Below are positions 1-64,000 of a DNA stretch of 64,000 nt, piece by piece. The translations under genes were made by a program, and so were the position numbers. This stretch comes from Collimonas humicola (GTDB lineage: Bacteria; Pseudomonadota; Gammaproteobacteria; Burkholderiales; Burkholderiaceae_D): positions 1,550,001 to 1,614,000 of the forward strand of contig NZ_JAGQEE010000001.1 of assembly GCF_018304945.1 (NCBI RefSeq), read 5' to 3'. The notes under the pieces are model-generated. The model searched no databases, had not been told where the DNA came from, and worked only from the letters and a program-made list of their open reading frames with translations. How positions within the stretch are numbered: position 1 is the first letter of the stretch; the number at the start of each line of letters is the position of its first letter.

Positions 1-1660
1 TGCGCCCCGCATTGTCTTCGATGCGACTGATGCTGCCCAGGCTCAGCTGGCTGTGCTGGTGGTCGCTTTTGAGTTGCGCCTGGATCTTGCCGTTGGTGTC
101 GTCCAGCACCAGGTGGTTGCTCCTGCCGCCGGGCTGGTTGCCGCCGTTGGGCGTCAGTTCGCGGCTCCTGAAGCCCATCAAGGATTGCTGGGTCGCCAGC
201 TTCCACGGCGGCATGTTGCGCTGGTTGTAGACGCTGCCGGTGACGATGGGGCGGTCGGGATTGCCGTCGAGCCATTGCACCAGGCATTCCGCGCCGACGC
301 GCGGAATCGATTTGGCGCCCAGCTCGCCGCCGGCCCAGGAACTGGCGACCCGCACCCAGGCCGAGCTGCGCTCGTCGTTGTTGCCGATGCGGTCCCAGTG
401 GAACTGGACCCGGATGCGGCCGTATTCGTCGGTGTGGACGCTGCCCTGGCCGGATGGGCCGACTACCGTGACGGTTTGCGGAGCTTGAATCTTGGTGTTG
501 ACGCTATGGTAATTGCGGCCCGGACGCCAAGGGATGGTCTTGCGCAGGCAGGTCAGCGCGTTGCGGTATTCGGCCTTCTCGCTTGCCTGCTGCAGGTAGT
601 TGTTGCTGGCGATGTGGTGAACGGAAATGATCAGGAATTCATTCTTGCCGGCGTCTTCATGGCTGGCAAACGGGCTGGAAGCAAAATGACCGCTCAGGCG
701 GTACCAGCGTCCCGGCAGCACGTAGCGGTTGTTGCCTACCGCTGTAAAGTGCTTGCCTGCCGCTTCGATCTCTTCCATGCGCAGGCGCGACAGCTTGTCC
801 GCATCCTGGACGCCCTTGACGCCATAGGCGCCGGCATATTCGTAGGATTCGACATCGAGCACATTGCCCTGCTTGTTCAGGGTCGGCACGCCGGCATGGA
901 TCGGCACCGGGCTCTTGAAGTTGAAGCCGGACAGCGACACGGAACCGGGCACGATCTGGCGCACCGGGGAGAATTCGCCGATGCCGTCTTCCTCTATCGC
1001 GCCGCCATGGCGCTGGAAGCGAATTTCCTCCCCGCCGTCGATGGGCGCGGCCTGGGTGGAGTCATCGGTGATGATGAGCTTATGGCCCTTGTCGGTATGT
1101 TCGTAGTAGTACAGCAGGCCGGCCGCTTCCAGCCGGCGATGGAGATAGTTATGGTCGCTTTCGTCGAACTGGATGGCGTCCGTCATGACCGGGTCGGCGC
1201 TGCTGACGCGGAAATCCCAATCCGGCAAGGTGCCGTAGTCGGCGCAGATGCTGTCGATCTGCTCGCGCAGGGTCTTGCCGTGGAAGATGTAGTTGTCCTT
1301 GCGCAGGCGCAGGTAGTGGGTCCAGGGCCCTAGTTTGGCCTGGTAGAAGGCGATATTGCCGTCGGTGCGCACGAGGCGGAATTCGAAGCAGTAGCCGGAG
1401 AAGTAACGCAGGCTGCCGTCGCCACGCACCAGTTCCACGCAGAACAGCTTGCCTTGCAGATCCTTCAGGGCCAGCTCGGCGTCATCGGACAGCAATTCCA
1501 CGGTGTAGTCAAAATCGCGCGACAGGCTTTCGACGGCGTTGAACTTGTTCACCAGCAGCTGGGCGTGCGGGCCGTCGTCGTGGGGGAAAGACAGCCGAAG
1601 AATACGGTTGTTCTGCCGGCCTTGGATCAAGGCGGACAGGGATTGAAACAAGCTACTCAT
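1..1660 (-). CDS. vgrG: Type VI secretion tip protein VgrG (3' part beyond window)
   Basis: This is the trimeric spike at the tip of the type VI secretion tube, which carries effectors into neighbouring cells. About 553 residues are visible from the ATG at 1660, and the reading frame is open to the left edge, so the C-terminus is missing. The N-terminal part reads as the gp27-like VgrG fold. Near positions 400-460 the translation contains VHTDEYGRIRVQFHWDR, a hallmark of the gp5-like OB domain of VgrG proteins. Whether a C-terminal effector extension exists cannot be seen. No strong ribosome binding site is evident before the ATG. No other type VI gene is in the window, so this is probably an orphan or island-linked vgrG. 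Family assignment is strong. Confidence 0.93.
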   Translation of the reverse strand, partial: MSSLFQSLSALIQGRQNNRILRLSFPHDDGPHAQLLVNKFNAVESLSRDFDYTVELLSDDAELALKDLQGKLFCVELVRGDGSLRYFSGYCFEFRLVRTDGNIAFYQAKLGPWTHYLRLRKDNYIFHGKTLREQIDSICADYGTLPDWDFRVSSADPVMTDAIQFDESDHNYLHRRLEAAGLLYYYEHTDKGHKLIITDDSTQAAPIDGGEEIRFQRHGGAIEEDGIGEFSPVRQIVPGSVSLSGFNFKSPVPIHAGVPTLNKQGNVLDVESYEYAGAYGVKGVQDADKLSRLRMEEIEAAGKHFTAVGNNRYVLPGRWYRLSGHFASSPFASHEDAGKNEFLIISVHHIASNNYLQQASEKAEYRNALTCLRKTIPWRPGRNYHSVNTKIQAPQTVTVVGPSGQGSVHTDEYGRIRVQFHWDRIGNNDERSSAWVRVASSWAGGELGAKSIPRVGAECLVQWLDGNPDRPIVTGSVYNQRNMPPWKLATQQSLMGFRSRELTPNGGNQPGGRSNHLVLDDTNGKIQAQLKSDHQHSQLSLGSISRIEDNAGR

Positions 1661-2199
1661 GCGGGGGCCCCCGGGAATTGAACTGCCAGCAGCAAAATAT
1701 CATTTCAACAATATTTTTTGCTGATGTACTAGTTGGTAAAATCTCATTCAATCATACCCGCTGGCGGCTTTAATTGCCAAAAGGAAATTCCCAAGGCAGG
1801 CGAATTTTGCAAGAATTAACACTGTTGTGGGCGTTTTGAGACGCGGCGGGCGGTTGTGAGGCCGGCTGGGCGGCGCCGTGGAATGGGCGCTTGAGCTTGT
1901 TGCAGCCGTCATTCCCGCGAACGCGGGAATCCATTTTCAATAGCTTATTAAGCAACGTGGATCCCCGCGTTCGCGGGGATGGCGGAGCTGCGGTGCGGGC
2001 TGCCCGTGCCGTGCCATTCAAGACTTGAACGATTCCAGCGTACGTGCCGCGTGAGTACGAAAATGCGCCGCCGACGGGCGCCATTAAGTGGCAATCGGCT
2101 GGAAGCACCATAACATGTGCAAGGATGACCCAGCCTCCCGGATGATCGTGCCAGTAGTCAAAAATGTACGACAGGAATACGCTAGCCATGCGCAGATGC
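1661..2199. other. Gene-poor spacer between vgrG and the mobile region
   Basis: I see no convincing gene here. The open frame at 1770-2189 on the minus strand has no recognisable domain and reads across two palindromes, so it is judged non-coding. The only structured content is the hairpin pair at 1911-1980. Confidence 0.6.
1911..1980. repeat. Pair of REP-like palindromes
   Basis: Two perfect 20-base hairpins lie 30 bases apart. ATTCCCGCGAACGCGGGAAT spans 1911-1930 and ATCCCCGCGTTCGCGGGGAT spans 1961-1980. Each has 9-bp arms and a 2-base loop, and they differ mainly by A/T swaps. This arrangement is typical of intergenic REP doublets, which can act as transcript 3' structures or mobile repeats. 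No T-tract follows, so a simple terminator is less likely. Confidence 0.75.
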
Positions 2200-2299
2200 T
2201 ACTGGGTCACAAAGACCCGCGCAGCATTCAGCGATAGAGCATCTGGCGATCGATACGCTGACAGTTGCCGTCGGGAAGATTCACCGGAAATCAACATGA
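2176..2299 (+). pseudogene. Integrase C-terminal remnant 1
   Basis: The segment translates as ..QMLLGHKDPRSIQR, the tyrosine-recombinase LGH box, and then hits an early stop. A one-base deletion around 2236 relative to the copy at 6194 shifts the frame away from the catalytic tyrosine. The remaining sequence runs to the shared TGA at 2297-2299. Only the extreme 3' end of the gene survives. It belongs to the same family as the remnant at 5848-6261. Confidence 0.7.
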
Positions 2300-2406
2300 T
2301 GGCAAGAAAATCCCCCACAAAAGAAAAAGCCACCGATTAGGGTGGCTTTGATTTCTTGCCCATGCTCTGAAACCCGCATGGATACTACGTGTACTGGCGG
2401 AGAGGG
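2200..2406 (+). repeat. Direct repeat copy 1 (integrase tail, terminator, att core)
   Basis: This roughly 207-bp segment is nearly identical to 6161-6367. It contains the end of an integrase gene, a hairpin terminator and the start of the tRNA-Ser 3' sequence. The tRNA identity here is only about 15 bases (TACTGGCGGAGAGGG, 2392-2406) before diverging, much shorter than in copy 2. It marks one edge of a tandemly integrated element. Confidence 0.8.
2326..2349 (+). terminator. Hairpin terminator after integrase remnant 1
   Basis: AAAGCCACC (2326-2334) pairs with GGTGGCTTT (2341-2349) around a 6-base loop. It sits 27 bases past the integrase stop codon. The same structure recurs at 6290-6313, so it travels with the integrase end. 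Confidence 0.7.
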
Positions 2407-2427
2407 CGGAATCAATATATCCATTAA

Positions 2428-3613
2428 AATCAGGCGCAACTGAACAAGACATGGCGCCAGTCATCCATCATAGGTGCCGTTCTGGCCCAGTTCATCGTCA
2501 ACCAATCTGGCCAGTCGGCAATTGACGATGGCACGACCGCGACATTGATTGCGAACCTCGCAACAGCCGTTGCAGTTTCGGCGCGACAAAATCCTGTCCT
2601 GACCGATACAGGCGCAGCCAATGCGTATGTTGTAGTAAACTTATCTGCATTTTCGGCCTATCCGAGCGTCTCCGGGCTGATCATCGACGTCGGTATTGTC
2701 AATGCAAATACCGGTGCATCTACGCTAAACGTCGATGGCCTTGGCACGAAACCTATTCTCGGTCTCGGACTCCAGCCGCTTCAGGGTGGTGAATTGATCG
2801 TCAAGGGCGTGGCATGCCTGATGTACGTCGTTACATCGACCGTCAATTCTGGCAATGGTGCCTGGATCGTTATGGAGTGCACAGGTGGTGCTCAGCAAAT
2901 TGCCCCTGGTTTGCAATCCGGCCATGCCATCCAATTCGGCCAGCTGACCGGCCTTGTCGGGTCGATGCGCAATGCCAAAATGTCGGTGACTGCCGCGTCG
3001 GCAAGTGCGACGTTCACGGCTGACCAGGTCGTCGTCGGAACTGCGCTCAACGGTTTGGAGTATCTGCTTCCGAGTTACAGCCAGACGATTAATCTGGCAA
3101 TCACCGGCGCCGGCGGGACGGACACTGGCGCCGCTCCGGTCAGCAGATATGTCGCGCTATATGCGATCTATAAGCCGAGTACGGGTGCGACAAGCATTTT
3201 GGCAACCAACGCTACCATTGCAGTGGCGCCTACTATCTTCCGTGTGGCCGACAACGGAGGCAAGTCTTTTGGATATTAGCTCCCAATCGGATCGGAGCAT
3301 TTTTACACCCTTTAGGAATTTGTATACTGGACCGGGGAATGCCGGCCTAACGCTGCTGTCTATTGCTGGCGCAGTCCCACTGAATGCTAAGTTATTTTGC
3401 TCAGGAGGAGCTACACCTACTGTCACTGGCAATCTAATAACCTTGCTTGCATCCACTGCGACCGCGTCACACAGCATTTCAGGGATTGGCAACGAACGCG
3501 TAACAATGGGTTGCCCATTTCGCGACGTTCCAGTGCTCACCCCGCAAACCGTATACTACGCAACCGCAGGAACTGCTACTTTCAACTACAATGGCTTCGG
3601 ATACTCGTTCTAG
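2428..3613 (+). pseudogene. Phage tail fibre remnant (5' truncated, frameshifted)
   Basis: The reading frame starts abruptly after the att-like sequence (stop at 2425-2427, no start codon or ribosome site) and continues through GAVLAQFIVNQSGQSAIDDG into the region from 2545. This is the character of host-recognition tail fibre proteins of Burkholderiales prophages. The frame ends at 3279, but the expected C-terminal continuation, including SVWPTTEAS and PQTVYYATAGTATFNYNGFGYSF in two pieces, is in the +2 frame up to the stop at 3611-3613. This implies a frameshift near 3245. Both the missing N-terminus at the att junction and the frameshift mark a dead gene. Assignment rests on remembered family motifs. 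Confidence 0.65.
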
Positions 3614-3690
3614 GATGTTCCGTGTCTTATTCAGTGGAGTTACCACCGATCCGAGGCGAGAACGCTTAAAAATACCATGAGGCTAAATCG

Positions 3691-4467
3691 ATGGCAATTC
3701 TGCCCCCAGGTACGATTCTTCAACTTATGTATCTTCGTGAGCGTTTGGCCAAGATTCGGCCAGGTCGATTTATTGAGATTGGTCCAGGCGCCGGCAATAT
3801 TTCCTCGCTTCTTCTCTCTATGGGATGGCAAGGCACTGCCTATGACCTGGAGCCATTAACGGTCGCAAAAATTGAACGTAGGTTTTCCGGCGAGATCGCT
3901 TCTGGGCGATACAAGGCAAAAAATCAGGACTGGCTCAAAGCTGATCAGAAAGAGTTATGCGATCTGGTCATTTCATGTATGGTCATGGAACACTTTGACG
4001 AGCGGGGGGAGCGTCAGTTTATAGATCGAGCTCGCCAGTGTTTGAAATATGGCGGACAAATGATTTCTATTGTTCCTGGTTCTCCGAAACACTGGGGAAT
4101 TGAGGACGAAATTGCTGGTCATTATCGCCGGTACACGGCCGATTCAGCTAGAAGTCTTCTTAGCTCGGCTGGGTGGGATGTCAAACACACAGCCGGCCTG
4201 ACTTTCCCTCTCTCAAATATTCTTTTCCCGCTGTCAAATTTTTTGGTGCATCGCAGTGAGGCCCTCAAACTTGAGTTAAGCATGCTTGAACGGACTAAAA
4301 AATCTGGAATTCGCGATGTGCCGATGAAGACAAAATTCCCCCGTATATTTTGGTTAATACTGAATCGGTGGACGATGTTTCCGCTGCACATATTGCAGAA
4401 AATATTTCGGAAGTCCCATAGAGCGATGGTCATTTATGTTGAGGCTACACCGCCAGTATTACCGTAA
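3691..4467 (+). CDS. SAM-dependent methyltransferase (prophage cargo)
   Basis: This 258-residue class I methyltransferase has the SAM-binding motif I near residues 27-36 (FIEIGPGAGN) and an acidic residue ending strand 2 (YDLEP). A motif II/post-I segment, DLVISCMVMEHF, lies around residue 95. A GAGG ribosome site lies 8 bases before the ATG. It follows a tail fibre remnant directly, a position where phages often keep surface-modifying enzymes, so it may alter a cell-surface glycan. That role is an inference. Base composition is more AT-rich than the backbone, consistent with transfer. The C-terminal third contains hydrophobic and basic stretches that could associate with membrane. The substrate is unknown. 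Confidence 0.75.
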   Translation: MAILPPGTILQLMYLRERLAKIRPGRFIEIGPGAGNISSLLLSMGWQGTAYDLEPLTVAKIERRFSGEIASGRYKAKNQDWLKADQKELCDLVISCMVMEHFDERGERQFIDRARQCLKYGGQMISIVPGSPKHWGIEDEIAGHYRRYTADSARSLLSSAGWDVKHTAGLTFPLSNILFPLSNFLVHRSEALKLELSMLERTKKSGIRDVPMKTKFPRIFWLILNRWTMFPLHILQKIFRKSHRAMVIYVEATPPVLP

Positions 4468-4478
4468 CGTTGTCAATG

Positions 4479-4514
4479 AAATCTAAGTAGCCACCTTCGG
4501 GGGACTTTTTTTAT
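4479..4514 (+). terminator. Terminator after the methyltransferase
   Basis: An imperfect stem (AAGT..CCACC / GGGGG.ACTT) around a TTCG tetraloop is followed by a run of seven T. The stable UUCG loop and the U-tract fit an intrinsic terminator for the methyltransferase transcript. Confidence 0.7.
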
Positions 4515-4571
4515 GCCCGCCGATGAGTTGGCTTTGTTTTTGTGCTGAATATTCGGCTACCGCTTTTCGCC

Positions 4572-4961
4572 CTAAGTCGCCCCAGGGTGTTGACGCTCCC
4601 CGAGAATCAGCGAAAACAGTTCATCCCCCTCCATATAGCTGAATGGTGTAACACCATAATCATTTCCCTGACTTAAATTAGCGCCACTACAGATCAACAT
4701 TTCAACCATCGGCAGTTGCCGACCGGATATCGCATAGTGTAGCGGCGTATTTCCGATGTCCCCTTTTAAATTCATGTCACTCACAAATGGAAGCATGATT
4801 TTTACCACATCGATATCCCCGTCATAAGCAGCGATGTGAAAAGGGGTGTCACCATCCGGTCCAGGACTAGTTGGCGAAGTTATCGAGCAATCCTCAAACA
4901 TGCCTAGTGCAGCATACTTTCTTAGGATATTTTCGAGGTTATCGTTTGCATGATTTTTCAC
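4572..4961 (-). CDS. Ankyrin repeat protein
   Basis: A small cytoplasmic protein of about 129 residues. It has ankyrin repeats visible as DGDTPFHIAAYDGDIDVVKIML and GNTPLHYAISGRQLPMVEMLI in pieces, plus a partial third repeat (YGVTPFSY). Ankyrin proteins of this size act as protein-binding modules, and in islands with Rhs or other polymorphic toxins they are often immunity proteins, but no toxin partner sits beside it. I prefer GTG at 4961, 10 bases from AAGGAG. A TTG at 4970 in the same frame would be too close to that ribosome site. The gene is AT-rich compared with the backbone and lies antisense to its phage neighbours, so it is probably cargo. Confidence 0.75.
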   Translation of the reverse strand: MKNHANDNLENILRKYAALGMFEDCSITSPTSPGPDGDTPFHIAAYDGDIDVVKIMLPFVSDMNLKGDIGNTPLHYAISGRQLPMVEMLICSGANLSQGNDYGVTPFSYMEGDELFSLILGERQHPGAT

Positions 4962-5182
4962 ATTTCTCAAGCTCCTTCTTCAATGTTCTATGCTTTTACT
5001 GTTCGTATCATTAACCTCCGCGTGTCTCTTGCCTTCTGAGCCGACATAAAACCCTTGTCATTTCACACTGCCATTGGATAAATTTGAATGACATACCTTG
5101 ACCATAAAATGGTTTACATAATATTAAATTGGCGTTAGGCGCGAAGGACCGGTATTGGCGAATGCAGACAACAGCTAATAGA

Positions 5183-5446
5183 TTAGCCCCTAGCCCCTAG
5201 ACTCACGTCCCCAAGACTATCAATTGCCGCATTCGTGGCTTCGGCGCGAAGTTCGTCGTTCGCCTCATGCAGCTCCTCGCTGTCTTTTATCCAACTGGGA
5301 GCGGCCATCCCGGCAGCTCTGCTTGGATAACCTGCAGGACATTTGTCGTACTGTATCCAATCGGCCCAATCTAGTAGGGCAATGTCGATTCCATCTAAAG
5401 CCGCGCATCTTTCGTCTCGCTCGAAATGGCCAACTGACCGCTTCAT
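5183..5446 (-). CDS. Small phage-type protein of unknown function
   Basis: This is an 87-residue frame with GGGAG 6 bases before the ATG. The translation has a Trp/Asp-rich core (ALLDWADWIQYDKCPAGYPS) followed by an acidic, helical C-terminus. It resembles small proteins of the early or late-control region in Burkholderiales prophages, but I cannot name a family. Its start codon overlaps the stop of the short upstream frame at 5443-5544 (ATGA), which supports both as genes. Function unknown. Confidence 0.45.
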   Translation of the reverse strand: MKRSVGHFERDERCAALDGIDIALLDWADWIQYDKCPAGYPSRAAGMAAPSWIKDSEELHEANDELRAEATNAAIDSLGDVSLGARG

Positions 5447-5544
5447 GCAATCTCCCGTGGATAAAAGATTCTGAGCTCCTGCATAACAATCCGTGAATCG
5501 GCAGCCTTGTCGTAGGCATCGACTAACTGGATGGTCAGCATCAT
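5443..5544 (-). CDS. Very short coupled frame upstream of the phage-type protein
   Basis: A 33-residue frame starting MMLTIQLVDAYDKAADS ends with TGA overlapping the next ATG (ATGA), suggesting translational coupling. No family is recognised. It could also be the 3' end of a longer broken phage gene, because the frame is open upstream without a clear start. Confidence 0.3.
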   Translation of the reverse strand: MMLTIQLVDAYDKAADSRIVMQELRIFYPREIA

Positions 5545-5674
5545 CACTCTACTGTCGAAGGTTGGAGCGGGTCCGCCGCATGAACTCAACCTTGCCATCA
5601 ACGAAAAATACGCCCACTGCAACCTCCCAAGAACTGATCCGTTTGATGACTTAGGTATGGGTGGTGGAATTTAA

Positions 5675-6076
5675 ATGTATCGACGAGATGAAGCAATGAT
5701 CGATCAAATAACAGCCGTAGAAGCCGCGAAGATATTGGGAGTATCCAGTTCGCTAGGTCTATGGGCTGGCAGCCCTGGCGGCCCGACTCCATGCGTCAGG
5801 ATCGGTAAACGCATCGTCTTCAACCAAACCGACGCTCAGGATTATCTGCAATCAAGCCGATATACCGCGACAAAACGCGAGGTTGCTACCGCTTTGAATT
5901 CAACCGTGTTATTGACGGCCGGCGGGTCCGCGCTCGAAAATACCTTCCGAAAACTTGGACCCAGCCCTAAGCGAATGCTTTCGACCGGCAAGAAACAGCC
6001 GGACTCTATACGGCAGGAACCGCAATCGAACACGTTGAATGTTCCATCAAGGATGCCGTCAACGTCTACATCCTAG
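5675..6076 (+). CDS. Excisionase/AlpA-like DNA-binding protein
   Basis: The N-terminal 65 residues form a helix-turn-helix of the excisionase/MerR-like type (ITAVEAAKILGVSS, then PCVRIGKRIVFNQTDAQDYL). Proteins of this kind direct phage excision or regulate the integrase. From about residue 58 the frame overlaps the integrase remnant read in another frame, so the C-terminal half may be either natural overlap or fortuitous read-through. An internal ATG at 5696 (MIDQITA) is an alternative start. It sits directly upstream of and overlapping the integrase, the usual place for xis. The integrase partner is broken, so excision is probably lost. Confidence 0.55.
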   Translation: MYRRDEAMIDQITAVEAAKILGVSSSLGLWAGSPGGPTPCVRIGKRIVFNQTDAQDYLQSSRYTATKREVATALNSTVLLTAGGSALENTFRKLGPSPKRMLSTGKKQPDSIRQEPQSNTLNVPSRMPSTSTS

Positions 6077-6160
6077 AGCGACTGCCGCAATTGAAGACTG
6101 GCGCTCATGTGGAGCGCGAGCTGATCAATGCCGGTGTGGACCTATTTACGGTCGGCCGAG

Positions 6161-6416
<256 letters not shown>

Positions 6417-6776
6417 GGGGTATTCGAACTATGACCACCTTGAAACCCGCATGAAATAAGGAGGGCTGTATATGCATACAGCCCCCTATTCTCCTCCAGT
6501 GCAGGGAATGTGGCAGAAAAATCCCCCCAACAGTACGCGTAGCCACTGATTAGATTCTCACCACCTCCAACACCCCTCAGGTTGCCTCAACCCTTATAAA
6601 TATGCCAAATGACCTCGCTGCGACAATTTTTTCATCTGCAGCAAACTACTTGCCCCATTGACACATTTCTCAATGTCAACTATTGTTTCCGAAAAGTAAT
6701 TTATTGTATCTATTAATTCTTAGCCGTTGTTAGAAAACGATAATCGTCGCCAGCTCAAGCAGAGCCATAAAAATCA
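6417..6776. other. AT-rich non-coding segment before the Rhs genes
   Basis: No gene seen. It contains a strong hairpin, GGGCTGTAT-ATGC-ATACAGCCC (6463-6484), just inside the att site, and the putative Rhs promoter at 6658-6686. Confidence 0.6.
6658..6686 (+). promoter_or_regulatory. Putative promoter for the Rhs operon
   Basis: A consensus TTGACA (6658-6663) is followed after 17 bases by TATTGT (6681-6686), four of six matches to TATAAT. The -35 is also the left arm of a TTGACA..TGTCAA dyad (6658-6679) that could bind a regulator. No other good promoter lies before the Rhs frame. Confidence 0.45.
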
Positions 6777-6956
6777 TTGTTGGCAAAGCCAACCAATACA
6801 GGGGGAAGAGTGTTCAATTTGCGCCCGAAGAATTTTGGCGCGGTCTTGTCGCACGTGGCATACCGGCTATTCGTTTCAGTTAGACCTTTTAGTCATCCTG
6901 GCGCGTTTGCCGATTCGCGATACGATGTATTCCACAAATCTCACGCGCGTCCTATC

Positions 6957-9482
6957 GTGATACGGAGACTTCTCCTGGTCTGTCGGCTCATTGCCCTGGC
7001 GACCGTATCCATACCGTCCCATGCTTCCAGCACGAATCCTTATTTCCCAATTTCACCAAATCATTATTGGCTATACAGCAGCTCCAAGGCTCCAGGTAAG
7101 GTTGCGGTCGTTCACTCTCAGCCGGGGCCGGTCTATCATGGTGTCCCAACAACCGAGTTTCTGTGGATGCGGGACGGGTATTGGGCCTATGCTTCACAGT
7201 CCGTCGCCAATGGCACGCAAGTTCATTATGCGAATACGGATCAGATTCCGATTAACTGGGGCGGCACCTGTCCCCCTCCCCCTTTTTCTAACGCGCTGAC
7301 GCTTCTACCGCCCGATGCAACCGCCGGTCAAACTGCCTCCACCAGCACCACTGTGAATTGCGTGGCCCCTGATTCTTCCGTCACTTCCACGTTGATCGAG
7401 TACACGGCCACGATTGTGGGCATCGAAAGCATCACCGTACCTTTAGGTACTTTCAGCGATGCGCTGCATGTGCATATGGAGCGAACGGCCACGATAACGG
7501 TGCCAGATAACAGCGGTGCTCAACTGATCACGAAACACACGGACGAACTTTGGTTCGCTCGAAATTTGGGGCTTGCCAAGGCCGATTTTCTGACTGAATC
7601 TACTGTCACTGGCTCGGAAGATCCGCCTTTGGTTGATAAAGAGAAGATCGCGCTGGAATATACCGATCTCATCATCGGTAACAATGGCCAAAAAGACGAC
7701 GGCCATTCCTGCACATCCATTGCTGATCCAATTAATTATGCATCAGGAAACCACTACCAGACCGAAGTAGATTACCAAGGAACGGGGCTGTTCCCCATCA
7801 AACTGGAACGCTTCTATAACAGCCGCGCTGCGAAGTACGGTGAATTTGGCTTGAACTGGCGGTACAACTATGTGGCGAGCGCCGGCATTATTCAAATTGT
7901 TCCGCCCTATGTCGCCCTGGTATATCGGCCAGACGGCAAACTCTATGCTTTCAAGCAAAATGGCAGCATCTGGACCAGCGACGGCGATGTCAACGGTCGT
8001 CTGACTACCGACACAATCCAGGGGAAGATCACCAACGTCAAATACACTACGCAGGACGGCGACATCGAATCGTATGACGATAGCGGCAAACTCTTGTCCA
8101 TCCGCAGCCGCGCCGGCATGACTCATACGCTGACCTACGACCCGAACACTACGCTGTTGTCGAGCGTTCAGGACCAGTTTGGCAATACCTTGACGTTCAA
8201 TTACGACCCGGCAACGGGCCGCTTGAGCAGCGTGACCGATCCAGCGGGACAGCAGATTGTCTATGCTTACGATGACATCAATCGCTTGACGCAAGTCACG
8301 TACCAGGATGGAAAAACCAAAAAATACAATTACAACGAACCCAGCAACACTGGCGGCGCCGACCTACCCCAAGTCTTGACCAGCATCCTGGACGAGAACA
8401 ATAACGTCTATGCAAGCTGGCATTACGACAGTCAAGGCCGAGCCGTGTCGGCAGAGCATACCAACGGCACTGAAAAGGTATTCATTACCTACAATGCTGA
8501 TGGCACCCGCACCATCACAGATAGCCTTAACAAGAGCCGCATATTCAGTCCGACTTCCATCCTTGGCGCATCCAAGAACACTGGCCTATCGGATGCCTGC
8601 AATACTTGTTCGGATGGCCGAATCGCTCATAAAACCTACGATGCGAACGGCAATGTCACTAGCCGCACCGATTTCAACGGCAACGTGACCAGCTATACCT
8701 ACGACACAACGCGCAACCTGGAAACCAGCCGCACCGAAGCCTCCGGCACGCCGCAAGCAAGAACCATCTCGACCAAATGGGATTCGACCTATCGCTTGCC
8801 TGTGCAAATTGCGGAGCCGTTACGGTTGACGACATTGACTTACAGTTCGACGACAGGCAATTTGCTGACAGCATCGGTGATCGCCACCACGGATCAGAAC
8901 GGCAGCCTGGCGTTCTCTGCGCAGACCGCCGGCATTGCACGGATATGGACTTACACCTACGATCAGTGGGGACAGAAGTTGACTGTCACCGGTCCACGTA
9001 CCGACGTCGTTGACAAGACCAGTTTCACCTATGACGCCAAGGGGCATGTGGCGACCATCACCAATGCATTAGGAAAAGTAACGACGCTTTCAAATTATGA
9101 TGCGTTGGGACATGCCGGTACGATCGTGGATCAGAACGGCGTCACCACGACATTGCTCTACAATCAGCGCGGCTGGCTGACCAGTCGCAGCGTCAGCGGC
9201 GGCGGCCTGGCAGAGACGACTACTTACGGCTATGACGGAGCTGGTCAATTGACGCTGATCACATTGCCCGATGCCTCCACGGTTGCCTATACCTACGATG
9301 GCGCGCATCGTTTGACGCGTATTGCCGACAGTCTCGGCAACAGCATCGCCTATACCCTCGACAGCATGGGCAATCGCATCAGTGTACAGGTGAACGACCC
9401 AAGTGGCGTTTTGGCACGTCAGACCACTCGTGCAGTGGACCCATTAAATCAGGTACAGCAAATCACGGGAGCGGTGCAATGA
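6957..9482 (+). CDS. Rhs protein, first half (N-terminal domain plus RHS core)
   Basis: This is an exported Rhs-repeat protein. The frame is open from an ATG at 6777, but I prefer GTG 6957, which gives a good signal peptide (VIRRLLLVCRLIALATVS ending at SHAS). A globular domain of roughly 240 residues follows. Next comes the conserved Rhs entry segment (DPINYASGNHYQTEVDYQG, then LERFYNSRAA and GLNWRYNY). YD repeats then run to the end (for example SYTYDTTRNLETSRTE). Rhs and YD proteins build a hollow beta-cocoon around a toxin. This ORF stops without a toxin domain and overlaps the next gene by ATGA, so the shell is probably shared between two polypeptides. A ribosome-like GGGGGAAGA before an in-frame GTG near 6808 is an alternative start. 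Confidence 0.85.
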   Translation: MIRRLLLVCRLIALATVSIPSHASSTNPYFPISPNHYWLYSSSKAPGKVAVVHSQPGPVYHGVPTTEFLWMRDGYWAYASQSVANGTQVHYANTDQIPINWGGTCPPPPFSNALTLLPPDATAGQTASTSTTVNCVAPDSSVTSTLIEYTATIVGIESITVPLGTFSDALHVHMERTATITVPDNSGAQLITKHTDELWFARNLGLAKADFLTESTVTGSEDPPLVDKEKIALEYTDLIIGNNGQKDDGHSCTSIADPINYASGNHYQTEVDYQGTGLFPIKLERFYNSRAAKYGEFGLNWRYNYVASAGIIQIVPPYVALVYRPDGKLYAFKQNGSIWTSDGDVNGRLTTDTIQGKITNVKYTTQDGDIESYDDSGKLLSIRSRAGMTHTLTYDPNTTLLSSVQDQFGNTLTFNYDPATGRLSSVTDPAGQQIVYAYDDINRLTQVTYQDGKTKKYNYNEPSNTGGADLPQVLTSILDENNNVYASWHYDSQGRAVSAEHTNGTEKVFITYNADGTRTITDSLNKSRIFSPTSILGASKNTGLSDACNTCSDGRIAHKTYDANGNVTSRTDFNGNVTSYTYDTTRNLETSRTEASGTPQARTISTKWDSTYRLPVQIAEPLRLTTLTYSSTTGNLLTASVIATTDQNGSLAFSAQTAGIARIWTYTYDQWGQKLTVTGPRTDVVDKTSFTYDAKGHVATITNALGKVTTLSNYDALGHAGTIVDQNGVTTTLLYNQRGWLTSRSVSGGGLAETTTYGYDGAGQLTLITLPDASTVAYTYDGAHRLTRIADSLGNSIAYTLDSMGNRISVQVNDPSGVLARQTTRAVDPLNQVQQITGAVQ

Positions 9483-11944
9483 GTGGACGTTTCATCTCCC
9501 AACAACCCGGCATCAAGCCCCTGCTCAGTGCGGTGCTGTTCACTTTGGCCTATAGCCCGCTGCTGGGTAGTGTTACCGGCACACGGGCAGTCGCTCAAAC
9601 GTCCCAAAACACTACCACCAGCTATGAATACGACGCGATGGGTAATCGGACCAAGATCACGGATCCCTTAGGTCACGTCACCACCCAAAGCTACGACGGG
9701 CTTGGTCGCCTGGTACAGCAAGTACAGCCGGTCCCGGCCACCGGCGGCGCCAGTCCGACGGTCAGTTTGCGCTACGACGGCCAGAATCAACTTAGTACGG
9801 TCACCGATCCCAGAAATCTGGTGACCAGCTATGCCGTGGACGGCCTGGGCAACCAGAGCGCGCTCACGAGCCCGGATACCGGCAGTACGAGTAAAACGTA
9901 TGATGCTGCCGGCAATCTGGCCACCCGGACGGACGCCAGAGGCAAGACCACCACGTACAGCTACGACGCCTTGAATCGACTGACGCAGATCGGTTACGCC
10001 AGCGGCACCGCCACCCAGTTCGAATACGACGGCGGCACCACCGGCGCGCCGAATGCCAATGGACGCTTGACTAAAATCACTGATGGCTCTGGTCAGACCA
10101 CGTATAGTTACGGCCCCTTAGGGCGTTTGCAAAGCAAAACCCAAATCATTGGCAGTGGTGCGGGTGCGCAAAGCGCCACTGTCAGCTATGCCTATGGCAG
10201 CAGCGGCAACACCACCGGTAAATTAGTCAGCACGACTTACCCAAGCGGCAACCGGATCAACTACGGCTATGACGCTGCAGGACGGATCAACAGCCTGACC
10301 CTGAACCCGACCAATACTACTGGCGGCGGCACCAATACCGGCAGCACCATCCCCTTACTCACCGGTATCGGCTACCAAGCCTTTGGTCCTGTGAATGCCT
10401 GGACCTGGGGCAATAGCAGCAGTACTAGTACCAACACCTACGCCAGGGGGATAGATCTGGATGGCCGTGTCACCAGCTACCCGCTCGGTAATGCCTTGAG
10501 CAACGGCACCAACCGGACCATCAGCTACGATGCTGCCAGCCGTATTACAGCCACCAGCCACAGCGGCACAGGTACTGGCAACAGCGCCCCAGCCAACTTC
10601 AATCAAAGCTATGGCTACGACAATCTGGACCGGCTCAACAGCGTCGCCAGCAGCAGTACCAATACCCAGAGCTTCCAGTACGACCAGAATGGCAACCGCA
10701 CCCAGGCCACCTTCGGTAGCGGTAGCTACACCAATACGATTGCGACCAATAGCAATCAGTTGACGGCCACGACCGGACCGACACCGGCGAAGAGCAATAC
10801 CTACGACGCAGTCGGAAATTTGACCAGTGACGGCACCACCAGCTATACCTATAGCGACCGTGGAAGAATGGTCAGTGCGACGAACGCTGGAAACACCGTC
10901 ACCTACATCCACAACGGTATTGACCAGCGGGTGCAAAAGCAAGGACCAACCAGCATCATTGCTACCGGCAGCAACAGCTATGTGTATGACGAACAAGGGC
11001 ATTTGATTGGCGAATACGACGCCAATCAGCAAGCCATTGAAGAGACGGTGTATCTGGGCGACTTGCCGGTAGTGGTGCTGAAACAAACAGTTGCAGGTAC
11101 AGGATCAAGTCAGGCCACAACGACCAACGTTTATTACGTCTATGCGGACCACATCAACACGCCACGGGTGATCACACAGGCGAGCGACAATCAAATGGTG
11201 TGGCGTTGGGACAATACCGATCCGTTTGGACTTCAACCGCCGAACGAGAACCCGAGCAGCCTGGGAGCATTCACGTACAATCAACGCTTCCCGGGGCAGT
11301 TGTACGACAAGGAAACCAACAATTTCTACAACTACCATCGCGATTACGATCCGAGCACGGGACGCTACATAGAAAGTGATCCGATTGGAATACGTGGTGG
11401 GCAGACTTCAACGTACAACTATGTTAGGGGGAATCCGGTAAACATCGTTGATCCAAATGGATTGCGGCCGCCTACTTCCGGCGAAATTACAATGCTCACT
11501 CCTATATTTAATGACACAGTAGATTTTGGGAAGGTTGATATTCAATCAGGGGGTGGTTTTGATCCCCGTGCCTGGGGGCCAATTGCGACAGGCAATGCAG
11601 TCACGCTAGAAAATACTATCCATTTCCCGTCGTCAGGTTATCAATCAGATTTTTCAACGACTGATTTATCAAATCAGATGTGGCTTGTTCATGAATTTGG
11701 ACATATTTACCAAGGTCAAAACGATCCAAACTACAGCTGGATAAAAGCCGCAGCGGAAGGGCTGAAGAGCGATACATACAAATATAGCCTTGATTCGAAT
11801 AAATCATTTGGCGACTATGGATACGAGCAACAAGCGGCAATTCTTGCTGACTACTATCGAGCCTTGCAACAAAATTTGCCAAGTATTGACGATTTTAAAA
11901 AGATGCTGAATCCCAAAGGACTGGGTCAGAAAGACTGCCCGTAA
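9479..11944 (+). CDS. Rhs protein, second half, with C-terminal HExxH metallopeptidase toxin
   Basis: This 821-residue protein starts at the ATG overlapping the previous stop, with GGGAGCG just upstream. It begins with a long signal-like segment (about 40 residues, hydrophobic LLSAVLFTLAYSPLLG). YD repeats follow to about residue 620. The Rhs-associated core ends with RYIESDPIGIRGGQ and NPVNIVDPNGL near residue 660, the point where Rhs proteins self-cleave. The last roughly 160 residues are variable and AT-rich and contain WLVHEFGHIYQG (HExxH zinc motif, about residue 742), with a further acidic residue in YGYEQQAAILADYY as possible third ligand. This fits the metallopeptidase toxin class known at the tips of Rhs and VgrG proteins. 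Target unknown. The downstream exported protein is the likely immunity. Confidence 0.85.
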   Translation: MSGRFISQQPGIKPLLSAVLFTLAYSPLLGSVTGTRAVAQTSQNTTTSYEYDAMGNRTKITDPLGHVTTQSYDGLGRLVQQVQPVPATGGASPTVSLRYDGQNQLSTVTDPRNLVTSYAVDGLGNQSALTSPDTGSTSKTYDAAGNLATRTDARGKTTTYSYDALNRLTQIGYASGTATQFEYDGGTTGAPNANGRLTKITDGSGQTTYSYGPLGRLQSKTQIIGSGAGAQSATVSYAYGSSGNTTGKLVSTTYPSGNRINYGYDAAGRINSLTLNPTNTTGGGTNTGSTIPLLTGIGYQAFGPVNAWTWGNSSSTSTNTYARGIDLDGRVTSYPLGNALSNGTNRTISYDAASRITATSHSGTGTGNSAPANFNQSYGYDNLDRLNSVASSSTNTQSFQYDQNGNRTQATFGSGSYTNTIATNSNQLTATTGPTPAKSNTYDAVGNLTSDGTTSYTYSDRGRMVSATNAGNTVTYIHNGIDQRVQKQGPTSIIATGSNSYVYDEQGHLIGEYDANQQAIEETVYLGDLPVVVLKQTVAGTGSSQATTTNVYYVYADHINTPRVITQASDNQMVWRWDNTDPFGLQPPNENPSSLGAFTYNQRFPGQLYDKETNNFYNYHRDYDPSTGRYIESDPIGIRGGQTSTYNYVRGNPVNIVDPNGLRPPTSGEITMLTPIFNDTVDFGKVDIQSGGGFDPRAWGPIATGNAVTLENTIHFPSSGYQSDFSTTDLSNQMWLVHEFGHIYQGQNDPNYSWIKAAAEGLKSDTYKYSLDSNKSFGDYGYEQQAAILADYYRALQQNLPSIDDFKKMLNPKGLGQKDCP

Positions 11945-11979
11945 CAGTTATGACTAATTTTTGTGATGGAGATTTGCCA

Positions 11980-12378
11980 ATGAGTAGATTTACTCGAATA
12001 GTAGCCCTGCTTTTAGTTTTCTGTTTTATAACTGGCTTTTCGTCCAGATTTGCTATTGTCGTTGAAGATGTCACTCTTGAACATCTGTACTTCAAATTGG
12101 AAAAAAAGAATTTTTTGACGAAAATCAACAGTACCGTTGAGCTTAACAACTTCAGTGTCGTTGAAAAAATACGGGGCAAATGGGATTACAAAAATCCTCT
12201 ATGGGCTTTTGAACTTAAACCTGGAAGTGCATTAGAGGTTAGTAAATTCAAATATGGCGAGACGCCACATGGCTTCTCGGAAACGGTGAAGGCAAAACAA
12301 TTAGTCTCAGGAACGCCATACTTAGCAATGGGATCTGGATTAGGTTCGACTGGTTCGATTGAATTCGTTGTTAAATAA
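11980..12378 (+). CDS. Exported candidate immunity protein for the Rhs toxin
   Basis: A 132-residue protein with a clear signal peptide (MSRFTRIVALLLVFCFITGF, cleavage near SSRFA) and a mature domain of about 108 residues with alternating beta pattern. The ATG at 11980 has GGAG 8 bases upstream. An ATG at 11950 in frame lacks a ribosome site. It starts 36 bases after the toxin stop and is AT-rich, as immunity genes often are. A periplasmic location would fit neutralising an incoming metallopeptidase that acts in the periplasm. No named family was recognised from the sequence alone, so the role is inferred from position, export and size. Confidence 0.6.
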   Translation: MSRFTRIVALLLVFCFITGFSSRFAIVVEDVTLEHLYFKLEKKNFLTKINSTVELNNFSVVEKIRGKWDYKNPLWAFELKPGSALEVSKFKYGETPHGFSETVKAKQLVSGTPYLAMGSGLGSTGSIEFVVK

Positions 12379-12490
12379 AATGATAACTTGTAGTTATCAA
12401 AACTAAGTAAGGTGCTGTGGTACCGTGCCGAATGAGCGTCTAAATTTACGCAAGTGTCGACGCCGAAGAAAAAATTGAGTCTAGAAAAAA

Positions 12491-13021
12491 ATGAAACGGA
12501 CGTTTCGGATCGGGTTGACCACTATTCTGTTATTGTCACTCACATTAGGAATAGCATTTGCACAAAATGACAATAAAGTTAAAGGACAACAGGACTCCAT
12601 GACCACCGTGATCAAGATCGAGGGGTTAATAGCAAAGACCACATCTGAGCTTCCTGACTCTGATCGAGCAGCATTCGCTAGACAATTGCCGGACTTAATC
12701 AAGCAAGCTGATAAATCGGACATTAGTAATGAATTAATCGATAAAATAGCGACCTTGCTTTCTGACAGGGAGGATGTCATCAGGTTGTACGCCGCAGTAA
12801 CTCTTGGGAATATTGGCCCGAACGCAGTGCGGGCAGTACCGGCATTGGAGCGCGCTTTAAAGGAAGCGCAGAATTTTTCCAATAGTCCGAAAGATGCGTT
12901 TGGAACAGGTTTATATTCCTCGGATGCCATTGTCCCTGCTTTGGAACGGATTCAGAATCTGAAACCCGGTACATTGCACTACCTACTTGATCTTATGGTC
13001 ACCCCAGTGAAATCAAATTGA
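12491..13021 (+). CDS. Exported helical-repeat (HEAT-like) protein
   Basis: A 176-residue protein with a signal peptide (MKRTFRIGLTTILLLSLTLG..AFAQ). The mature part is alpha-helical, including a segment that reads as HEAT-type repeat (DVIRLYAAVTLGNIGPNAVRAVPALERAL in pieces). HEAT repeats are protein-binding scaffolds. It lies 112 bases after the immunity candidate on the same strand and is AT-rich. It could be a second immunity protein, an orphan immunity gene left from an earlier toxin tip, or unrelated cargo. Function unknown. Confidence 0.65.
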   Translation: MKRTFRIGLTTILLLSLTLGIAFAQNDNKVKGQQDSMTTVIKIEGLIAKTTSELPDSDRAAFARQLPDLIKQADKSDISNELIDKIATLLSDREDVIRLYAAVTLGNIGPNAVRAVPALERALKEAQNFSNSPKDAFGTGLYSSDAIVPALERIQNLKPGTLHYLLDLMVTPVKSN

Positions 13022-13069
13022 ACTGTGAGAGCATTTCCCACATTTTAAATTATATCGGTACGAACAAAA

Positions 13070-13612
13070 TTATTCGGACATATTGGTGATCACCTGAAGA
13101 TGTGCATAATACTCACGCAAACCGACTGCTATTTCACGCCAAGCACGGCAACTGGTCGCGTTGCCGGCTTCGACTGCAGCAACCTCAGCAAGCGAAATTC
13201 CGGCGGGCTCTCGGTCAGACTCGGCGGCAGGTCCGGCAGACTCCCCTGACCAGGCGGCGTCATACAGGCGCACGAAGCCAGCATTGACAGCGAAGCGACT
13301 ACTGTCAACTTCCGTAATGTAGATCGGTACTTGCTTTTCAATTTCATCTCCCTTGATATAGATCTTTTGGATGCGATCGCGATAAATAATCTCTGTTTTC
13401 GCTGCAATCGCCCTGTTGGCGCGCGCGACTTCCCGATCAGCTTCGTTTCTCCGCTCTGTTTCCGCGCCCCACTCGGAGCGTATGCGGCCGGCGCCGTGTT
13501 GGTCCCCAACAAAGACCAGCGCCGCCGCAAAAAGAAGTCCCAATAGCAGTCCCCACAACCACGTTGGACCAGACCGTACCGCTCGCCACACTCCAGCCAA
13601 TATCAGCGTCAT
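13070..13612 (-). CDS. Rz-like inner-membrane spanin
   Basis: A 180-residue lysis protein with one N-terminal membrane segment (TWLWGLLLGLLFAAALVFVG) followed by a long charged helical region (residues 45-90) and a periplasmic tail. This is the layout of phage i-spanins, which disrupt the outer membrane at the end of lysis. A GGAGGG ribosome site lies 8 bases upstream. Its ATG overlaps the stop of the endolysin remnant (ATGA), as in intact lysis cassettes. An o-spanin in another frame was not confirmed. The gene looks intact, although the cassette around it is broken. Confidence 0.75.
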   Translation of the reverse strand: MTLILAGVWRAVRSGPTWLWGLLLGLLFAAALVFVGDQHGAGRIRSEWGAETERRNEADREVARANRAIAAKTEIIYRDRIQKIYIKGDEIEKQVPIYITEVDSSRFAVNAGFVRLYDAAWSGESAGPAAESDREPAGISLAEVAAVEAGNATSCRAWREIAVGLREYYAHLQVITNMSE

Positions 13613-13986
13613 AGCAGCACCCTCCTTGAGTTCTCATACAGCGCAAGGCGATCCGCATAACCATTCGCATCGCCGACGGTCGGCGTCTTCCGCCCGAAAT
13701 TGATCACATCGCAGACACCGTCCAAATCTCCAACATCCGCCCGCCTGTTCAGGTTATTGCTTTGCCAGAACCAGCCGGCGGACCGACAGGCACCGGACGG
13801 TCGCGCAATCAGCTCGGGATGCTCGACACAATCGACGCCGAGCGCCATCATCAGTGCCGTGTAGTTGGTCCGGCCGGTAATTTGGATCAGCCCGCGCCCG
13901 CGGAACAAATACCCGTCGCCAGTGGCCTCTGCCCCGTTGCCCAGCCGTCCTCCATACACAGCATTGCCGAGGCGCTCAGAAACCAA
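13609..13986 (-). pseudogene. GH19 endolysin, C-terminal fragment
   Basis: The 125 residues match the second half of glycoside hydrolase family 19 endolysins: NAVYGGRLGNGAEATGDGY, FRGRGLIQITGRTNY and a terminal DLDGVCDVINFGRKTP-like segment. These enzymes cut peptidoglycan. The N-terminal half with the catalytic glutamate is missing; the frame runs into a stop just upstream and has only a TTG to start from. The upstream sequence is the end of the holin-like gene in another frame, so a deletion joined the two. Not expected to be active. Confidence 0.75.
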
Positions 13987-14143
13987 AGGCGTCTGGCCGC
14001 ATGATGTTCACAAACGAGGTGATCGCCACCAGCGACAACGCGAAAGTCCCGAACACATGGGTTTCGAGGCGCTTGTTCAATACTGCCCACAAGCAAAAGG
14101 CCACCAACACGAGATTGGCCGCCGTGTTAATTTGCTGGATCAT
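13976..14143 (-). CDS. Holin-like small membrane protein
   Basis: A 55-residue protein with two hydrophobic stretches (LVLVAFCLWAVL and FGTFALSLVAITSFV) separated by a short charged loop. The size and position just upstream of endolysin and spanin genes fit a class II holin, which times lysis by opening the inner membrane. GGGAGCG precedes the ATG at 14143. The last residues (MRPDAFGF) overlap the truncated endolysin and may be altered by the deletion. Confidence 0.6.
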   Translation of the reverse strand: MIQQINTAANLVLVAFCLWAVLNKRLETHVFGTFALSLVAITSFVNIMRPDAFGF

Positions 14144-14166
14144 TGCTCGCTCCCAGGTAACGGCGC

Positions 14167-14616
14167 TTGATCGGGGGCTTCCTTGATCAGCATGAGGGTG
14201 CCGAAATCGATTTTGCGATTGTGCGCGATCTGGTGCTGGCGGACATGGACGTGTATGCGCCGCAGGAGGTGGTATTTGACCCATGGCGCGCCGCGCAGCT
14301 GGCGCAGGAGCTCATGAAGGAAGGCGCGGAAGCTGTTGAATTCCGGCAGACCGTGCAAAACATGTCGCTGCCGATGAAGGAGCTGGAGAGCGCCGTCAAG
14401 GCGGGCCGGTTGCATCACGATGGAAACCCGGTGCTGACGTGGATGATGTCGAACGTGGTGGCGAAGCTGGACGCGAAAGATAACGTCTATCCCCGCAAGG
14501 AAAAGCAGGAAAACAAGATCGACGGTGTTGTCGCCGCGATTACGGCAGTCGGTCGCGCAATGCTGGCCGAACCCGATCAAAGCGACGACTGGATCAGCGA
14601 CATCCTCATCGCCTAA
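14167..14616 (+). pseudogene. Terminase large subunit, C-terminal fragment
   Basis: The frame reads as the nuclease-end portion of phage terminase large subunits (FAIVRDLVLADMDVYAPQEV, FDPWRAAQLAQ, SNVVAKLDAKDNVYPRK, KIDGVVAAI). Terminase pumps DNA into the capsid. The ATPase half is absent. The upstream sequence is the lysis cassette on the opposite strand, so a deletion removed the 5' part. The 3' end is intact and leads straight into the portal fragment, as in a normal packaging module. Confidence 0.75.
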
Positions 14617-14626
14617 TAGGAAATCA

Positions 14627-14797
14627 ATGAGTCAAACTAAAACGAAGCCGGCGGGGCGCGTCAAATCGAGCGTCCTGAAGTGGCTGGGTGTGCCTATTGC
14701 CCTGACGGATACGGACTTCTGGTCCGCCTATCTGGGCGGCGGCTCCTTTACCGGACGACGGGTATGCCAGCCATCAGCGCCTGGAGGAGGTAAATAG
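14627..14797 (+). pseudogene. Portal protein, N-terminal fragment
   Basis: The ATG is preceded by AGGAA at proper spacing, 11 bases after the terminase stop. The first residues (VLKWLGVPIALTDTDFWSAY) match the start of HK97-type portal proteins. After about residue 43 (GGGSFTG) the sequence changes into tape measure protein in another frame, so nearly the whole head module has been lost at about 14752. Confidence 0.7.
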
Positions 14798-15505
14798 ATC
14801 GATTGCGGCCTCCGGCAGCTTTTCGGGACTCACCGCGGACCAAATCGCCAGCATGGCCACCCAGCTGGCCGGCAGCTCGCGCTTCATTGGCGAGGCCAAT
14901 GAAGCCTTGGTCAGCCTGGTCAATACCGGTCGCATCAGCGGCGACCAGCTGGGCAGCTTCGGTCAGGTGGCGCTGGAGATGGCCAAGGACACCGGCAGGA
15001 GCATTGCGGACGTGACGGCCGATCTTGCGCGCTGGCGGACGACGCCGCGGCCTGGGCGGAGAAATACCAGAAACGACACCATTTCATGAGCGCCGCGCAG
15101 TACCAGCTGGCGGTCCAGTATGCGGACACCGGCGACAAGGCCGGCGCGGCCAAGGTCGTGATCGATGCCTTGCACGATTCCCATCAGCGCATGACGTCGG
15201 ATGCCGGCAAGGACATCGGTCTGGTGATGACGATCTGGCAGGGCTGGAAAAACATCATTATCGAGGTCGATCAGCTGCTCGGGCGTGCCATTGGTCCGAG
15301 CACCTATGCCAGTCAGATGGAAGCGGCGCAAAAGCGCTACCTAGGCAGCACAACTCGTCTGGAAAATCTCAAAGCGACCAATGGCGGGGCCAACAAACAG
15401 CTGATCGAGCAGGTACAGGCCGCCGTTGACGCCGATCAGAAGGAGCTCAGCCGCATCAACGACCTGATTCTGAAGGAGCACGCCAAGACCAAAGAAAATC
15501 AGGCA
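14752..15505 (+). pseudogene. Tail tape measure protein fragment (frameshifted)
   Basis: Two frames together give a continuous internal piece of a lambda-type tape measure protein. DDGYASHQRLEEVNRS to GRSIADVTADLA is in the first frame, then LADDAAAWAEKYQKRHHF to LSRINDLILKEHAKTKE in the second. The shift is near 15030. A coiled, Gln/Ala-rich character is typical of this family. It starts inside the portal fragment and ends where the opposite-strand integrase fragment begins, so both ends are deletion joints. Confidence 0.7.
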
Positions 15506-15708
15506 TTGGGCATGCGCGCATCAGCAAGCGACATCGCAGGATACTGGCCAAACGTTTTTGTTTTGTCCTTGCCGCCGTCAAGATAATTGCAACGCCACGA
15601 CTTCGTGCCTGAAACGGCTACATAGAGATAGAGCCGATTTGCATCGGTCAGCTTGTAAGGCTTATCTTTTGGTTGTGCTGCAGAAACCTGTTTTGCTGTT
15701 AACGGCAT
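15499..15708 (-). pseudogene. P4-type integrase, N-terminal fragment
   Basis: Starting at ATG 15708 (MPLTAKQVSAAQPKDKPYKL) this is the arm-binding N-terminal domain (DUF4102) of P4-family integrases, continuing to TFGQYPAMSLADARM before the match ends. The catalytic domain is gone. The gene starts 168 bases from the 3' end of tRNA-Ser, the normal position for an integrase beside its attachment site. It differs in family from the two remnants at 2.2 and 6.2 kb, so at least two different elements used this tRNA. Confidence 0.75.
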
Positions 15709-15714
15709 GGTGGT

Positions 15715-15738
15715 GTGGTATCCAATGGTTGATACCAC
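15715..15738. promoter_or_regulatory. Inverted repeat just upstream of the P4-type integrase start
   Basis: GTGGTATC (15715-15722) and GATACCAC (15731-15738) form a perfect 8-bp dyad with an 8-base spacer, 7 bases before the integrase start codon. It could be an autoregulatory operator or an arm-type binding site. A further TACCAC lies at 15746-15751. Confidence 0.5.
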
Positions 15739-15823
15739 AATAAAATACCACTATAGCTGTCAGATATACAAAAATTGGACGGAACGACTTGTGAGGGAAA
15801 AGGACAGGAGATCCGCATAAACA

Positions 15824-15862
15824 AAAGCCCCGCAGAGACTTTAAGGATCTTTGCGGGGCTTT
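15824..15862 (-). terminator. Terminator of tRNA-Ser
   Basis: An 11-bp perfect stem (AAAGCCCCGCA / TGCGGGGCTTT) is followed on the minus strand by TTTTGTTT. It ends transcription 14 bases after the tRNA 3' end. Confidence 0.85.
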
Positions 15863-15874
15863 CTGATACATATA

Positions 15875-15965
<91 letters not shown>

Positions 15966-16008
15966 GGTTTTCGGTCGACTTGCTGTGTTTAATGCAGCAA
16001 AGCGCAAG

Positions 16009-16014
16009 ATTATA
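16009..16014 (-). promoter_or_regulatory. -10 box of the tRNA-Ser promoter
   Basis: A perfect TATAAT on the minus strand lies 44 bases upstream of the tRNA 5' end. The -35 region is poor, as is common for short stable-RNA leaders. Confidence 0.5.
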
Positions 16015-16113
16015 GCAGGCTTTTTTTGATATTGGGAAGCCTTTTTATTGCCTCCCTGTCACAGCCGGTTTGCCCGCTTTCACGTACAAAAATAAGCCCG
16101 TCAAATCAATTAC

Positions 16114-17499
<1,386 letters not shown>

Positions 17500-17582
17500 T
17501 TATTAAAAACGCAATAACAAACCAAGCGGCGCTGGGCCGGGCATGGCGCCAGGTCTAACGCCCTGCCCGCTTATTTGCTGGA

Positions 17583-19193
17583 TTACTTGCCCAGATCGAC
17601 CTTGCTGAAGTCGTGCAAGGCGAACGCCGACATCTTGAAGCCGATCACCTGCTTGCGGATCGGCGTATGCGTCAGCGAGTGCGCCAGCGGGATCCATGGC
17701 GCTTCTTCATGCGCGATCACCTGCGCCTGCTCGTACAGCTTACTGCGCTCGGCCTGGCTGGTGTTGAGCTTGGCTTTCTGGATCAGGGCTTCGAAATCCT
17801 TGCTGCACCAGCGCGCGGTATTGCCGCCGCTGCGCACCGATTCGCAGCCGAGCAAGGTGGCGAAGAAATTGTCCGGATCGCCGTTGTCGCCCGACCAGCC
17901 GAACATCATCGCCTGCTGTGCGCCCTGCTTGCTGCGCTTCAGGTATTCGGTCCATTCGTAGGTGTTGAGCCTGGCTTTGACGCCGATCTTGGCCCAGTCG
18001 GCCTGGATCAGCTCGGCCATGCGCTTGCCGTCCGGATTGTACGGACGGGTCACCGGCAGGTAAGACAGTTCGACTTCGACGCCGTTGGGATAGCCGGCCT
18101 TGGCCAGCAGGGCCTTGGCCTTGACCGGATCGTAGGCGTAGTCCTGGATCTTGTTGTCGTAGGACCAGAGCGTCGGCGGAATCGCGTTCTTGGCGATCTG
18201 GCCGGCGCCCTGATACACGGTCTTGAGGATGGTTTGCTTGTCGACCGCCATGTTGAGCGCCTGGCGCACCAGCTTGTTGTCGAAAGGTTTTTTCTCGACG
18301 TTGAACGAGATGTAGCCGACGTTCAAGCCTTCCTTGGTCAGCAGGGTGATCGCCGGATCGGTTTTCATCAACTCGATGTCGGCTGGCTTGGGAAACGCCA
18401 TCACCTGGCACTCATTGGCCTTGAGCTTGGCGTAGCGCACCGAGGCATCCGGCGTGATCGCGAAAATCAGGCTGTCCAGCTTAGGCCGGCCATCCCAATA
18501 GGCGTCGAAAGCCTTGTAGCGGATCACGGCGTCCTTTTGATAGGAGACCAGCTGGAACGGGCCGGTGCCGATCGGCTCGCGGTCGATCACGTCGGGCGTC
18601 CCCGCGGCCTTCATCTTGTCGGCGTATTCGGCAGACAGGATCGAGGCGAAGTCCATGCCCAGGTTGGCGATGAACGGCGCTTCCGGGTGCTTCAGCTTGA
18701 ACACCACGGTGTAATCATCGGCCTTGCTGACCTTGTCGACGATCTTGTCCATGCCCATGTCAAGGAAGTAGCTGAAGCTGGCGCCGGTCGATAATTTGTG
18801 GAAGGGATGGCTGACGTCCGCCATGCGGTTGAAGGAAAACAGGACGTCGTCGGCGTTGAAATCGCGGGTAGGCTTGAACTTGGCGCTGCTGTGGAATTTG
18901 ACGCCCTTGCGCAGCTTGAAGGTGTAAGTCAGGCCGTCGTCCGACACGGTCCAGGATTCCGCCAGGGCCGGAATGATCTTGGTGGTGCCCAGCTCAAAAG
19001 CGACCAGGCGGTTGTACATCGGCACCGAGGAGGCATCGAAGGTAGTGCCGGTGGTGAACAGCTGCGGATTGAAGCCTTCCGGGCTGCCTTCAGAACAAAA
19101 CACCAGGGTCTTTGCCGCCAGCGCCACATTGGTGGCGGCGCCCAGCAGCACCGCCATGCTGATTGCGACGGTCAGTTTCAGCTTCTTGCTCAT
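17583..19193 (-). CDS. dppA: Dipeptide ABC transporter, periplasmic binding protein (copy 1)
   Basis: This SBP family 5 protein captures dipeptides in the periplasm for the DppBCDF transporter. The ATG at 19193 (MSKKLKLTVA) has GAAGGA 6 bases upstream. The signal peptide ends near NVALA. The mature protein starts KTLVFCSEGSPEGFNPQ, characteristic of DppA, and includes the conserved RYAKLKANECQVM segment. About 536 residues, normal length. It is the last gene of the operon, 11 bases after dppF. It is strikingly similar to the first gene of the operon at 23290-24900, so the set carries two binding proteins. Confidence 0.93.
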   Translation of the reverse strand: MSKKLKLTVAISMAVLLGAATNVALAAKTLVFCSEGSPEGFNPQLFTTGTTFDASSVPMYNRLVAFELGTTKIIPALAESWTVSDDGLTYTFKLRKGVKFHSSAKFKPTRDFNADDVLFSFNRMADVSHPFHKLSTGASFSYFLDMGMDKIVDKVSKADDYTVVFKLKHPEAPFIANLGMDFASILSAEYADKMKAAGTPDVIDREPIGTGPFQLVSYQKDAVIRYKAFDAYWDGRPKLDSLIFAITPDASVRYAKLKANECQVMAFPKPADIELMKTDPAITLLTKEGLNVGYISFNVEKKPFDNKLVRQALNMAVDKQTILKTVYQGAGQIAKNAIPPTLWSYDNKIQDYAYDPVKAKALLAKAGYPNGVEVELSYLPVTRPYNPDGKRMAELIQADWAKIGVKARLNTYEWTEYLKRSKQGAQQAMMFGWSGDNGDPDNFFATLLGCESVRSGGNTARWCSKDFEALIQKAKLNTSQAERSKLYEQAQVIAHEEAPWIPLAHSLTHTPIRKQVIGFKMSAFALHDFSKVDLGK

Positions 19194-19204
19194 GCAATTC
19201 CTTC

Positions 19205-20209
19205 TCAATGGATCTCTTCCACCCGATGGCAGGCCACCATGCTGCCACCGAACTCGCGCAGCAGCGGCACTTCCTGGCGGCAGCGTTCAACCGCATACGG
19301 GCAGCGGTTATTGAAACTGCAGCCGGGCGGCGGCGCCAGCGGCGACGGCAGTTCTCCCGGCAGCATCATCTTTTGCTGGCGTTGCGCCGGATCGATGCGC
19401 GGCGTGCTGGCCAGCAGCGCCTTGGTATAGGGGTGCAGCGGACGGCTGAACACTTGCTGCTTGCTTCCATGCTCGACGGTCTTGCCGAGATACATCACCA
19501 GCACGTCGTCGGCGATGTGCTCCACCACCGATAAATTATGCGAGATGAACAGATAAGCGACGCCGCTGGCTTGCTGCAGATCCATCAGCAGATTCAGCAC
19601 CTGCGCCTGGATCGAAACGTCCAGCGCCGATACCGGTTCGTCGGCCACGATCACCTTGGGATCCAGCATCAGCGCGCGCGCAATCGCTACCCGCTGGCGC
19701 TGGCCGCCGGAAAACATGTGCGGATAGCGGCCATAATGCTCCGGCCGCAAGCCGACCTTGGCCATCATGGCGCGCGCTTTTTCGGCGCGCTCGGCATTGT
19801 TCAATCCGGTGTTGATGATCAGCGGCTCTTCCAGCATCTGGCCGACCTTTTTGCGAGGGTTCAAGCTGGCGTAGGGATTCTGGAACACCATCTGCACCAG
19901 CGGCCGCACCCGTTTCAGGGTAGCGTGGTCGGCGTCGGCGATATTGGCGCCATCCATCCACAGCTCGCCCCCGGTAGGCGGCTCGATCATGGTGATCTGG
20001 CGCGCCAGGGTCGACTTGCCGCAGCCGGACTCGCCCACCACCGCCAGCGTCCTACCCGGCTGCAGCGCGAACGACACGCCGTCCAGCGCGCGCGCCGTGG
20101 CTTTCGGCTTGAACAAACCCTGCGATACGCTGTAGTGCTTGATCAGGTTTTTTGCTTCCAGCAGGACTACGGGACTGGCGATTTCGTTCATATTGGAATT
20201 CATCATCAT
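19205..20209 (-). CDS. dppF: Dipeptide ABC transporter ATPase DppF
   Basis: One of two ATPases energising dipeptide import at the inner membrane. Walker [11 protein letters not shown] (about residue 57), Q-loop [10 protein letters not shown], signature [16 protein letters not shown] and Walker [13 protein letters not shown] are all intact. The C-terminal oligopeptide-transporter extension ([17 protein letters not shown]) carries the cysteines typical of OppF/DppF, which may hold an iron-sulfur cluster. Its start overlaps the end of dppD (ATGA), so translation is coupled. The exact start among several in-frame ATGs at 20176-20209 is uncertain. Confidence 0.95.
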
Positions 20210-21243
20210 GCAGCCCCACTGCTCAGCAAAGCTTCAGGCGTTTTGCGGGAAATCTCGGACCAGCCGTTGCTCGGATGGCCAGCGTGATCCAACGGGAAAT
20301 GGCAACGTACCTGCTCCTGCGGCGCGCCCAGCAATTGCGGACGCTCGTCGCGGCAGCGGTCTTGCGCATAAGCACAGCGCGGGCTGAGCAGACATCCGGC
20401 CGGCCTGTCGTACTGGCCCGGCACCACGCCGGGAATGGTCTGCAGGCGGGCACGGCCGATATTGTGTTCGGGCAGGGCCGCCAGCAAGGCCTGGGTATAC
20501 GGATGCTTGGGAGCGTTGAAAATATCCGGCACGCGGCCGGTTTCCACTACCTGCCCGGCGTACATCACCACCACCCGCTGCGCGGTCTGCGCCACCACGC
20601 TCAGGTCGTGGGTGATCAGCATCAGCGCCATGCCGCGGTCGCGCTGCAGTTGCAGCAGCAATTCCAGCATCTGCGCCTGCACCGTGACATCCAGCGCCGT
20701 GGTCGGTTCATCGGCGATCAGCAGGCGTGGATTGCAGGCGATCGCAATTGCGACCATCACGCGCTGGCTCATGCCGCCCGACAGCTGGTGCGGGTAGGCA
20801 TCCAGCCGGCGTTCCGGATCGGGAATATCGACCTGCTTGAGCAAGGCCAGCGCCTTGGCGCGCAATTCCTTCTTCGAGCCGCCCTGGTGCACACGCAGGG
20901 TTTCCATCAGCTGGTACGCCACGGTGAAGGACGGATTGAGGCTGGTCATCGGATCCTGGAAGATCATCGCGATATCCTTGCCCAGCAGGCCGCGCCTTTG
21001 CTTCTCCGGCATGGTCAGCAGGTCGCGGCCATCGAAGGCCATGCGCTCGCCCTTGACCCGGCCCGGATAATCGATCAAGCCCATCAAGGCCAGCGAAGTA
21101 ACGCTCTTGCCGGAGCCGGATTCGCCGACGATGCCGACCACTTCGCCGGCTTCGATGCTGAGGTCGAGGCCGTCCACCGCGGTGAACGGCGCTGCCGTCG
21201 AGCCGAATTCGACCCGCAGCTGTTTAATGTCTAGCAATGCCAT
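20206..21243 (-). CDS. dppD: Dipeptide ABC transporter ATPase DppD
   Basis: The partner ATPase of DppF. Walker [11 protein letters not shown] (about residue 37), Q-loop [10 protein letters not shown], signature [16 protein letters not shown], Walker [15 protein letters not shown] and the C-terminal cysteine-bearing tail ([14 protein letters not shown]) are intact. At 345 residues the length is normal. It lies 10 bases after dppC and overlaps dppF by 4 bases. Confidence 0.95.
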
Positions 21244-21252
21244 AGTCCTGCC

Positions 21253-22182
21253 TTATCGTTTCAGCTTCGGATCCAGCGCGTCGCGCAGGCCGTCACCCAT
21301 CAAATTGAACGCCAGCACCGAGATCAGGATCGCCAGGCCGGGGAAGGCAACTACCCACCACGCGCTCTGGATGAATTCCATGGCGCTGGCCAGCATCGAG
21401 CCCCATTCCGGCGTCGGCGGCTGCGCACCCATGCCGAGGAAGCCGAGCGCCGCGGCGTCCAGGATGGCGGAGGAGAAACCGAGCGTGGCCTGCACGATCA
21501 AGGGCGCCAGGCAGTTCGGCAACACGCAGTTGAACATGATGCGCAAGGTGCCGGCGCCGGCGATGCGCGAGGCGCTGACATAGTCGCGCGACATCTCGCC
21601 GATCACCGCTGCCCGCGTCTGCCGCGCATAGTGCGGCAGCATCACCACCGCGATGGCGTACATGGCGTTCATCAGGCCCGGGCCGAGGATGGCGACCACC
21701 GCGATCGCCAGCAGCAGGCTGGGCAAGGCCAGCATGATGTCCATCAGGCGCATGATGGCGATTTCAACCATGCCGCGGAAATAGCCCGCCAGCAGGCCGA
21801 GCAGCACGCCGGTGGTGAGCGACAGCGAGATCGAGACCAGGCCGATCAGCAGCGACAGGCGCACGCCATGGATCAGGCGCGACAGCATGTCGCGGCCGAC
21901 CGGGTCGGTGCCGAGCAGGAACTGGCTGCTGCCGCCCGCCTGCCACACCGGCGGCACCAAGGTCGACTGGCGGAACTGCTCGATCGGCGAATGCGGCGCG
22001 ATGATATCGGCGAACAGCGCCATCAGGACCATGGCGACGATGATCGCCAGGCCGATGACGGCGCCGCGGTTCTGGCTGAAATAGCCCCAGAATTCGCGCA
22101 GCGGATGCGGCGGCGCGCTGGCCGCCTTGGGAACGGAAATGGCTTGCGGCGCTGGCGCCTGCGTTGTGTCGGTATGGTTCAT
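21253..22182 (-). CDS. dppC: Dipeptide ABC transporter permease DppC
   Basis: Inner-membrane permease subunit of the BPD_transp_1 family. I place the start at MNHTDTTQAP (22182), overlapping dppB by ATGA. The upstream-extended frame to 22323 lies inside dppB. After a Pro/Ala-rich cytoplasmic N-terminus there is a first membrane helix (GAVIGLAIIVAMVLMALFAD), the N-terminal periplasmic OppC-type segment, and five further helices. The EAA loop (SASRIAGAGTLRIMF) that contacts the ATPase is present. Ends GDGLRDALDPKLKR, typical of DppC. Confidence 0.95.
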   Translation of the reverse strand: MNHTDTTQAPAPQAISVPKAASAPPHPLREFWGYFSQNRGAVIGLAIIVAMVLMALFADIIAPHSPIEQFRQSTLVPPVWQAGGSSQFLLGTDPVGRDMLSRLIHGVRLSLLIGLVSISLSLTTGVLLGLLAGYFRGMVEIAIMRLMDIMLALPSLLLAIAVVAILGPGLMNAMYAIAVVMLPHYARQTRAAVIGEMSRDYVSASRIAGAGTLRIMFNCVLPNCLAPLIVQATLGFSSAILDAAALGFLGMGAQPPTPEWGSMLASAMEFIQSAWWVVAFPGLAILISVLAFNLMGDGLRDALDPKLKR

Positions 22183-23189
22183 GAGCGGTGGCGAATGCGT
22201 GGATTGATTACGCCGTACAGCAGGTCGACGGCCAGGTTGACGAGGATGATGGTGATCGCCGACAGCAGGATGCCGCCCTGCACCACCGGATAATCGCGGC
22301 GCTGGATCGCTGCCACCAGCCACTTGCCGATGCCCGGCCAGGAAAAGATGGTTTCAGTCAGGATCGCCCCGGCCAGCAAGGTGCCGACCTGCAGGCCGAC
22401 CACAGTCACTACCGGAATCAGTGCATTGCGCAAGGCATGTACGCCGACCACGCGCCATGGCGACAGGCCTTTGGCGCGCGCGGTGCGCACATAATCTTCG
22501 CGCAAGACTTCCAGCATGGCGGAACGCGTCATGCGCGCAATCACGGCCAGCGGGATGGTGCCCAGCGCAATCGTCGGCAGGATCAAATGCGAGAGCGCCG
22601 ACTTGAAGGCGCCGCTATCGTCCGACAGCAGGCTGTCGATCAGCATGAAGCCGGTGACCGGCGGCACGTCGAACAGGATATCGATGCGGCCGGAGACCGG
22701 CGTCCAGCCCAGCGTCACAGAGAACAGCAGGATCAGCAGCAGCGCCCACCAGAACACCGGCATCGAATAACCGGTGAGAGAGGCGCCCATCACCGAATAG
22801 TCCAGCACAGTATTACGCTTGAGTGCTGCCAGCATGCCGGCAGGCAGGCCGATGATCAACGCAAACAGGATGGCGCAAAAGGACAGTTCCAGCGTCGCCG
22901 GGAACAGGGTCTTGAATTCGCTCAGGACCGAGGTATGGGTCATGATCGACATGCCGAGGTCGCCCTTGAACAGATTCCCCAGATAATTGAAATACTGCAT
23001 GTAGATCGGCTGGTCCAGCCCCAGGTCGTGCGCCATTTGCGCATAGCGGGCCGGGTCCATGCCGCGTTCGCCGGTCATGGCTTCGACGGCGTTGCCGGGG
23101 ATCAGATGTATCAATAAAAACACCAGCAGCGTGATGCCGAGAAAGGTCGGAATGACCAGGCCGACACGGCGCAGGAGGAATCCAAACAT
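22179..23189 (-). CDS. dppB: Dipeptide ABC transporter permease DppB
   Basis: Inner-membrane permease of 336 residues with the DppB/OppB N-terminus MFGFLLRRVGLVIPTFLGIT and six predicted helices. The EAA loop (YVRTARAKGLSPWRVVGVHA) is clear. The start at 23189 is preceded by GGAGGA at 7 bases. A longer frame to 23222 adds a non-conserved leader. It follows the first dppA copy by about 100 bases and couples to dppC. Confidence 0.95.
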   Translation of the reverse strand: MFGFLLRRVGLVIPTFLGITLLVFLLIHLIPGNAVEAMTGERGMDPARYAQMAHDLGLDQPIYMQYFNYLGNLFKGDLGMSIMTHTSVLSEFKTLFPATLELSFCAILFALIIGLPAGMLAALKRNTVLDYSVMGASLTGYSMPVFWWALLLILLFSVTLGWTPVSGRIDILFDVPPVTGFMLIDSLLSDDSGAFKSALSHLILPTIALGTIPLAVIARMTRSAMLEVLREDYVRTARAKGLSPWRVVGVHALRNALIPVVTVVGLQVGTLLAGAILTETIFSWPGIGKWLVAAIQRRDYPVVQGGILLSAITIILVNLAVDLLYGVINPRIRHRS

Positions 23190-23289
23190 GGGAATACCTA
23201 TCGTGATAAAAATTGCGAGCACTACAAAGACGGGGCAGAACCGACCCGCGCGTTATTGCTGCGCCGGCCCGCCCTGCCCCGTTGCGACC

Positions 23290-24900
23290 TTACTTGGCGG
23301 CCAGATCAACCTTCTCGAATTGATGGTGAGCGAACACCGCCATCTTGAAATTCAACACTTCCTTGCGGATCGGCGTGAAACGCACCGAATGGGCCAGGTC
23401 GATCCATGGCGCCTCTTCATGCAGGATCACCTGCGCCTGCTCATACAGCTTGGCGCGCTCATCCTGCTTCGGCGTCAGCTTGGCTTTCTGGATCAATGCT
23501 TCGTAATCCTTGTTGCACCAGCGCGCGGTATTGCCGCCGCCCTTGACGCCCTCGCAGCCCAGCAGCGGCGCGAAGAAGTTGTCAGGATCGCCGTTGTCGC
23601 CGGACCAGCCGAACATCATCGAGTGCTGGTCGCCCTGCTTGCTGCGTTTCAGGTACTCGGTCCACTCATAGGTTGTCAGCTTGGTCTTGACGCCGATCTT
23701 GGCCCAGTCGGCCTGGATCAGCTCGGCCATGCGCTTGCCGTCCGGATTGTAGGGACGGGTCACCGGCAGGTACCACATCTCGACCTCGACGCCGTTCGGA
23801 TAGCCGGCCTTGGCCAGCAATTCCTTGGCCTTGGCCGGATCGTAGACGTAATCCTTGATCTTGTCGTTAAAGCCCCACAGCGTCGGCGGAATCGGGTTCT
23901 TGGCCGAGAGGCCTGCGCCCTGGTAAACGGTCTTGAGGATGGTTTGCTTGTCGACAGCCATGTTGAGCGCCTGGCGCACCAGCTTGTTGTCGAACGGTTT
24001 TTTCTCGACATTGAAGGAGATGTAGCCGATGTTCAAGCCCGGCTTGGTCATCATGGTGATGGTTGGATCGGCTTTCATCAATTCGATGTCAGCCGGTTTC
24101 GGGTACGCCATCACCTGGCACTCGTTGGCCTTGAGCTTGGCGTAGCGCACCGAGGCATCCGGCGTGATCGCATAGATCAGGCTGTCCAGTTTCGGACGGC
24201 CGCCCCAGAAAGCATCGAAAGCCTTGTAGCGGATCACTGCATCTTTTTGATAGGAGACGAACTGGAAAGGTCCGGTGCCGACCGGCTCGCGGTCGATCAC
24301 TTCCGGCGTGCCGGCCTTCTTCATGTTGTCGGCATACTCGGCCGACAGGATGGAGGCGAAGTCCATGCCCAGGTCGGCGATGAATGGCGCTTCCGGATGC
24401 TTCAGCTTGAACACCACGGTGCTGTCGTCGACCTTCTCAACCTTGTCGATGATCTTGTCCATGCCCATGTCCAGGTAGTAGCCGAAGCTCTGGCCGGCGG
24501 CCAGCTTGTGGTAAGGATGGCTGGCGTCGCCCATGCGGTTGAACGAGAACAGCACGTCGTCGGCGTTAAAATCGCGGGTCGGCTTGAACTTGGCGCTGCT
24601 GTGGAACTTGACGCCCTTGCGCAGCTTGAAGGTATAGGTCAGGCCGTCGTCGGAGACGGTCCAGGATTCCGCCAGGCCGGGAATCGGCTTGGTGGTGCCC
24701 AGTTCGAATTCGACCAGGCGGTTGTACATCGGCACCGATGACGCATCGAAGGTAGTGCCGGTGGTGTACAACTGCGGATTAAAGCCTTCCGGGCTGCCTT
24801 CCGAGCAGAACACCAGGGTCTTGGCGGCAGTCGCATAGCCGGCGGTGGCGCACATGACGGCGAGCAGCGCGGCCTTGGCAATCAATTTTCTTTTCATCAT
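23290..24900 (-). CDS. dppA: Dipeptide ABC transporter, periplasmic binding protein (copy 2)
   Basis: A 536-residue SBP family 5 protein, first transport gene of the operon. Signal peptide MMKRKLIAKAALLAVMCATA ends near GYATA. The mature start KTLVFCSEGSPEGFNPQ is identical to copy 1 and similarity continues through the whole length, with differences mainly in signal peptide, central and C-terminal residues. Ribosome site GAAAGAGA precedes the two ATG codons. It lies 122 bases downstream of the Xaa-Pro peptidase gene. Two related binding proteins sharing one membrane complex would widen substrate range; that is an inference. Confidence 0.93.
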   Translation of the reverse strand: MMKRKLIAKAALLAVMCATAGYATAAKTLVFCSEGSPEGFNPQLYTTGTTFDASSVPMYNRLVEFELGTTKPIPGLAESWTVSDDGLTYTFKLRKGVKFHSSAKFKPTRDFNADDVLFSFNRMGDASHPYHKLAAGQSFGYYLDMGMDKIIDKVEKVDDSTVVFKLKHPEAPFIADLGMDFASILSAEYADNMKKAGTPEVIDREPVGTGPFQFVSYQKDAVIRYKAFDAFWGGRPKLDSLIYAITPDASVRYAKLKANECQVMAYPKPADIELMKADPTITMMTKPGLNIGYISFNVEKKPFDNKLVRQALNMAVDKQTILKTVYQGAGLSAKNPIPPTLWGFNDKIKDYVYDPAKAKELLAKAGYPNGVEVEMWYLPVTRPYNPDGKRMAELIQADWAKIGVKTKLTTYEWTEYLKRSKQGDQHSMMFGWSGDNGDPDNFFAPLLGCEGVKGGGNTARWCNKDYEALIQKAKLTPKQDERAKLYEQAQVILHEEAPWIDLAHSVRFTPIRKEVLNFKMAVFAHHQFEKVDLAAK

Positions 24901-25022
24901 AGGTCTCTTTCTTTCGTTAGGTTATGGTGAAACTGATTCATTTAACATCAATTCACGTCGGGTGCACAAGCTTGTATCCGTATTGCGTCCAGATGCCGCT
25001 GCTGCAATGGCATATTGCCCGC

Positions 25023-26411
25023 TCAGGCCGCCATCAAGGCTTCGATCTCGGCGCAGGTCTTGGGAATCGCCGGCCCCAGCACGCGTGCGCCGGAGCTGGT
25101 CACCAGCACGTCGTCTTCGATGCGGATGCCGCCGAAGTCCAGGTATTCGGCAAACTTCTCGTAATTGATCAGGTTACTGTGGCGCGCCTCGTCCCGCCAG
25201 CGCTGAATCAGCACCGGGATGAAATAAATGCCCGGCTCGACCGTCACCACCATGCCGGCCTGCAAAGGCTTGGCCAGGCGCAGGTTGCGCAAGCCGAACA
25301 GTTCGCTGCGGCTGACGCTGGCGTCGTAGCCGACCCGGGTTTCGCCCAGGCCTTCCATATCGTGCACGTCCAGTCCCATCTGGTGCCCTAGGCCGTGCGG
25401 GAAGCAGATCGCGTAAGCGCCCGATTCGACCACCTCTTCCGCCGTGCCGTGGAAGAAGCCAAGCTCGGACATCGCTGCCACCATATGGCGCGCGGCCAGC
25501 TTGTGTACTTCGAGATAAGAAACGCCTGGCCGCATCATGCCGATGGCGAGTTGCTGGGCCGCCAGCACGATTTCATACAGGCTGCGCTGGCGCTCGCTGA
25601 AGCGGCCGCCGACCGGGAAGGTGCGGGTAATGTCGCTGGCATAGCCGAGGGTGCTGGAAGCGCCGGCGTCGTTGACCACCAGGTCGCCGCTGCGCAAGCG
25701 GTTGCGATGGTCGCGGTTGTGCAGGATCTCGCCGCTGCGGGAAAAAATCACCGGATAGGCGCCTTGCAGGTCGTGGCTGCGCATGATGCCTTCCATCGCC
25801 GCCACCACTTGATATTCAAAGGTATCGGCCTTGGCCAGCTGCATGGCGGCGAGGTGCATGTCGCGCGTGACGCTGAGGGCATTTTCGATTTCCTGGATTT
25901 CGGCGTCGCTCTTGATTTCACGCAGCGCAATCACCGCCGTCATCAAACTCTCGGAAGCGCCGGCCTGGCATTGCGCCGGCGTACATTCCAGCAAGCCGGC
26001 CAGCTGCAGGACGGTTTCGCCGCGATACGGCGGCAGGTAGTGAATCGTGCGGCCCTGGCGGCGCGCCTGCGCCAGCGTTGCCGCCAGCTCGCCGGCCGGC
26101 TGCACGCGCTCGATGCCTGCGCTGCAGGCGCGCTGTGCCAAGGGATCCTGCGGTCCTGCCCAGATTGCTTCGCTCAGGCCGGCGTCGTCGCCGAACAGGA
26201 TGTCGGCATCGGCGTCGATGTCGATCAGGCCGGCCAGCTCGGGCTGGTCGAGGCCGAAGAAATAGGAAAACGAAGAATCCTGGCGAAACCAGTAATGATT
26301 GTGCGGATAGTTCATGGAGACATCGGCATTCCCCGGCAACAGCAGCAAGCCGGAGGAAAACTGCTGCTTCAGCCGGCGGCGCCGCTGCGCGTAGACCGTC
26401 GGCTCAAACAT
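25023..26411 (-). CDS. pepP: Xaa-Pro aminopeptidase (M24B family)
   Basis: A cytoplasmic metallopeptidase that removes the N-terminal residue before proline. The N-terminal creatinase-like domain contains SFSYFFGLDQPE. The pita-bread catalytic domain shows the five metal ligands in order: the two Asp in VVNDAGASSTLGYASDITRTF (split here), His in FPHGLGHQMGLDVHD, Glu in VTVEPGIYF and Glu in GIRIEDDV. ATG 26411 (MFEPTVYA) is preferred over GTG 26417. It sits between a cupin regulator and the dipeptide transporter on the same strand, which suggests that imported proline-containing peptides are its substrates. Confidence 0.93.
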   Translation of the reverse strand: MFEPTVYAQRRRRLKQQFSSGLLLLPGNADVSMNYPHNHYWFRQDSSFSYFFGLDQPELAGLIDIDADADILFGDDAGLSEAIWAGPQDPLAQRACSAGIERVQPAGELAATLAQARRQGRTIHYLPPYRGETVLQLAGLLECTPAQCQAGASESLMTAVIALREIKSDAEIQEIENALSVTRDMHLAAMQLAKADTFEYQVVAAMEGIMRSHDLQGAYPVIFSRSGEILHNRDHRNRLRSGDLVVNDAGASSTLGYASDITRTFPVGGRFSERQRSLYEIVLAAQQLAIGMMRPGVSYLEVHKLAARHMVAAMSELGFFHGTAEEVVESGAYAICFPHGLGHQMGLDVHDMEGLGETRVGYDASVSRSELFGLRNLRLAKPLQAGMVVTVEPGIYFIPVLIQRWRDEARHSNLINYEKFAEYLDFGGIRIEDDVLVTSSGARVLGPAIPKTCAEIEALMAA

Positions 26412-26621
26412 GCGCACCCCGCAGGCCGCCGCGGCAATCGCGGCCGGTTATTGCTTGTTTCCATTCCCGATACATCATCTGTTCCATCGCCACTCCATCA
26501 CAACCGCACACTGACTATAAATATTACGCCGCCGCAGGCGCTGGACGCCTGCGGCAACACCCGTCTTGCAAGTGCAAAAACCATGCCATAAAACGGCCAG
26601 AATCGCCTTACAGGTAAAGCC

Positions 26622-27236
26622 TCAAAAGAATTCGGTGCCGCGCAACAGATGCTTCTGCACCGCGGGTTCAGGCTGCTGCGGCCCGTCGAACAGGGATACG
26701 GTGCCGACCCAGATCACTTCGGCCACCTGGCTGTCATGCGGCAGCGATTCGATGCTGTGAGGGATGTTAGCGTCGAAGTGCAGGCTGTCGCCGACATTCA
26801 GCACGTAGCTGTCTTTGCCCACCGTGTAGCCGACCCGGCCGCTGAGCACATAGATCATTTCATCGCCTTCGTGCGAAACCATTTCTGACTTGTAGCCGGC
26901 CGGCATGGTGAATTTCACGGAATGCACCTGGCTGCCGGGGAACACCGTCGACAGCCTTTCGTATTTGACGCGGCCGCTGGCCACGGAGTACGGCTGGCGC
27001 TGGCCGCGATAGGTGTCGGGCTGCAGTTGCGCGGGTTGCTGGATCAGATCGCCGATCGACACGCCCAGCGCCTTGGCGATCACCACCAGCGAGGTGATCG
27101 AGGGACTGGTGAGATTGCGCTCCAGCTGTGAAATAAAGCCGGCGGTCAGGCCGGTTTCGGTGGCGAGTTCCACCAGCGTCTTGTTGATGGCATGACGCCG
27201 CGTGCGGATAGAGATCCCCAGCTCTGGTATTTCCAT
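26622..27236 (-). CDS. XRE-type regulator with C-terminal cupin domain
   Basis: This 204-residue transcription factor has an N-terminal helix-turn-helix (residues 8-65; KTLVELATETGLTAGFISQL) and a C-terminal cupin (residues 110-185; EGDEMIYVLSGRVGYTVG, DSLHFDANIPHSIESL) that probably senses a small ligand. Regulators of this build control amino-acid, polyamine or peptide utilisation genes next to them. It lies 210 bases upstream of pepP on the same strand, so it most likely controls the pepP-dpp operon, perhaps in response to a peptide or amino acid. Its own strong promoter is at 27399-27426. Confidence 0.88.
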   Translation of the reverse strand: MEIPELGISIRTRRHAINKTLVELATETGLTAGFISQLERNLTSPSITSLVVIAKALGVSIGDLIQQPAQLQPDTYRGQRQPYSVASGRVKYERLSTVFPGSQVHSVKFTMPAGYKSEMVSHEGDEMIYVLSGRVGYTVGKDSYVLNVGDSLHFDANIPHSIESLPHDSQVAEVIWVGTVSLFDGPQQPEPAVQKHLLRGTEFF

Positions 27237-27628
27237 TCAATTGTCTCCGGCCTGTACCTGATGTTTATTACATTCAAATCGGAAAGCACAATCTGCGCCG
27301 TGCTGATCCGACAGTAATTTTTTAATAATTAATATAGCAACTGCGATGGCAACTACGATAACGATTACAGCTGTTGCATCCTCGGTCAGGCGTCGGAAAT
27401 TATAGTCAGACTAAAACTGGAGTCAAGGATCTTTTTTAGATTACCTTAGAACTGCGGGGGAATGATAGCTTGAGCGGATGAGCGCGCTGGCAATACGCGT
27501 GGTGCGCAGCCCCATGACGGGGCGCGTTGATGTCATTGCACAGTCTGGAAGATGATCGTAGGCGGGCGGTGGTCCGCTGCCTGCCCGGCAAACCCGGCGC
27601 TGTCGCCTCATGGCGGCAGCGCCCAGGC
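27237..27628. other. Intergenic region upstream of the cupin regulator
   Basis: No conventional gene. It contains a strong minus-strand promoter (27399-27426) and a long leader of about 155 bases before the regulator. A hydrophobic open frame without a normal start codon lies in that leader (see findings). Confidence 0.6.
27399..27426 (-). promoter_or_regulatory. Strong sigma-70 promoter for the cupin regulator
   Basis: On the minus strand TTGACT (27421-27426) and a perfect TATAAT (27399-27404) are separated by 16 bases, pointing at the regulator gene. Confidence 0.75.
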
Positions 27629-28168
27629 TTATTCTGGCGACAGTTTCTCGTTCACCAGGCTGAGCCAGTGCAAGGTCGAGTCGTCGTCCGCGGGCAGCGC
27701 CGCTTCGGTCGTGGCGTGCTTGACGGCCGCATCGTAAGCCTCGCGGCTGACGCGCCTGGAAGCGCGCTGCCTGATGCGCAGGCTCCATTCATCGCCATAG
27801 TCGACGATGTTGTCAAACGCCGCACGCAGCTTGGGATCGTCCTTGATGTTTTCGGCGAGGCGGCGCCAGAGATTGTCCTGGTTCCAGCGCATGAAGCGCA
27901 TGTAGGCGGTGTTCCATTTGCCAAACCGCAGCGGCAGATCGCGCCACAGGCGGCGGCTGCCTGAAATCCACAAGACGGCGTCGATGAACAGGCGGTTGTC
28001 GCGGCCCCTGGCGCCGGCATCCCCCTCTCTTCCGCGCAGCATGGGCTCCAGCTTCTCCCATTGCTCGTCTTTCAACTTCATATACGATGCAGTAGCGGTA
28101 TTTTGCTTTTTTCCCGAGAAAACCGCACTCCCGGCATGATCCCGATTGATTCCGTAGATGCTCGACAT
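27629..28168 (-). CDS. IS5-type transposase N-domain protein (DUF4096), probably domesticated
   Basis: The 179-residue protein contains the helix-turn-helix DUF4096 domain of IS5-family transposases at about residues 30-120 (KLKDEQWEKLEPMLRGREGD, DNRLFIDAVLWISGS, WRDLPLRFGKWNTAYMRF). The DDE catalytic domain is replaced by a unique 60-residue C-terminus. No terminal inverted repeats were found around it, and it has its own plausible ribosome site (GAAGTGA) at ATG 28168, so it looks like a stand-alone DNA-binding protein rather than an insertion sequence. A shorter start at MKLKDEQ is possible. Function unknown, perhaps regulatory. Confidence 0.7.
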   Translation of the reverse strand: MSSIYGINRDHAGSAVFSGKKQNTATASYMKLKDEQWEKLEPMLRGREGDAGARGRDNRLFIDAVLWISGSRRLWRDLPLRFGKWNTAYMRFMRWNQDNLWRRLAENIKDDPKLRAAFDNIVDYGDEWSLRIRQRASRRVSREAYDAAVKHATTEAALPADDDSTLHWLSLVNEKLSPE

Positions 28169-28246
28169 GGCTGCTCACTTCTTTTCGGTCGCGATATTAG
28201 GACTTCTAACTCCCCTACCTTGCTTGCCCCGCAAGGACGCAAAAAA

Positions 28247-28266
28247 GGGCCATTCCGGCCCAAAAT
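28247..28266 (-). terminator. Terminator after the small Cys/His protein (repeat copy 1)
   Basis: On the minus strand GGGCCGGAATGGCCC is followed by TTTTTT, 37 bases past the stop of the gene at 28303. A related copy is at 28662-28690. Confidence 0.7.
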
Positions 28267-28302
28267 AATTTGTAACAGCCGCACCGGATGCCGCAGCGGC
28301 AA

Positions 28303-28518
28303 TCACGCGCGCCGCTTCAGCAAAGCCGCATTCTGGCTTTGGATATTGTTCTGGCAACGGAAACAAACCCAGCGCCGGACTTTATTGCGCATGACGAAAT
28401 CGCCCTCGCCGGCCGCTACCTGGCCCTGATGATGCGAGCAAAAACGCCTGCCGGTCGCCTCGGCAGCGGCCTGGGTCAGCAACGAAAGCCGGTCCGATCT
28501 ATCTGCATAAGCGGTCAC
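28303..28518 (-). CDS. Small Cys/His protein, possible zinc binder
   Basis: A 71-residue protein starting with GTG at 28518, 8 bases after AAAGGA. It contains CSHHQGQ and, 25 residues on, CFRCQ, a pattern that could bind one zinc ion as a small ribbon. The N-terminus is polar and helical. No family name is recognised. A clean intrinsic terminator follows, which supports it being a real single-gene unit. Confidence 0.6.
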   Translation of the reverse strand: MTAYADRSDRLSLLTQAAAEATGRRFCSHHQGQVAAGEGDFVMRNKVRRWVCFRCQNNIQSQNAALLKRRA

Positions 28519-29003
28519 GCTCGATTCCTTTCTATTAATTCAAAAAAATCAAAAAAAATGCAGCACCCGGCGCGCGCCTGGCCATTCGCTTGCAAAGCGT
28601 ATCGGCGCCGATGCTGTCGACGCTGATGTCCGCTTTCACAAGGAATGCCCGTCCAGAAAGGAAAAAGGGCCATGTCTCGGCCCGATTATTTGTAACTGCC
28701 TGCGACAGAAAATGGCGCCATGACGCCGGCATCGATCAACGATGGTCGCCCCCAAAGCAAAAAAACATTTATCCCGTTTGGCCTCTTTTATATTTTCGCG
28801 GGGCAACCTAGATAAGGACTGTTGATAAAACCACTATGAAAGGTTTTGCAATCGACGGCCGAGTGCTCGCTTCTAAACTATAAATCGGGAGTTTTGCATA
28901 TGGGCGGTTACAGAGAATGGGCGGATTCGAGGCGGTATGCCTTGCTTGCCGGCGCCGAGCCGGCAGCCGAAATGAATGCTTCTTTTCATATTCGGGGACA
29001 GAG
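28519..29003. other. Intergenic region before the HExxH lipoprotein
   Basis: No gene recognised; the frame at 28535-28732 on the minus strand looks fortuitous. The region contains a second terminator-like repeat at 28662-28690 and an AT-rich stretch at 28760-28870 that probably carries the promoter of the lipoprotein gene. Confidence 0.55.
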
Positions 29004-30749
29004 ATGAGCGACACCAATCAAGCGCAAGGCAAGCTGGCGATGATGACCTTGGCCGCGCTGCTGCTTGCAGGCTGCGGCGACGGCAGCAGTTCGGCGCCGG
29101 CCGCCAGTTCGGAGAGTGCGCAGAATCAAAGCATGGCAGCGGTGAAAAATCCGCCTGCGGCCGCCACCGTATCCGGCAAGATCACTTACGATTTCGTGCC
29201 GGCGGTGGCCAGCAAGGACGGCCAGGGCCAATGGCTGGCCAAGCTTGACTATGCCAAGACCGTGCAAAAGCCGGCGCGCAATGTGGTGGTCGAATTGATC
29301 AACGACAAAAGCAGCAAGGTATTGCTGTCGACCGAAACCGATGCGCATGGCAACTACAGCTTCCAGGCCCCGCTCGACACCGCGGTCCACGTACGCGCCA
29401 AGGCGCAGATGCTGCGCACTGCCGGCAAGGTCGCCGGGCCGAGCTGGAACTTCGCGGTGCGCGACAGCTCATCGGACGGCTACGGCGTCACGGTCGACGG
29501 CGCCGCCTTGTTTGCAATGGATGGGGCCAGCTTCAACAGCGGCAGGAAAGCCAGCATCCACGACCTCAATGCGGCCTCCGGCTGGGATGCGGTGACTGGA
29601 AGCTACGCCAATCCGCGCAGCGCCGGTCCGTTCGCCATTCTCGATACGGTCTACAGCGCCAGCCACAAGGTGCTGGAAGCCGACAAGAACCTGAGCTTCC
29701 CGCCTTTGAATGTATTCTGGAGTCCGGGCAGCGATGACGGCACCTACTTCAACGGCGTCGGCGACAAGACCCTGCGCGGGCTGCATATCCTCGGCCACGA
29801 AGATGTCGACACCGACGAGTACGATGCCGGCGTCATTGCGCACGAGTGGGGGCACTATTTCCAGGCCAGCTTCTCACGCGACGACAGCACCGGCGGCCCG
29901 CACAGCAGCGCCAACCTGCTCGACATGCGGCTGGCGTTCAGCGAGGGCTGGGGCAATGCGTTTTCCAGCATGGCGCGCAGCGATCCGATGTATGTCGACA
30001 CCCAGGGCCCAGCGCAAGCCAATGTCGGCGTGGTGTTCAAGGTCGATGAGATCCCGGACGAAGTAGCCAAAGCCTGGTTCGGCGAAGTCGCGGTGCAGTC
30101 CGTGCTGTACCGCCTGCACCAGTCGCCCGATATCGGCTTCCTGCCGATCTACCAGGCCATGGCGGCGCAAAAGAAATCGCCCGCCTTCACCAGCCTGTTT
30201 TCCTTCGCCACCGCGCTGCGCGGCAACGTCAATGCCGCCGGCCAGGCCACGCTCGACAATCTGCTGGCGGAAATCAACACCGTCAACAAGGACCGGCTCG
30301 ACATGTTCGGCCTCAGGCAAGCCGATCTGCCGCCGGCCGTGACCGCTGCCAACAAGGGGTTCGTGCTGCCGGTGTATACCGCGCTGGAAGCCGGCGTCAA
30401 ATCAAAGACCGGCACTATCGGCAAGGATGCGACGGTATGCACCACCAGCGCCTACGGCAAGAACAACAAGCTGGGCGTTTATCGCTACCTGCGCTTCAGC
30501 CTGCCGCAGAAAGGCAAGCACACGGTGCGCATCAGCGCCGACGGCGGGCTGTATCCTTTCTTCCAGCTGTACAGCAAAGGCCAGCCGATCGCGGGCAATA
30601 TGGTGAAAGATCCGAATCTCGGCGGCGCCTACAATGTCGACTATGACCTGCCGGCGCAGGATGACTATGTCGCCACCATCAACGCCGTCGCCAATAGCGG
30701 CTGCTTCAAGATCCTGCTTGCGCAGGTCAAAACCGGAGAAATGCAATGA
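29004..30749 (+). CDS. Secreted HExxH zinc-metalloprotease lipoprotein
   Basis: A protein of about 581 residues with a lipoprotein signal (MMTLAALLLAGC, lipobox LLAGC) reached from ATG 29004 (MSDTNQ). After a Ser/Ala linker there is a beta-rich domain like a carboxypeptidase regulatory fold (residues 60-140, ending in DAHGNYSFQAPLD). The catalytic domain has VIAHEWGHYFQ (HExxH) and, downstream, LAFSEGWGNAF, whose Glu suits the third zinc ligand. A C-terminal domain begins near KTGTIGKDATVC and resembles a pre-peptidase beta-domain. It is probably an outer-membrane or surface protease. The stop overlaps the next gene by ATGA, so the two are coupled. Peptidase family not named. Confidence 0.8.
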   Translation: MSDTNQAQGKLAMMTLAALLLAGCGDGSSSAPAASSESAQNQSMAAVKNPPAAATVSGKITYDFVPAVASKDGQGQWLAKLDYAKTVQKPARNVVVELINDKSSKVLLSTETDAHGNYSFQAPLDTAVHVRAKAQMLRTAGKVAGPSWNFAVRDSSSDGYGVTVDGAALFAMDGASFNSGRKASIHDLNAASGWDAVTGSYANPRSAGPFAILDTVYSASHKVLEADKNLSFPPLNVFWSPGSDDGTYFNGVGDKTLRGLHILGHEDVDTDEYDAGVIAHEWGHYFQASFSRDDSTGGPHSSANLLDMRLAFSEGWGNAFSSMARSDPMYVDTQGPAQANVGVVFKVDEIPDEVAKAWFGEVAVQSVLYRLHQSPDIGFLPIYQAMAAQKKSPAFTSLFSFATALRGNVNAAGQATLDNLLAEINTVNKDRLDMFGLRQADLPPAVTAANKGFVLPVYTALEAGVKSKTGTIGKDATVCTTSAYGKNNKLGVYRYLRFSLPQKGKHTVRISADGGLYPFFQLYSKGQPIAGNMVKDPNLGGAYNVDYDLPAQDDYVATINAVANSGCFKILLAQVKTGEMQ

Positions 30750-31276
30750 CCGTCCTCATGAAAAACAGCCTGCTGGCGCTGACTGTGCTCACTGCGCTGG
30801 CTTGCGGCATGCAGCATGGCATCGCCAAGCCCCTGCCGGAGATCGCGCAAAAACCGGCAGGCGCCCGCCATGGCGAAAAAGTCAGCGCGCCGGTCACCGT
30901 CGAATTGGCGTCCGGCAGCGCAACCAGCAAGAACGCCACCCTGCCGATCCTGCTGCAATTCACTACCGACCAGCCGAATACCCCGCTGCATGTGGAATAC
31001 CGCGGCAATGCCGGCTTGTCCGTGGTCACGCTGGGCAGCGCCAACCTGGTCAGCAACCAGGATGGCGTGGCCACCGATACGCCCAACGTCCGTGCCGCGG
31101 CCGACGGCGTGTATGAGCTGAATGTGTTCGTCACGCTGGGCGACCGCACCAAGGCGGTGTCGCTGCCGGTCACTGTCGGCAACGCCAGGGCGGTCCGCAA
31201 GATGGCAGGCAAGGCGCTGCGCACGCCGCAGGGTGAGAACCTGACGGTAATGCCGGCGCAGGAAAAGGTGCGCTAG
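30746..31276 (+). CDS. Exported partner of the HExxH lipoprotein
   Basis: A 176-residue protein with signal peptide (KNSLLALTVLTALACGM, cleavage near GIAKP); the start may be ATG 30746 or 30758. The mature part is a beta-sandwich-like domain (APVTVELASG, PLHVEYRGNAGLSVVTLG, DGVYELNVFVTLG) with no family recognised. Translational coupling to the protease gene suggests it is an accessory, inhibitor or chaperone for it. This is inference from gene order. Confidence 0.65.
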   Translation: MTVLMKNSLLALTVLTALACGMQHGIAKPLPEIAQKPAGARHGEKVSAPVTVELASGSATSKNATLPILLQFTTDQPNTPLHVEYRGNAGLSVVTLGSANLVSNQDGVATDTPNVRAAADGVYELNVFVTLGDRTKAVSLPVTVGNARAVRKMAGKALRTPQGENLTVMPAQEKVR

Positions 31277-31279
31277 TGA

Positions 31280-31320
31280 ACTGTAACAGCCGAATCGAGA
31301 GTGAATTGGGTTGTTACAGT
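31280..31320. terminator. Inverted repeat between convergent genes
   Basis: ACTGTAACA (31280-31288) and TGTTACAGT (31312-31320) form a 9-bp perfect stem just after the partner gene. A second stem, GGAGCC / GGCTCC, follows at about 31336-31367 with T5 in its loop. Probably a bidirectional end of transcription toward the TonB receptor gene. Confidence 0.45.
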
Positions 31321-31399
31321 CCACCAGGCTGCTGCCGGCGCGGGGAGCCACAAGTTTTTATCGGCTCCCTGTTGCCGCCAGGCGCTGCGCTTGCCAATG

Positions 31400-33841
31400 T
31401 CAGAAATTATAACGGCCGGTTAGCACGAACACCCTGCCCGGCTCAAAGCCGATGCCTTGCTGCAGATTGGCGAAGCTGCCGTACAGGCGGCGGTTGAGCA
31501 GATTGCGAGCGCCGAGCGTGAGCGACCAGCGCCTGGCGGCGTAACGCAGGTTGCCGTCGAGCGAGACCTGGCCGCCGATATGGTCGCCGCTGTTGCTGGG
31601 ATAGCCGGTGCGGGCAGTCGCCCCCACGCCGTAGCCCCAGCCGCGCCAGGCTGGCGTCTGCAGGTCGTAGCTGCTCCAGAAGCTGGCCTGGTGGCGCGCA
31701 ATCAGCGAAGGCTCGACCACAAAGCCGGCCGGCTGCGCATAGCTAAAGTCGGTGTAGCTGTAGGAGGCGACGAGATTCCAGCCTGGCAGCGGACTGCCGG
31801 CCAGGTCGAACTCCGTGCCGCGGCTGATGGTGGGCGGCAGCAGCCCGGTGTACAGATTGCCGTCGGCATCGTAGGCAAAGCCGTAAAGGACATTTGCATG
31901 GGACGCCCGGAATACTGAAGTCGTCAGTATCAGGCGTTCATCCAGAAAATTCAGCTTGACGCCCGCTTCCAGCGACTTGCCATCCGTCGGCGGCAGGTTG
32001 TACAGACCGGGAGGGCCGCCGCCGTAGCGGATGCCCGACGGCTGCGCCTGCAGCACAAAACTTTTCTGCCGGTTGGCGTACAGCGTGACATGATCGTTCA
32101 ACTGGTAGGACAGCCCGATATTGTAGACCGGCTTGCTCTGCGGATGCAGCGACGTGACCTCTTCCGTCTGCGGGTCGGTAGCGTGCGACCAGGCGCGGGT
32201 ATAGCCAAGATTGACCAGGAAACGCCAGCGCCGCCAGCTCAGCTGGTCCTGCAAAAACCAGTTGTTATAGTTCAGCGTCACCGCCGGACCGAACGGCGTC
32301 AGATTGGTTGCCGGCACCTCCGGCAGGCTGCTGCGGGACAGCGTCGCCATCATGGGCGGACCTATTTCCGCCATCGGCACCGCCCGCCAGCTATAGCTGA
32401 GCGCTACGCCTGCCAGCACCGTATGCTTGACCTGCCCGCTATGAAAAGTGCCGTGCACGCTGTTTTCCAGATTCCAGCCATAGGCGCTCGATTCCAGCGC
32501 TTGCGTCTGGCAATCCCGCAATCCGGCGCCGGCTGCATCGCTTTGCACGCAGTTATATGAACGCGACGACAAGCGCGTCCGCATATAGTTGCCCTTGCTC
32601 TGCCAGCCCCAGCTGCTGCCCATCTTCTGCTGTACGTCATAGCTGGCGCCGACGCTGGTGCTCAGCAAGCCGTCGTCCACCACGCCGATCGGGCCAAGGC
32701 CGCCGTTGGCCTGCTGGTTGCGCTGATAATTGATGCCGGCCACGGCCACTGTGCCGTCGCGGCGATAGCCCAGCGACGGCGCGAAATAGACGTCGCGCGC
32801 ACTGTCGTAGCGGTCGATTGCATCCGAGTCGCGGCTGCCGGAGATGATCACCCTGTGCGTCCACGCCTGGTCGTCCGACAGCGCGCCGGCCAGGTCGAAC
32901 GCATAGCGCTGGTGGCCCTGGGTTCCTGCCTCCACCGTCAGCTCCCGCACCGGCTCGGCCTGCGGCCGCTTGGTGATGATGTTGACCAGCCCGCCCGGTT
33001 CCATGTCGCCGTTGGCGACGATCGAATCGGCGCCCTTGATGACTTCTATCCTGTCGATCGCCGCCAGCGGCGTATGCAGCGGCGAACTGGCATTGTCGAT
33101 GCGGGATGCGCCTTGCTCCAGGCCGTTGATGCGGGTAGGCGCCAGGAACCCGCGGATATACACCGTGGTATCGACGCCGAGGTTATAGATATTGACGCCG
33201 CTGACGTCGTGCAAGGCATCCAGCACCGACTGCGACTGCTGACTGGCCAGCGCCTCTTGCGTCACCACCTGCACCGATTGCGGAATCTGGGAAAGCGGCA
33301 TGCTGGTGCGGGTGGCGCTGCTGCTGCTGACGGCGGCAAAACCCTGTACGGCCGCGCCATCGGGCGGCGGAAAGACAATCATCTCCATCAGCAGCGCATC
33401 GTCCCTGGCGCCGACCGCCGCGGCCTGCACATCGGCTGCCTGCAACGGCCGCTGCGCCGATGGCGCCGACGCCTGGGGCCGCAATGCATAACCGCCCTCG
33501 GCCTTGGCGACGGCTTCCAGCCCGGTGCCGCTCAGCAGACGCACGAGAGCATCGGCCACGGCATGTGTTCCATTCAGGCCGGGGCTGACCTTATCAAGCA
33601 CCAGCGCCGGATCATAGGCAAGCGAAATGCCGGCCCGCGCGGCAAAGACCGCCAGCACCTGGTTCAATTTGCCTGCGTTTATTGCGTAATTTTTTGCCTG
33701 CTGCGCCGCTTGGGCGCATGCCAGCTGAGGGGCGCCAAAGCTTGCCGATGCCAGGCACCAGCAAGCCATGTGTAAGCGCATGGCCACAGAAAGCGGCCGC
33801 GATGTATCAAAAATCCGTCGCCGAGAATTTTGTAGAACCAT
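31400..33841 (-). CDS. TonB-dependent siderophore receptor with signalling domain
   Basis: Outer-membrane receptor of 813 residues. After the signal peptide (..ASASFGAPQLACAQA) comes the secretin/TonB N-terminal signalling domain (about residues 50-120, INAGKLNQVLAVFAARAGIS), which talks to a FecR-type anti-sigma factor. The plug follows (SQIPQSVQVVTQEAL, DVSGVNIYNLGVD, IEVIKGADSIVANG), then the 22-strand barrel ending in VFVLTGRYNF with the usual terminal aromatic. The FecI and FecR genes lie directly upstream on the same strand, so it probably takes up a ferric siderophore and induces its own synthesis. Ligand unknown. Confidence 0.93.
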   Translation of the reverse strand: MVLQNSRRRIFDTSRPLSVAMRLHMACWCLASASFGAPQLACAQAAQQAKNYAINAGKLNQVLAVFAARAGISLAYDPALVLDKVSPGLNGTHAVADALVRLLSGTGLEAVAKAEGGYALRPQASAPSAQRPLQAADVQAAAVGARDDALLMEMIVFPPPDGAAVQGFAAVSSSSATRTSMPLSQIPQSVQVVTQEALASQQSQSVLDALHDVSGVNIYNLGVDTTVYIRGFLAPTRINGLEQGASRIDNASSPLHTPLAAIDRIEVIKGADSIVANGDMEPGGLVNIITKRPQAEPVRELTVEAGTQGHQRYAFDLAGALSDDQAWTHRVIISGSRDSDAIDRYDSARDVYFAPSLGYRRDGTVAVAGINYQRNQQANGGLGPIGVVDDGLLSTSVGASYDVQQKMGSSWGWQSKGNYMRTRLSSRSYNCVQSDAAGAGLRDCQTQALESSAYGWNLENSVHGTFHSGQVKHTVLAGVALSYSWRAVPMAEIGPPMMATLSRSSLPEVPATNLTPFGPAVTLNYNNWFLQDQLSWRRWRFLVNLGYTRAWSHATDPQTEEVTSLHPQSKPVYNIGLSYQLNDHVTLYANRQKSFVLQAQPSGIRYGGGPPGLYNLPPTDGKSLEAGVKLNFLDERLILTTSVFRASHANVLYGFAYDADGNLYTGLLPPTISRGTEFDLAGSPLPGWNLVASYSYTDFSYAQPAGFVVEPSLIARHQASFWSSYDLQTPAWRGWGYGVGATARTGYPSNSGDHIGGQVSLDGNLRYAARRWSLTLGARNLLNRRLYGSFANLQQGIGFEPGRVFVLTGRYNF

Positions 33842-33999
33842 ACGAATTGCTTTCTCGGTTAGCTATCAGAAGCGCCTGCCCGGCAAACCCCATCGCATAA
33901 AATCGCAGGAAAAAGAGCTTGCTCTGTCAGGTCAAACCACACCACATCAAATTTCAAATCCGGCTGCATTGGAAGATATCGAAAGATGCGCCATGCCCG

Positions 34000-34959
34000 C
34001 TAGGCTTTAGTCACCGTCACCCAATAGCGGCTTATTTTTTCCACGCGCACCGGCAATACCTTGCTAAGCAAAAACAGCACCTGGTCCGTGTCGTTCAGCT
34101 GGAATGCTCCCGACACCAGCTGATCGGCTACCGTCGGATCGCACACAAGACGGCCATGACGATAGCGCGCCAGCTCGTCGATGAAATCGGCAAGCCGCAT
34201 TTTCTCGGCAACCAGCACGCCTTGCGACCACAGCGCCAGCGTACCGTCAGCCTTCTGCACCGGCTCTACGCCTTTGGCAGTAAATACGCATTGCTGGCCA
34301 GCCTTCAGCAGCACCGCCTTGCCTTCCGATTTTTGCGGGACAACTTCGACGGCGCCCTCGAACACCGCCACATGACTGCGCATGCCCTCCTGCCGGACAT
34401 CGAAACGGGTACCCAGCGCGCGCAGCATGCCGTGCCGGGTCTGCACCAAGAACGGCCGCGCCGGGACAAGCTGGTCGCGTCCGCTGTTGACCAGCATCTC
34501 GCCGGTGTACAGCCGCACCAGCCTCCTGGAGGCATCGAATTTGACGTCGATCGAACTGGCTGTGTTCAGCATCAGCCGGGAACCGTCCGACAACGCAACA
34601 TCGCGCTGTTCGCCGGTGCCGGTCTGATACTCCGCAGTCCACTCCTCCCACGGCATCCTGGTCGCCAGCCACGCTACCGGGGCCGCTGTCAGCAGCAGCG
34701 ACAAGGCTTTCAGCGCCGTGCGCCGCTGCTGGTACGACGCCGGGCGATCGAGCACCGGCATGCCAAGCTCGGCCGGGATGTCGCTGAATGCATTATTGAT
34801 TTTTTGCGCGCACAGCCAGGCGCGCTGGTGTTCGGGGCTGCGCGAACGCCAGCGCTGCCAGGCTTGCTGGTCGGCTTCGGTCGCCTCGCCGCCATGCAAG
34901 GTCATCAGCCAGGTTGCGGCTTCGCGGATGATCGCGGGATTGATAGGGGTTTCGCTCAT
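34000..34959 (-). CDS. fecR: FecR-family transmembrane sigma regulator
   Basis: A 319-residue inner-membrane protein. The N-terminal DUF4880 domain (REAATWLMTLHGGEATEADQ) binds the sigma factor. One membrane segment follows (ALSLLLTAAPVAWLA, about residue 90). The periplasmic FecR domain (RDVALSDGSRLMLNTASS) and C-terminal DUF4974-like domain follow. It relays the receptor signal to FecI. The start at 34959 (MSETPIN) overlaps the fecI stop (ATGA). Confidence 0.92.
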   Translation of the reverse strand: MSETPINPAIIREAATWLMTLHGGEATEADQQAWQRWRSRSPEHQRAWLCAQKINNAFSDIPAELGMPVLDRPASYQQRRTALKALSLLLTAAPVAWLATRMPWEEWTAEYQTGTGEQRDVALSDGSRLMLNTASSIDVKFDASRRLVRLYTGEMLVNSGRDQLVPARPFLVQTRHGMLRALGTRFDVRQEGMRSHVAVFEGAVEVVPQKSEGKAVLLKAGQQCVFTAKGVEPVQKADGTLALWSQGVLVAEKMRLADFIDELARYRHGRLVCDPTVADQLVSGAFQLNDTDQVLFLLSKVLPVRVEKISRYWVTVTKA

Positions 34960-35456
34960 GGCAGGGAAAACATCAGGCACTGTTCAAAGCCCAGCACCAT
35001 GTGGCGCTTGACGGTACGCACTGAAATGTCCAGGCGCTCGGCGATCTCGGCATAGGTCAGGCCTTCCAGCTGCGACAGCAGGAAAGTGCTGCGCGCCTTG
35101 GCCGGCAGCCGGTCCAGCATGGCATCGATTTCAAACAAGGTCTCAAGCAGCATCGCACGATATTCCTGCGACGGCGCCAGCGCCTCAGGCATTGTCGCCA
35201 GCGTTTCCAAATAGCTGCGTTCCAGGGCATCGCGCCGATGGGCATTGGCGACCAGGCCCTTGGCGATGACGGTCAGGTAGGCGCGCGGCTCCTCGATCAC
35301 CTCGATCGCCGACTTCAGCAGCACGCGCACGAACGTATCCTGCGCAATATCCGCGGCGTGGTCGATATTGCCTAGACGCCGACGCAACCATCCGAGCAAC
35401 CAGTTATGGTGCTCAATATATAAGGACTGTATCGATGTAGCCTCAACCTTGGGCAT
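34956..35456 (-). CDS. fecI: ECF sigma factor, FecI type
   Basis: A 166-residue ECF sigma factor with sigma region 2 (AADIAQDTFVRVLLK) and region 4 helix-turn-helix (LEGLTYAEIAERLDISVRTV). The ATG at 35456 (MPKVEAT) has AGGAGAG 7 bases upstream. It should direct RNA polymerase to the receptor gene when released by FecR. No convincing Fur box was seen in the sequence upstream, which is surprising for such a system. Confidence 0.93.
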   Translation of the reverse strand: MPKVEATSIQSLYIEHHNWLLGWLRRRLGNIDHAADIAQDTFVRVLLKSAIEVIEEPRAYLTVIAKGLVANAHRRDALERSYLETLATMPEALAPSQEYRAMLLETLFEIDAMLDRLPAKARSTFLLSQLEGLTYAEIAERLDISVRTVKRHMVLGFEQCLMFSLP

Positions 35457-36390
35457 AAGCGGCTCTCCTATGTGGCTCTTTTGCGGCATTTTTCGGCATG
35501 TGACTGGCAGCTTTCCTCATGGGAGACGCGCTCTGCCAACCGCAGGCAGGGCTAAGCTTAAAATCAGGGATGCAGGCAATTGCGTAAAAACAGCTTGGCT
35601 TTTTCCAGTACTGACGCTCCTGCGACGCCTCTTTGCAAAACCAACACAATGCAAAAAAAACGCGTACTGAATTTTAGCTCTACTTAATTCAAGACCAAAA
35701 TGTAGGGCTAATTTACGCTGGCCGTCAACAAGACAAAAGGGGCGAAGCAACATAATCCTCACTAAACATTTAATTATTTGAACATTTGCTTAGCTTGCTG
35801 TTAACAAGTCTGCAAATGGCGGCGACGATTGTTACCCGGACGCGCAGTCGTCATTTGACATTCAGACAGACAGGGTTGTCTATGGGACGGCGCGGTGGAC
35901 ACAACAGGGTAATGAAGCAAGCCGCTTCACTTCACGAACAGAAGCAATATCGAGGCCAAGCGCGGCTGATTTCTGCCGGATTTTCTTATCGCAAAAAACG
36001 TATATAGATAGAACAAAAAAATCTATAGAAAGATGCGCTCTTTTCTTTTTCCTCGCGCGCGTTGGGCCGTAGCGCCAGCGCCATAGGCGCGCCGGCCAGA
36101 ATGACGCTGCGAACGGCGCGGCATGCAAACAAAGCGGATGGAATTCATTTGACAAGTTTTGGCAGCAATTGCCAAACCGCCCCAATTTGGTGCTCAACCC
36201 ATGCCCTGGAGAGAGAGCGTGGTCCAAGCTTGTGCCTCTGCGAGAAGCAGATGAGGTCTCGGCAGAATTCTGATGGGCGGGAACAACGGCGCTCGCTTGT
36301 TCCAAGGGCAATCGACCAGGACCGAATGATCGAGAATTTCATAAAACGCGACAAAGCCAAAACCAGGTTTTCGTCGCACGGACACACGTA

Positions 36391-36472
36391 GCTAATTGGG
36401 GTCAGAGCTAATTGGGGTCAGAGTCGAATTTCTGCACGTTTTTTGCAGAAATTCGACTCTGACCCCAATTAG
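36391..36472. repeat. Perfect 29-bp inverted repeat with tandem GGGGTCAGAG units
   Basis: The arm at 36408-36436 begins CTAATTGGGGTCAGAG and is exactly complementary to 36444-36472 across a 7-base loop. A 16-base unit (GCTAATTGGGGTCAGA) is also repeated directly at 36391 and 36407. Sequences of this type recur in many proteobacterial genomes near REP-associated tyrosine transposases; no such gene is in the window. Confidence 0.8.
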
Positions 36473-36545
36473 CGGGCTACGGCTTGCGTGCCCGGTCGTT
36501 AGAAAAACAAAACGATGAATGCGCCCGGCTCTCTGCGAACCCGTC

Positions 36546-36605
36546 ATATGGGGTCGGAGTAATTTACGACGATACTGCCGTCGTAAAAAAACTCTGACCC
36601 CACAT
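36546..36605. repeat. Second, imperfect GGGGTC palindrome
   Basis: ATATGGGGTCGGAGTAATTT and, on the other side, the complement of ATGTGGGGTCAGAGTTTTTT flank a TACGACG/CGTCGTA core. It is related to the element at 36391-36472 but with a different inner stem, and lies just beyond the rarA stop codon, where it may also end transcription. Confidence 0.6.
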
Positions 36606-36628
36606 GACTCGGCCAGCGCAGTGTCCGC

Positions 36629-37936
36629 CTACCTGCCGCCCCTGGCATCGTCATCCAGGCTGCGGAGGAACTGCATTTTCTCGGCAATCTTGGCTTCCAC
36701 GCCGCGCGGCACCGGCCGGTACCAGCCGGGATCTTCGATGCCGTCCGGAAGGTAGGTTTCTCCTGCCGCGTAGGCATGCGGCTCATCGTGCGCATAGCGG
36801 TACTCGTGGCCGTAGCCGAGTTCCTTCATCAGCTTGGTCGGCGCATTGCGCAGGTGCACCGGCACTTCGCGCGACTTGTCCTTGCGTACAAATGCCATGG
36901 CCTGGTTGAAGGCGTTGTAGCCGGCGTTGCTCTTGGCGGCGATCGCCAGGTAGATGACGGCCTGCCCCAGCGCCAGCTCGCCTTCCGGCGAACCCAGCCG
37001 CTCGAAGGTGGCGGCGGCGTCGGTGGCGATCTGCATCGCGCGCGGATCGGCCAGGCCGATATCTTCCCATGCCATGCGGATGATCCGCCGCGACAGGTAC
37101 TTGGGATCGGCGCCGCCGTCCAGCATGCGGCACAGCCAGTACAGCGCGCCATCCGGGCTGGAGCCGCGCACCGATTTATGCAGGGCGGAAATCTGGTCGT
37201 AGAAATTATCGCCGCCCTTGTCGAAACGGCGCGCATTCAAGGTCAGCGCATTTTGCAGGAACTCGGCGGTCACTTGCGTCACGCCCGAAGCTTTGATAGC
37301 GCTGCCGCTCTGCTCCAGCAAATTGAGCAATCGGCGTGCGTCGCCGTCGGCGTAGCCGATCAGGGTATCGACGGCGGCATCGTCAAACTGCAGGTGCGAC
37401 AACACCCGCTCCTGCGCGCGCGCCAGCAACTGCTTGAGCTCATCGTCGCTCAACGCCTGTAACACATACACTTGCGCTCGCGACAGCAGAGCCGAATTGA
37501 CTTCAAACGAAGGATTTTCGGTGGTCGCGCCAATGAAAGTCACCAAGCCCGATTCTGCATACGGCAGCAAGGCATCTTGCTGCGATTTGTTGAAGCGATG
37601 AATTTCATCGACGAACAGAATAGTATGCTTGCCCTGCGCCAGGTACTGCTGCGCCTGCTCCATCGCCGCGCGGATATCCTTGACGCCGGAAAACACTGCC
37701 GACAACGGGATGAATTCGCAGTCGAAGGCATTCGCAGTCAAACGCGCCAGCGTGGTCTTGCCGACGCCCGGCGGCCCCCACAAGATCATGGAATGCGGCC
37801 TGCCCGACTCAAACGCGAGCCGCAGCGGCTTGCCCGCGCCCAGCAAATGGCTCTGCCCAATCACTTCATCCAGGGTCGCCGGACGCAGGGCTTCGGCCAA
37901 TGGCGGAGTGGGTTCTACTTTGAAGAGGTCGGACAT
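36629..37936 (-). CDS. rarA: Replication-associated recombination protein A (AAA+ ATPase)
   Basis: Cytoplasmic AAA+ clamp-loader-like ATPase that acts at stalled replication forks. The 435-residue protein starts MSDLFKVEPTPPLAEALRP (ATG 37936). Walker A GPPGVGKTT is at residues 54-62, Walker B ILFVDEIHRF near residue 107 and sensor 1 GATTENPSFEVN follows. The C-terminal MgsA domain (DPRAMQIATDAA, HLRNAPTKLMKELGYG) is complete. It is usually followed directly by serS; here serS is 19 kb away on the same strand. Confidence 0.97.
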   Translation of the reverse strand: MSDLFKVEPTPPLAEALRPATLDEVIGQSHLLGAGKPLRLAFESGRPHSMILWGPPGVGKTTLARLTANAFDCEFIPLSAVFSGVKDIRAAMEQAQQYLAQGKHTILFVDEIHRFNKSQQDALLPYAESGLVTFIGATTENPSFEVNSALLSRAQVYVLQALSDDELKQLLARAQERVLSHLQFDDAAVDTLIGYADGDARRLLNLLEQSGSAIKASGVTQVTAEFLQNALTLNARRFDKGGDNFYDQISALHKSVRGSSPDGALYWLCRMLDGGADPKYLSRRIIRMAWEDIGLADPRAMQIATDAAATFERLGSPEGELALGQAVIYLAIAAKSNAGYNAFNQAMAFVRKDKSREVPVHLRNAPTKLMKELGYGHEYRYAHDEPHAYAAGETYLPDGIEDPGWYRPVPRGVEAKIAEKMQFLRSLDDDARGGR

Positions 37937-38125
37937 GAAGATGGTTCTGTGAAAAATGCGCTTTGTTTGAAAAATGAAACCAGATGATGCATGGGCAGAA
38001 TCCCGCCGATCAGTCGTAGCGCCGTTGCCGGCGCAAAAAACGCAACTGTGAGAGAATGCCGCTCGATTTCGATGCCAACGCCAGCCTCGCCATTGCACGC
38101 CAGCCCCAACCCGGACCGCACCATC

Positions 38126-38458
38126 ATGCCCTTTGTCGTCACCGATTCCTGCATCCAGTGCAAGTACACCGACTGCGTCGAAGTCTGTCCCATGGACTGC
38201 TTCCGGCAAGGGCCGAATTTCCTGGTGATCGTGCCGGACAACTGCATCGACTGCTCGATGTGCGTGCCGGAATGCCCGGTCGGCGCCATCTACAACGAAA
38301 CCGACCTGCCGCCGGAGCAGCGCCACTTCATTGAGATCAACGCCCGCCTGGCGGCACATCCCGACTGGCAGCCGATCACCCGTTCGCAAGCGCCGCTGCC
38401 CGACCATGAAAGCTGGCGCGAAGTCGCCAACAAGCTGGAATTCCTCAAGCTGGCCTGA
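38126..38458 (+). CDS. fdxA: 7Fe ferredoxin FdxA
   Basis: A small electron carrier of 110 residues starting MPFVVTDSCI. Cysteines at 9, 12, 17, 21, 25 and then 40, 43, 46, 50 build one 3Fe-4S and one 4Fe-4S cluster, as in Azotobacter-type ferredoxin I. The C-terminal helix (ESWREVANKLEFLKLA) is conserved. It is divergent from rarA and converges on lolA. Confidence 0.95.
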   Translation: MPFVVTDSCIQCKYTDCVEVCPMDCFRQGPNFLVIVPDNCIDCSMCVPECPVGAIYNETDLPPEQRHFIEINARLAAHPDWQPITRSQAPLPDHESWREVANKLEFLKLA

Positions 38459-38489
38459 ACGTCCGCGTCAGCACGGGCACCCTGCCCAA

Positions 38490-39140
38490 CTATTGATTCA
38501 GCACGTCCGCGCCCTTGGGCACGACAAACTTGAACTGTCCGGCTGACAAAGGCGGATTCTTGACAAAATTCTTGAAGGTCAGCAGCGACACCTGGCCAAA
38601 TGAATCGCGCAGCTCCATCGCCTGCGGTATGCCGTCGCGCAAGCCGATGCCGATATGGTCGAAAGTCGTGTCCTTGGCTTTCGGCGTCGCTTCCAGCCAC
38701 TCCATGCCGTCCTTGGCCTGGCCTTCTTTCAGGACAAAGTTCTTTTCCAGGTCGTTGCTGCCGAACAGGATCGCCGCCGGCGACGAGCCGAGCGCATTGC
38801 CCAGGCTCTTGGTGGTGACCTGGTTCAGGTCCTTGTCGTAGATGAACAGCTTGTCGCCATCGGCCTGCAGGATCTGCTCGTACGGCTTTTGATAGGTCCA
38901 GATGAACTTGCCCGGCCGCGCGAAAACGAAGATGCCGCTGGAGGTGCTGGAAACCTTCGGCGCCTTGCTGCCGGCATCGATTTTCACCAGCTGCTGGTAG
39001 AACTCGCCCTTGGCCGATTGCGTGCTGCTGACGAAGGACTTGAACTGTTCCAGCGCGCTGGCACCGGCCAGCGAAGGCAGCAGCGCCATGCTCAGCGACA
39101 GGCCGATAATCAGGCGTCCCGACTTGATCCTGGCAAACAT
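38490..39140 (-). CDS. lolA: Outer-membrane lipoprotein carrier protein LolA
   Basis: Periplasmic chaperone that ferries lipoproteins from LolCDE to LolB. The preferred start ATG 39140 (MFARIKSG) has AGGA 6 bases upstream and gives a good signal peptide ending in LAGAS. A longer in-frame start at 39188 is possible. The mature protein shows conserved GEFYQQLV, GIFVFARPGKFIW and YDKDLNQVTTKSL. It is 53 bases downstream of ftsK in the conserved ftsK-lolA-rarA order. Confidence 0.93.
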   Translation of the reverse strand: MFARIKSGRLIIGLSLSMALLPSLAGASALEQFKSFVSSTQSAKGEFYQQLVKIDAGSKAPKVSSTSSGIFVFARPGKFIWTYQKPYEQILQADGDKLFIYDKDLNQVTTKSLGNALGSSPAAILFGSNDLEKNFVLKEGQAKDGMEWLEATPKAKDTTFDHIGIGLRDGIPQAMELRDSFGQVSLLTFKNFVKNPPLSAGQFKFVVPKGADVLNQ

Positions 39141-39192
39141 ATTGTTCCTGGGTGCGCCGATCGGGCTGGCGGTAATTTTCTTTTGCATATTC

Positions 39193-41547
39193 CTACTCCG
39201 TATTGCTGCTGTTGCCATTACCCGCCGGCACCAGGATTTCCCGGTTGCCGTTGGATTGCATGGTTGAGACCAGGCCGCTGGTTTCCATTTGCTCCAGCAG
39301 GCGCGCTGCGCGGTTGTAACCGATGCGCAGATGGCGCTGCACCAGAGAAATCGAAGCCCGCCGGTTCTTGAGCACCACTGCCACCGCCTGGTCGTATAGT
39401 TCATCGCCTTCGGTGCCGCCGGTGGCTGCGCCGCCGACAGCGCCGTCGCCGCCGTCTTCCAGCACGCCGCCTTCCAGTATGCCTTCGATGTAATTCGGTT
39501 CGCCCTGTTCTTTCAGGTAATCGACCACCCGGTGCACCTCTTCATCCGAGACAAAGGCGCCGTGCACGCGGATCGGCAAGCCGGTGCCGGGCGGCATGTA
39601 CAGCATGTCGCCCATGCCCAGCAGCGCTTCCGCCCCCATCTGGTCGAGGATGGTGCGCGAATCGATCTTGCTGCTGACCTGGAACGCGATGCGGGTCGGC
39701 ACGTTGGCCTTGATCAGGCCGGTGATCACATCTACAGATGGGCGCTGTGTCGCCAGAATCAAGTGGATGCCGGCCGCCCGCGCCTTTTGCGCGATGCGGG
39801 CAATCAGTTCTTCCACCTTCTTGCCGACCACCATCATGAGGTCGGCCAGCTCGTCGATGATGACCACGATGGTCGGCAGCTTCTCCAGCGGTTCCGGCGC
39901 GTCCGGCGTCAGGCTGAACGGATTCGGGATTTTCTCTTCGCGCTTGTCGGCGTCGATGATCTTCTGGTTATAGCCGGCCAGGTTGCGCACGCCCAGCTTC
40001 GACATCAGCTTGTAGCGGCGCTCCATTTCGTTCACTGCCCAATTGAGCGCATGGCCGGCCTGGCGCATGTCGGTCACCACCGGCGCCAGCAGGTGCGGGA
40101 TGCCTTCGTAGATCGACAGCTCCAGCATTTTCGGATCGATCAGGATCAGGCGCACCTGGTTCGGGTCGGATTTATACAGCAAGGAAAGGATGGTGGCGTT
40201 GATCCCCACCGACTTGCCCGAACCGGTAGTGCCCGCCACCAGCAAGTGCGGCATCTTGGCCAGGTCGGCCACCACCGGATGGCCGGCGATATCCTTGCCG
40301 AGCGCGATGGTCAGGCTGGAAACGCCGTCGTTATACACCTTGGAACCGAGGATCTCGGTCAGGCGCACAATCTGCCGTTTCGGATTCGGCAATTCCAGGC
40401 CCATGTACATCTTGCCCGGGATGACTTCAACCACGCGGATCGAGGTCAGCGACAGCGAACGCGCCAGGTCGCGCGCCAGGCCGACGATCTGGCTGCCCTT
40501 GACGCCGGTCGCCGGCTCGATTTCATAACGCGTGATCACCGGCCCCGGATGCGCCGCCACCACCGTCACCTGGACGCCGAAATCGGAGAGTTTCTTCTCG
40601 ATCAGGCGGCTGGTGAACTCCAGCGTTTCGACGCTCACGGTCTGCTGCGCCGGCGGCGCTTCATCCAGCAGCGACAAAGGCGGCAGGTTGGTATCGGGCA
40701 GGTCTTCAAACAGGGCGCTCTGCTTTTCCTTCTGCACCCGCTCGGATTTCGGCACCGCGACGATCTGCGGCTCGATGCGGATCGGCGGCGCCACCACGAT
40801 CTTGGCGCGCTCCTGCACCACCACCTCTTCGCGCTTGACGGCGGCGACCTGGCCGACCTTCCGGTCCTGGCGCGCGATGTAGAAATTCTTCAGCCACAGC
40901 AGGCCGTTTTCGATGCCGGCGCCGATGCGCTCCGCCACCGTCAGCCAGGACATATGGAAAAACAGGCTGATGCCGAGCGCAAACAGCAGCAGCAGGAACA
41001 AGGTGCCGCCGGTGAAGCCGAGCGCATTCTGCGCGCCGCTGCCGATCAGTTGCCCCAGCACGCCGCCCGGCGCGCGCGGCAGCTGCACGTGGGCCGCCAG
41101 CCATTGCATGCGGGTATATTCGAGGCCCAGGCTGCCGACCAGGATCAGGACAAAGCCGGCGCCGCGGATCAAGCCTTCCTGGCTGTGTTCCGGCTCGGCG
41201 TTTTTCTCCACCACGAAGCGCTGCGAAATACGCCGGTAGCCCTGCCACAGGGTGCGCAGCAGCAGCGCGCACCACCACCAGGCAGAGGCGCCGAAGACGA
41301 ACAGCATCAGGTCGGAAACCCAGGCGCCGACGCGGCCGCCCCAGTTATGCATGCGCGGCACCAGGGCGCCGTGCGACCAGCCGGGGTCGGACTTGGAATA
41401 GGTGGCGAAAATGATGAGCAGATAGGCCGTGATGACCGCATAGATGATCCAGCGCGCTTCATACAACAGCCGCACCAGACGGCTTGGCAAAGGCGCCGCG
41501 TCCTGCGGTTTGGCATTGCGGGTATAGGCTTGGCTTGTTCTAGTCAT
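39193..41547 (-). CDS. ftsK: DNA translocase FtsK
   Basis: Septal DNA pump that clears and aligns chromosome ends before division. About 784 residues from ATG 41547 (MTRTSQA). The N-terminus has four membrane helices (about residues 25-190), followed by a short linker, so this is one of the compact beta-proteobacterial forms. The motor domain has Walker [14 protein letters not shown] near residue 440 and Walker [14 protein letters not shown]. The C-terminal gamma domain ([20 protein letters not shown]) recognises KOPS sites and contacts XerD. Confidence 0.97.
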
Positions 41548-42865
<1,318 letters not shown>

Positions 42866-42872
42866 GGTTCAC

Positions 42873-42895
42873 GGGCGGGCACGATGTGCCTGCCC
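42873..42895. terminator. Hairpin after trxB
   Basis: GGGCGGGCAC and GTGCCTGCCC pair (one G-T wobble) around a 3-base loop, 7 bases after the trxB stop. No T-tract follows, so it may be a processing or stabilising stem rather than a full terminator. Confidence 0.4.
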
Positions 42896-42987
42896 TGCTT
42901 CGTAGACGGCGGCAGCGACGCGATCCTATCGTCGCCACCTTTAGTTTGCTGCGCACCGCCGCCTTTCACTATCAGCACGCACATATC

Positions 42988-43632
42988 ATGGCCGGCCCGA
43001 TCAAAGACTTCAGCGCCCTCAAATCGCTGCGCAAGGAAATCAAGGCGCAGGACGAAGCACGCCAGGCCGCCGCGGCGCAAGCCAAGCGCCGCGAGCAGGA
43101 AGCGCGGCGCGACGCCGACATCTTCCGCAGCAGCATCGGCAACGTCAAGCCGCTCGCCGTACCGCCCAAATTCACGCCCGCCATCCCGCGCCCGCTGCCG
43201 ATAGCCCGCCAGCACATCGCCGACGAACAAGCCGCGCTGGAAGAATCGCTGTCGGACGATTTCAACATCGAAACCCTGCTCGACACCGATGACACGCTCA
43301 GCTTTGCCCGCAACGGCATCGGCCCCGATGTCATGCGCAAGCTGCGGCGCGGTCACTGGACCATCCAGCAGCAGCTCGACCTGCACGGCCTGCGGCGCGA
43401 AGAAGCGCGCGAAGCCCTGGCTGAATTCCTGCGCCTGGCCGCCAAGCGCGGCTGGCGCTGCGTCCGCATCATCCATGGCAAGGGCCTGGGTTCGGTCAAC
43501 AAGGAACCGGTGCTGAAATCCAAGGTGCGCAACTGGCTGGTGCAAAAGGACGAAGTACTGGCCTTCTGCCAGGCCACCGCGGCCGAGGGCGGCTCAGGCG
43601 CCCTGCTGGTGCTGCTCAAAGGCCAGTTGTAA
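42988..43632 (+). CDS. Smr-domain protein
   Basis: The 214-residue protein starts at MAGPIKDFSALKSL. The N-terminal half is charged and helical (residues 10-50, a likely coiled coil rich in Arg/Glu/Ala). The C-terminal Smr domain has LDLHGLRREEAREAL and RIIHGKGLGS, the motif of a nuclease fold related to MutS2 and YdaL-type proteins. Nicking or RNA cleavage has been shown for some members; the role here is not defined. It follows trxB on the same strand, and an upstream-extended frame overlapping trxB is not used. Confidence 0.9.
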   Translation: MAGPIKDFSALKSLRKEIKAQDEARQAAAAQAKRREQEARRDADIFRSSIGNVKPLAVPPKFTPAIPRPLPIARQHIADEQAALEESLSDDFNIETLLDTDDTLSFARNGIGPDVMRKLRRGHWTIQQQLDLHGLRREEAREALAEFLRLAAKRGWRCVRIIHGKGLGSVNKEPVLKSKVRNWLVQKDEVLAFCQATAAEGGSGALLVLLKGQL

Positions 43633-43660
43633 ATCTCTTCCCCTCTGCTTGCATCGCAAT

Positions 43661-44203
43661 TCAATCGCGTGACGGGCAGCTTTTAGCCGCCTTGTGGCGC
43701 GGAAAAGTCAGCCGCATGGCAACCCGTTGCCCCAGCCCCGCTTCAGCCTCCTGCCTGAGCGCCGCAGCCAGGAAATCCGGCGCGGCGCCCAGCGTGACAA
43801 AGCCGAACTTGCGATACAACGCCTGGCTGGGCGCGAACTCCAGGAAAGTGGTCAGGTATAAAGTCGGGATCACGCGCGCATTGCCCCAGGCGACGACCGC
43901 CGCCAGCAAGGCGCTGCCTATGCCGTGTCGGCCATAGGCCGGCAGGACGTCAAGTTCCGCCAGCACCGCCACCTGGCCATGCATGGCGACGCAGGCAAAA
44001 CCGAGCACCGTGGCAGCGCTGTCCTTTGCCACCCACAGCATGCCAGCCGCTTGCGCCGCCACCAATTTTTCAGGCGCCACCGTTTCGCCGCGCAAATGCA
44101 GCGGCAGCAAGCGTTCAGGAAACAGCGCAGCCGCGGCCTGCTCCACCGCAGCCAAAGCCGGCACGTCCTCTATCGACGCCAGTTCAATCCGGTAATCCGT
44201 CAC
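43661..44203 (-). CDS. GNAT-family N-acetyltransferase
   Basis: A 180-residue acetyltransferase. GTG 44203 (VTDYRIELASIEDVPAL) is chosen because GGAGGG lies 6 bases upstream; an ATG at 44227 is the alternative. The acetyl-CoA loop is RHGIGSALLAAVVAWG, preceded by the usual beta-strand AELDVLPAYG. The C-terminal YRKFGFVTLG is typical. Substrate unknown. It lies 68 bases downstream of the radical SAM gene, possibly co-transcribed and so also under the SOS box. Confidence 0.88.
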   Translation of the reverse strand: MTDYRIELASIEDVPALAAVEQAAAALFPERLLPLHLRGETVAPEKLVAAQAAGMLWVAKDSAATVLGFACVAMHGQVAVLAELDVLPAYGRHGIGSALLAAVVAWGNARVIPTLYLTTFLEFAPSQALYRKFGFVTLGAAPDFLAAALRQEAEAGLGQRVAMRLTFPRHKAAKSCPSRD

Positions 44204-44271
44204 GTCCGCCCTCCATTCATCGCGCATCTCATCGCTCGTTGTTCCACCCAAGCCGGCGCCAGGGATCATCG

Positions 44272-45414
44272 CTAAAACAAATCCATCTGCGGCGTCGGCT
44301 TCCGCTCCACAGGCAGCTGCGGAGGCCTGAACCGAGAGCTGTCCAGCTTGGAGAACGAACCGCGCTGGACCAGCCCGTAACGCGCCGTCGCTTTCTTGTA
44401 GCGCTGCCGCAGGAAATCGGCCCAGATGCCTTCGCCGCGCATGCGCGTAGCGAAATCCGCATTGTAGTCGGCGCCGCCGCGCATTTCCCTGATATGGTTC
44501 ATGACCCTTTTCGCGCGATCCGGAAAATGGGCGTTCAGCCAGTCCTGGAACAAGGGGTTCACTTCCCACGGCAAGCGCAGCACGATGTAATTGGCGCACA
44601 CCGCGCCGGCCTCCGCCGCTGCTTCGATAATCCGTTCCAGGTCCGGTTCGTTGATGAAGGGGATCAGCGGCGCAATGCTGACGCTGACCGGGATGCCAGC
44701 CTCGGCCAAGGTCCTGATCGTGCGCAAACGCCGCGCCGGCGCAGCGGCGCGCGGTTCCAGCGTGCGCGCAATGGCCGGATCCAGCGTGGTGATGGTGACC
44801 GCTGCCACCGCCTGGTTCTTGGCCGCCATCGCCGCCAGCAAATCGATGTCGCGCTCGATCAGCGACGACTTGGTGATCAGCGCCAGCGGATGTTCGCAAT
44901 CGTGCAACACTTGCAGGATGCGGCGCGTCAAGCCAAGCTCGCGCTCGCAGGGCTGATAGGCGTCGGTATTGACGCCGATGGCGATCGACGCCGGCACATA
45001 GGATGGCTTGGCCAGCTCGCGCAGCAACAACTGCGGCGCGTTCACTTTGGCAAAAATCCGGCTCTCGAAATCCAGCCCTGGCGAGAGGCCGAGATAGCTG
45101 TGCGTAGGCCGCGCAAAGCAATAGATGCAGCCGTGTTCGCAGCCGCGATAGGGATTCAGGGAAACGCCAAACGGCAGGTCCGGCGAGGCATTGCGGCTGA
45201 GGATGCTTTTTGCCTGTTCCTCGGTGACGATGGTGCGCACCACGGGTGGATCAAGCTGCTCATCTTCGCCGGCCCAGCCGTCGTCGAAATCTTCGCGCTG
45301 GTCGGTTTCGTAACGGCCTTGCATATTGCTGGTCGCACCCCGGCCTTTGCGCACCACGCTGGCTCCCTGGAAATGCATTACCTGGGCGGGATGTTTTTTT
45401 TGCTGATCTGACAT
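44272..45414 (-). CDS. Radical SAM protein of the PA0069 type
   Basis: A 380-residue radical SAM enzyme. The cluster cysteines are C92, C96 and C99 in GCEHGCIYCFARP. The fold continues with IGVNTDAYQPCERELGLTRR and ALITKSSLIERDIDLL, as in the spore-photoproduct-lyase-like group to which Pseudomonas PA0069 belongs. The reaction is not established. A perfect LexA-type box lies 15-30 bases before the start codon, so expression is expected to rise on DNA damage, which fits a role in nucleic acid repair or modification. The start region lacks a strong ribosome site. Confidence 0.9.
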   Translation of the reverse strand: MSDQQKKHPAQVMHFQGASVVRKGRGATSNMQGRYETDQREDFDDGWAGEDEQLDPPVVRTIVTEEQAKSILSRNASPDLPFGVSLNPYRGCEHGCIYCFARPTHSYLGLSPGLDFESRIFAKVNAPQLLLRELAKPSYVPASIAIGVNTDAYQPCERELGLTRRILQVLHDCEHPLALITKSSLIERDIDLLAAMAAKNQAVAAVTITTLDPAIARTLEPRAAAPARRLRTIRTLAEAGIPVSVSIAPLIPFINEPDLERIIEAAAEAGAVCANYIVLRLPWEVNPLFQDWLNAHFPDRAKRVMNHIREMRGGADYNADFATRMRGEGIWADFLRQRYKKATARYGLVQRGSFSKLDSSRFRPPQLPVERKPTPQMDLF

Positions 45415-45428
45415 CGAAGCACCAATTA

Positions 45429-45444
45429 CTGTATGTATATACAG
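45429..45444. promoter_or_regulatory. LexA (SOS) box
   Basis: CTGTATGTATATACAG matches the CTGT-N8-ACAG consensus exactly and is nearly palindromic throughout. It is located immediately before the radical SAM gene and 72 bases from the divergent regulator gene at 45516, so it could control both. Confidence 0.85.
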
Positions 45445-45515
45445 TATTTTAGCGTAAACCAGGCAAATGCAACAGCATCCGGGGACGTCGTGGCACGGCG
45501 GTGTATTCTATCGCC

Positions 45516-46736
45516 ATGGACTCCCTGATAGCCGCCTCCGCGCGCGCCCTCGCTGCCGGCGACGTACTCGGCGCCCTTAAGCGGGTCGCCCTGCGCGACG
45601 ACCCGCCGGCGCTAGCCTTGCGCGGCATCGCCATGGCCCAGCTGGGCGAGCACGCGCGCGCCCGCGAGCTGCTGCGGCGCGCCGCCCGCGGCTTCGGCGC
45701 CAACGAGGAGCTGGCGCGCGCACGCTGCGTGGTGGCCGAGGCCGAGGTGGCGCTGGCCGTGCGCGACCTCGGCAGCTCGCCGCGCACGCTGACGACGGCC
45801 CTGGCCACGCTTGCAGCGCACGGCGATCACGCCAACGCGCTGCAGGCGCAGCTCATCGCGGTGCGCAAACTCTTGCTGCTTGGCCGCCTGGACGAAGCCG
45901 AGGCGGCACTGGCGCCGCTTGATGCGCGCGGCCTGCCGCCGTCGCTGGCGGCAGTGGCCGAGCTGGCGGCGGCTGAGCTGGCGCTGCGCTCCTTGCGCAT
46001 CGGACCGGCACGGGCGGCGCTAGCTCGTGCGCATGAGGCGGCCGGGCGCGCAGGCGTGCCGGCGCTGCTGGCCGAGGCGGCGGAAGCGCAGGCCACGCTC
46101 GATCGTCCTGCCGCCAGGCGCCTCTGCGCCGGCGGCGAGCACATGCTGCGCCTCGACCAGGTGGCAGCGCTGCTGGCCTCCGACGCGCTGGTGGTCGACG
46201 CTTGCCGGCGCGGGCTGGGCACTGGCGCTGCGTGGCAATCGCTGGCGCGCAGGCCGGTGCTGTTCGCGCTGGCGCGCGCGCTGGCCGAGGCCTGGCCTGG
46301 CGATGCTGGGCGCGAAACCTTGATCGCCTGCGCATTCGGCACCCGCCACCCCAACGAATCGCACCGGGCGCGCCTGCGGGTCGAGATCGGCCGTCTGCGC
46401 GCACTCGTGACGGAACTGGCGCAGATCGAGGCTACCGCGCAAGGTTTTGTCCTCAAGCCGCTAGCCGAGCGCGCCGTGGCCGTGCTGGCGCCGCCCATCG
46501 ATGGCGACCAGGCGGCGCTGGCAGCGCTGCTGGCCGACGGCGCGGCCTGGTCGACCTCGGCCCTGGCGCTGGCCCTTGGGGATAGCCAGCGCACCGTGCA
46601 GCGCGCGCTGGCCGAGCTGGAGGCCGCCGGACGGGTACGTTCAATCGGGCAGACCCGGATGCGCCGCTGGCTGGCGCCGCCGCTGGCAGGATTCACGACA
46701 ATCTTGTTACTCCCCGCTACGCTGCAGATGGAATAG
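45516..46736 (+). CDS. TPR and winged-helix transcriptional regulator
   Basis: About 406 residues, very Ala/Leu/Arg-rich. The N-terminal 240 residues look like tetratricopeptide helices (ARELLRRAARGFGANEELAR, RLDEAEAALAPLDARG). A central segment (RPVLFALARALAEAWPGDAG, HRARLRVEIGRLRALV) resembles the OmpR/SARP-like winged helix. A second winged helix is at the C-terminus (WSTSALALALGDSQRTVQRA, LEAAGRVRSIGQ). Start ATG 45516 (MDSLIAAS). The downstream propeller, GST and DUF899 genes on the same strand are its likely targets. The ligand is unknown. Confidence 0.75.
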   Translation: MDSLIAASARALAAGDVLGALKRVALRDDPPALALRGIAMAQLGEHARARELLRRAARGFGANEELARARCVVAEAEVALAVRDLGSSPRTLTTALATLAAHGDHANALQAQLIAVRKLLLLGRLDEAEAALAPLDARGLPPSLAAVAELAAAELALRSLRIGPARAALARAHEAAGRAGVPALLAEAAEAQATLDRPAARRLCAGGEHMLRLDQVAALLASDALVVDACRRGLGTGAAWQSLARRPVLFALARALAEAWPGDAGRETLIACAFGTRHPNESHRARLRVEIGRLRALVTELAQIEATAQGFVLKPLAERAVAVLAPPIDGDQAALAALLADGAAWSTSALALALGDSQRTVQRALAELEAAGRVRSIGQTRMRRWLAPPLAGFTTILLLPATLQME

Positions 46737-46782
46737 AGTTGTCTTACGGCGCCGATCCGAGATGCGCCATCAGGAGCCAGCA

Positions 46783-47460
46783 ATGACCCAAAAAACCAGC
46801 AAAGACAAACCTCAGGCGGCAGCGCGCCCGGCCGAAATCGTGCGCGAATACGGTCCCTTCGCCGGCGCCGCCAGCATAGCCGGCGTGACCCACGACGGCC
46901 AGCGCGTCTGGGCGGCCACCGGCGCCAGGCTGATTGCCTTCGATCCCGAGAGCGGTGAGCCCACGCGCACGCTGGATTGCCCCTGCGATGCCGGCACCGC
47001 CTTCGACGGCAGCCACTTGTATCAGATCGCCGAGCAGCGCATCGACAAGATCGATCCCGCCAGCGGCAAGGTGCTGGCCTCGATCCCGGCGCCCGGCCAC
47101 GGCCACGACTCCGGGCTGGCCTGGGCCGAGGGCAGCCTGTGGGTGGGCCAGCACCGCGACCGCAAGATCCACCAGATCGATCCGGCTACCGGCGCCATCA
47201 TCCGCACCATCGAGTCCAATCGCTTCGTCACCGGCGTGACCTGGGTCGACGGCGAGCTGTGGCACGGCACATGGGAAGGCGACGAAAGCGAAATCCGCCG
47301 CGTCGACCCAGACAGCGGCGCCGTGCTCGAGCGCCTGGAAATGCCGCCTGGCATCAACGTCAGCGGGCTCGAATCCGACGGTGCCGGCCTGTTTTACTGC
47401 GGCGGCGGAGGTAGCGGCAAGGTGCGCGCCGTGCGACGCCCGAAAGCAGCCGGCTCGTAA
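46783..47460 (+). CDS. Beta-propeller (Vgb/NHL-like) protein
   Basis: A 225-residue protein beginning MTQKTSKDKP with GGAG 8 bases upstream. At least five short repeats are seen, each with a W/Y-D/G turn (DGQRVWAATGARLIAFDPES, DGSHLYQIAEQRIDKIDPAS, AEGSLWVGQHRDRKIHQIDP, VDGELWHGTWEGDESEIRRV). They resemble virginiamycin-B-lyase or glutamine-cyclotransferase-like propellers. It has no signal peptide, so it is cytoplasmic. It lies 46 bases after the regulator. Function unknown; it may be a ligand-binding or lyase-like enzyme. Confidence 0.72.
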   Translation: MTQKTSKDKPQAAARPAEIVREYGPFAGAASIAGVTHDGQRVWAATGARLIAFDPESGEPTRTLDCPCDAGTAFDGSHLYQIAEQRIDKIDPASGKVLASIPAPGHGHDSGLAWAEGSLWVGQHRDRKIHQIDPATGAIIRTIESNRFVTGVTWVDGELWHGTWEGDESEIRRVDPDSGAVLERLEMPPGINVSGLESDGAGLFYCGGGGSGKVRAVRRPKAAGS

Positions 47461-47571
47461 TCGCCGCAGGAGCACGTCGAGCTGGACTGCGTCTTCGGTG
47501 CAGCCGAGCGCCGCCGCACGCCCATCGCATTCAGGCAACGGCCTGATCCCCCCCATCCAAGGAGCAAGACC

Positions 47572-48183
47572 ATGAAGCTGTACTACATTCCGTCCGCCTG
47601 TTCGTTGTCCCCGCACATCATTGCCAACGAACTTGGCCTGCCCATCGAACTGGTGAAGGTCGACAGCAAGACCAAACGCACCGAACACGGCGAAGACTAC
47701 CTCGCCATCAATCCCAAAGGCTACGTGCCCGCGCTGCGGCTGGACGACGGCCGCGTGCTGACGGAAGGCCCGGCCGTGGCGCAGTACCTGGCCGACCTGA
47801 AGCCTCAAGCACAGCTGGCGCCCGCCAACGGCAGCATGGCGCGCTACCGCCTGCAGGAAATGCTGGGCTATATCAATTCAGAGCTGCACCAGGGCTACCT
47901 GCCCTTGTTCTATCCGGAGACCAGCGATGAAGTACGCGCCGGCCGCATGGCCCATCTGCGCAAGCATTATGAGCTGATCGACGCCACGCTCGGCTTCACG
48001 CCATTCCTGCTGGGCGAACAGTTCAGCATCTGCGATGCCTATCTGTTTGTGGTGACGCGCTGGTCGGCATTCGTCAATCTCGATCTGTCGCCGTTCCCGA
48101 ACCTGCAGGCATTCCAGGAACGCATCGCTGCCCGCCCCGCCGTGCAAGCGGCGCTGCGCCGCGAACAGCCTGCAGCCGCCTGA
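47572..48183 (+). CDS. Beta-class glutathione S-transferase
   Basis: A 203-residue GST with the thioredoxin-fold N-terminus MKLYYIPSACSLSPHI, where Cys10 is the glutathione-linked residue of the bacterial beta class. NPKGYVPALRLDDG and LTEGPAVAQYLAD form the glutathione site, and the C-terminal helical domain includes SICDAYLFVVTRW. AAGGAG lies 7 bases before the ATG. Role probably detoxification of electrophiles or peroxides. Part of the run from 46783 to 49580. Confidence 0.92.
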   Translation: MKLYYIPSACSLSPHIIANELGLPIELVKVDSKTKRTEHGEDYLAINPKGYVPALRLDDGRVLTEGPAVAQYLADLKPQAQLAPANGSMARYRLQEMLGYINSELHQGYLPLFYPETSDEVRAGRMAHLRKHYELIDATLGFTPFLLGEQFSICDAYLFVVTRWSAFVNLDLSPFPNLQAFQERIAARPAVQAALRREQPAAA

Positions 48184-48219
48184 ATCCTTTACCGCCAGTC
48201 ATCAACCAAGGAGCAGATC

Positions 48220-48981
48220 ATGAACACCGCTACATCCGAAATAAACAACCATCCCGTCGTCTCCAGCGAGCGCTGGCTGAGCGAGCGCAAGACGCTGCTG
48301 GCGCGCGAGAAGGAACTGATGCGCCTGCACGACCAGGTCGCGCGCGAGCGCCGCGCGCTGCCGTGGGAGCGCGTCGAGACGGACTACGTGTTCGACACCG
48401 CCGAGGGCCGGCGCACGCTGTCCGAGCTGTTCGACGGCCGCCGCCAGCTGCTGGTGCAGCACTTCATGTTCGGCCCGGGATGGGAGCAAGGTTGTCCGAG
48501 CTGCTCTTTCATGGCCGACCACACAGACGGCATGAACGTGCACCTGGCGCAGCGCGACATCACGCTGGTCGCCATTTCGCGCGCACCGCTGGCCGACATC
48601 GCGCGCTTTCGCCAGCGCATGGGCTGGCGGTTCAGGTGGGTGTCCTCGCATGGCAGCGATTTCAACCACGACTTCAACGTCAGCTTCACGCCGGAGGAAC
48701 AGGCCAGGGGCGAGGTCTACTACAACTACGGCATGCGGCCCTTCCCGGTCGAAGAGGCGCCTGGCGTCAGCGTGTTCTACAAGGACGATACGGGCCAAGT
48801 GTTCCACACCTACTCGACCTACGGCCGCGGCGTGGAGGTCATGATGGGCGCGTATAACATGATGGACCTGACACCCAAGGGCCGTGACGAGCGAGACGTG
48901 CCCCACAAGATGGAGTGGGTGCGCCACCACGACCGCTACGGGCCGGAGGCGGCGGCCGGTTCCTGCTGCGCGCATACCTGA
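48220..48981 (+). CDS. DUF899 thioredoxin-like protein
   Basis: The 253-residue protein belongs to the DUF899 family of thioredoxin-fold proteins. The redox motif is GCPSCSFMAD (CxxC near residue 92). Conserved blocks are LPWERVETDYVFDT, QHFMFGPGWEQG and FYKDDTGQVFHTYSTYGRG. The C-terminus ends AAAGSCCAHT with two adjacent cysteines. AAGGAG precedes the start, 36 bases after the GST stop. A thiol-redox role next to GST is plausible, but the reaction is not known. Confidence 0.88.
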   Translation: MNTATSEINNHPVVSSERWLSERKTLLAREKELMRLHDQVARERRALPWERVETDYVFDTAEGRRTLSELFDGRRQLLVQHFMFGPGWEQGCPSCSFMADHTDGMNVHLAQRDITLVAISRAPLADIARFRQRMGWRFRWVSSHGSDFNHDFNVSFTPEEQARGEVYYNYGMRPFPVEEAPGVSVFYKDDTGQVFHTYSTYGRGVEVMMGAYNMMDLTPKGRDERDVPHKMEWVRHHDRYGPEAAAGSCCAHT

Positions 48982-49004
48982 AACGCGCGCTATCCGAACG
49001 CATC

Positions 49005-49580
49005 ATGTCAAACCTTTGGCCATGGCTGGCGATCGCGGGGCTTGGCGCCCTGCACGGGCTGAACCCTGCCACCGGCTGGATGTTTGCCGCCGCCTGGGGC
49101 GTGCAATCGCGCGACCGGGCGCAGGCGCTGCGGGCCCTGGCGCCGATCGCGGCCGGGCACGCCGCATCGGTCGCGCTGGCGGCCGCCGCGTTGGCGCTCG
49201 GCATGGCGATGGATCGCATCGTGCTGCAAGCCCTGGCGGGCGTATTGCTGGCCGCCGTCGCGATATATCACCTGGCCGGCCGCAAAACCAGGCGGACGCG
49301 GACGCCGGCAAGTCATGCCGGGCTGGCGCTCTGGTCTTTCATGATGTCCACTGCGCACGGCGCCGGACTGATGCTGGCGCCGGCGCTCATCCCGCTGTGC
49401 ATGGCAGACGCGCCGGCGCGCGCGATCACAGCATCCGGCTCGCTGGCGCTCGCTGCGGTAGGTGTCCACACGGCGGCTATGCTTGCCGTCACCGGCGTGA
49501 TCGCCTCCGCGGCTTGCCGCGGCTTCGACGCCGGCGCCCGTTTACTGCGCCGCGCGGGCGAGGAAACTCGCGGAGCGTGA
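49005..49580 (+). CDS. Membrane protein, about five helices
   Basis: A 191-residue hydrophobic protein. Helices are seen at residues 5-30, 45-75, 78-95, 105-130 and 145-175. Histidines sit in or near helices (GLGALHGLNPATGW, APIAAGHAAS, FMMSTAHGAGLML), a pattern reminiscent of metal or heavy-metal transporters of the NicO or cytochrome-biogenesis (DsbD-like) type, but not enough to name. It follows the DUF899 gene by 23 bases and converges with the next gene, overlapping it by about 39 bases. Confidence 0.68.
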   Translation: MSNLWPWLAIAGLGALHGLNPATGWMFAAAWGVQSRDRAQALRALAPIAAGHAASVALAAAALALGMAMDRIVLQALAGVLLAAVAIYHLAGRKTRRTRTPASHAGLALWSFMMSTAHGAGLMLAPALIPLCMADAPARAITASGSLALAAVGVHTAAMLAVTGVIASAACRGFDAGARLLRRAGEETRGA

Positions 49581-50069
49581 TGTACGCAGCAACATCGCGA
49601 ACACCATGACATGGGTCCAAAGCAAGAGAGGAACGCAGACAGTCGGGATAAACCAGGCAGCGCGAAGCGAAGCCGTGTCGATGCCTACGCCGATCGCGCC
49701 TTGGTAGTAGGCGAACAGCAGGTCGGCAAAACCCCACAGGCTGAACGCCCAGATCGCGATGCGCGCATAGCGACCTGATCCCATCATCAAGGCCAGCCAC
49801 GCCAACGCCATTGCAACGAGATCGCCGTACGCCGCGGGCGCGGCGAATCCCGTTCCAAGATTCGGGTCGACGATACCCGGCACGATGAAGGCCAAGCCTA
49901 TGAACCGGAACAGATGCAGATGCAGGATCGGCCGTACCGCCGTGTGCAGGGGCAGCTCGCGCATGCGCGGCCAGACATAGCTAAGGCAAACAGCGCCCCA
50001 CGCGAGCAAGCCGAACGTAACGCTCGCGGCAAAGGGAAGTAAGGTTGCAAGATTTCTGACGGATTCCAT
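49542..50069 (-). CDS. Membrane protein divergent from the HxlR regulator
   Basis: A 175-residue protein with about five helices (LLPFAASVTFGLLAWGAVCL, FIGLAFIVPGIVDP, LVAMALAWLALMMG, IAIWAFSLWGFADLLFAYY, FIPTVCVPLLLWTHVMVFAM). GGAGG is 5 bases before ATG 50069. No family recognised. It shares the intergenic region containing two HxlR-type operators, so it is the most likely regulated gene. Confidence 0.7.
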   Translation of the reverse strand: MESVRNLATLLPFAASVTFGLLAWGAVCLSYVWPRMRELPLHTAVRPILHLHLFRFIGLAFIVPGIVDPNLGTGFAAPAAYGDLVAMALAWLALMMGSGRYARIAIWAFSLWGFADLLFAYYQGAIGVGIDTASLRAAWFIPTVCVPLLLWTHVMVFAMLLRTSRSASFLARAAQ

Positions 50070-50172
50070 ACAAGCCTCCAGCAAAATGTTTTGCGACATG
50101 GATCGCAGAGGGCGACGCCTGACCTTGCGCCAGCGCCAATGCCCTGCCGCTGCAGGTTGGCGCCGGAGCACA

Positions 50173-50210
50173 ACTTGCAAAACGCAAGTTCATACTTGCA
50201 TTTTGCAAGT
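50173..50210. promoter_or_regulatory. Twin operators in the HxlR divergent region
   Basis: ACTTGCAAAACGCAAGT (50173-50189) and ACTTGCATTTTGCAAGT (50194-50210) are two 17-bp dyads with identical 6-bp arms, centred 21 bases apart, that is two helical turns. The second overlaps a possible -35 (TTGCAT) with TAAAGT 17 bases on, facing the HxlR gene. They are the obvious binding sites for its product. Confidence 0.75.
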
Positions 50211-50283
50211 ATTTTGGATAAAGTCAAGGAACCGAAAGCAAAAAAAACGATTCTGTCCCACCGACCGTTATCAAGGAGCTTCC

Positions 50284-50688
50284 TTGCCACGCACCAAGCA
50301 GGGCGCTGCCCGCCCCCCAGACAACGCGGGTCCGGCCCAAAACGCGCATCGCCGCTCGATATGCCCGGTCGCATGCACCTTGGACCTTTTAGGCGACAAG
50401 TGGACGCTGCTTGTCGTGCGAGACCTGATGAGCGGCAAGTCGCATTTCAAGGAATTCCTCGCCTCGCCGGAGAAAATCGCCACCAATATCCTTGCCGAGC
50501 GGCTCGCCCGGCTTGCCGCCAACGGTCTTGTCGAACGCTACCCGTCCAGCGACATTGCCGGCAGAGAGGCCTATCGCCTGACCGAGAAAGGACGTTCGCT
50601 CCGGGGCTTGATGGCCCAGATCAAGGCTTGGGGACTGGATCACATCGATGGCACTGAAGCGCGGATGGCAACGGACAAGGAAAACTGA
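50284..50688 (+). CDS. HxlR-family transcriptional regulator
   Basis: A 134-residue winged-helix regulator. TTG 50284 is preceded by AAGGAG at 6 bases, so it is chosen over the upstream ATG at 50086. The domain starts CPVACTLDLLGDKWTLLVVR, with the conserved N-terminal Cys that senses reactive electrophiles in some family members. It continues with FKEFLASPEKIATNILAERL and YRLTEKGRSLRGLM. It probably autoregulates through the twin dyads and controls the divergent membrane gene. Confidence 0.9.
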   Translation: MPRTKQGAARPPDNAGPAQNAHRRSICPVACTLDLLGDKWTLLVVRDLMSGKSHFKEFLASPEKIATNILAERLARLAANGLVERYPSSDIAGREAYRLTEKGRSLRGLMAQIKAWGLDHIDGTEARMATDKEN

Positions 50689-50816
50689 TCAACCCTGGTT
50701 TTCAATGTAACAACAAATGGCAGCTAAAGATTTTGATAGCCGGTTTAGCCGCTGTGTAGTTCAATAGCGCAATGAGTTTGCCGATCCGCACACACGCCAT
50801 TTAAATCGCCCGACCT

Positions 50817-51683
50817 ATGGAGACACCCATGGACGACGACAGCAGGAATGAAAGACAGGAAGTCACCTTCCAGACCCTGCTGAAGACACCGGCAATCGCC
50901 GTCAAGGACGTTTGCTGCCTGGGCAATTGCAAGCATAAAAGCTCTTCGGAATGGTCTTCCGCCACCCACCTGGTATTCCCCTACCGCGGCGTCTATGTGC
51001 GCCATGTCGGCAGCGACAGCGCCGTCGCCGAGGCCAACCAGGTTCTCTTTTTCAATGCCGGCCAGGAGTATCAGATCAGCCACCCGGTCAGCGGCGGCGA
51101 CGGCTGCCTGTCGATCGCAATCGACGCCCCCTTGCTGCTGGAGCTGATGCCCGGGGAGCTGCTGGAAACGCGGGAGAAGCCTTCCTTCAAACGGCAGCAG
51201 CAACGCATCAATCCGCGCGCCCAGGCGCTGGTTGCGCTGCTCAGGCACAGCTTGCGCAATGGCGTCATCGAATCGCTGGAAGCGGAGACCCTGATGTTCA
51301 CGCTGGTGCGGCGGGCCATGGGACTGAACGCAAAGTACAGCTCCAGCGCAAGCCATGGACACCGCAAGCTGGCCGAGAGAACCAAGCTGGTGCTGACCAG
51401 CGATCTTTCGCGGCGCTGGACGCTGGCCGAGATCGCGGCGGAAACCGGCGGTTCGCCGGTCTATCTGACCCAGGTATTCCAGCAGGTCGAAGGCATGCCG
51501 CTGTACAAGTACCAGATGCAGCTGCGGCTGGCGCGCGCGCTCGACCTGATTCATCAATACGACGACCTGTCCGCCCTCGGCCTCGACCTCGGGTTTTCCA
51601 GCCACAGCCATTTCAGCGCTGCCTTCCGCCAGGCCTTCGGCCGCTCGCCCTCTGCTTTCAAGCAAGCCGCAAGCCAAGGTTAG
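50817..51683 (+). CDS. AraC-family transcriptional regulator
   Basis: A 288-residue regulator with an N-terminal cupin-like sensor region (residues 30-140, VFPYRGVYVRHVG) and a C-terminal AraC domain (residues 185-285). The latter's two helix-turn-helix units are WTLAEIAAETGGSPVYLTQV and LSALGLDLGFSSHSHFSAAF. ATG 50817 or 50829 may be used. Cysteines in DVCCLGNCKH near residue 40 could bind a metal. Targets unknown; the following genes are on the same strand. Confidence 0.88.
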   Translation: METPMDDDSRNERQEVTFQTLLKTPAIAVKDVCCLGNCKHKSSSEWSSATHLVFPYRGVYVRHVGSDSAVAEANQVLFFNAGQEYQISHPVSGGDGCLSIAIDAPLLLELMPGELLETREKPSFKRQQQRINPRAQALVALLRHSLRNGVIESLEAETLMFTLVRRAMGLNAKYSSSASHGHRKLAERTKLVLTSDLSRRWTLAEIAAETGGSPVYLTQVFQQVEGMPLYKYQMQLRLARALDLIHQYDDLSALGLDLGFSSHSHFSAAFRQAFGRSPSAFKQAASQG

Positions 51684-51861
51684 CGCGCAAGTCCGGCGGC
51701 GATACGGCTGGAATTTCCTGCAATCCAATTGATCCGCCATTCCGCGCTGCCCACGCCCGATTGCCGATACCGCGTCATTTCACTAAAGAATCCGATAGTC
51801 GCCTTTTACCTGGCGTAGTCCAATGCCTTACCCGGCCTTCGGGTATTTCAGGAGACTCATC

Positions 51862-52029
51862 ATGAACGAACAAACCTGCGCCGCATGCGATTACAAACTC
51901 GACGACACCAGGATCCTGGTCAACATCGGCGGCAAGCCGGTAGAAGTCTGTTGCGAGGAATGCGCCGCCAAGCTGCGGGAGGCCGAAAAATCGGCCAGGG
52001 CGGCGACTCGGCAGCCAGGCCATAACTGA
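51862..52029 (+). CDS. Small CxxC/CCxxC metal-binding protein
   Basis: A 55-residue protein starting MNEQTCAACDYKLDD with AGGAG 9 bases upstream. Two cysteine pairs (CAAC and CCEEC) separated by a beta-hairpin (RILVNIGGKPVEV) suggest a TRASH/YHS-like zinc site. The C-terminus is a charged helix. It could sense or carry a metal. It is isolated between the AraC gene and the PEP-mutase-like gene. Confidence 0.65.
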   Translation: MNEQTCAACDYKLDDTRILVNIGGKPVEVCCEECAAKLREAEKSARAATRQPGHN

Positions 52030-52124
52030 TTGAAACCATCAAAAGCAGAAAGACATGACGATGCAATAGCCAGCCTTGAGGCGAGTCCCGACAGGCTGGA
52101 TTTTTTTCAGAAGCGAGATCCATC

Positions 52125-52901
52125 ATGATGAATTCCAAAGAAAAAGCAGAGCACTTCCACAAGCTGCACCGTCCTCGGGAACCCTTGGTGCTGTTCAACA
52201 TCTGGGATCCCGGCAGCGCAAAAGCGGTTGCGGCAGGCGGGGCCGAAGCGCTCGCGACGGGTAGCTATTCGGTAGCCAGCGCATACGGCTACGACGACGG
52301 CGAGAAAACTCCCCTCGATATTGTCATCGGCAACCTGCACCGAATCGTCCAGGCGACGGAGCTGCCGGTCACCGTCGACCTCGAAAGAGGCTACGGCGAA
52401 ACGGCAAGCGAGGTCGCCGCATCGATAGAACGCAGCATCAGGGCCGGCGCTATCGGCTGCAATATAGAGGACAGCCTTCCAGGAAACGGGAAATTGCGCC
52501 CTGTCGAAGAACAGATGCAGCGGATCCGCCTGGCTCGCACTGCCGCCGACGACCAGAAACTGCCCTACTTCATCAACGTGCGCACCGATGTGTTCTTCCA
52601 GGGACTGCCGGCAGAACAGAATGAAGCGATGCTGGCCAGCGCAATCGAACGCGCGCAGGCCTATGCCGAAGCCGGCGCCAACGGCATCTTCGTGCCCGGC
52701 CTGGCTGACGAAAAGCTGATTGCCCGGCTGGCGGCTGCCTCGCCGCTTCCCCTCAACATCATGGTCAGCGAAAAAACGCCGTCGCTGAAAAACCTGGCGG
52801 ACGCCGGCGTCGCGCGCCTCAGCTACGGCCCGGATCCTTATCTGCGCATGATGAAGGCGCTGGCGGCCGCAGCGAGGGATGCAATCTCCATCCGGCATTG
52901 A
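52125..52901 (+). CDS. Isocitrate lyase/PEP phosphomutase superfamily protein
   Basis: A 258-residue TIM-barrel protein. Characteristic blocks are FNIWDPGSAKAVAAGGAEAL (barrel strand 1), LPVTVDLERGYGET (metal-binding Asp) and GAIGCNIEDSLPG (conserved Glu-Asp). The isocitrate-lyase signature KKCGH is absent, so it is a carboxyphosphonoenolpyruvate-mutase-like member, possibly an oxaloacetate decarboxylase or methylisocitrate-lyase-like enzyme. The exact reaction cannot be read from sequence. It converges with the GH35 gene. Confidence 0.85.
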   Translation: MMNSKEKAEHFHKLHRPREPLVLFNIWDPGSAKAVAAGGAEALATGSYSVASAYGYDDGEKTPLDIVIGNLHRIVQATELPVTVDLERGYGETASEVAASIERSIRAGAIGCNIEDSLPGNGKLRPVEEQMQRIRLARTAADDQKLPYFINVRTDVFFQGLPAEQNEAMLASAIERAQAYAEAGANGIFVPGLADEKLIARLAAASPLPLNIMVSEKTPSLKNLADAGVARLSYGPDPYLRMMKALAAAARDAISIRH

Positions 52902-52950
52902 TCAAAAGACGCGCCGGACGGGCAACAAGGCTTGCCCGCCCGGCCCGCCG

Positions 52951-55900
52951 TCAGCCGACCTTGGTGAACTTCCAGCTTTGATTGCCGCCGCCATTGTCAT
53001 CCCACAGCGTGATGGCGGAGACGTTCGTGCTGCCATAGCTGGTCGGCGACGTTCCGGAATTATTGTCGTCGATCACGCGCCCGCTCTGCACGCCGCGAAT
53101 GCCATAGCTGACGCCATCCGAGCGCGGCACCAGCGCGAACTGCTGGTTGGCGCCGCCATTGCCCTGCCAGATTTCCAGCGCCGTGCCGTTGGCGGTCTGC
53201 TGGCCGGTCACGTCCATCACCAGGCCGCTCTTGATATTCGTCAGCTGCCAGTAGCCGTTGCTGGCGATAGTCAAACGCCACTGCTGTTCCTGGCCGCCGC
53301 TGGCGGCGGCGATGCCAAGCCGGGTGCCGGCCGCGGTACCGCCCTGGTAGCTTCCAAGCATCAGGCTGCTGATAGCGCTGGTGATGGTATAGACGCCATT
53401 GTTAACGAGGGCGGGAATGAAGCGCCATTGCTGGCTGAACGGCCATTGCTGCGTCGGATCGTCGGCGGCGTTGACCAGAATGTTGGCGACCGAGCCGGAA
53501 GAGGAAATGGCAGTCGCGGATTTCGAGGCGCCGTTCACATCGAGCAGCAACTGGCTCTGCTTGACCGCCAGGGTATAGACGCCGGTGCTGACGCCGGCCG
53601 CCTGCCAGCTCTGGTTGGCGCCGCCGTTGGCGCCATACAGAATGACCGACGAACCCGGCGTCGAACTGTTGTTGGCCACGTCCAGCACCGTGCCGGTGCT
53701 GGCGTTGGCGATCTTCAGGTTGCCGTAGCTGTCGGTGCTCACCGTCCACCCTTGCGTCGCCGCCGCGCTCAGCGGCTGCAGGCCGGGATAGGTGTAGGCC
53801 GAACCGGCCACCGCCGGCAGCACGTCCAGATACAGGCCGCTGTTGACGTTTTGCAGGAAATACGTTGCGTTGACAACCGGCGGCGGCACCGCGGCGGTGC
53901 TGACCGGGCTGGTGATGTTCTGCGGCAGCGCGCTGCTGCCATAGAAGCTCAGGCTGCCCGCGCTGCCCTGCGTAAACTCAAACACCACGACCGCATTACT
54001 GCCGCTGTTGAGCCACACGCCAGGACAGTACAAGCGCTTCTGCGGACCGGCCGCGCTCCAGTAGCGGCCGAGATTATAGCCATTCACGAAGACATAGCCG
54101 TTGCCCCAGGCCGACATGTCGATATACATGTCTTGCGGCGTCGCGATGCTGATACTGGCCTTGGCGAAGAAAGGCTGGCTGGCGGCAGGCGCCGCGGCGC
54201 TGAAGGCAAGCGCGCCGATCTGGCTGGCCGACAGCGGCGAGAGCGCCATGCTCCAGTTGCTCAGAGCAACGCCATTGGCGTAGACATTGCCGGACAAGCC
54301 CTTGCCCTCGGCATTCATCCCGCCCGCGCCGTAATTGACGCGGCCGAACGGCAGGCAGACTATCTGCAACGTGGCGCCGGGCGCGGCGTTGCTGATCGTC
54401 AGCGAGGTGGTCGGCGTCAGCGCGCCATTGGCAATCGTGCTGAGCACCACGCCAGGCACCCGCGCGCCGTTCACAAAGGCCAGGGCATAGTCGGGCGCGC
54501 GGTCAAAAGTGATCTTGATGCTGCCGCCGGCGGCCGGCAATGCAGTCTGGTAAACCGCGACGCCGGAAGGATAGACGCCGGCGCTGGCCGGCTGGTTCTT
54601 GTTGAGGGTCAGCGCCATCGCTTCCAGCGTTTGCGGCTGCGCATTCTGGAGATTCAGGTTCAGGCCGGACAAGAAGCTGCTGAAAGTCAGCTGGCTGGCC
54701 GTCACCGCCGCTATGTCGCCATCATTGATATGGGCGATGCCGGCGGGCGCACCGGCAAAGGGAACATTGTAGGAAGCGTTGGCGACGTACGCCCCCTGGA
54801 TCGGATAGAAGTTCGGATTGGCGGCGCCGGACTCCGACACCGGCGCACCGTAGTCATACGAAGTCATCGTTGGCTGGCAGGATGAATCGCTGACCCCGTT
54901 GGCGCCGGCGGTGAAGCCGAAATTGGTGCCGCCATGGGCCACATACAACACAAAGGAACATTTCGCAGTGGCGAGGGAAGTGACCTGATTGACGAAATCG
55001 CCCACATGCACGGTCTGATTGCTGTCTCCCCAATGGCAAATCCAGCCCGGATAGCATTCCGCGCCAAACGCGCCGACGCCGTAATTGCTGGCGGCAATCG
55101 CATAGTTGCCGGCCGAGGAGCCTTCCGCGGTCATGCCGTAGGCGGTATTGGCCGGCATGGCGATGCCTTTGTCCTTGAAGCCGTTGGCCCAGCCGTCGCA
55201 CACGCAGAATTTTTCCGCATAGCCGAATGCCGTCCATTGCTGCGCGATCGCGTTCGGATAGGTGCCGTCGTCGGGCGACCAGGAAGTGTATTCATTCTCC
55301 ACCGCCACCAGCATGATGGGGCCGCCGGCAGCCAGGGTGCGGCCTTTGACCACGTTGTTGTACAGCGCCGAATTCCATTTATTGACCGCTGCCATGTAAT
55401 TGGGAAAATTGCCGCGTATCTGCAGCTTGCCGGCGCTGTCGCGGAATTGCGGATCGGCCAGCATGCGCGGCGGCAGGCCGCCGAAGTCCCATTCGGCGCA
55501 GACATAAGGACCGGGGCGCAGCAATACCCACATGCCGTTCTGCCCGCACAGGTCGATGAAATGGCCGATGTTCTTGTCGGCGGAAGTGAAATCGAAACTG
55601 CCGTCCGACAGCTCGTGGAAATTCCACATGACGTAGAGCGAGATCGTGTTGCAACCCAGGGCCTTGATCATCTTGATGCGATGGTCCCAATACTGGGACG
55701 GCACCCGCGCCGGATGGATTTCGCCGCCGAAGAACTGGAACGCGGAACCATCCATCATCCAGCTGCCGCTGCTGTTCCAGGACAGCGTATGATTGCCGCC
55801 GCTGGCGAACACAGCATTGCCTGTGCCGCCGGCTGCGGCGGCGAATGCCTTCGCAGCCGGCGCATTGGATGAAGTGCTATCGCTGCCGCCTACGCCACAA

Positions 55901-55953
55901 GCGGTCAGCAGCGGAGTCACCACGGCATAGCCCAGAAAATCTCGTCTTTTCAT
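52951..55953 (-). CDS. Exported GH35 beta-galactosidase with ricin-type lectin repeats
   Basis: A 1000-residue glycosidase. The N-terminus MKRRDFLGYAVVTPLLTACG has a twin-arginine motif followed by a lipobox, so it is probably a Tat-exported lipoprotein. The GH35 catalytic barrel spans about residues 60-390, with FFGGEIHPARVP, the acid/base Glu in VAVENEYTSW (about 216) and the nucleophile in GAECYPGW (about 297). A middle region (400-690) holds beta-sandwich domains. From about 691 to the end are two ricin-B-type lectin domains with Q-x-W motifs (NGGANQSW, GGANQQF, NGGGNQSW). It would release galactose from extracellular polysaccharide while binding it. Confidence 0.92.
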   Translation of the reverse strand: MKRRDFLGYAVVTPLLTACGVGGSDSTSSNAPAAKAFAAAAGGTGNAVFASGGNHTLSWNSSGSWMMDGSAFQFFGGEIHPARVPSQYWDHRIKMIKALGCNTISLYVMWNFHELSDGSFDFTSADKNIGHFIDLCGQNGMWVLLRPGPYVCAEWDFGGLPPRMLADPQFRDSAGKLQIRGNFPNYMAAVNKWNSALYNNVVKGRTLAAGGPIMLVAVENEYTSWSPDDGTYPNAIAQQWTAFGYAEKFCVCDGWANGFKDKGIAMPANTAYGMTAEGSSAGNYAIAASNYGVGAFGAECYPGWICHWGDSNQTVHVGDFVNQVTSLATAKCSFVLYVAHGGTNFGFTAGANGVSDSSCQPTMTSYDYGAPVSESGAANPNFYPIQGAYVANASYNVPFAGAPAGIAHINDGDIAAVTASQLTFSSFLSGLNLNLQNAQPQTLEAMALTLNKNQPASAGVYPSGVAVYQTALPAAGGSIKITFDRAPDYALAFVNGARVPGVVLSTIANGALTPTTSLTISNAAPGATLQIVCLPFGRVNYGAGGMNAEGKGLSGNVYANGVALSNWSMALSPLSASQIGALAFSAAAPAASQPFFAKASISIATPQDMYIDMSAWGNGYVFVNGYNLGRYWSAAGPQKRLYCPGVWLNSGSNAVVVFEFTQGSAGSLSFYGSSALPQNITSPVSTAAVPPPVVNATYFLQNVNSGLYLDVLPAVAGSAYTYPGLQPLSAAATQGWTVSTDSYGNLKIANASTGTVLDVANNSSTPGSSVILYGANGGANQSWQAAGVSTGVYTLAVKQSQLLLDVNGASKSATAISSSGSVANILVNAADDPTQQWPFSQQWRFIPALVNNGVYTITSAISSLMLGSYQGGTAAGTRLGIAAASGGQEQQWRLTIASNGYWQLTNIKSGLVMDVTGQQTANGTALEIWQGNGGANQQFALVPRSDGVSYGIRGVQSGRVIDDNNSGTSPTSYGSTNVSAITLWDDNGGGNQSWKFTKVG

Positions 55954-56403
55954 TGCAGTCTCCTTTTTTTATCGTCACGACACTGCGCATGTCTTGCGAC
56001 TGTAAAATCAATCTGCAGCATCGCCGAGGTAACAATCAAGCGTCCATGGCAATGCCGACACGCGGTCTCGATGACTCCAGATAGTAGTCAGGGTGCGGCA
56101 ATCAATCCAATGAATTTTTACAGCGCACGAATACCGGTTTCGGCATCGTTGCCGGTTGCGTTGCAACAAACGAGATCAGGCATGGGTTCAGCGGAGGCCG
56201 CACGCGGCCTTGTATTTCCTGCCCGGCGAATCGCACAGAAAGCCGGCGTCGTAAAGCCGCCGCGCTGCTCGCGCGCCTGCACATCGATGATCGCAATTTG
56301 GCGCGAGACAGACCGCACTGCGCCCGTCCGCCAGCGATGCTCAATCCAGGTAAACCCGTACGCCGGTCGACATGACATTGTTCAGCATCCCTGATGACTT
56401 GCG
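55954..56403. other. Intergenic region upstream of the GH35 gene
   Basis: I see no gene in these 450 bases; the open frames present have no recognisable domains. It probably holds the GH35 promoter near 55970-56040. Confidence 0.5.
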
Positions 56404-57033
56404 CTAAACCGGCTTGCGCCAGACGCTCGCCAGCCATGGCTGCTGCTCGCGCGGCAGACCGGCAGGCCGGTAGTAATGCTCAAGTTCGACGAAGCCAGCC
56501 GCCGCCATGAAGCCTTGCCAGGCAGCGAGGTCATGATAGCTGCCGTAGCGGCCGTGATTCCAGCCTTCGTCATTGTTGCCGCGCGGGTTGGAACTGAACA
56601 GCACGCCGCCAGGCTTGAGCGTGGCGTGAAACTGCTTCAGGACGCGCGGCAATTCCTGGCTGGGGATGTGAAACAGCGCAGCGTTGGCGAAGATCCCGTC
56701 GAAGCGGCCGTCGGGAAGATCGAGATGGAGGAAATCCTGATGCCAGACTTCGCAGCCGCTGTCGGCGCGCGCCATTTCCACGAAACGGACAGCGCCTTCG
56801 ACGCCGATGGCTGTGTGGCCAAGCTTGCTGAAGGTGCGCAAATCGCGGCCGGGACCGCAGCCGACATCCAGGATGGCGAACGGCCCCGTACCGTTGATAT
56901 GGCGCAGCAAGGCCGCGATATTCTGGCTGACGTCGTGGTCGCGCGTGCCTTCACGGAAATCTTCGGCGCGCAGGTTGTAATGCTCCAGCGTGAGAGCGGC
57001 AATTTTTTCCAGGTCGGCAGGGAGGAGGTTCAT
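56404..57033 (-). CDS. SAM-dependent methyltransferase
   Basis: A 209-residue class I methyltransferase starting MNLLPADLEKIAAL. Motif I is AILDVGCGPGRDLR, the acidic post-I is AIGVEGAV, and motif II GRFDGIFANAALFHIP follows. The segment FSSNPRGNNDEGWNHGRYG is shared by small-molecule or tellurite-type methyltransferases of this group. Substrate unknown. It lies 75 bases downstream of the acyltransferase on the same strand and may be the last gene of the exopolysaccharide transcript or a separate unit. Confidence 0.85.
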   Translation of the reverse strand: MNLLPADLEKIAALTLEHYNLRAEDFREGTRDHDVSQNIAALLRHINGTGPFAILDVGCGPGRDLRTFSKLGHTAIGVEGAVRFVEMARADSGCEVWHQDFLHLDLPDGRFDGIFANAALFHIPSQELPRVLKQFHATLKPGGVLFSSNPRGNNDEGWNHGRYGSYHDLAAWQGFMAAAGFVELEHYYRPAGLPREQQPWLASVWRKPV

Positions 57034-57108
57034 GAGGCGTACTGTAGCGCATTCGGCTGGAATGCGCGGAAGAAGCATGCTTGCGCGCTTACGGCGCCGA
57101 CCGCCGCT

Positions 57109-58137
57109 CTATAGGCGAATAGACAAGAAACGTAGGACATGGATCAACGGCAGGCAAAGGAAAATAGCCAAAGCGCTGCTGGCCGCGCTCCAGCCCAGCG
57201 CGTAGTGATAGTCGCCGGGAATCGCGTGCAGGGACAAGGCGATACCGCGCACCAGCCCCAGGAAAATGAAATGCGCGGGAAAAATGATCAGCGTATTTTC
57301 CGAAAGCCAGTTGGCCATCCTCGATGCCGGCAACAGCTTTGCGATTGACAGCGCCGCGGCTATGCCCAGCAGCGAAGTCGGCAGGTAGAGCGCCGGCCGC
57401 ACGCCGAAATACATCGTGGCGAGATCGACCCGGTCGTTAAACGAACCGGCCCAGACAAGCAGCGCCGATGCCGTCAAGCCAAGCAGGATCAGATGCGCGA
57501 TTCCGGTCTTGCTGAACCAGGCGTTTTCGCGGGCCAGCTGCCCGAGCGCATAAAAGGACAGCGCCGCCCACATGCTGTCCAATCCCAGCAGCAGCCGGTA
57601 GGACGGTTGATTGCAGAATATCGTGACGGCCATTCCTAGCGCGGCAAAGCAGCAGGCCGCCGCCGGCGCCGTCAGCAGCTTGCGCGCTGCCTGGTACAGG
57701 ATGGCGGCCAGGATCAGGCAAGGAAAAAACCAGAGCGGCGGATCGATATAAAGATCAGTCTCCAGGCCGGTCAGCAAGCCTATCAGGGGCTGATGCCAGG
57801 CGCGGCCGGCGGACAATGCGGCCTTTTCGCCTATATTGCGGGTAAGCAGCCAGTAGCCGAAGGCGAAGCAGAAAAAGAACAGATACGGTACGGCCAAGGT
57901 GCGCAAGGTCTTTTTCACATTGCCTTGAATGGTTTGCTGCAGCTTATCCGGTTTCAGCAAAAAACCTGAAATGAAAAAAAACAGCGGAACGTGAAAACTG
58001 AAGATCAGGCGCACCAGGTAGTCCGGCAGGCCCTTGCTATGGCCGACAACCACCAGGACGATGCCGATCGCCTTGGCATTGTCGATGAAGACATGGCGAT
58101 CGGATGAATTCTCAGCGGACGAACGGTGGCCGTGCAT
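57109..58137 (-). CDS. Acyltransferase family 3 membrane protein
   Basis: An integral inner-membrane acyltransferase of about 342 residues with around ten helices. The family opening is FIDNAKAIGIVLVVVGHSKG, containing the catalytic His, followed by FSFHVPLFFFISGFL. Such enzymes O-acetylate or succinylate surface polysaccharides. ATG 58137 (MHGHRS) has AGGTGAAGG 8 bases upstream; GTG 58152 overlapping the manB stop is the alternative. Position at the end of the exopolysaccharide operon suggests it decorates that polymer. Confidence 0.88.
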   Translation of the reverse strand: MHGHRSSAENSSDRHVFIDNAKAIGIVLVVVGHSKGLPDYLVRLIFSFHVPLFFFISGFLLKPDKLQQTIQGNVKKTLRTLAVPYLFFFCFAFGYWLLTRNIGEKAALSAGRAWHQPLIGLLTGLETDLYIDPPLWFFPCLILAAILYQAARKLLTAPAAACCFAALGMAVTIFCNQPSYRLLLGLDSMWAALSFYALGQLARENAWFSKTGIAHLILLGLTASALLVWAGSFNDRVDLATMYFGVRPALYLPTSLLGIAAALSIAKLLPASRMANWLSENTLIIFPAHFIFLGLVRGIALSLHAIPGDYHYALGWSAASSALAIFLCLPLIHVLRFLSIRL

Positions 58138-58148
58138 CGGGAAAGCCT

Positions 58149-59552
58149 TCACCTGACGGCGGCAGGAAAAGGCAGTACCGCATCGGGCTTGGCAGCCAGG
58201 ATCACGCGCTTGAATTCCGACTGGATCCGCGCCAGCGCCTGCTCCGATTCGGCCTCGAAGCGCATCACGACTACCGGCGTGGTGTTGGAGGAACGCGCCA
58301 GGCCGAAACCATCGGCGTATTCAACGCGCAAGCCGTCGATCTTGATGATTTCTTCCGCCCCGGGGAAATGCGCCTCCCCCTGCAATTTCTCGATCAGGGC
58401 GAAATTCTCCCCTTCCTCCAGTTTCAATTGCAGCTCAGGCGTACTGGACGATTGCGGCAAGGCATTCAGCAGCGCGGACGGATCGCTTTCGCGGCTCAGC
58501 AGTTCCAGCAGGCGCGCACCGGCATACAGGCCGTCATCGAAACCATACCAGCGATCCTTGAAGAAAACATGGCCGCTCATTTCACCGCCCAGCGGCGCGC
58601 CGGTTTCGCGCATCTTGGCCTTGACCAGCGAGTGGCCGGTCTTCCACATCAAGGGCTTGCCGCGGCGTCCCGTGATCCATGGCGCCAGGTGACGGGTGCA
58701 TTTGACGTCATACAAAATCTCACGGCCGGGATGGCGCGTCAGCACGTCGGCGGCAAACAGCATCAGCTGCCGGTCCGGATAAATGATCTGGCCGTCTTTC
58801 GTGACCACGCCAAGACGGTCGCCGTCGCCATCGAACGCCAGGCCGATTTCCGCATCGGAGTTCTGCAAGGCGCGGATCACGTCCTGCAGGTTTTCCGGAT
58901 GGGCCGGATCGGGATGATGGTTGGGGAAAGTGCCGTCCACTTCGCAGAACAGTTCCTGCACCTCGCAGCCGAGGGCGCGATACAGCTCGCCGGCAAAGGC
59001 GCCGGCGACGCCGTTGCCGCAGTCGGCCACGATCTTCATCGGCCGCGCCAGCTTGATGTCGCTGACGATGCGCTGCAGGTAGGCATCCTTGATGTCGTGC
59101 CGCCGATAGCTGCCGTTGGGCGCTGCTATGGTAGCCCCGCTGCTGCCATTGGCGATGGCGTGATACAGCTGCTGGATGGTTTCGCCATAAATCGCTTCCC
59201 CGGCCAGCACCATCTTGAAGCCGTTGTAATCAGGCGGGTTATGGCTGCCGGTGACCATGATGCCGGACTGTGCGCCAAGCACATGCGTCGCGAAATACAC
59301 CATGGGAGTGACCACTACGCCGAGATCTATGACGCCGATGCCGGCATTTTGCAAGCCCGTCGCCAAGGCAGCGCTCAGTTCCGGCCCCGACAATCTGCCG
59401 TCGCGGCCGATGATCACCGTGCTTTCCCCTCTGGCGCGGGCAGCGATGCCGAATGCCCGGCCGATCTGGCGCGCAATCCCTTCATCGAGCGTGGCGCCGA
59501 CGACGCCGCGGATGTCATAAGCCTTGAAGATGGATTTTGATAGTTGCAGCAT
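58149..59552 (-). CDS. manB: Phosphomannomutase/phosphoglucomutase
   Basis: Cytoplasmic enzyme interconverting hexose 6- and 1-phosphates, giving mannose-1-phosphate for ManC. About 467 residues from ATG 59552 (MLQLSKSIFKAYDIRGVVG). The catalytic phosphoserine loop is IMVTGSHNPPDYNG, the metal site is LAFDGDGDRLGVV and the sugar-binding loop is GGEMSGHVFFKD. The C-terminal phosphate-binding RSSNTTPVVVMRFE is complete. 22 bases after manC. Confidence 0.95.
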   Translation of the reverse strand: MLQLSKSIFKAYDIRGVVGATLDEGIARQIGRAFGIAARARGESTVIIGRDGRLSGPELSAALATGLQNAGIGVIDLGVVVTPMVYFATHVLGAQSGIMVTGSHNPPDYNGFKMVLAGEAIYGETIQQLYHAIANGSSGATIAAPNGSYRRHDIKDAYLQRIVSDIKLARPMKIVADCGNGVAGAFAGELYRALGCEVQELFCEVDGTFPNHHPDPAHPENLQDVIRALQNSDAEIGLAFDGDGDRLGVVTKDGQIIYPDRQLMLFAADVLTRHPGREILYDVKCTRHLAPWITGRRGKPLMWKTGHSLVKAKMRETGAPLGGEMSGHVFFKDRWYGFDDGLYAGARLLELLSRESDPSALLNALPQSSSTPELQLKLEEGENFALIEKLQGEAHFPGAEEIIKIDGLRVEYADGFGLARSSNTTPVVVMRFEAESEQALARIQSEFKRVILAAKPDAVLPFPAAVR

Positions 59553-59574
59553 GTTTTTTCCTGAAGTGAATGCC

Positions 59575-60996
59575 TTAACAGCGTTTATAGATGTCTTCGA
59601 ACCGCACGATATCGTCCTCGCCCAGATAACTTCCAGACTGCACCTCAATCAGGTGCAGCGGCAATTTCCCGGGATTTTCCAGACGATGCTTGACGCCGAT
59701 GGGAATATAAGTGGACTCATTCTCGGTAAGGAATTTCTCCTCTTCGCCGCAGACGATGCGCGCCGTGCCGCTGACCACCACCCAGTGTTCGGCGCGATGA
59801 TGATGCATCTGCAGCGAGAGTTTCCCGCCCGGATTAACCGTAATCCGCTTCACCTGGAAGCGGTCGCCGGCGTCTATGCCTTCATAGCAGCCCCACGGCC
59901 GGTAGACGCGCATGTGATTCATGTGTTCGGTACGACTGTCTTTCTTCAGGGCGTCGACGATTTTCTTGACGCCTTGCACCTGGTCCTTGTGCACCACCAG
60001 CACCGCGTCCTTGGTTTCCACCACGATGGTGTCTTTTACCCCGATCACGGCCACGAAACGGCTTTCCGCGCGTATCATCGAATCGCGCACGCCGTCCGCA
60101 TACACGTCGCCGCGCAATACATTGCCGTCGTCATCGCCGTCCATGATCTGCCACAGCGCAGACCAGGAGCCGATATCGCTCCAGCCTATCGCCGCCGGCA
60201 CCACCACCGCGTGCCGGGTATGTTCCATGACCGCATAATCGATGGATTCGGCCGGGCACTTTGCGAAGGCCGCCTCATCCAGCCGGCAAAAATCCAGGTC
60301 GCGATAGGACGCATCGAAAGCCAGCCGGCAGCTGTCGGCGATAGCCGGGCGGAATTCTCGCAGTTCAGCGAGATAGCGCGCCGGCTGGAACAGGAACATG
60401 CCGCTGTTCCAGCTGTACGCGGCATCGGCGACAAAAATCTCTGCATTTGCCTTGTCCGGCTTTTCGACGAACTTCTCCACCGCATGACAGCCGCCGATGC
60501 CGCCGTAGGCGGCCGGGGCGCGGCGAATATAGCCGTAGCCGGTTTCGGCCGAGGTCGGCACGATGCCGAAAGTGGCCAGTGCGCCCTTTTCGACTGCCTG
60601 CGCAGCACGCCGGACGGCGGCATGGAAGGCCTGGGGATCGCCGATCACGTGGTCTGCCGGCAGCACCAGCATGATGGCATCCCTATCGTGCTGCAATAGG
60701 TAGTGCGCCGCCACCGCAACCGTCGGCGCCGTATTCCTGGCTTCCGGCTCCAGCAGGATGGCCAGCGGAGCGATGCTGATTGCGCGCAGCTGCTCTGCCA
60801 CCATGAAGCGATGCTCATTGCCGCAGGTGAGCAGCGGCGGCATCAGTTCCGGCCAGTCCGAGAGCCGCAGCAAGGTTTCCTGCAGCATCGAATATTGCGA
60901 GCGCAGCGCCAACAGCTGCTTGGGTATGGCTTCGCGCGAAAGCGGCCACAAACGCGTTCCGGAACCTCCGGCAAGGATTACTGGATATATTTTCAT
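59575..60996 (-). CDS. manC: Mannose-1-phosphate guanylyltransferase/mannose-6-phosphate isomerase
   Basis: Bifunctional enzyme of 473 residues supplying GDP-mannose. The N-terminal nucleotidyltransferase has VILAGGSGTRLWPLSRE and FVEKPDKANAE. The C-terminal type II isomerase cupin has RPWGCYEGIDAGDRFQVKRI and LSLQMHHHRAEHW with the metal-binding histidines. Complete length. It starts 6 bases after the stop of the preceding nucleotidyltransferase gene, indicating a tight operon. Confidence 0.96.
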   Translation of the reverse strand: MKIYPVILAGGSGTRLWPLSREAIPKQLLALRSQYSMLQETLLRLSDWPELMPPLLTCGNEHRFMVAEQLRAISIAPLAILLEPEARNTAPTVAVAAHYLLQHDRDAIMLVLPADHVIGDPQAFHAAVRRAAQAVEKGALATFGIVPTSAETGYGYIRRAPAAYGGIGGCHAVEKFVEKPDKANAEIFVADAAYSWNSGMFLFQPARYLAELREFRPAIADSCRLAFDASYRDLDFCRLDEAAFAKCPAESIDYAVMEHTRHAVVVPAAIGWSDIGSWSALWQIMDGDDDGNVLRGDVYADGVRDSMIRAESRFVAVIGVKDTIVVETKDAVLVVHKDQVQGVKKIVDALKKDSRTEHMNHMRVYRPWGCYEGIDAGDRFQVKRITVNPGGKLSLQMHHHRAEHWVVVSGTARIVCGEEEKFLTENESTYIPIGVKHRLENPGKLPLHLIEVQSGSYLGEDDIVRFEDIYKRC

Positions 60997-61002
60997 GTCG
61001 GC

Positions 61003-62133
61003 TCACTCCAGGGAGGTTACCGGTTCCAGCAGGCGGTCGCGGGCGTCGCCCCAATCCTGCACCCTGGCTTCGGACAGGCGGCGCATCTCGCCGGCACGGT
61101 TGACGCTGTATTCCTTGAATACGATGACCTCGTCCAGCCGCGCATCGCCGAGGATACGGGTATATTCGAACAGCACGCTGCGCTCCACCTGCGCGCCGCT
61201 GCAGATATGGCTGCCGTTCCCTATCCAGGTCGGGCCGACAATCTTGCAGCCGGCGTCTATGCGGCAGCCGGAGCCGATATACACCGGCCCCTCGATAGTG
61301 GTGCCATGCCAGTCGATGCTGGTGTTCAGGCCAGCCCACAAGCCATCGGCGATCTGCTTGCCCGGAATATCCAGCTGCGCGACGTGACCCTGCAATACGC
61401 TTTGCAGGACGCTCCAGAAATCGGTCACGGTGCCGATATCGGTCCAGTTGAAAAAGCGCTGCTGCGCATAGAACGGCAGGTTTTTCCTGGCCATCAGAGG
61501 AAACAGTTCGGAGCCGATATCGAACATCGTATCTGCCGGAATCAGGTCGATCACTTCCGGTTCGAAGATGTAGATGCCGGTGCTGGCGAAATTGGACAAG
61601 GCTTCGTGCTGTTCCGGCTTTTCCTGGAATGACTGCACCCTGCCATCCTGGTCCATCACCACCACGCCGTAGTTATTGACCTTGTCCCAAGGCACTTCCT
61701 TGGTGATGACGCTGGCCATCGCGCCCTTGTTCTTGTGCTCGAACAAGGCCGAAGCGAGATCCAGGTCGATCAAGGCGTCGCCGCAGATGACGACGGTCGT
61801 GTCGTCAAAAAAGTGTCCGAACTGCTGTATCTTCTTCATGCCGCCAGCCGAACCCAGCGGCTCCGCCACCACTTCGCCGCGGTCGTTGGTGTAGCCTTCG
61901 AAGGAATAGCCGATCTGCACCCCGTACTGGCTGCCGTCGCCAAAATATTCTTCGATCTTGTGATGCAGGTAACTCACGTTCACCATGATCTCGCGCACTC
62001 CGTAACTGGCGAGATATTCAACCAGGTAAGCCATCACCGGCTTGCCCAGGATCGGTATCATCGGCTTGGGCAGATCGTAGGTCAGCGGACGAACGCGCGT
62101 CCCTTTGCCTGCAGCTAGAATCATTGCTTTCAT
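61003..62133 (-). CDS. Sugar-phosphate nucleotidyltransferase with left-handed beta-helix
   Basis: A 376-residue enzyme that activates a sugar phosphate with a nucleotide. The N-terminus is MILAAGKGTRVRPLTYDLPK, followed by PMIPILGKPVMAYLVEYL and the metal-binding VVICGDALIDLDL. The C-terminal third (from about residue 255) has hexapeptide-like repeats (IEGPVYIGSGCRIDAGCKI, GPTWIGNGSHICSGAQV) of a left-handed helix, as in GDP-mannose pyrophosphorylases and glucose-1-phosphate thymidylyl- or uridylyltransferase relatives. Which sugar it uses cannot be told. Next to manC it may supply a second nucleotide sugar. Confidence 0.88.
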   Translation of the reverse strand: MKAMILAAGKGTRVRPLTYDLPKPMIPILGKPVMAYLVEYLASYGVREIMVNVSYLHHKIEEYFGDGSQYGVQIGYSFEGYTNDRGEVVAEPLGSAGGMKKIQQFGHFFDDTTVVICGDALIDLDLASALFEHKNKGAMASVITKEVPWDKVNNYGVVVMDQDGRVQSFQEKPEQHEALSNFASTGIYIFEPEVIDLIPADTMFDIGSELFPLMARKNLPFYAQQRFFNWTDIGTVTDFWSVLQSVLQGHVAQLDIPGKQIADGLWAGLNTSIDWHGTTIEGPVYIGSGCRIDAGCKIVGPTWIGNGSHICSGAQVERSVLFEYTRILGDARLDEVIVFKEYSVNRAGEMRRLSEARVQDWGDARDRLLEPVTSLE

Positions 62134-62195
62134 TTTTCACCTCGCATAAGTTTGAACAAGATCGGGTCGGACAGCCGCCTCAACGGGCAACGTCT

Positions 62196-62942
62196 TCAGG
62201 TTTTCCGGCTATGGCTGTCGTGCTTGCGGCACAGCAGCAGGAATTTCAGGATGTCGACGGTATAGCGGCGCAACAGGCGGCGCGGCTCAAGACATAGGCG
62301 ATACAGCCATTCGAGCCGCATCCTTTGCACCAGCTGCGGCGCGCGCGGTTTATAACCGCCCCAGAAATCGAACAGGGCGCCGACGCCGATGACGACTTTC
62401 GCATCCAGCGCCTGGCGGTTAGCGAGTATCCATTCTTCCTGCAGCGGATTGCCTAGCGCCACCAGCACGATGTCGGCCTGCGCCCGGTTGATCTCCCCGA
62501 CCAGGCCGGCGCGCCGCTGCTGCAACTCGGCATAGCCGTCGCAACTGCCGACCACGGTTTGTTTCAGCTTCCCCCGCACATGCTCCACCGCCTTGGGCAG
62601 GATCTCCGGCTTTCCTCCCACCATGAATACGCGCTTGGCGCCGTCCGCTCCAGACAGCAGCTGGGGTATGAAATCGGTGCCGTTCAGGTTTTCCTTGAAG
62701 GCGTCGCGGCGGAACAGGAACGCGGCGATATCCATGCCGACGCCGTCGTTGACTATCGTCACGGAATTGCTTTTCATCTTCTCCAGCAGATGGTTGCAGC
62801 GGACGATAAAATTCGTGTTGGCGAAAAACAGCGTTATCTTCTTGTTGAGCCACATCGCGTACAGCAGATACCTGGTCAGCGCGGAGGAAGTCGTCGCCAC
62901 TATCGGAAAGCCTGCAATCGGAATTGTCTTCTTTGTGCTCAT
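62196..62942 (-). CDS. WecG/TagA/CpsF-family glycosyltransferase (GT26)
   Basis: A 248-residue glycosyltransferase that adds a sugar to a lipid-linked intermediate. Family blocks: IVNDGVGMDIAAFLFRR, RVFMVGGKPEILPKAVEHV, ADIVLVALGNPLQEEWILAN and VVIGVGALFDFWGGYKPRAP, then RMRLEWLYRLCLEPRRLLRR, the basic membrane-binding C-terminus. Complete. 62 bases separate it from the nucleotidyltransferase and 64 from the flippase. Confidence 0.93.
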   Translation of the reverse strand: MSTKKTIPIAGFPIVATTSSALTRYLLYAMWLNKKITLFFANTNFIVRCNHLLEKMKSNSVTIVNDGVGMDIAAFLFRRDAFKENLNGTDFIPQLLSGADGAKRVFMVGGKPEILPKAVEHVRGKLKQTVVGSCDGYAELQQRRAGLVGEINRAQADIVLVALGNPLQEEWILANRQALDAKVVIGVGALFDFWGGYKPRAPQLVQRMRLEWLYRLCLEPRRLLRRYTVDILKFLLLCRKHDSHSRKT

Positions 62943-63006
62943 GAAAAATCTCTCCTAAACCGCGTCGCTGAGGACGCGCAAATGCCCATGGCTACGCCTT
63001 GGCCGC

Positions 63007-64000
63007 TTATCGCATGCGGCCAAGGCGCATGGCGGAAAGCAGCAAGCCGTGCCAGGAAGCGTTAACCGTTCTGATCTGCCAGCCGGTGACGGCCACCATG
63101 AACGGGTACAAAAAACAGGCAATAAGAACACCGCCCGCAACTAGAATCACGTTGCCAAGACCTGGCGGAATCAGCGACAAGTAAAGCAGCAGCCCTAAAA
63201 CCAGAATGATGCTGCCCACCAGCGGCGGCGCCAGCGCGTACCACATCGCCCGCGCGTTCAGGCCGAGCGCGCGGTTCAGCAGGATCTGGGATACGGGAAA
63301 AACCAGCAGGTAGGCGCAGCAGAACGACAAGCTCATGCCGAACAGGCCGAAGCGATAGAAACTCACAGCCAAGATGGTCGCCAGCGTCAGTTGCGCGATG
63401 CCGAGCAGTACCGGAACACGGTTTCTCCCCAAGGAGAAAAACAGGTAATCGTTCAGATGGACGATGGACGACAGCAGGTACAGCAAGGCGAGTACGCCGA
63501 CTATCGGCGCCGCCGGCAGCCATTGGTCGCCGAATACGGCTGCCACCAGCGGTTCTGCCAGCACAGCCTGGAAGCACAGCAAGGGAGCCACGCAAAACAG
63601 CGTGATACCGACAATCTTCAGATAGCCGCGGCTGAGCGCTGACAAGTCGGCGCCCGCATCGGAAAATACCGGCAAGGCGACTTTCTGCATGGAGCTGGCG
63701 ATCACCATGTAAACCGACGAGGTCACGCGCTTTGCCAGGTTGTACAAGCCAGTGGCGTAAGGTCCCAGGAAAATGCTCACCAGCAGCGAATCGCCATTGG
63801 TGTTGGCAAAGCTCAAGACGCCGGTCAAGCCGACCTGGCGGATGTCGTTCCAATACTTGCTGTTCAACGCGCGGTCGAACACGATGCGCGGCAGCCAGCG
63901 GCTTTGCAGCGCAATCAGCGCCAGCGCCAGGCCGGATCCAGTCACCTGCTGCACCACCAGCGACATCGCGCCCCAGCCGCTGGCGGCAAGCGCAATGCCG
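63007..64000 (-). CDS. Oligosaccharide flippase, Wzx/MOP type (5' part beyond window)
   Basis: The visible 331 residues are hydrophobic with about ten helices and the MOP-family segment LGPYATGLYNLAKRVTSSVY. The frame is open to the right edge, so the N-terminus is missing. It matches Wzx/WzxC-type flippases that move lipid-linked repeat units across the inner membrane. Its presence upstream of GT26, manC and manB defines a Wzy-dependent type exopolysaccharide operon continuing to the right. The M at 63966 is internal. Confidence 0.9.
   Translation of the reverse strand, partial: GIALAASGWGAMSLVVQQVTGSGLALALIALQSRWLPRIVFDRALNSKYWNDIRQVGLTGVLSFANTNGDSLLVSIFLGPYATGLYNLAKRVTSSVYMVIASSMQKVALPVFSDAGADLSALSRGYLKIVGITLFCVAPLLCFQAVLAEPLVAAVFGDQWLPAAPIVGVLALLYLLSSIVHLNDYLFFSLGRNRVPVLLGIAQLTLATILAVSFYRFGLFGMSLSFCCAYLLVFPVSQILLNRALGLNARAMWYALAPPLVGSIILVLGLLLYLSLIPPGLGNVILVAGGVLIACFLYPFMVAVTGWQIRTVNASWHGLLLSAMRLGRMR

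Follow-up and report, generated by a model that had tools for sequence, protein, structure and literature searches.

A putative LexA-controlled radical SAM gene of Collimonas humicola and its kinship with spore photoproduct lyase

The locus and its operator

The window analysed here is a stretch of 64,000 nucleotides from Collimonas humicola (contig NZ_JAGQEE010000001.1, positions 1,550,001 to 1,614,000), and its positions 44272-45414, on the minus strand, encode a radical SAM protein of 380 amino acids. A preliminary description of this DNA had called the gene PA0069-type, an assignment borne out by a score of 469.4 bits against the PA0069 family model NF033668 (cut-off 360). The Radical_SAM domain (PF04055; 57.7 bits) is the sole Pfam domain over cut-off in the window protein. 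The CxxxCxxC motif, which sequence and alignment place at residues 92-99 (CEHGCIYC; 45118-45141, minus strand), forms the predicted [4Fe-4S]/SAM site, and its residues C92, C96, C99 and Y98 are invariant in all 67 aligned members. The protein is thus a full member of the PA0069 family, from which no difference was noticed. NCBI assigns NF033668 the model type hypoth_equivalog, and to our knowledge no reaction has been established for the family. A related actinobacterial family, Rv2578c (NF038135), matches the window protein at 225.3 bits, under its own cut-off of 430. In a class sample of 274 genomes, 89 have a PA0069-family gene over cut-off, and phage records gave five partial matches. Domains of flavin photolyases do not appear in the Pfam tables for the protein and the family members.

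Ahead of the gene lies a LexA-type operator (SOS box), CTGTATGTATATACAG, at 45429-45444, to which no strand is assigned. It is a perfect 16-bp site occupying bases 15-30 before the ATG start codon (45412-45414, minus strand), exactly as had been claimed, and the longer match around it reads TACTGTATGTATATACAGTA. The bare CTGT-N8-ACAG pattern is by itself weakly above chance, since two sites were found in the 64-kb window against 0.43 expected and at least two occurred in 7 of 100 shuffles. The box stands above chance because its AT-rich form is enriched genome-wide and because the site is kept in orthologous promoters. A simple scan of 45380-45560 detected no sigma-70 promoter. A divergent gene on the plus strand (45501-46736), with a weak helix-turn-helix match (PF13730; 22.6 bits, below the cut-off of 25), begins 57 bases past the box; as the two share an intergenic region, control may reach this gene too, and its expression might also be affected.

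Downstream, at a distance of 44 bases and on the same minus strand, lies a GNAT acetyltransferase gene (43661-44227; PF00583, 50.4 bits). The suggestion that it belongs to the same unit finds no support in conservation, as none of 168 loci shows a GNAT homologue beside the gene at E 1e-6; the flanks of these loci differ in length, and some are cut by the contig edge. Cotranscription of the two genes in C. humicola is possible. At another Collimonas locus (L007), a match to an Smr gene lies 41 bases past the radical SAM stop on the opposite strand, with no GNAT gene between. No neighbour common across lineages and hinting at DNA repair was found; synteny is lineage-specific only. One such arrangement occurs in 11 of 17 alphaproteobacterial loci (L052, L058, L061, L062, L063, L074, L075, L076, L077, L079 and L086), where rnhB, encoding RNase HII, follows the gene on the same strand, the match starting 18-373 bases past the stop.

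LexA-type sites elsewhere in the genome

Within the 5.6-Mb genome, the form CTGTATN4ATACAG occurs at 5 places, against 0 for a reversed-pattern control. The form ACTGTN8ACAGT occurs at 10 places against 7 for its control, so that its enrichment is not clear. Four of these ten places adjoin recA (61 bases), a DinB-like polymerase gene (46 bases), an ImuA-like gene (44 bases) and the radical SAM gene itself (14 bases), the names RecA, DinB-like and ImuA-like being a reading of translations by eye. At the remaining six, no SOS gene was recognised from the translations of open reading frames. The lexA gene of the genome (236 bits) is preceded by two CTGT-N8-ACAG sites, CTGTACAAAAATACAG and CTGTTGATATACACAG, approximately 110-125 bases ahead of the lexA profile match. 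The box before the radical SAM gene resembles those at recA, lexA and the DinB-like and ImuA-like genes, and the operator therefore fits the genome's own SOS-gene sites.

Conservation of the operator among relatives

Conservation of the box was surveyed in 168 loci, comprising 80 named loci, the top-ranking among 593 relatives and hence weighted to near kin, and 88 further loci from the class sample of genomes. The region scanned extended up to 260 bases ahead of the conserved protein start region. The grouping of named loci followed their record titles, with the exception of L058. Two loci whose gene start lies outside the contig (L033 and L170) were left out of the counts, which changes 40/53 to 40/52 for the betaproteobacteria and 10/88 to 10/87 for the class sample; L162, L069, L085 and L057 were kept although their upstream sequence is shorter than 260 bases. 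GTTC-N7-GTTC is the usual form of the LexA motif in alphaproteobacteria.

Among the best 80 of 593 relatives, an exact CTGT-N8-ACAG precedes the gene in 40 of 52 usable betaproteobacterial loci, and a further seven carry the box with one mismatch. The background is low, with a mean of 0.18 and a maximum of 2 in shuffled sequences, and with the box in 3 of 1537 further stretches of 260 bases taken from these loci. The alphaproteobacterial loci of the same set bear GTTC-N7-GTTC at the corresponding place in 16 of 17 cases (shuffle mean 0.13, at most 1; 3 of 490 other stretches), and this form occurs elsewhere in 1 of 87 class-sample loci and in none of the 52 betaproteobacterial loci. The presence of a box under two LexA motifs suggests that the control outlived a change of LexA motif. 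Two of three unplaced Pseudomonadota among the best 80 of 593 relatives also carry CTGT-N8-ACAG.

In the survey of boxes before homologues that the preliminary description had proposed, conservation is thus strong in some lineages only. None of the seven named gammaproteobacterial loci among the best 80 of 593 relatives has the exact CTGT-N8-ACAG (one has it at one mismatch), and a Xanthomonas-type LexA pattern gave no match ahead of any of these 80 loci. In the class sample, the exact box precedes the gene in 10 of 87 usable loci (shuffle mean 0.26, at most 2), one of them (L173) from the order of the window's own organism; seven more have one-mismatch boxes, several of which look like chance. 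A motif-free search of the class-sample upstream regions returned parts of the LexA motif as its top three enriched word pairs.

A number of extra records was also inspected, for several of which the start codon is unfixed and for which counts carry no shuffle control. An Aeromonas caviae record has CTGTATATATAAACAG just ahead of the gene, and GTTC-N7-GTTC is found in five of seven further alphaproteobacterial records (L244-L250). The likeness to the Rv2578c family extends to the promoter, as two of four actinobacterial records, those of Streptomyces and Nonomuraea, have GAAC-N4-GTTC ahead of the relative. The Arthrobacter record bears GAACATACATTC, with one mismatch to this form, and that of Tsukamurella the longer-spaced TCGAACGAGATGTTCGA. 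In Gemmatirosa (L243), none of three LexA forms was found ahead of the gene, and in Legionella adelaidensis (L237) the LexA form before the gene is absent.

Where the box is missing

With the exact box in only 10 of 87 class-sample loci, universal SOS control of the PA0069 family is ruled out, and such control is restricted to certain lineages: it is frequent in the examined betaproteobacteria (mostly Burkholderiales) and alphaproteobacteria, occurs in a few further lineages of the class, and was not seen in most of the class sample. LexA was sought in 30 of the 77 class-sample genomes without an exact box, those scoring highest for the family, two of which (L108 and L113) have a one-mismatch box. 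It scored over cut-off in 23 of the 30. Eight of these 23 reach at least 226 bits, a line set after the scores were known, and in four of the eight an exact CTGT box lies ahead of lexA, with none before the radical SAM gene. In a contrast set of ten genomes with an exact box and two picked genomes with one mismatch (G015 and G128), LexA reaches at least 213 bits in 12 of 12 and an exact box lies ahead of lexA in 9 of 12. From these sequences, a different LexA motif would account for the missing boxes in part. The box is absent from most of the class sample, also in genomes with a high-scoring LexA, which implies that the role of the enzyme, whatever it is, has no need of SOS control. Read by eye, GTTC-N7-GTTC stands ahead of six weaker lexA genes (L211, L212, L213, L221, L223 and L224), three of which are second copies in their genome.

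The history of the box was followed on a protein tree of 120 redundancy-filtered rows, from which L033, L170 and L162 were left out and which was built by a fast method with local support only. The box label is clustered on this tree, with 19 changes against a mean of 38.8 for shuffled labels, and the label "none" changes at least 13 times on well supported branches, so that repeated gains or losses of the box are required.

Fold and active site

The preliminary description had related the protein to photoproduct lyases, and at the level of the fold this kinship is real. A structure model built from the 67-sequence alignment (mean pLDDT 90.7) has as its top structural matches six entries of spore photoproduct lyase, an enzyme that mends UV damage in spores, with Z 19.8-20.3, against 15.8 for lipoyl synthase, the best other fold family; Foldseek also ranked a spore photoproduct lyase entry first. 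The structural match to 4fhf covers 264 aligned residues at an rmsd of 3.2 Å and 11% identity. The window protein therefore has in common with the lyases of Bacillus and Geobacillus (4FHC-4FHG; PF20903) both the fold and the CxxxCxYC motif, but structural alignments with them show only 11-14% identity.

This proximity is what would favour an ordinary spore photoproduct lyase, repairing the spore photoproduct of dry or A-form DNA. The lyase is the nearest fold by a clear margin, the cluster motif with the tyrosine ahead of its third cysteine is common to both, and the name splB and passages of a 2012 paper (PMC3323433) read the gene in this way. By sequence, the kinship is faint. At E 1 the SPL model PF20903 gives no match to the window protein, and 32 of the 67 members match it weakly (best 1.8e-05); a search of PDB sequences with the family profile recovers no lyase at E 10. 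Lyases over the PF20903 cut-off are rare in the phylum sample of Pseudomonadota, occurring in 5 of 299 genomes, all of one genus. Profile-profile comparison of the family with true lyases aligned 107 columns with a probability of 85. As this alignment is partial, the position of the catalytic cysteine rests on a joint MAFFT sequence alignment of the 67 members with three true Pseudomonadota lyases, one of which (L175) matches 4fhc at 5e-60, and two more distant lyase-like proteins, and not on residue-level superposition.

In the lyase, the hydrogen atom is given back by a cysteine, C141 in Bacillus subtilis and C140 in Geobacillus, according to parts of PMC3742179 and PMC5368176. In the joint alignment, Geobacillus Cys140 falls on residue 148 of the window protein, a valine whose codon lies at 44971-44973 (minus strand). 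Across the 67 members this residue is Ala in 18, Thr in 16, Val in 11, Ser in 8, Ile in 6, Met in 5 and Gly in 3, and it is Cys in none; nor is it Cys in any of the 154 of 168 locus proteins in which a pattern could read the motif, a set that overlaps the 67. The second radical-transfer tyrosine (Y99 in B. subtilis, Y98 in Geobacillus) corresponds to residue 100, which is Phe in 40 of 67 members, the window protein among them, and Tyr in 27. Passages of PMC3742179 and PMC5368176 also place the donor of the Clostridium acetobutylicum lyase at a different cysteine, C74, and the donor of a lyase may accordingly sit at another site. The PA0069 family showed no further well conserved cysteine, each one outside the cluster occurring in at most 34 of the 67 members. 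An ordinary lyase is thus quite improbable as the identity of this protein.

Two further readings draw on other fold matches. Many radical SAM enzymes modify RNA, and the weaker matches include RlmN and TYW1, as might be expected of an enzyme that acts on RNA, for instance by repairing or modifying tRNA or rRNA damaged along with the DNA. However, these two reach only Z 14.2-14.4 against 20.3 for the lyase, the Pfam lists contain no RNA-binding domain, and where a similar site of this genome adjoins a recognised SOS gene, that gene serves DNA repair, so that an RNA substrate is regarded as unlikely. The peptide maturases SkfB and SuiB are also among the fold matches, and most class-sample loci have the gene without a box, in keeping with a maturase, or a radical enzyme of metabolism, that helps under stress without touching nucleic acid. 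A SPASM domain is absent from the Pfam lists, however, and LexA control under differing LexA motifs would be hard to account for; this alternative, too, is given little credence.

Published work on SOS control of related genes

SOS control of this kind of gene is already known and is not new here. The Pseudomonas aeruginosa gene PA0069 is reportedly damage-inducible, and PA3008, PA0669 and PA0670 count as SOS genes. In part of a P. aeruginosa microarray table (PMC6546240), PA0069 stands in one block with these three. Excerpts of Sanchez-Alberola et al. 2012 (PMC3323433) predict LexA control of splB in alphaproteobacteria and betaproteobacteria, note this control across two LexA motifs and report that it was not seen in gammaproteobacteria. 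Their splB is very probably of the same gene family as the window gene; it resembles spore photoproduct lyase and follows a LexA site in alphaproteobacteria and in those betaproteobacteria that have several chromosomes (Burkholderia, Ralstonia, Cupriavidus and Variovorax). PMC8565304 is counted as agreeing work on SOS control of such genes, and in later papers SplB or a radical SAM protein appears within other SOS regulons. Portions of other reports count a radical SAM protein among the core SOS genes of Gram-positive bacteria and also name one in Balneolaeota (PMC7739468), list the radical SAM protein vnz_31145, whose membership of the family is not presumed, among the LexA targets of Streptomyces venezuelae (PMC9380542), and link SplB-like proteins with SOS components (PMC3765255). 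According to PMC12924846, a Streptomyces protein of the Rv2578c family is 17.6% identical to SplB of B. subtilis, and a connection with repair is described there as speculative. Two Caulobacter papers (PMC1839093 and PMC13384398) do not name the gene under the terms sought, and the second, on the Caulobacter SOS response (2026), is without the words radical SAM, photolyase, photoproduct and splB. A section of PMC7485682 uses the PA0069 locus as an insertion site, and no mutant phenotype for the gene surfaced in a literature search short of full-text depth.

Proposed function

Control of the radical SAM gene by LexA is very probable on sequence grounds. It is well supported because the box is suitably positioned, resembles the SOS-gene sites of the genome, is conserved in betaproteobacteria and has an equivalent in alphaproteobacteria. 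LexA would bind the operator directly ahead of the gene, holding expression low. Self-cleavage of LexA upon activation of RecA by DNA damage is established, and by this route the gene would be induced together with other SOS genes.

In the radical SAM family, the cluster cleaves SAM to yield a 5'-deoxyadenosyl radical. Here, C92, C96 and C99 would hold a [4Fe-4S] cluster that does so, and the radical would then take a hydrogen atom from the substrate. The earlier proposal of a DNA or RNA damage-related radical enzyme remains plausible, and the product probably acts on damaged nucleic acid. The substrate would most likely be a damaged base or two cross-linked pyrimidines in DNA, with a reversal that needs no light, so that light-independent radical repair of some DNA lesion is the most likely function. 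The mechanism is probably not exactly that of spore photoproduct lyase, since the hydrogen-returning cysteine is absent. Taken as a whole, a LexA-controlled, SOS-induced radical enzyme acting on damaged DNA is the best explanation and is favoured by a slight balance of probability. More tentatively, the PA0069 and Rv2578c families could form a separate class of light-independent direct-reversal enzymes, acting with another hydrogen donor on some lesion of DNA that is not the spore photoproduct, and controlled in certain lineages by LexA under three LexA motifs.

Spore photoproduct lyase itself works without light. Passages of PMC3323433 term the splB enzyme a component of photoreactivation, whereas the active site of the window protein lacks the hydrogen-donor cysteine of the lyase, and neither "photoreactivation" nor "spore photoproduct lyase" is supported as a label for this gene. 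What is new here is mostly negative, namely that a family lacks the catalytic cysteine of its namesake enzyme and that the box is missing in most of the class sample. A widespread repair-like gene has been carried as a photolyase in papers on the SOS response, and in view of its active site, repair of the spore photoproduct should not be assumed for the family. If another lesion is indeed repaired without light, this would be a new direct-reversal repair activity.

Further LexA-type sites and records

Three observations lie apart from this argument. The locus L058, titled Mycobacterium sp. KBS0706, has the alphaproteobacterial box and a place among the alphaproteobacteria in the protein tree; the record is probably mislabelled. 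The other exact CTGT-N8-ACAG of the window, CTGTATATGCATACAG (6466-6481), lies in a region without a long open reading frame, approximately 300 bases ahead of a large one with YD-like repeats, and is probably a chance occurrence or a hairpin. Elsewhere in the genome, a LexA-like site, ACTGTACGTATATACAGT, at L193 (G000:C18:487697-487714), lies beside an open reading frame of 101 amino acids on one side and, on the other, two whose translations resemble a toxin-antitoxin pair of the VapBC type; SOS control of this pair is possible.
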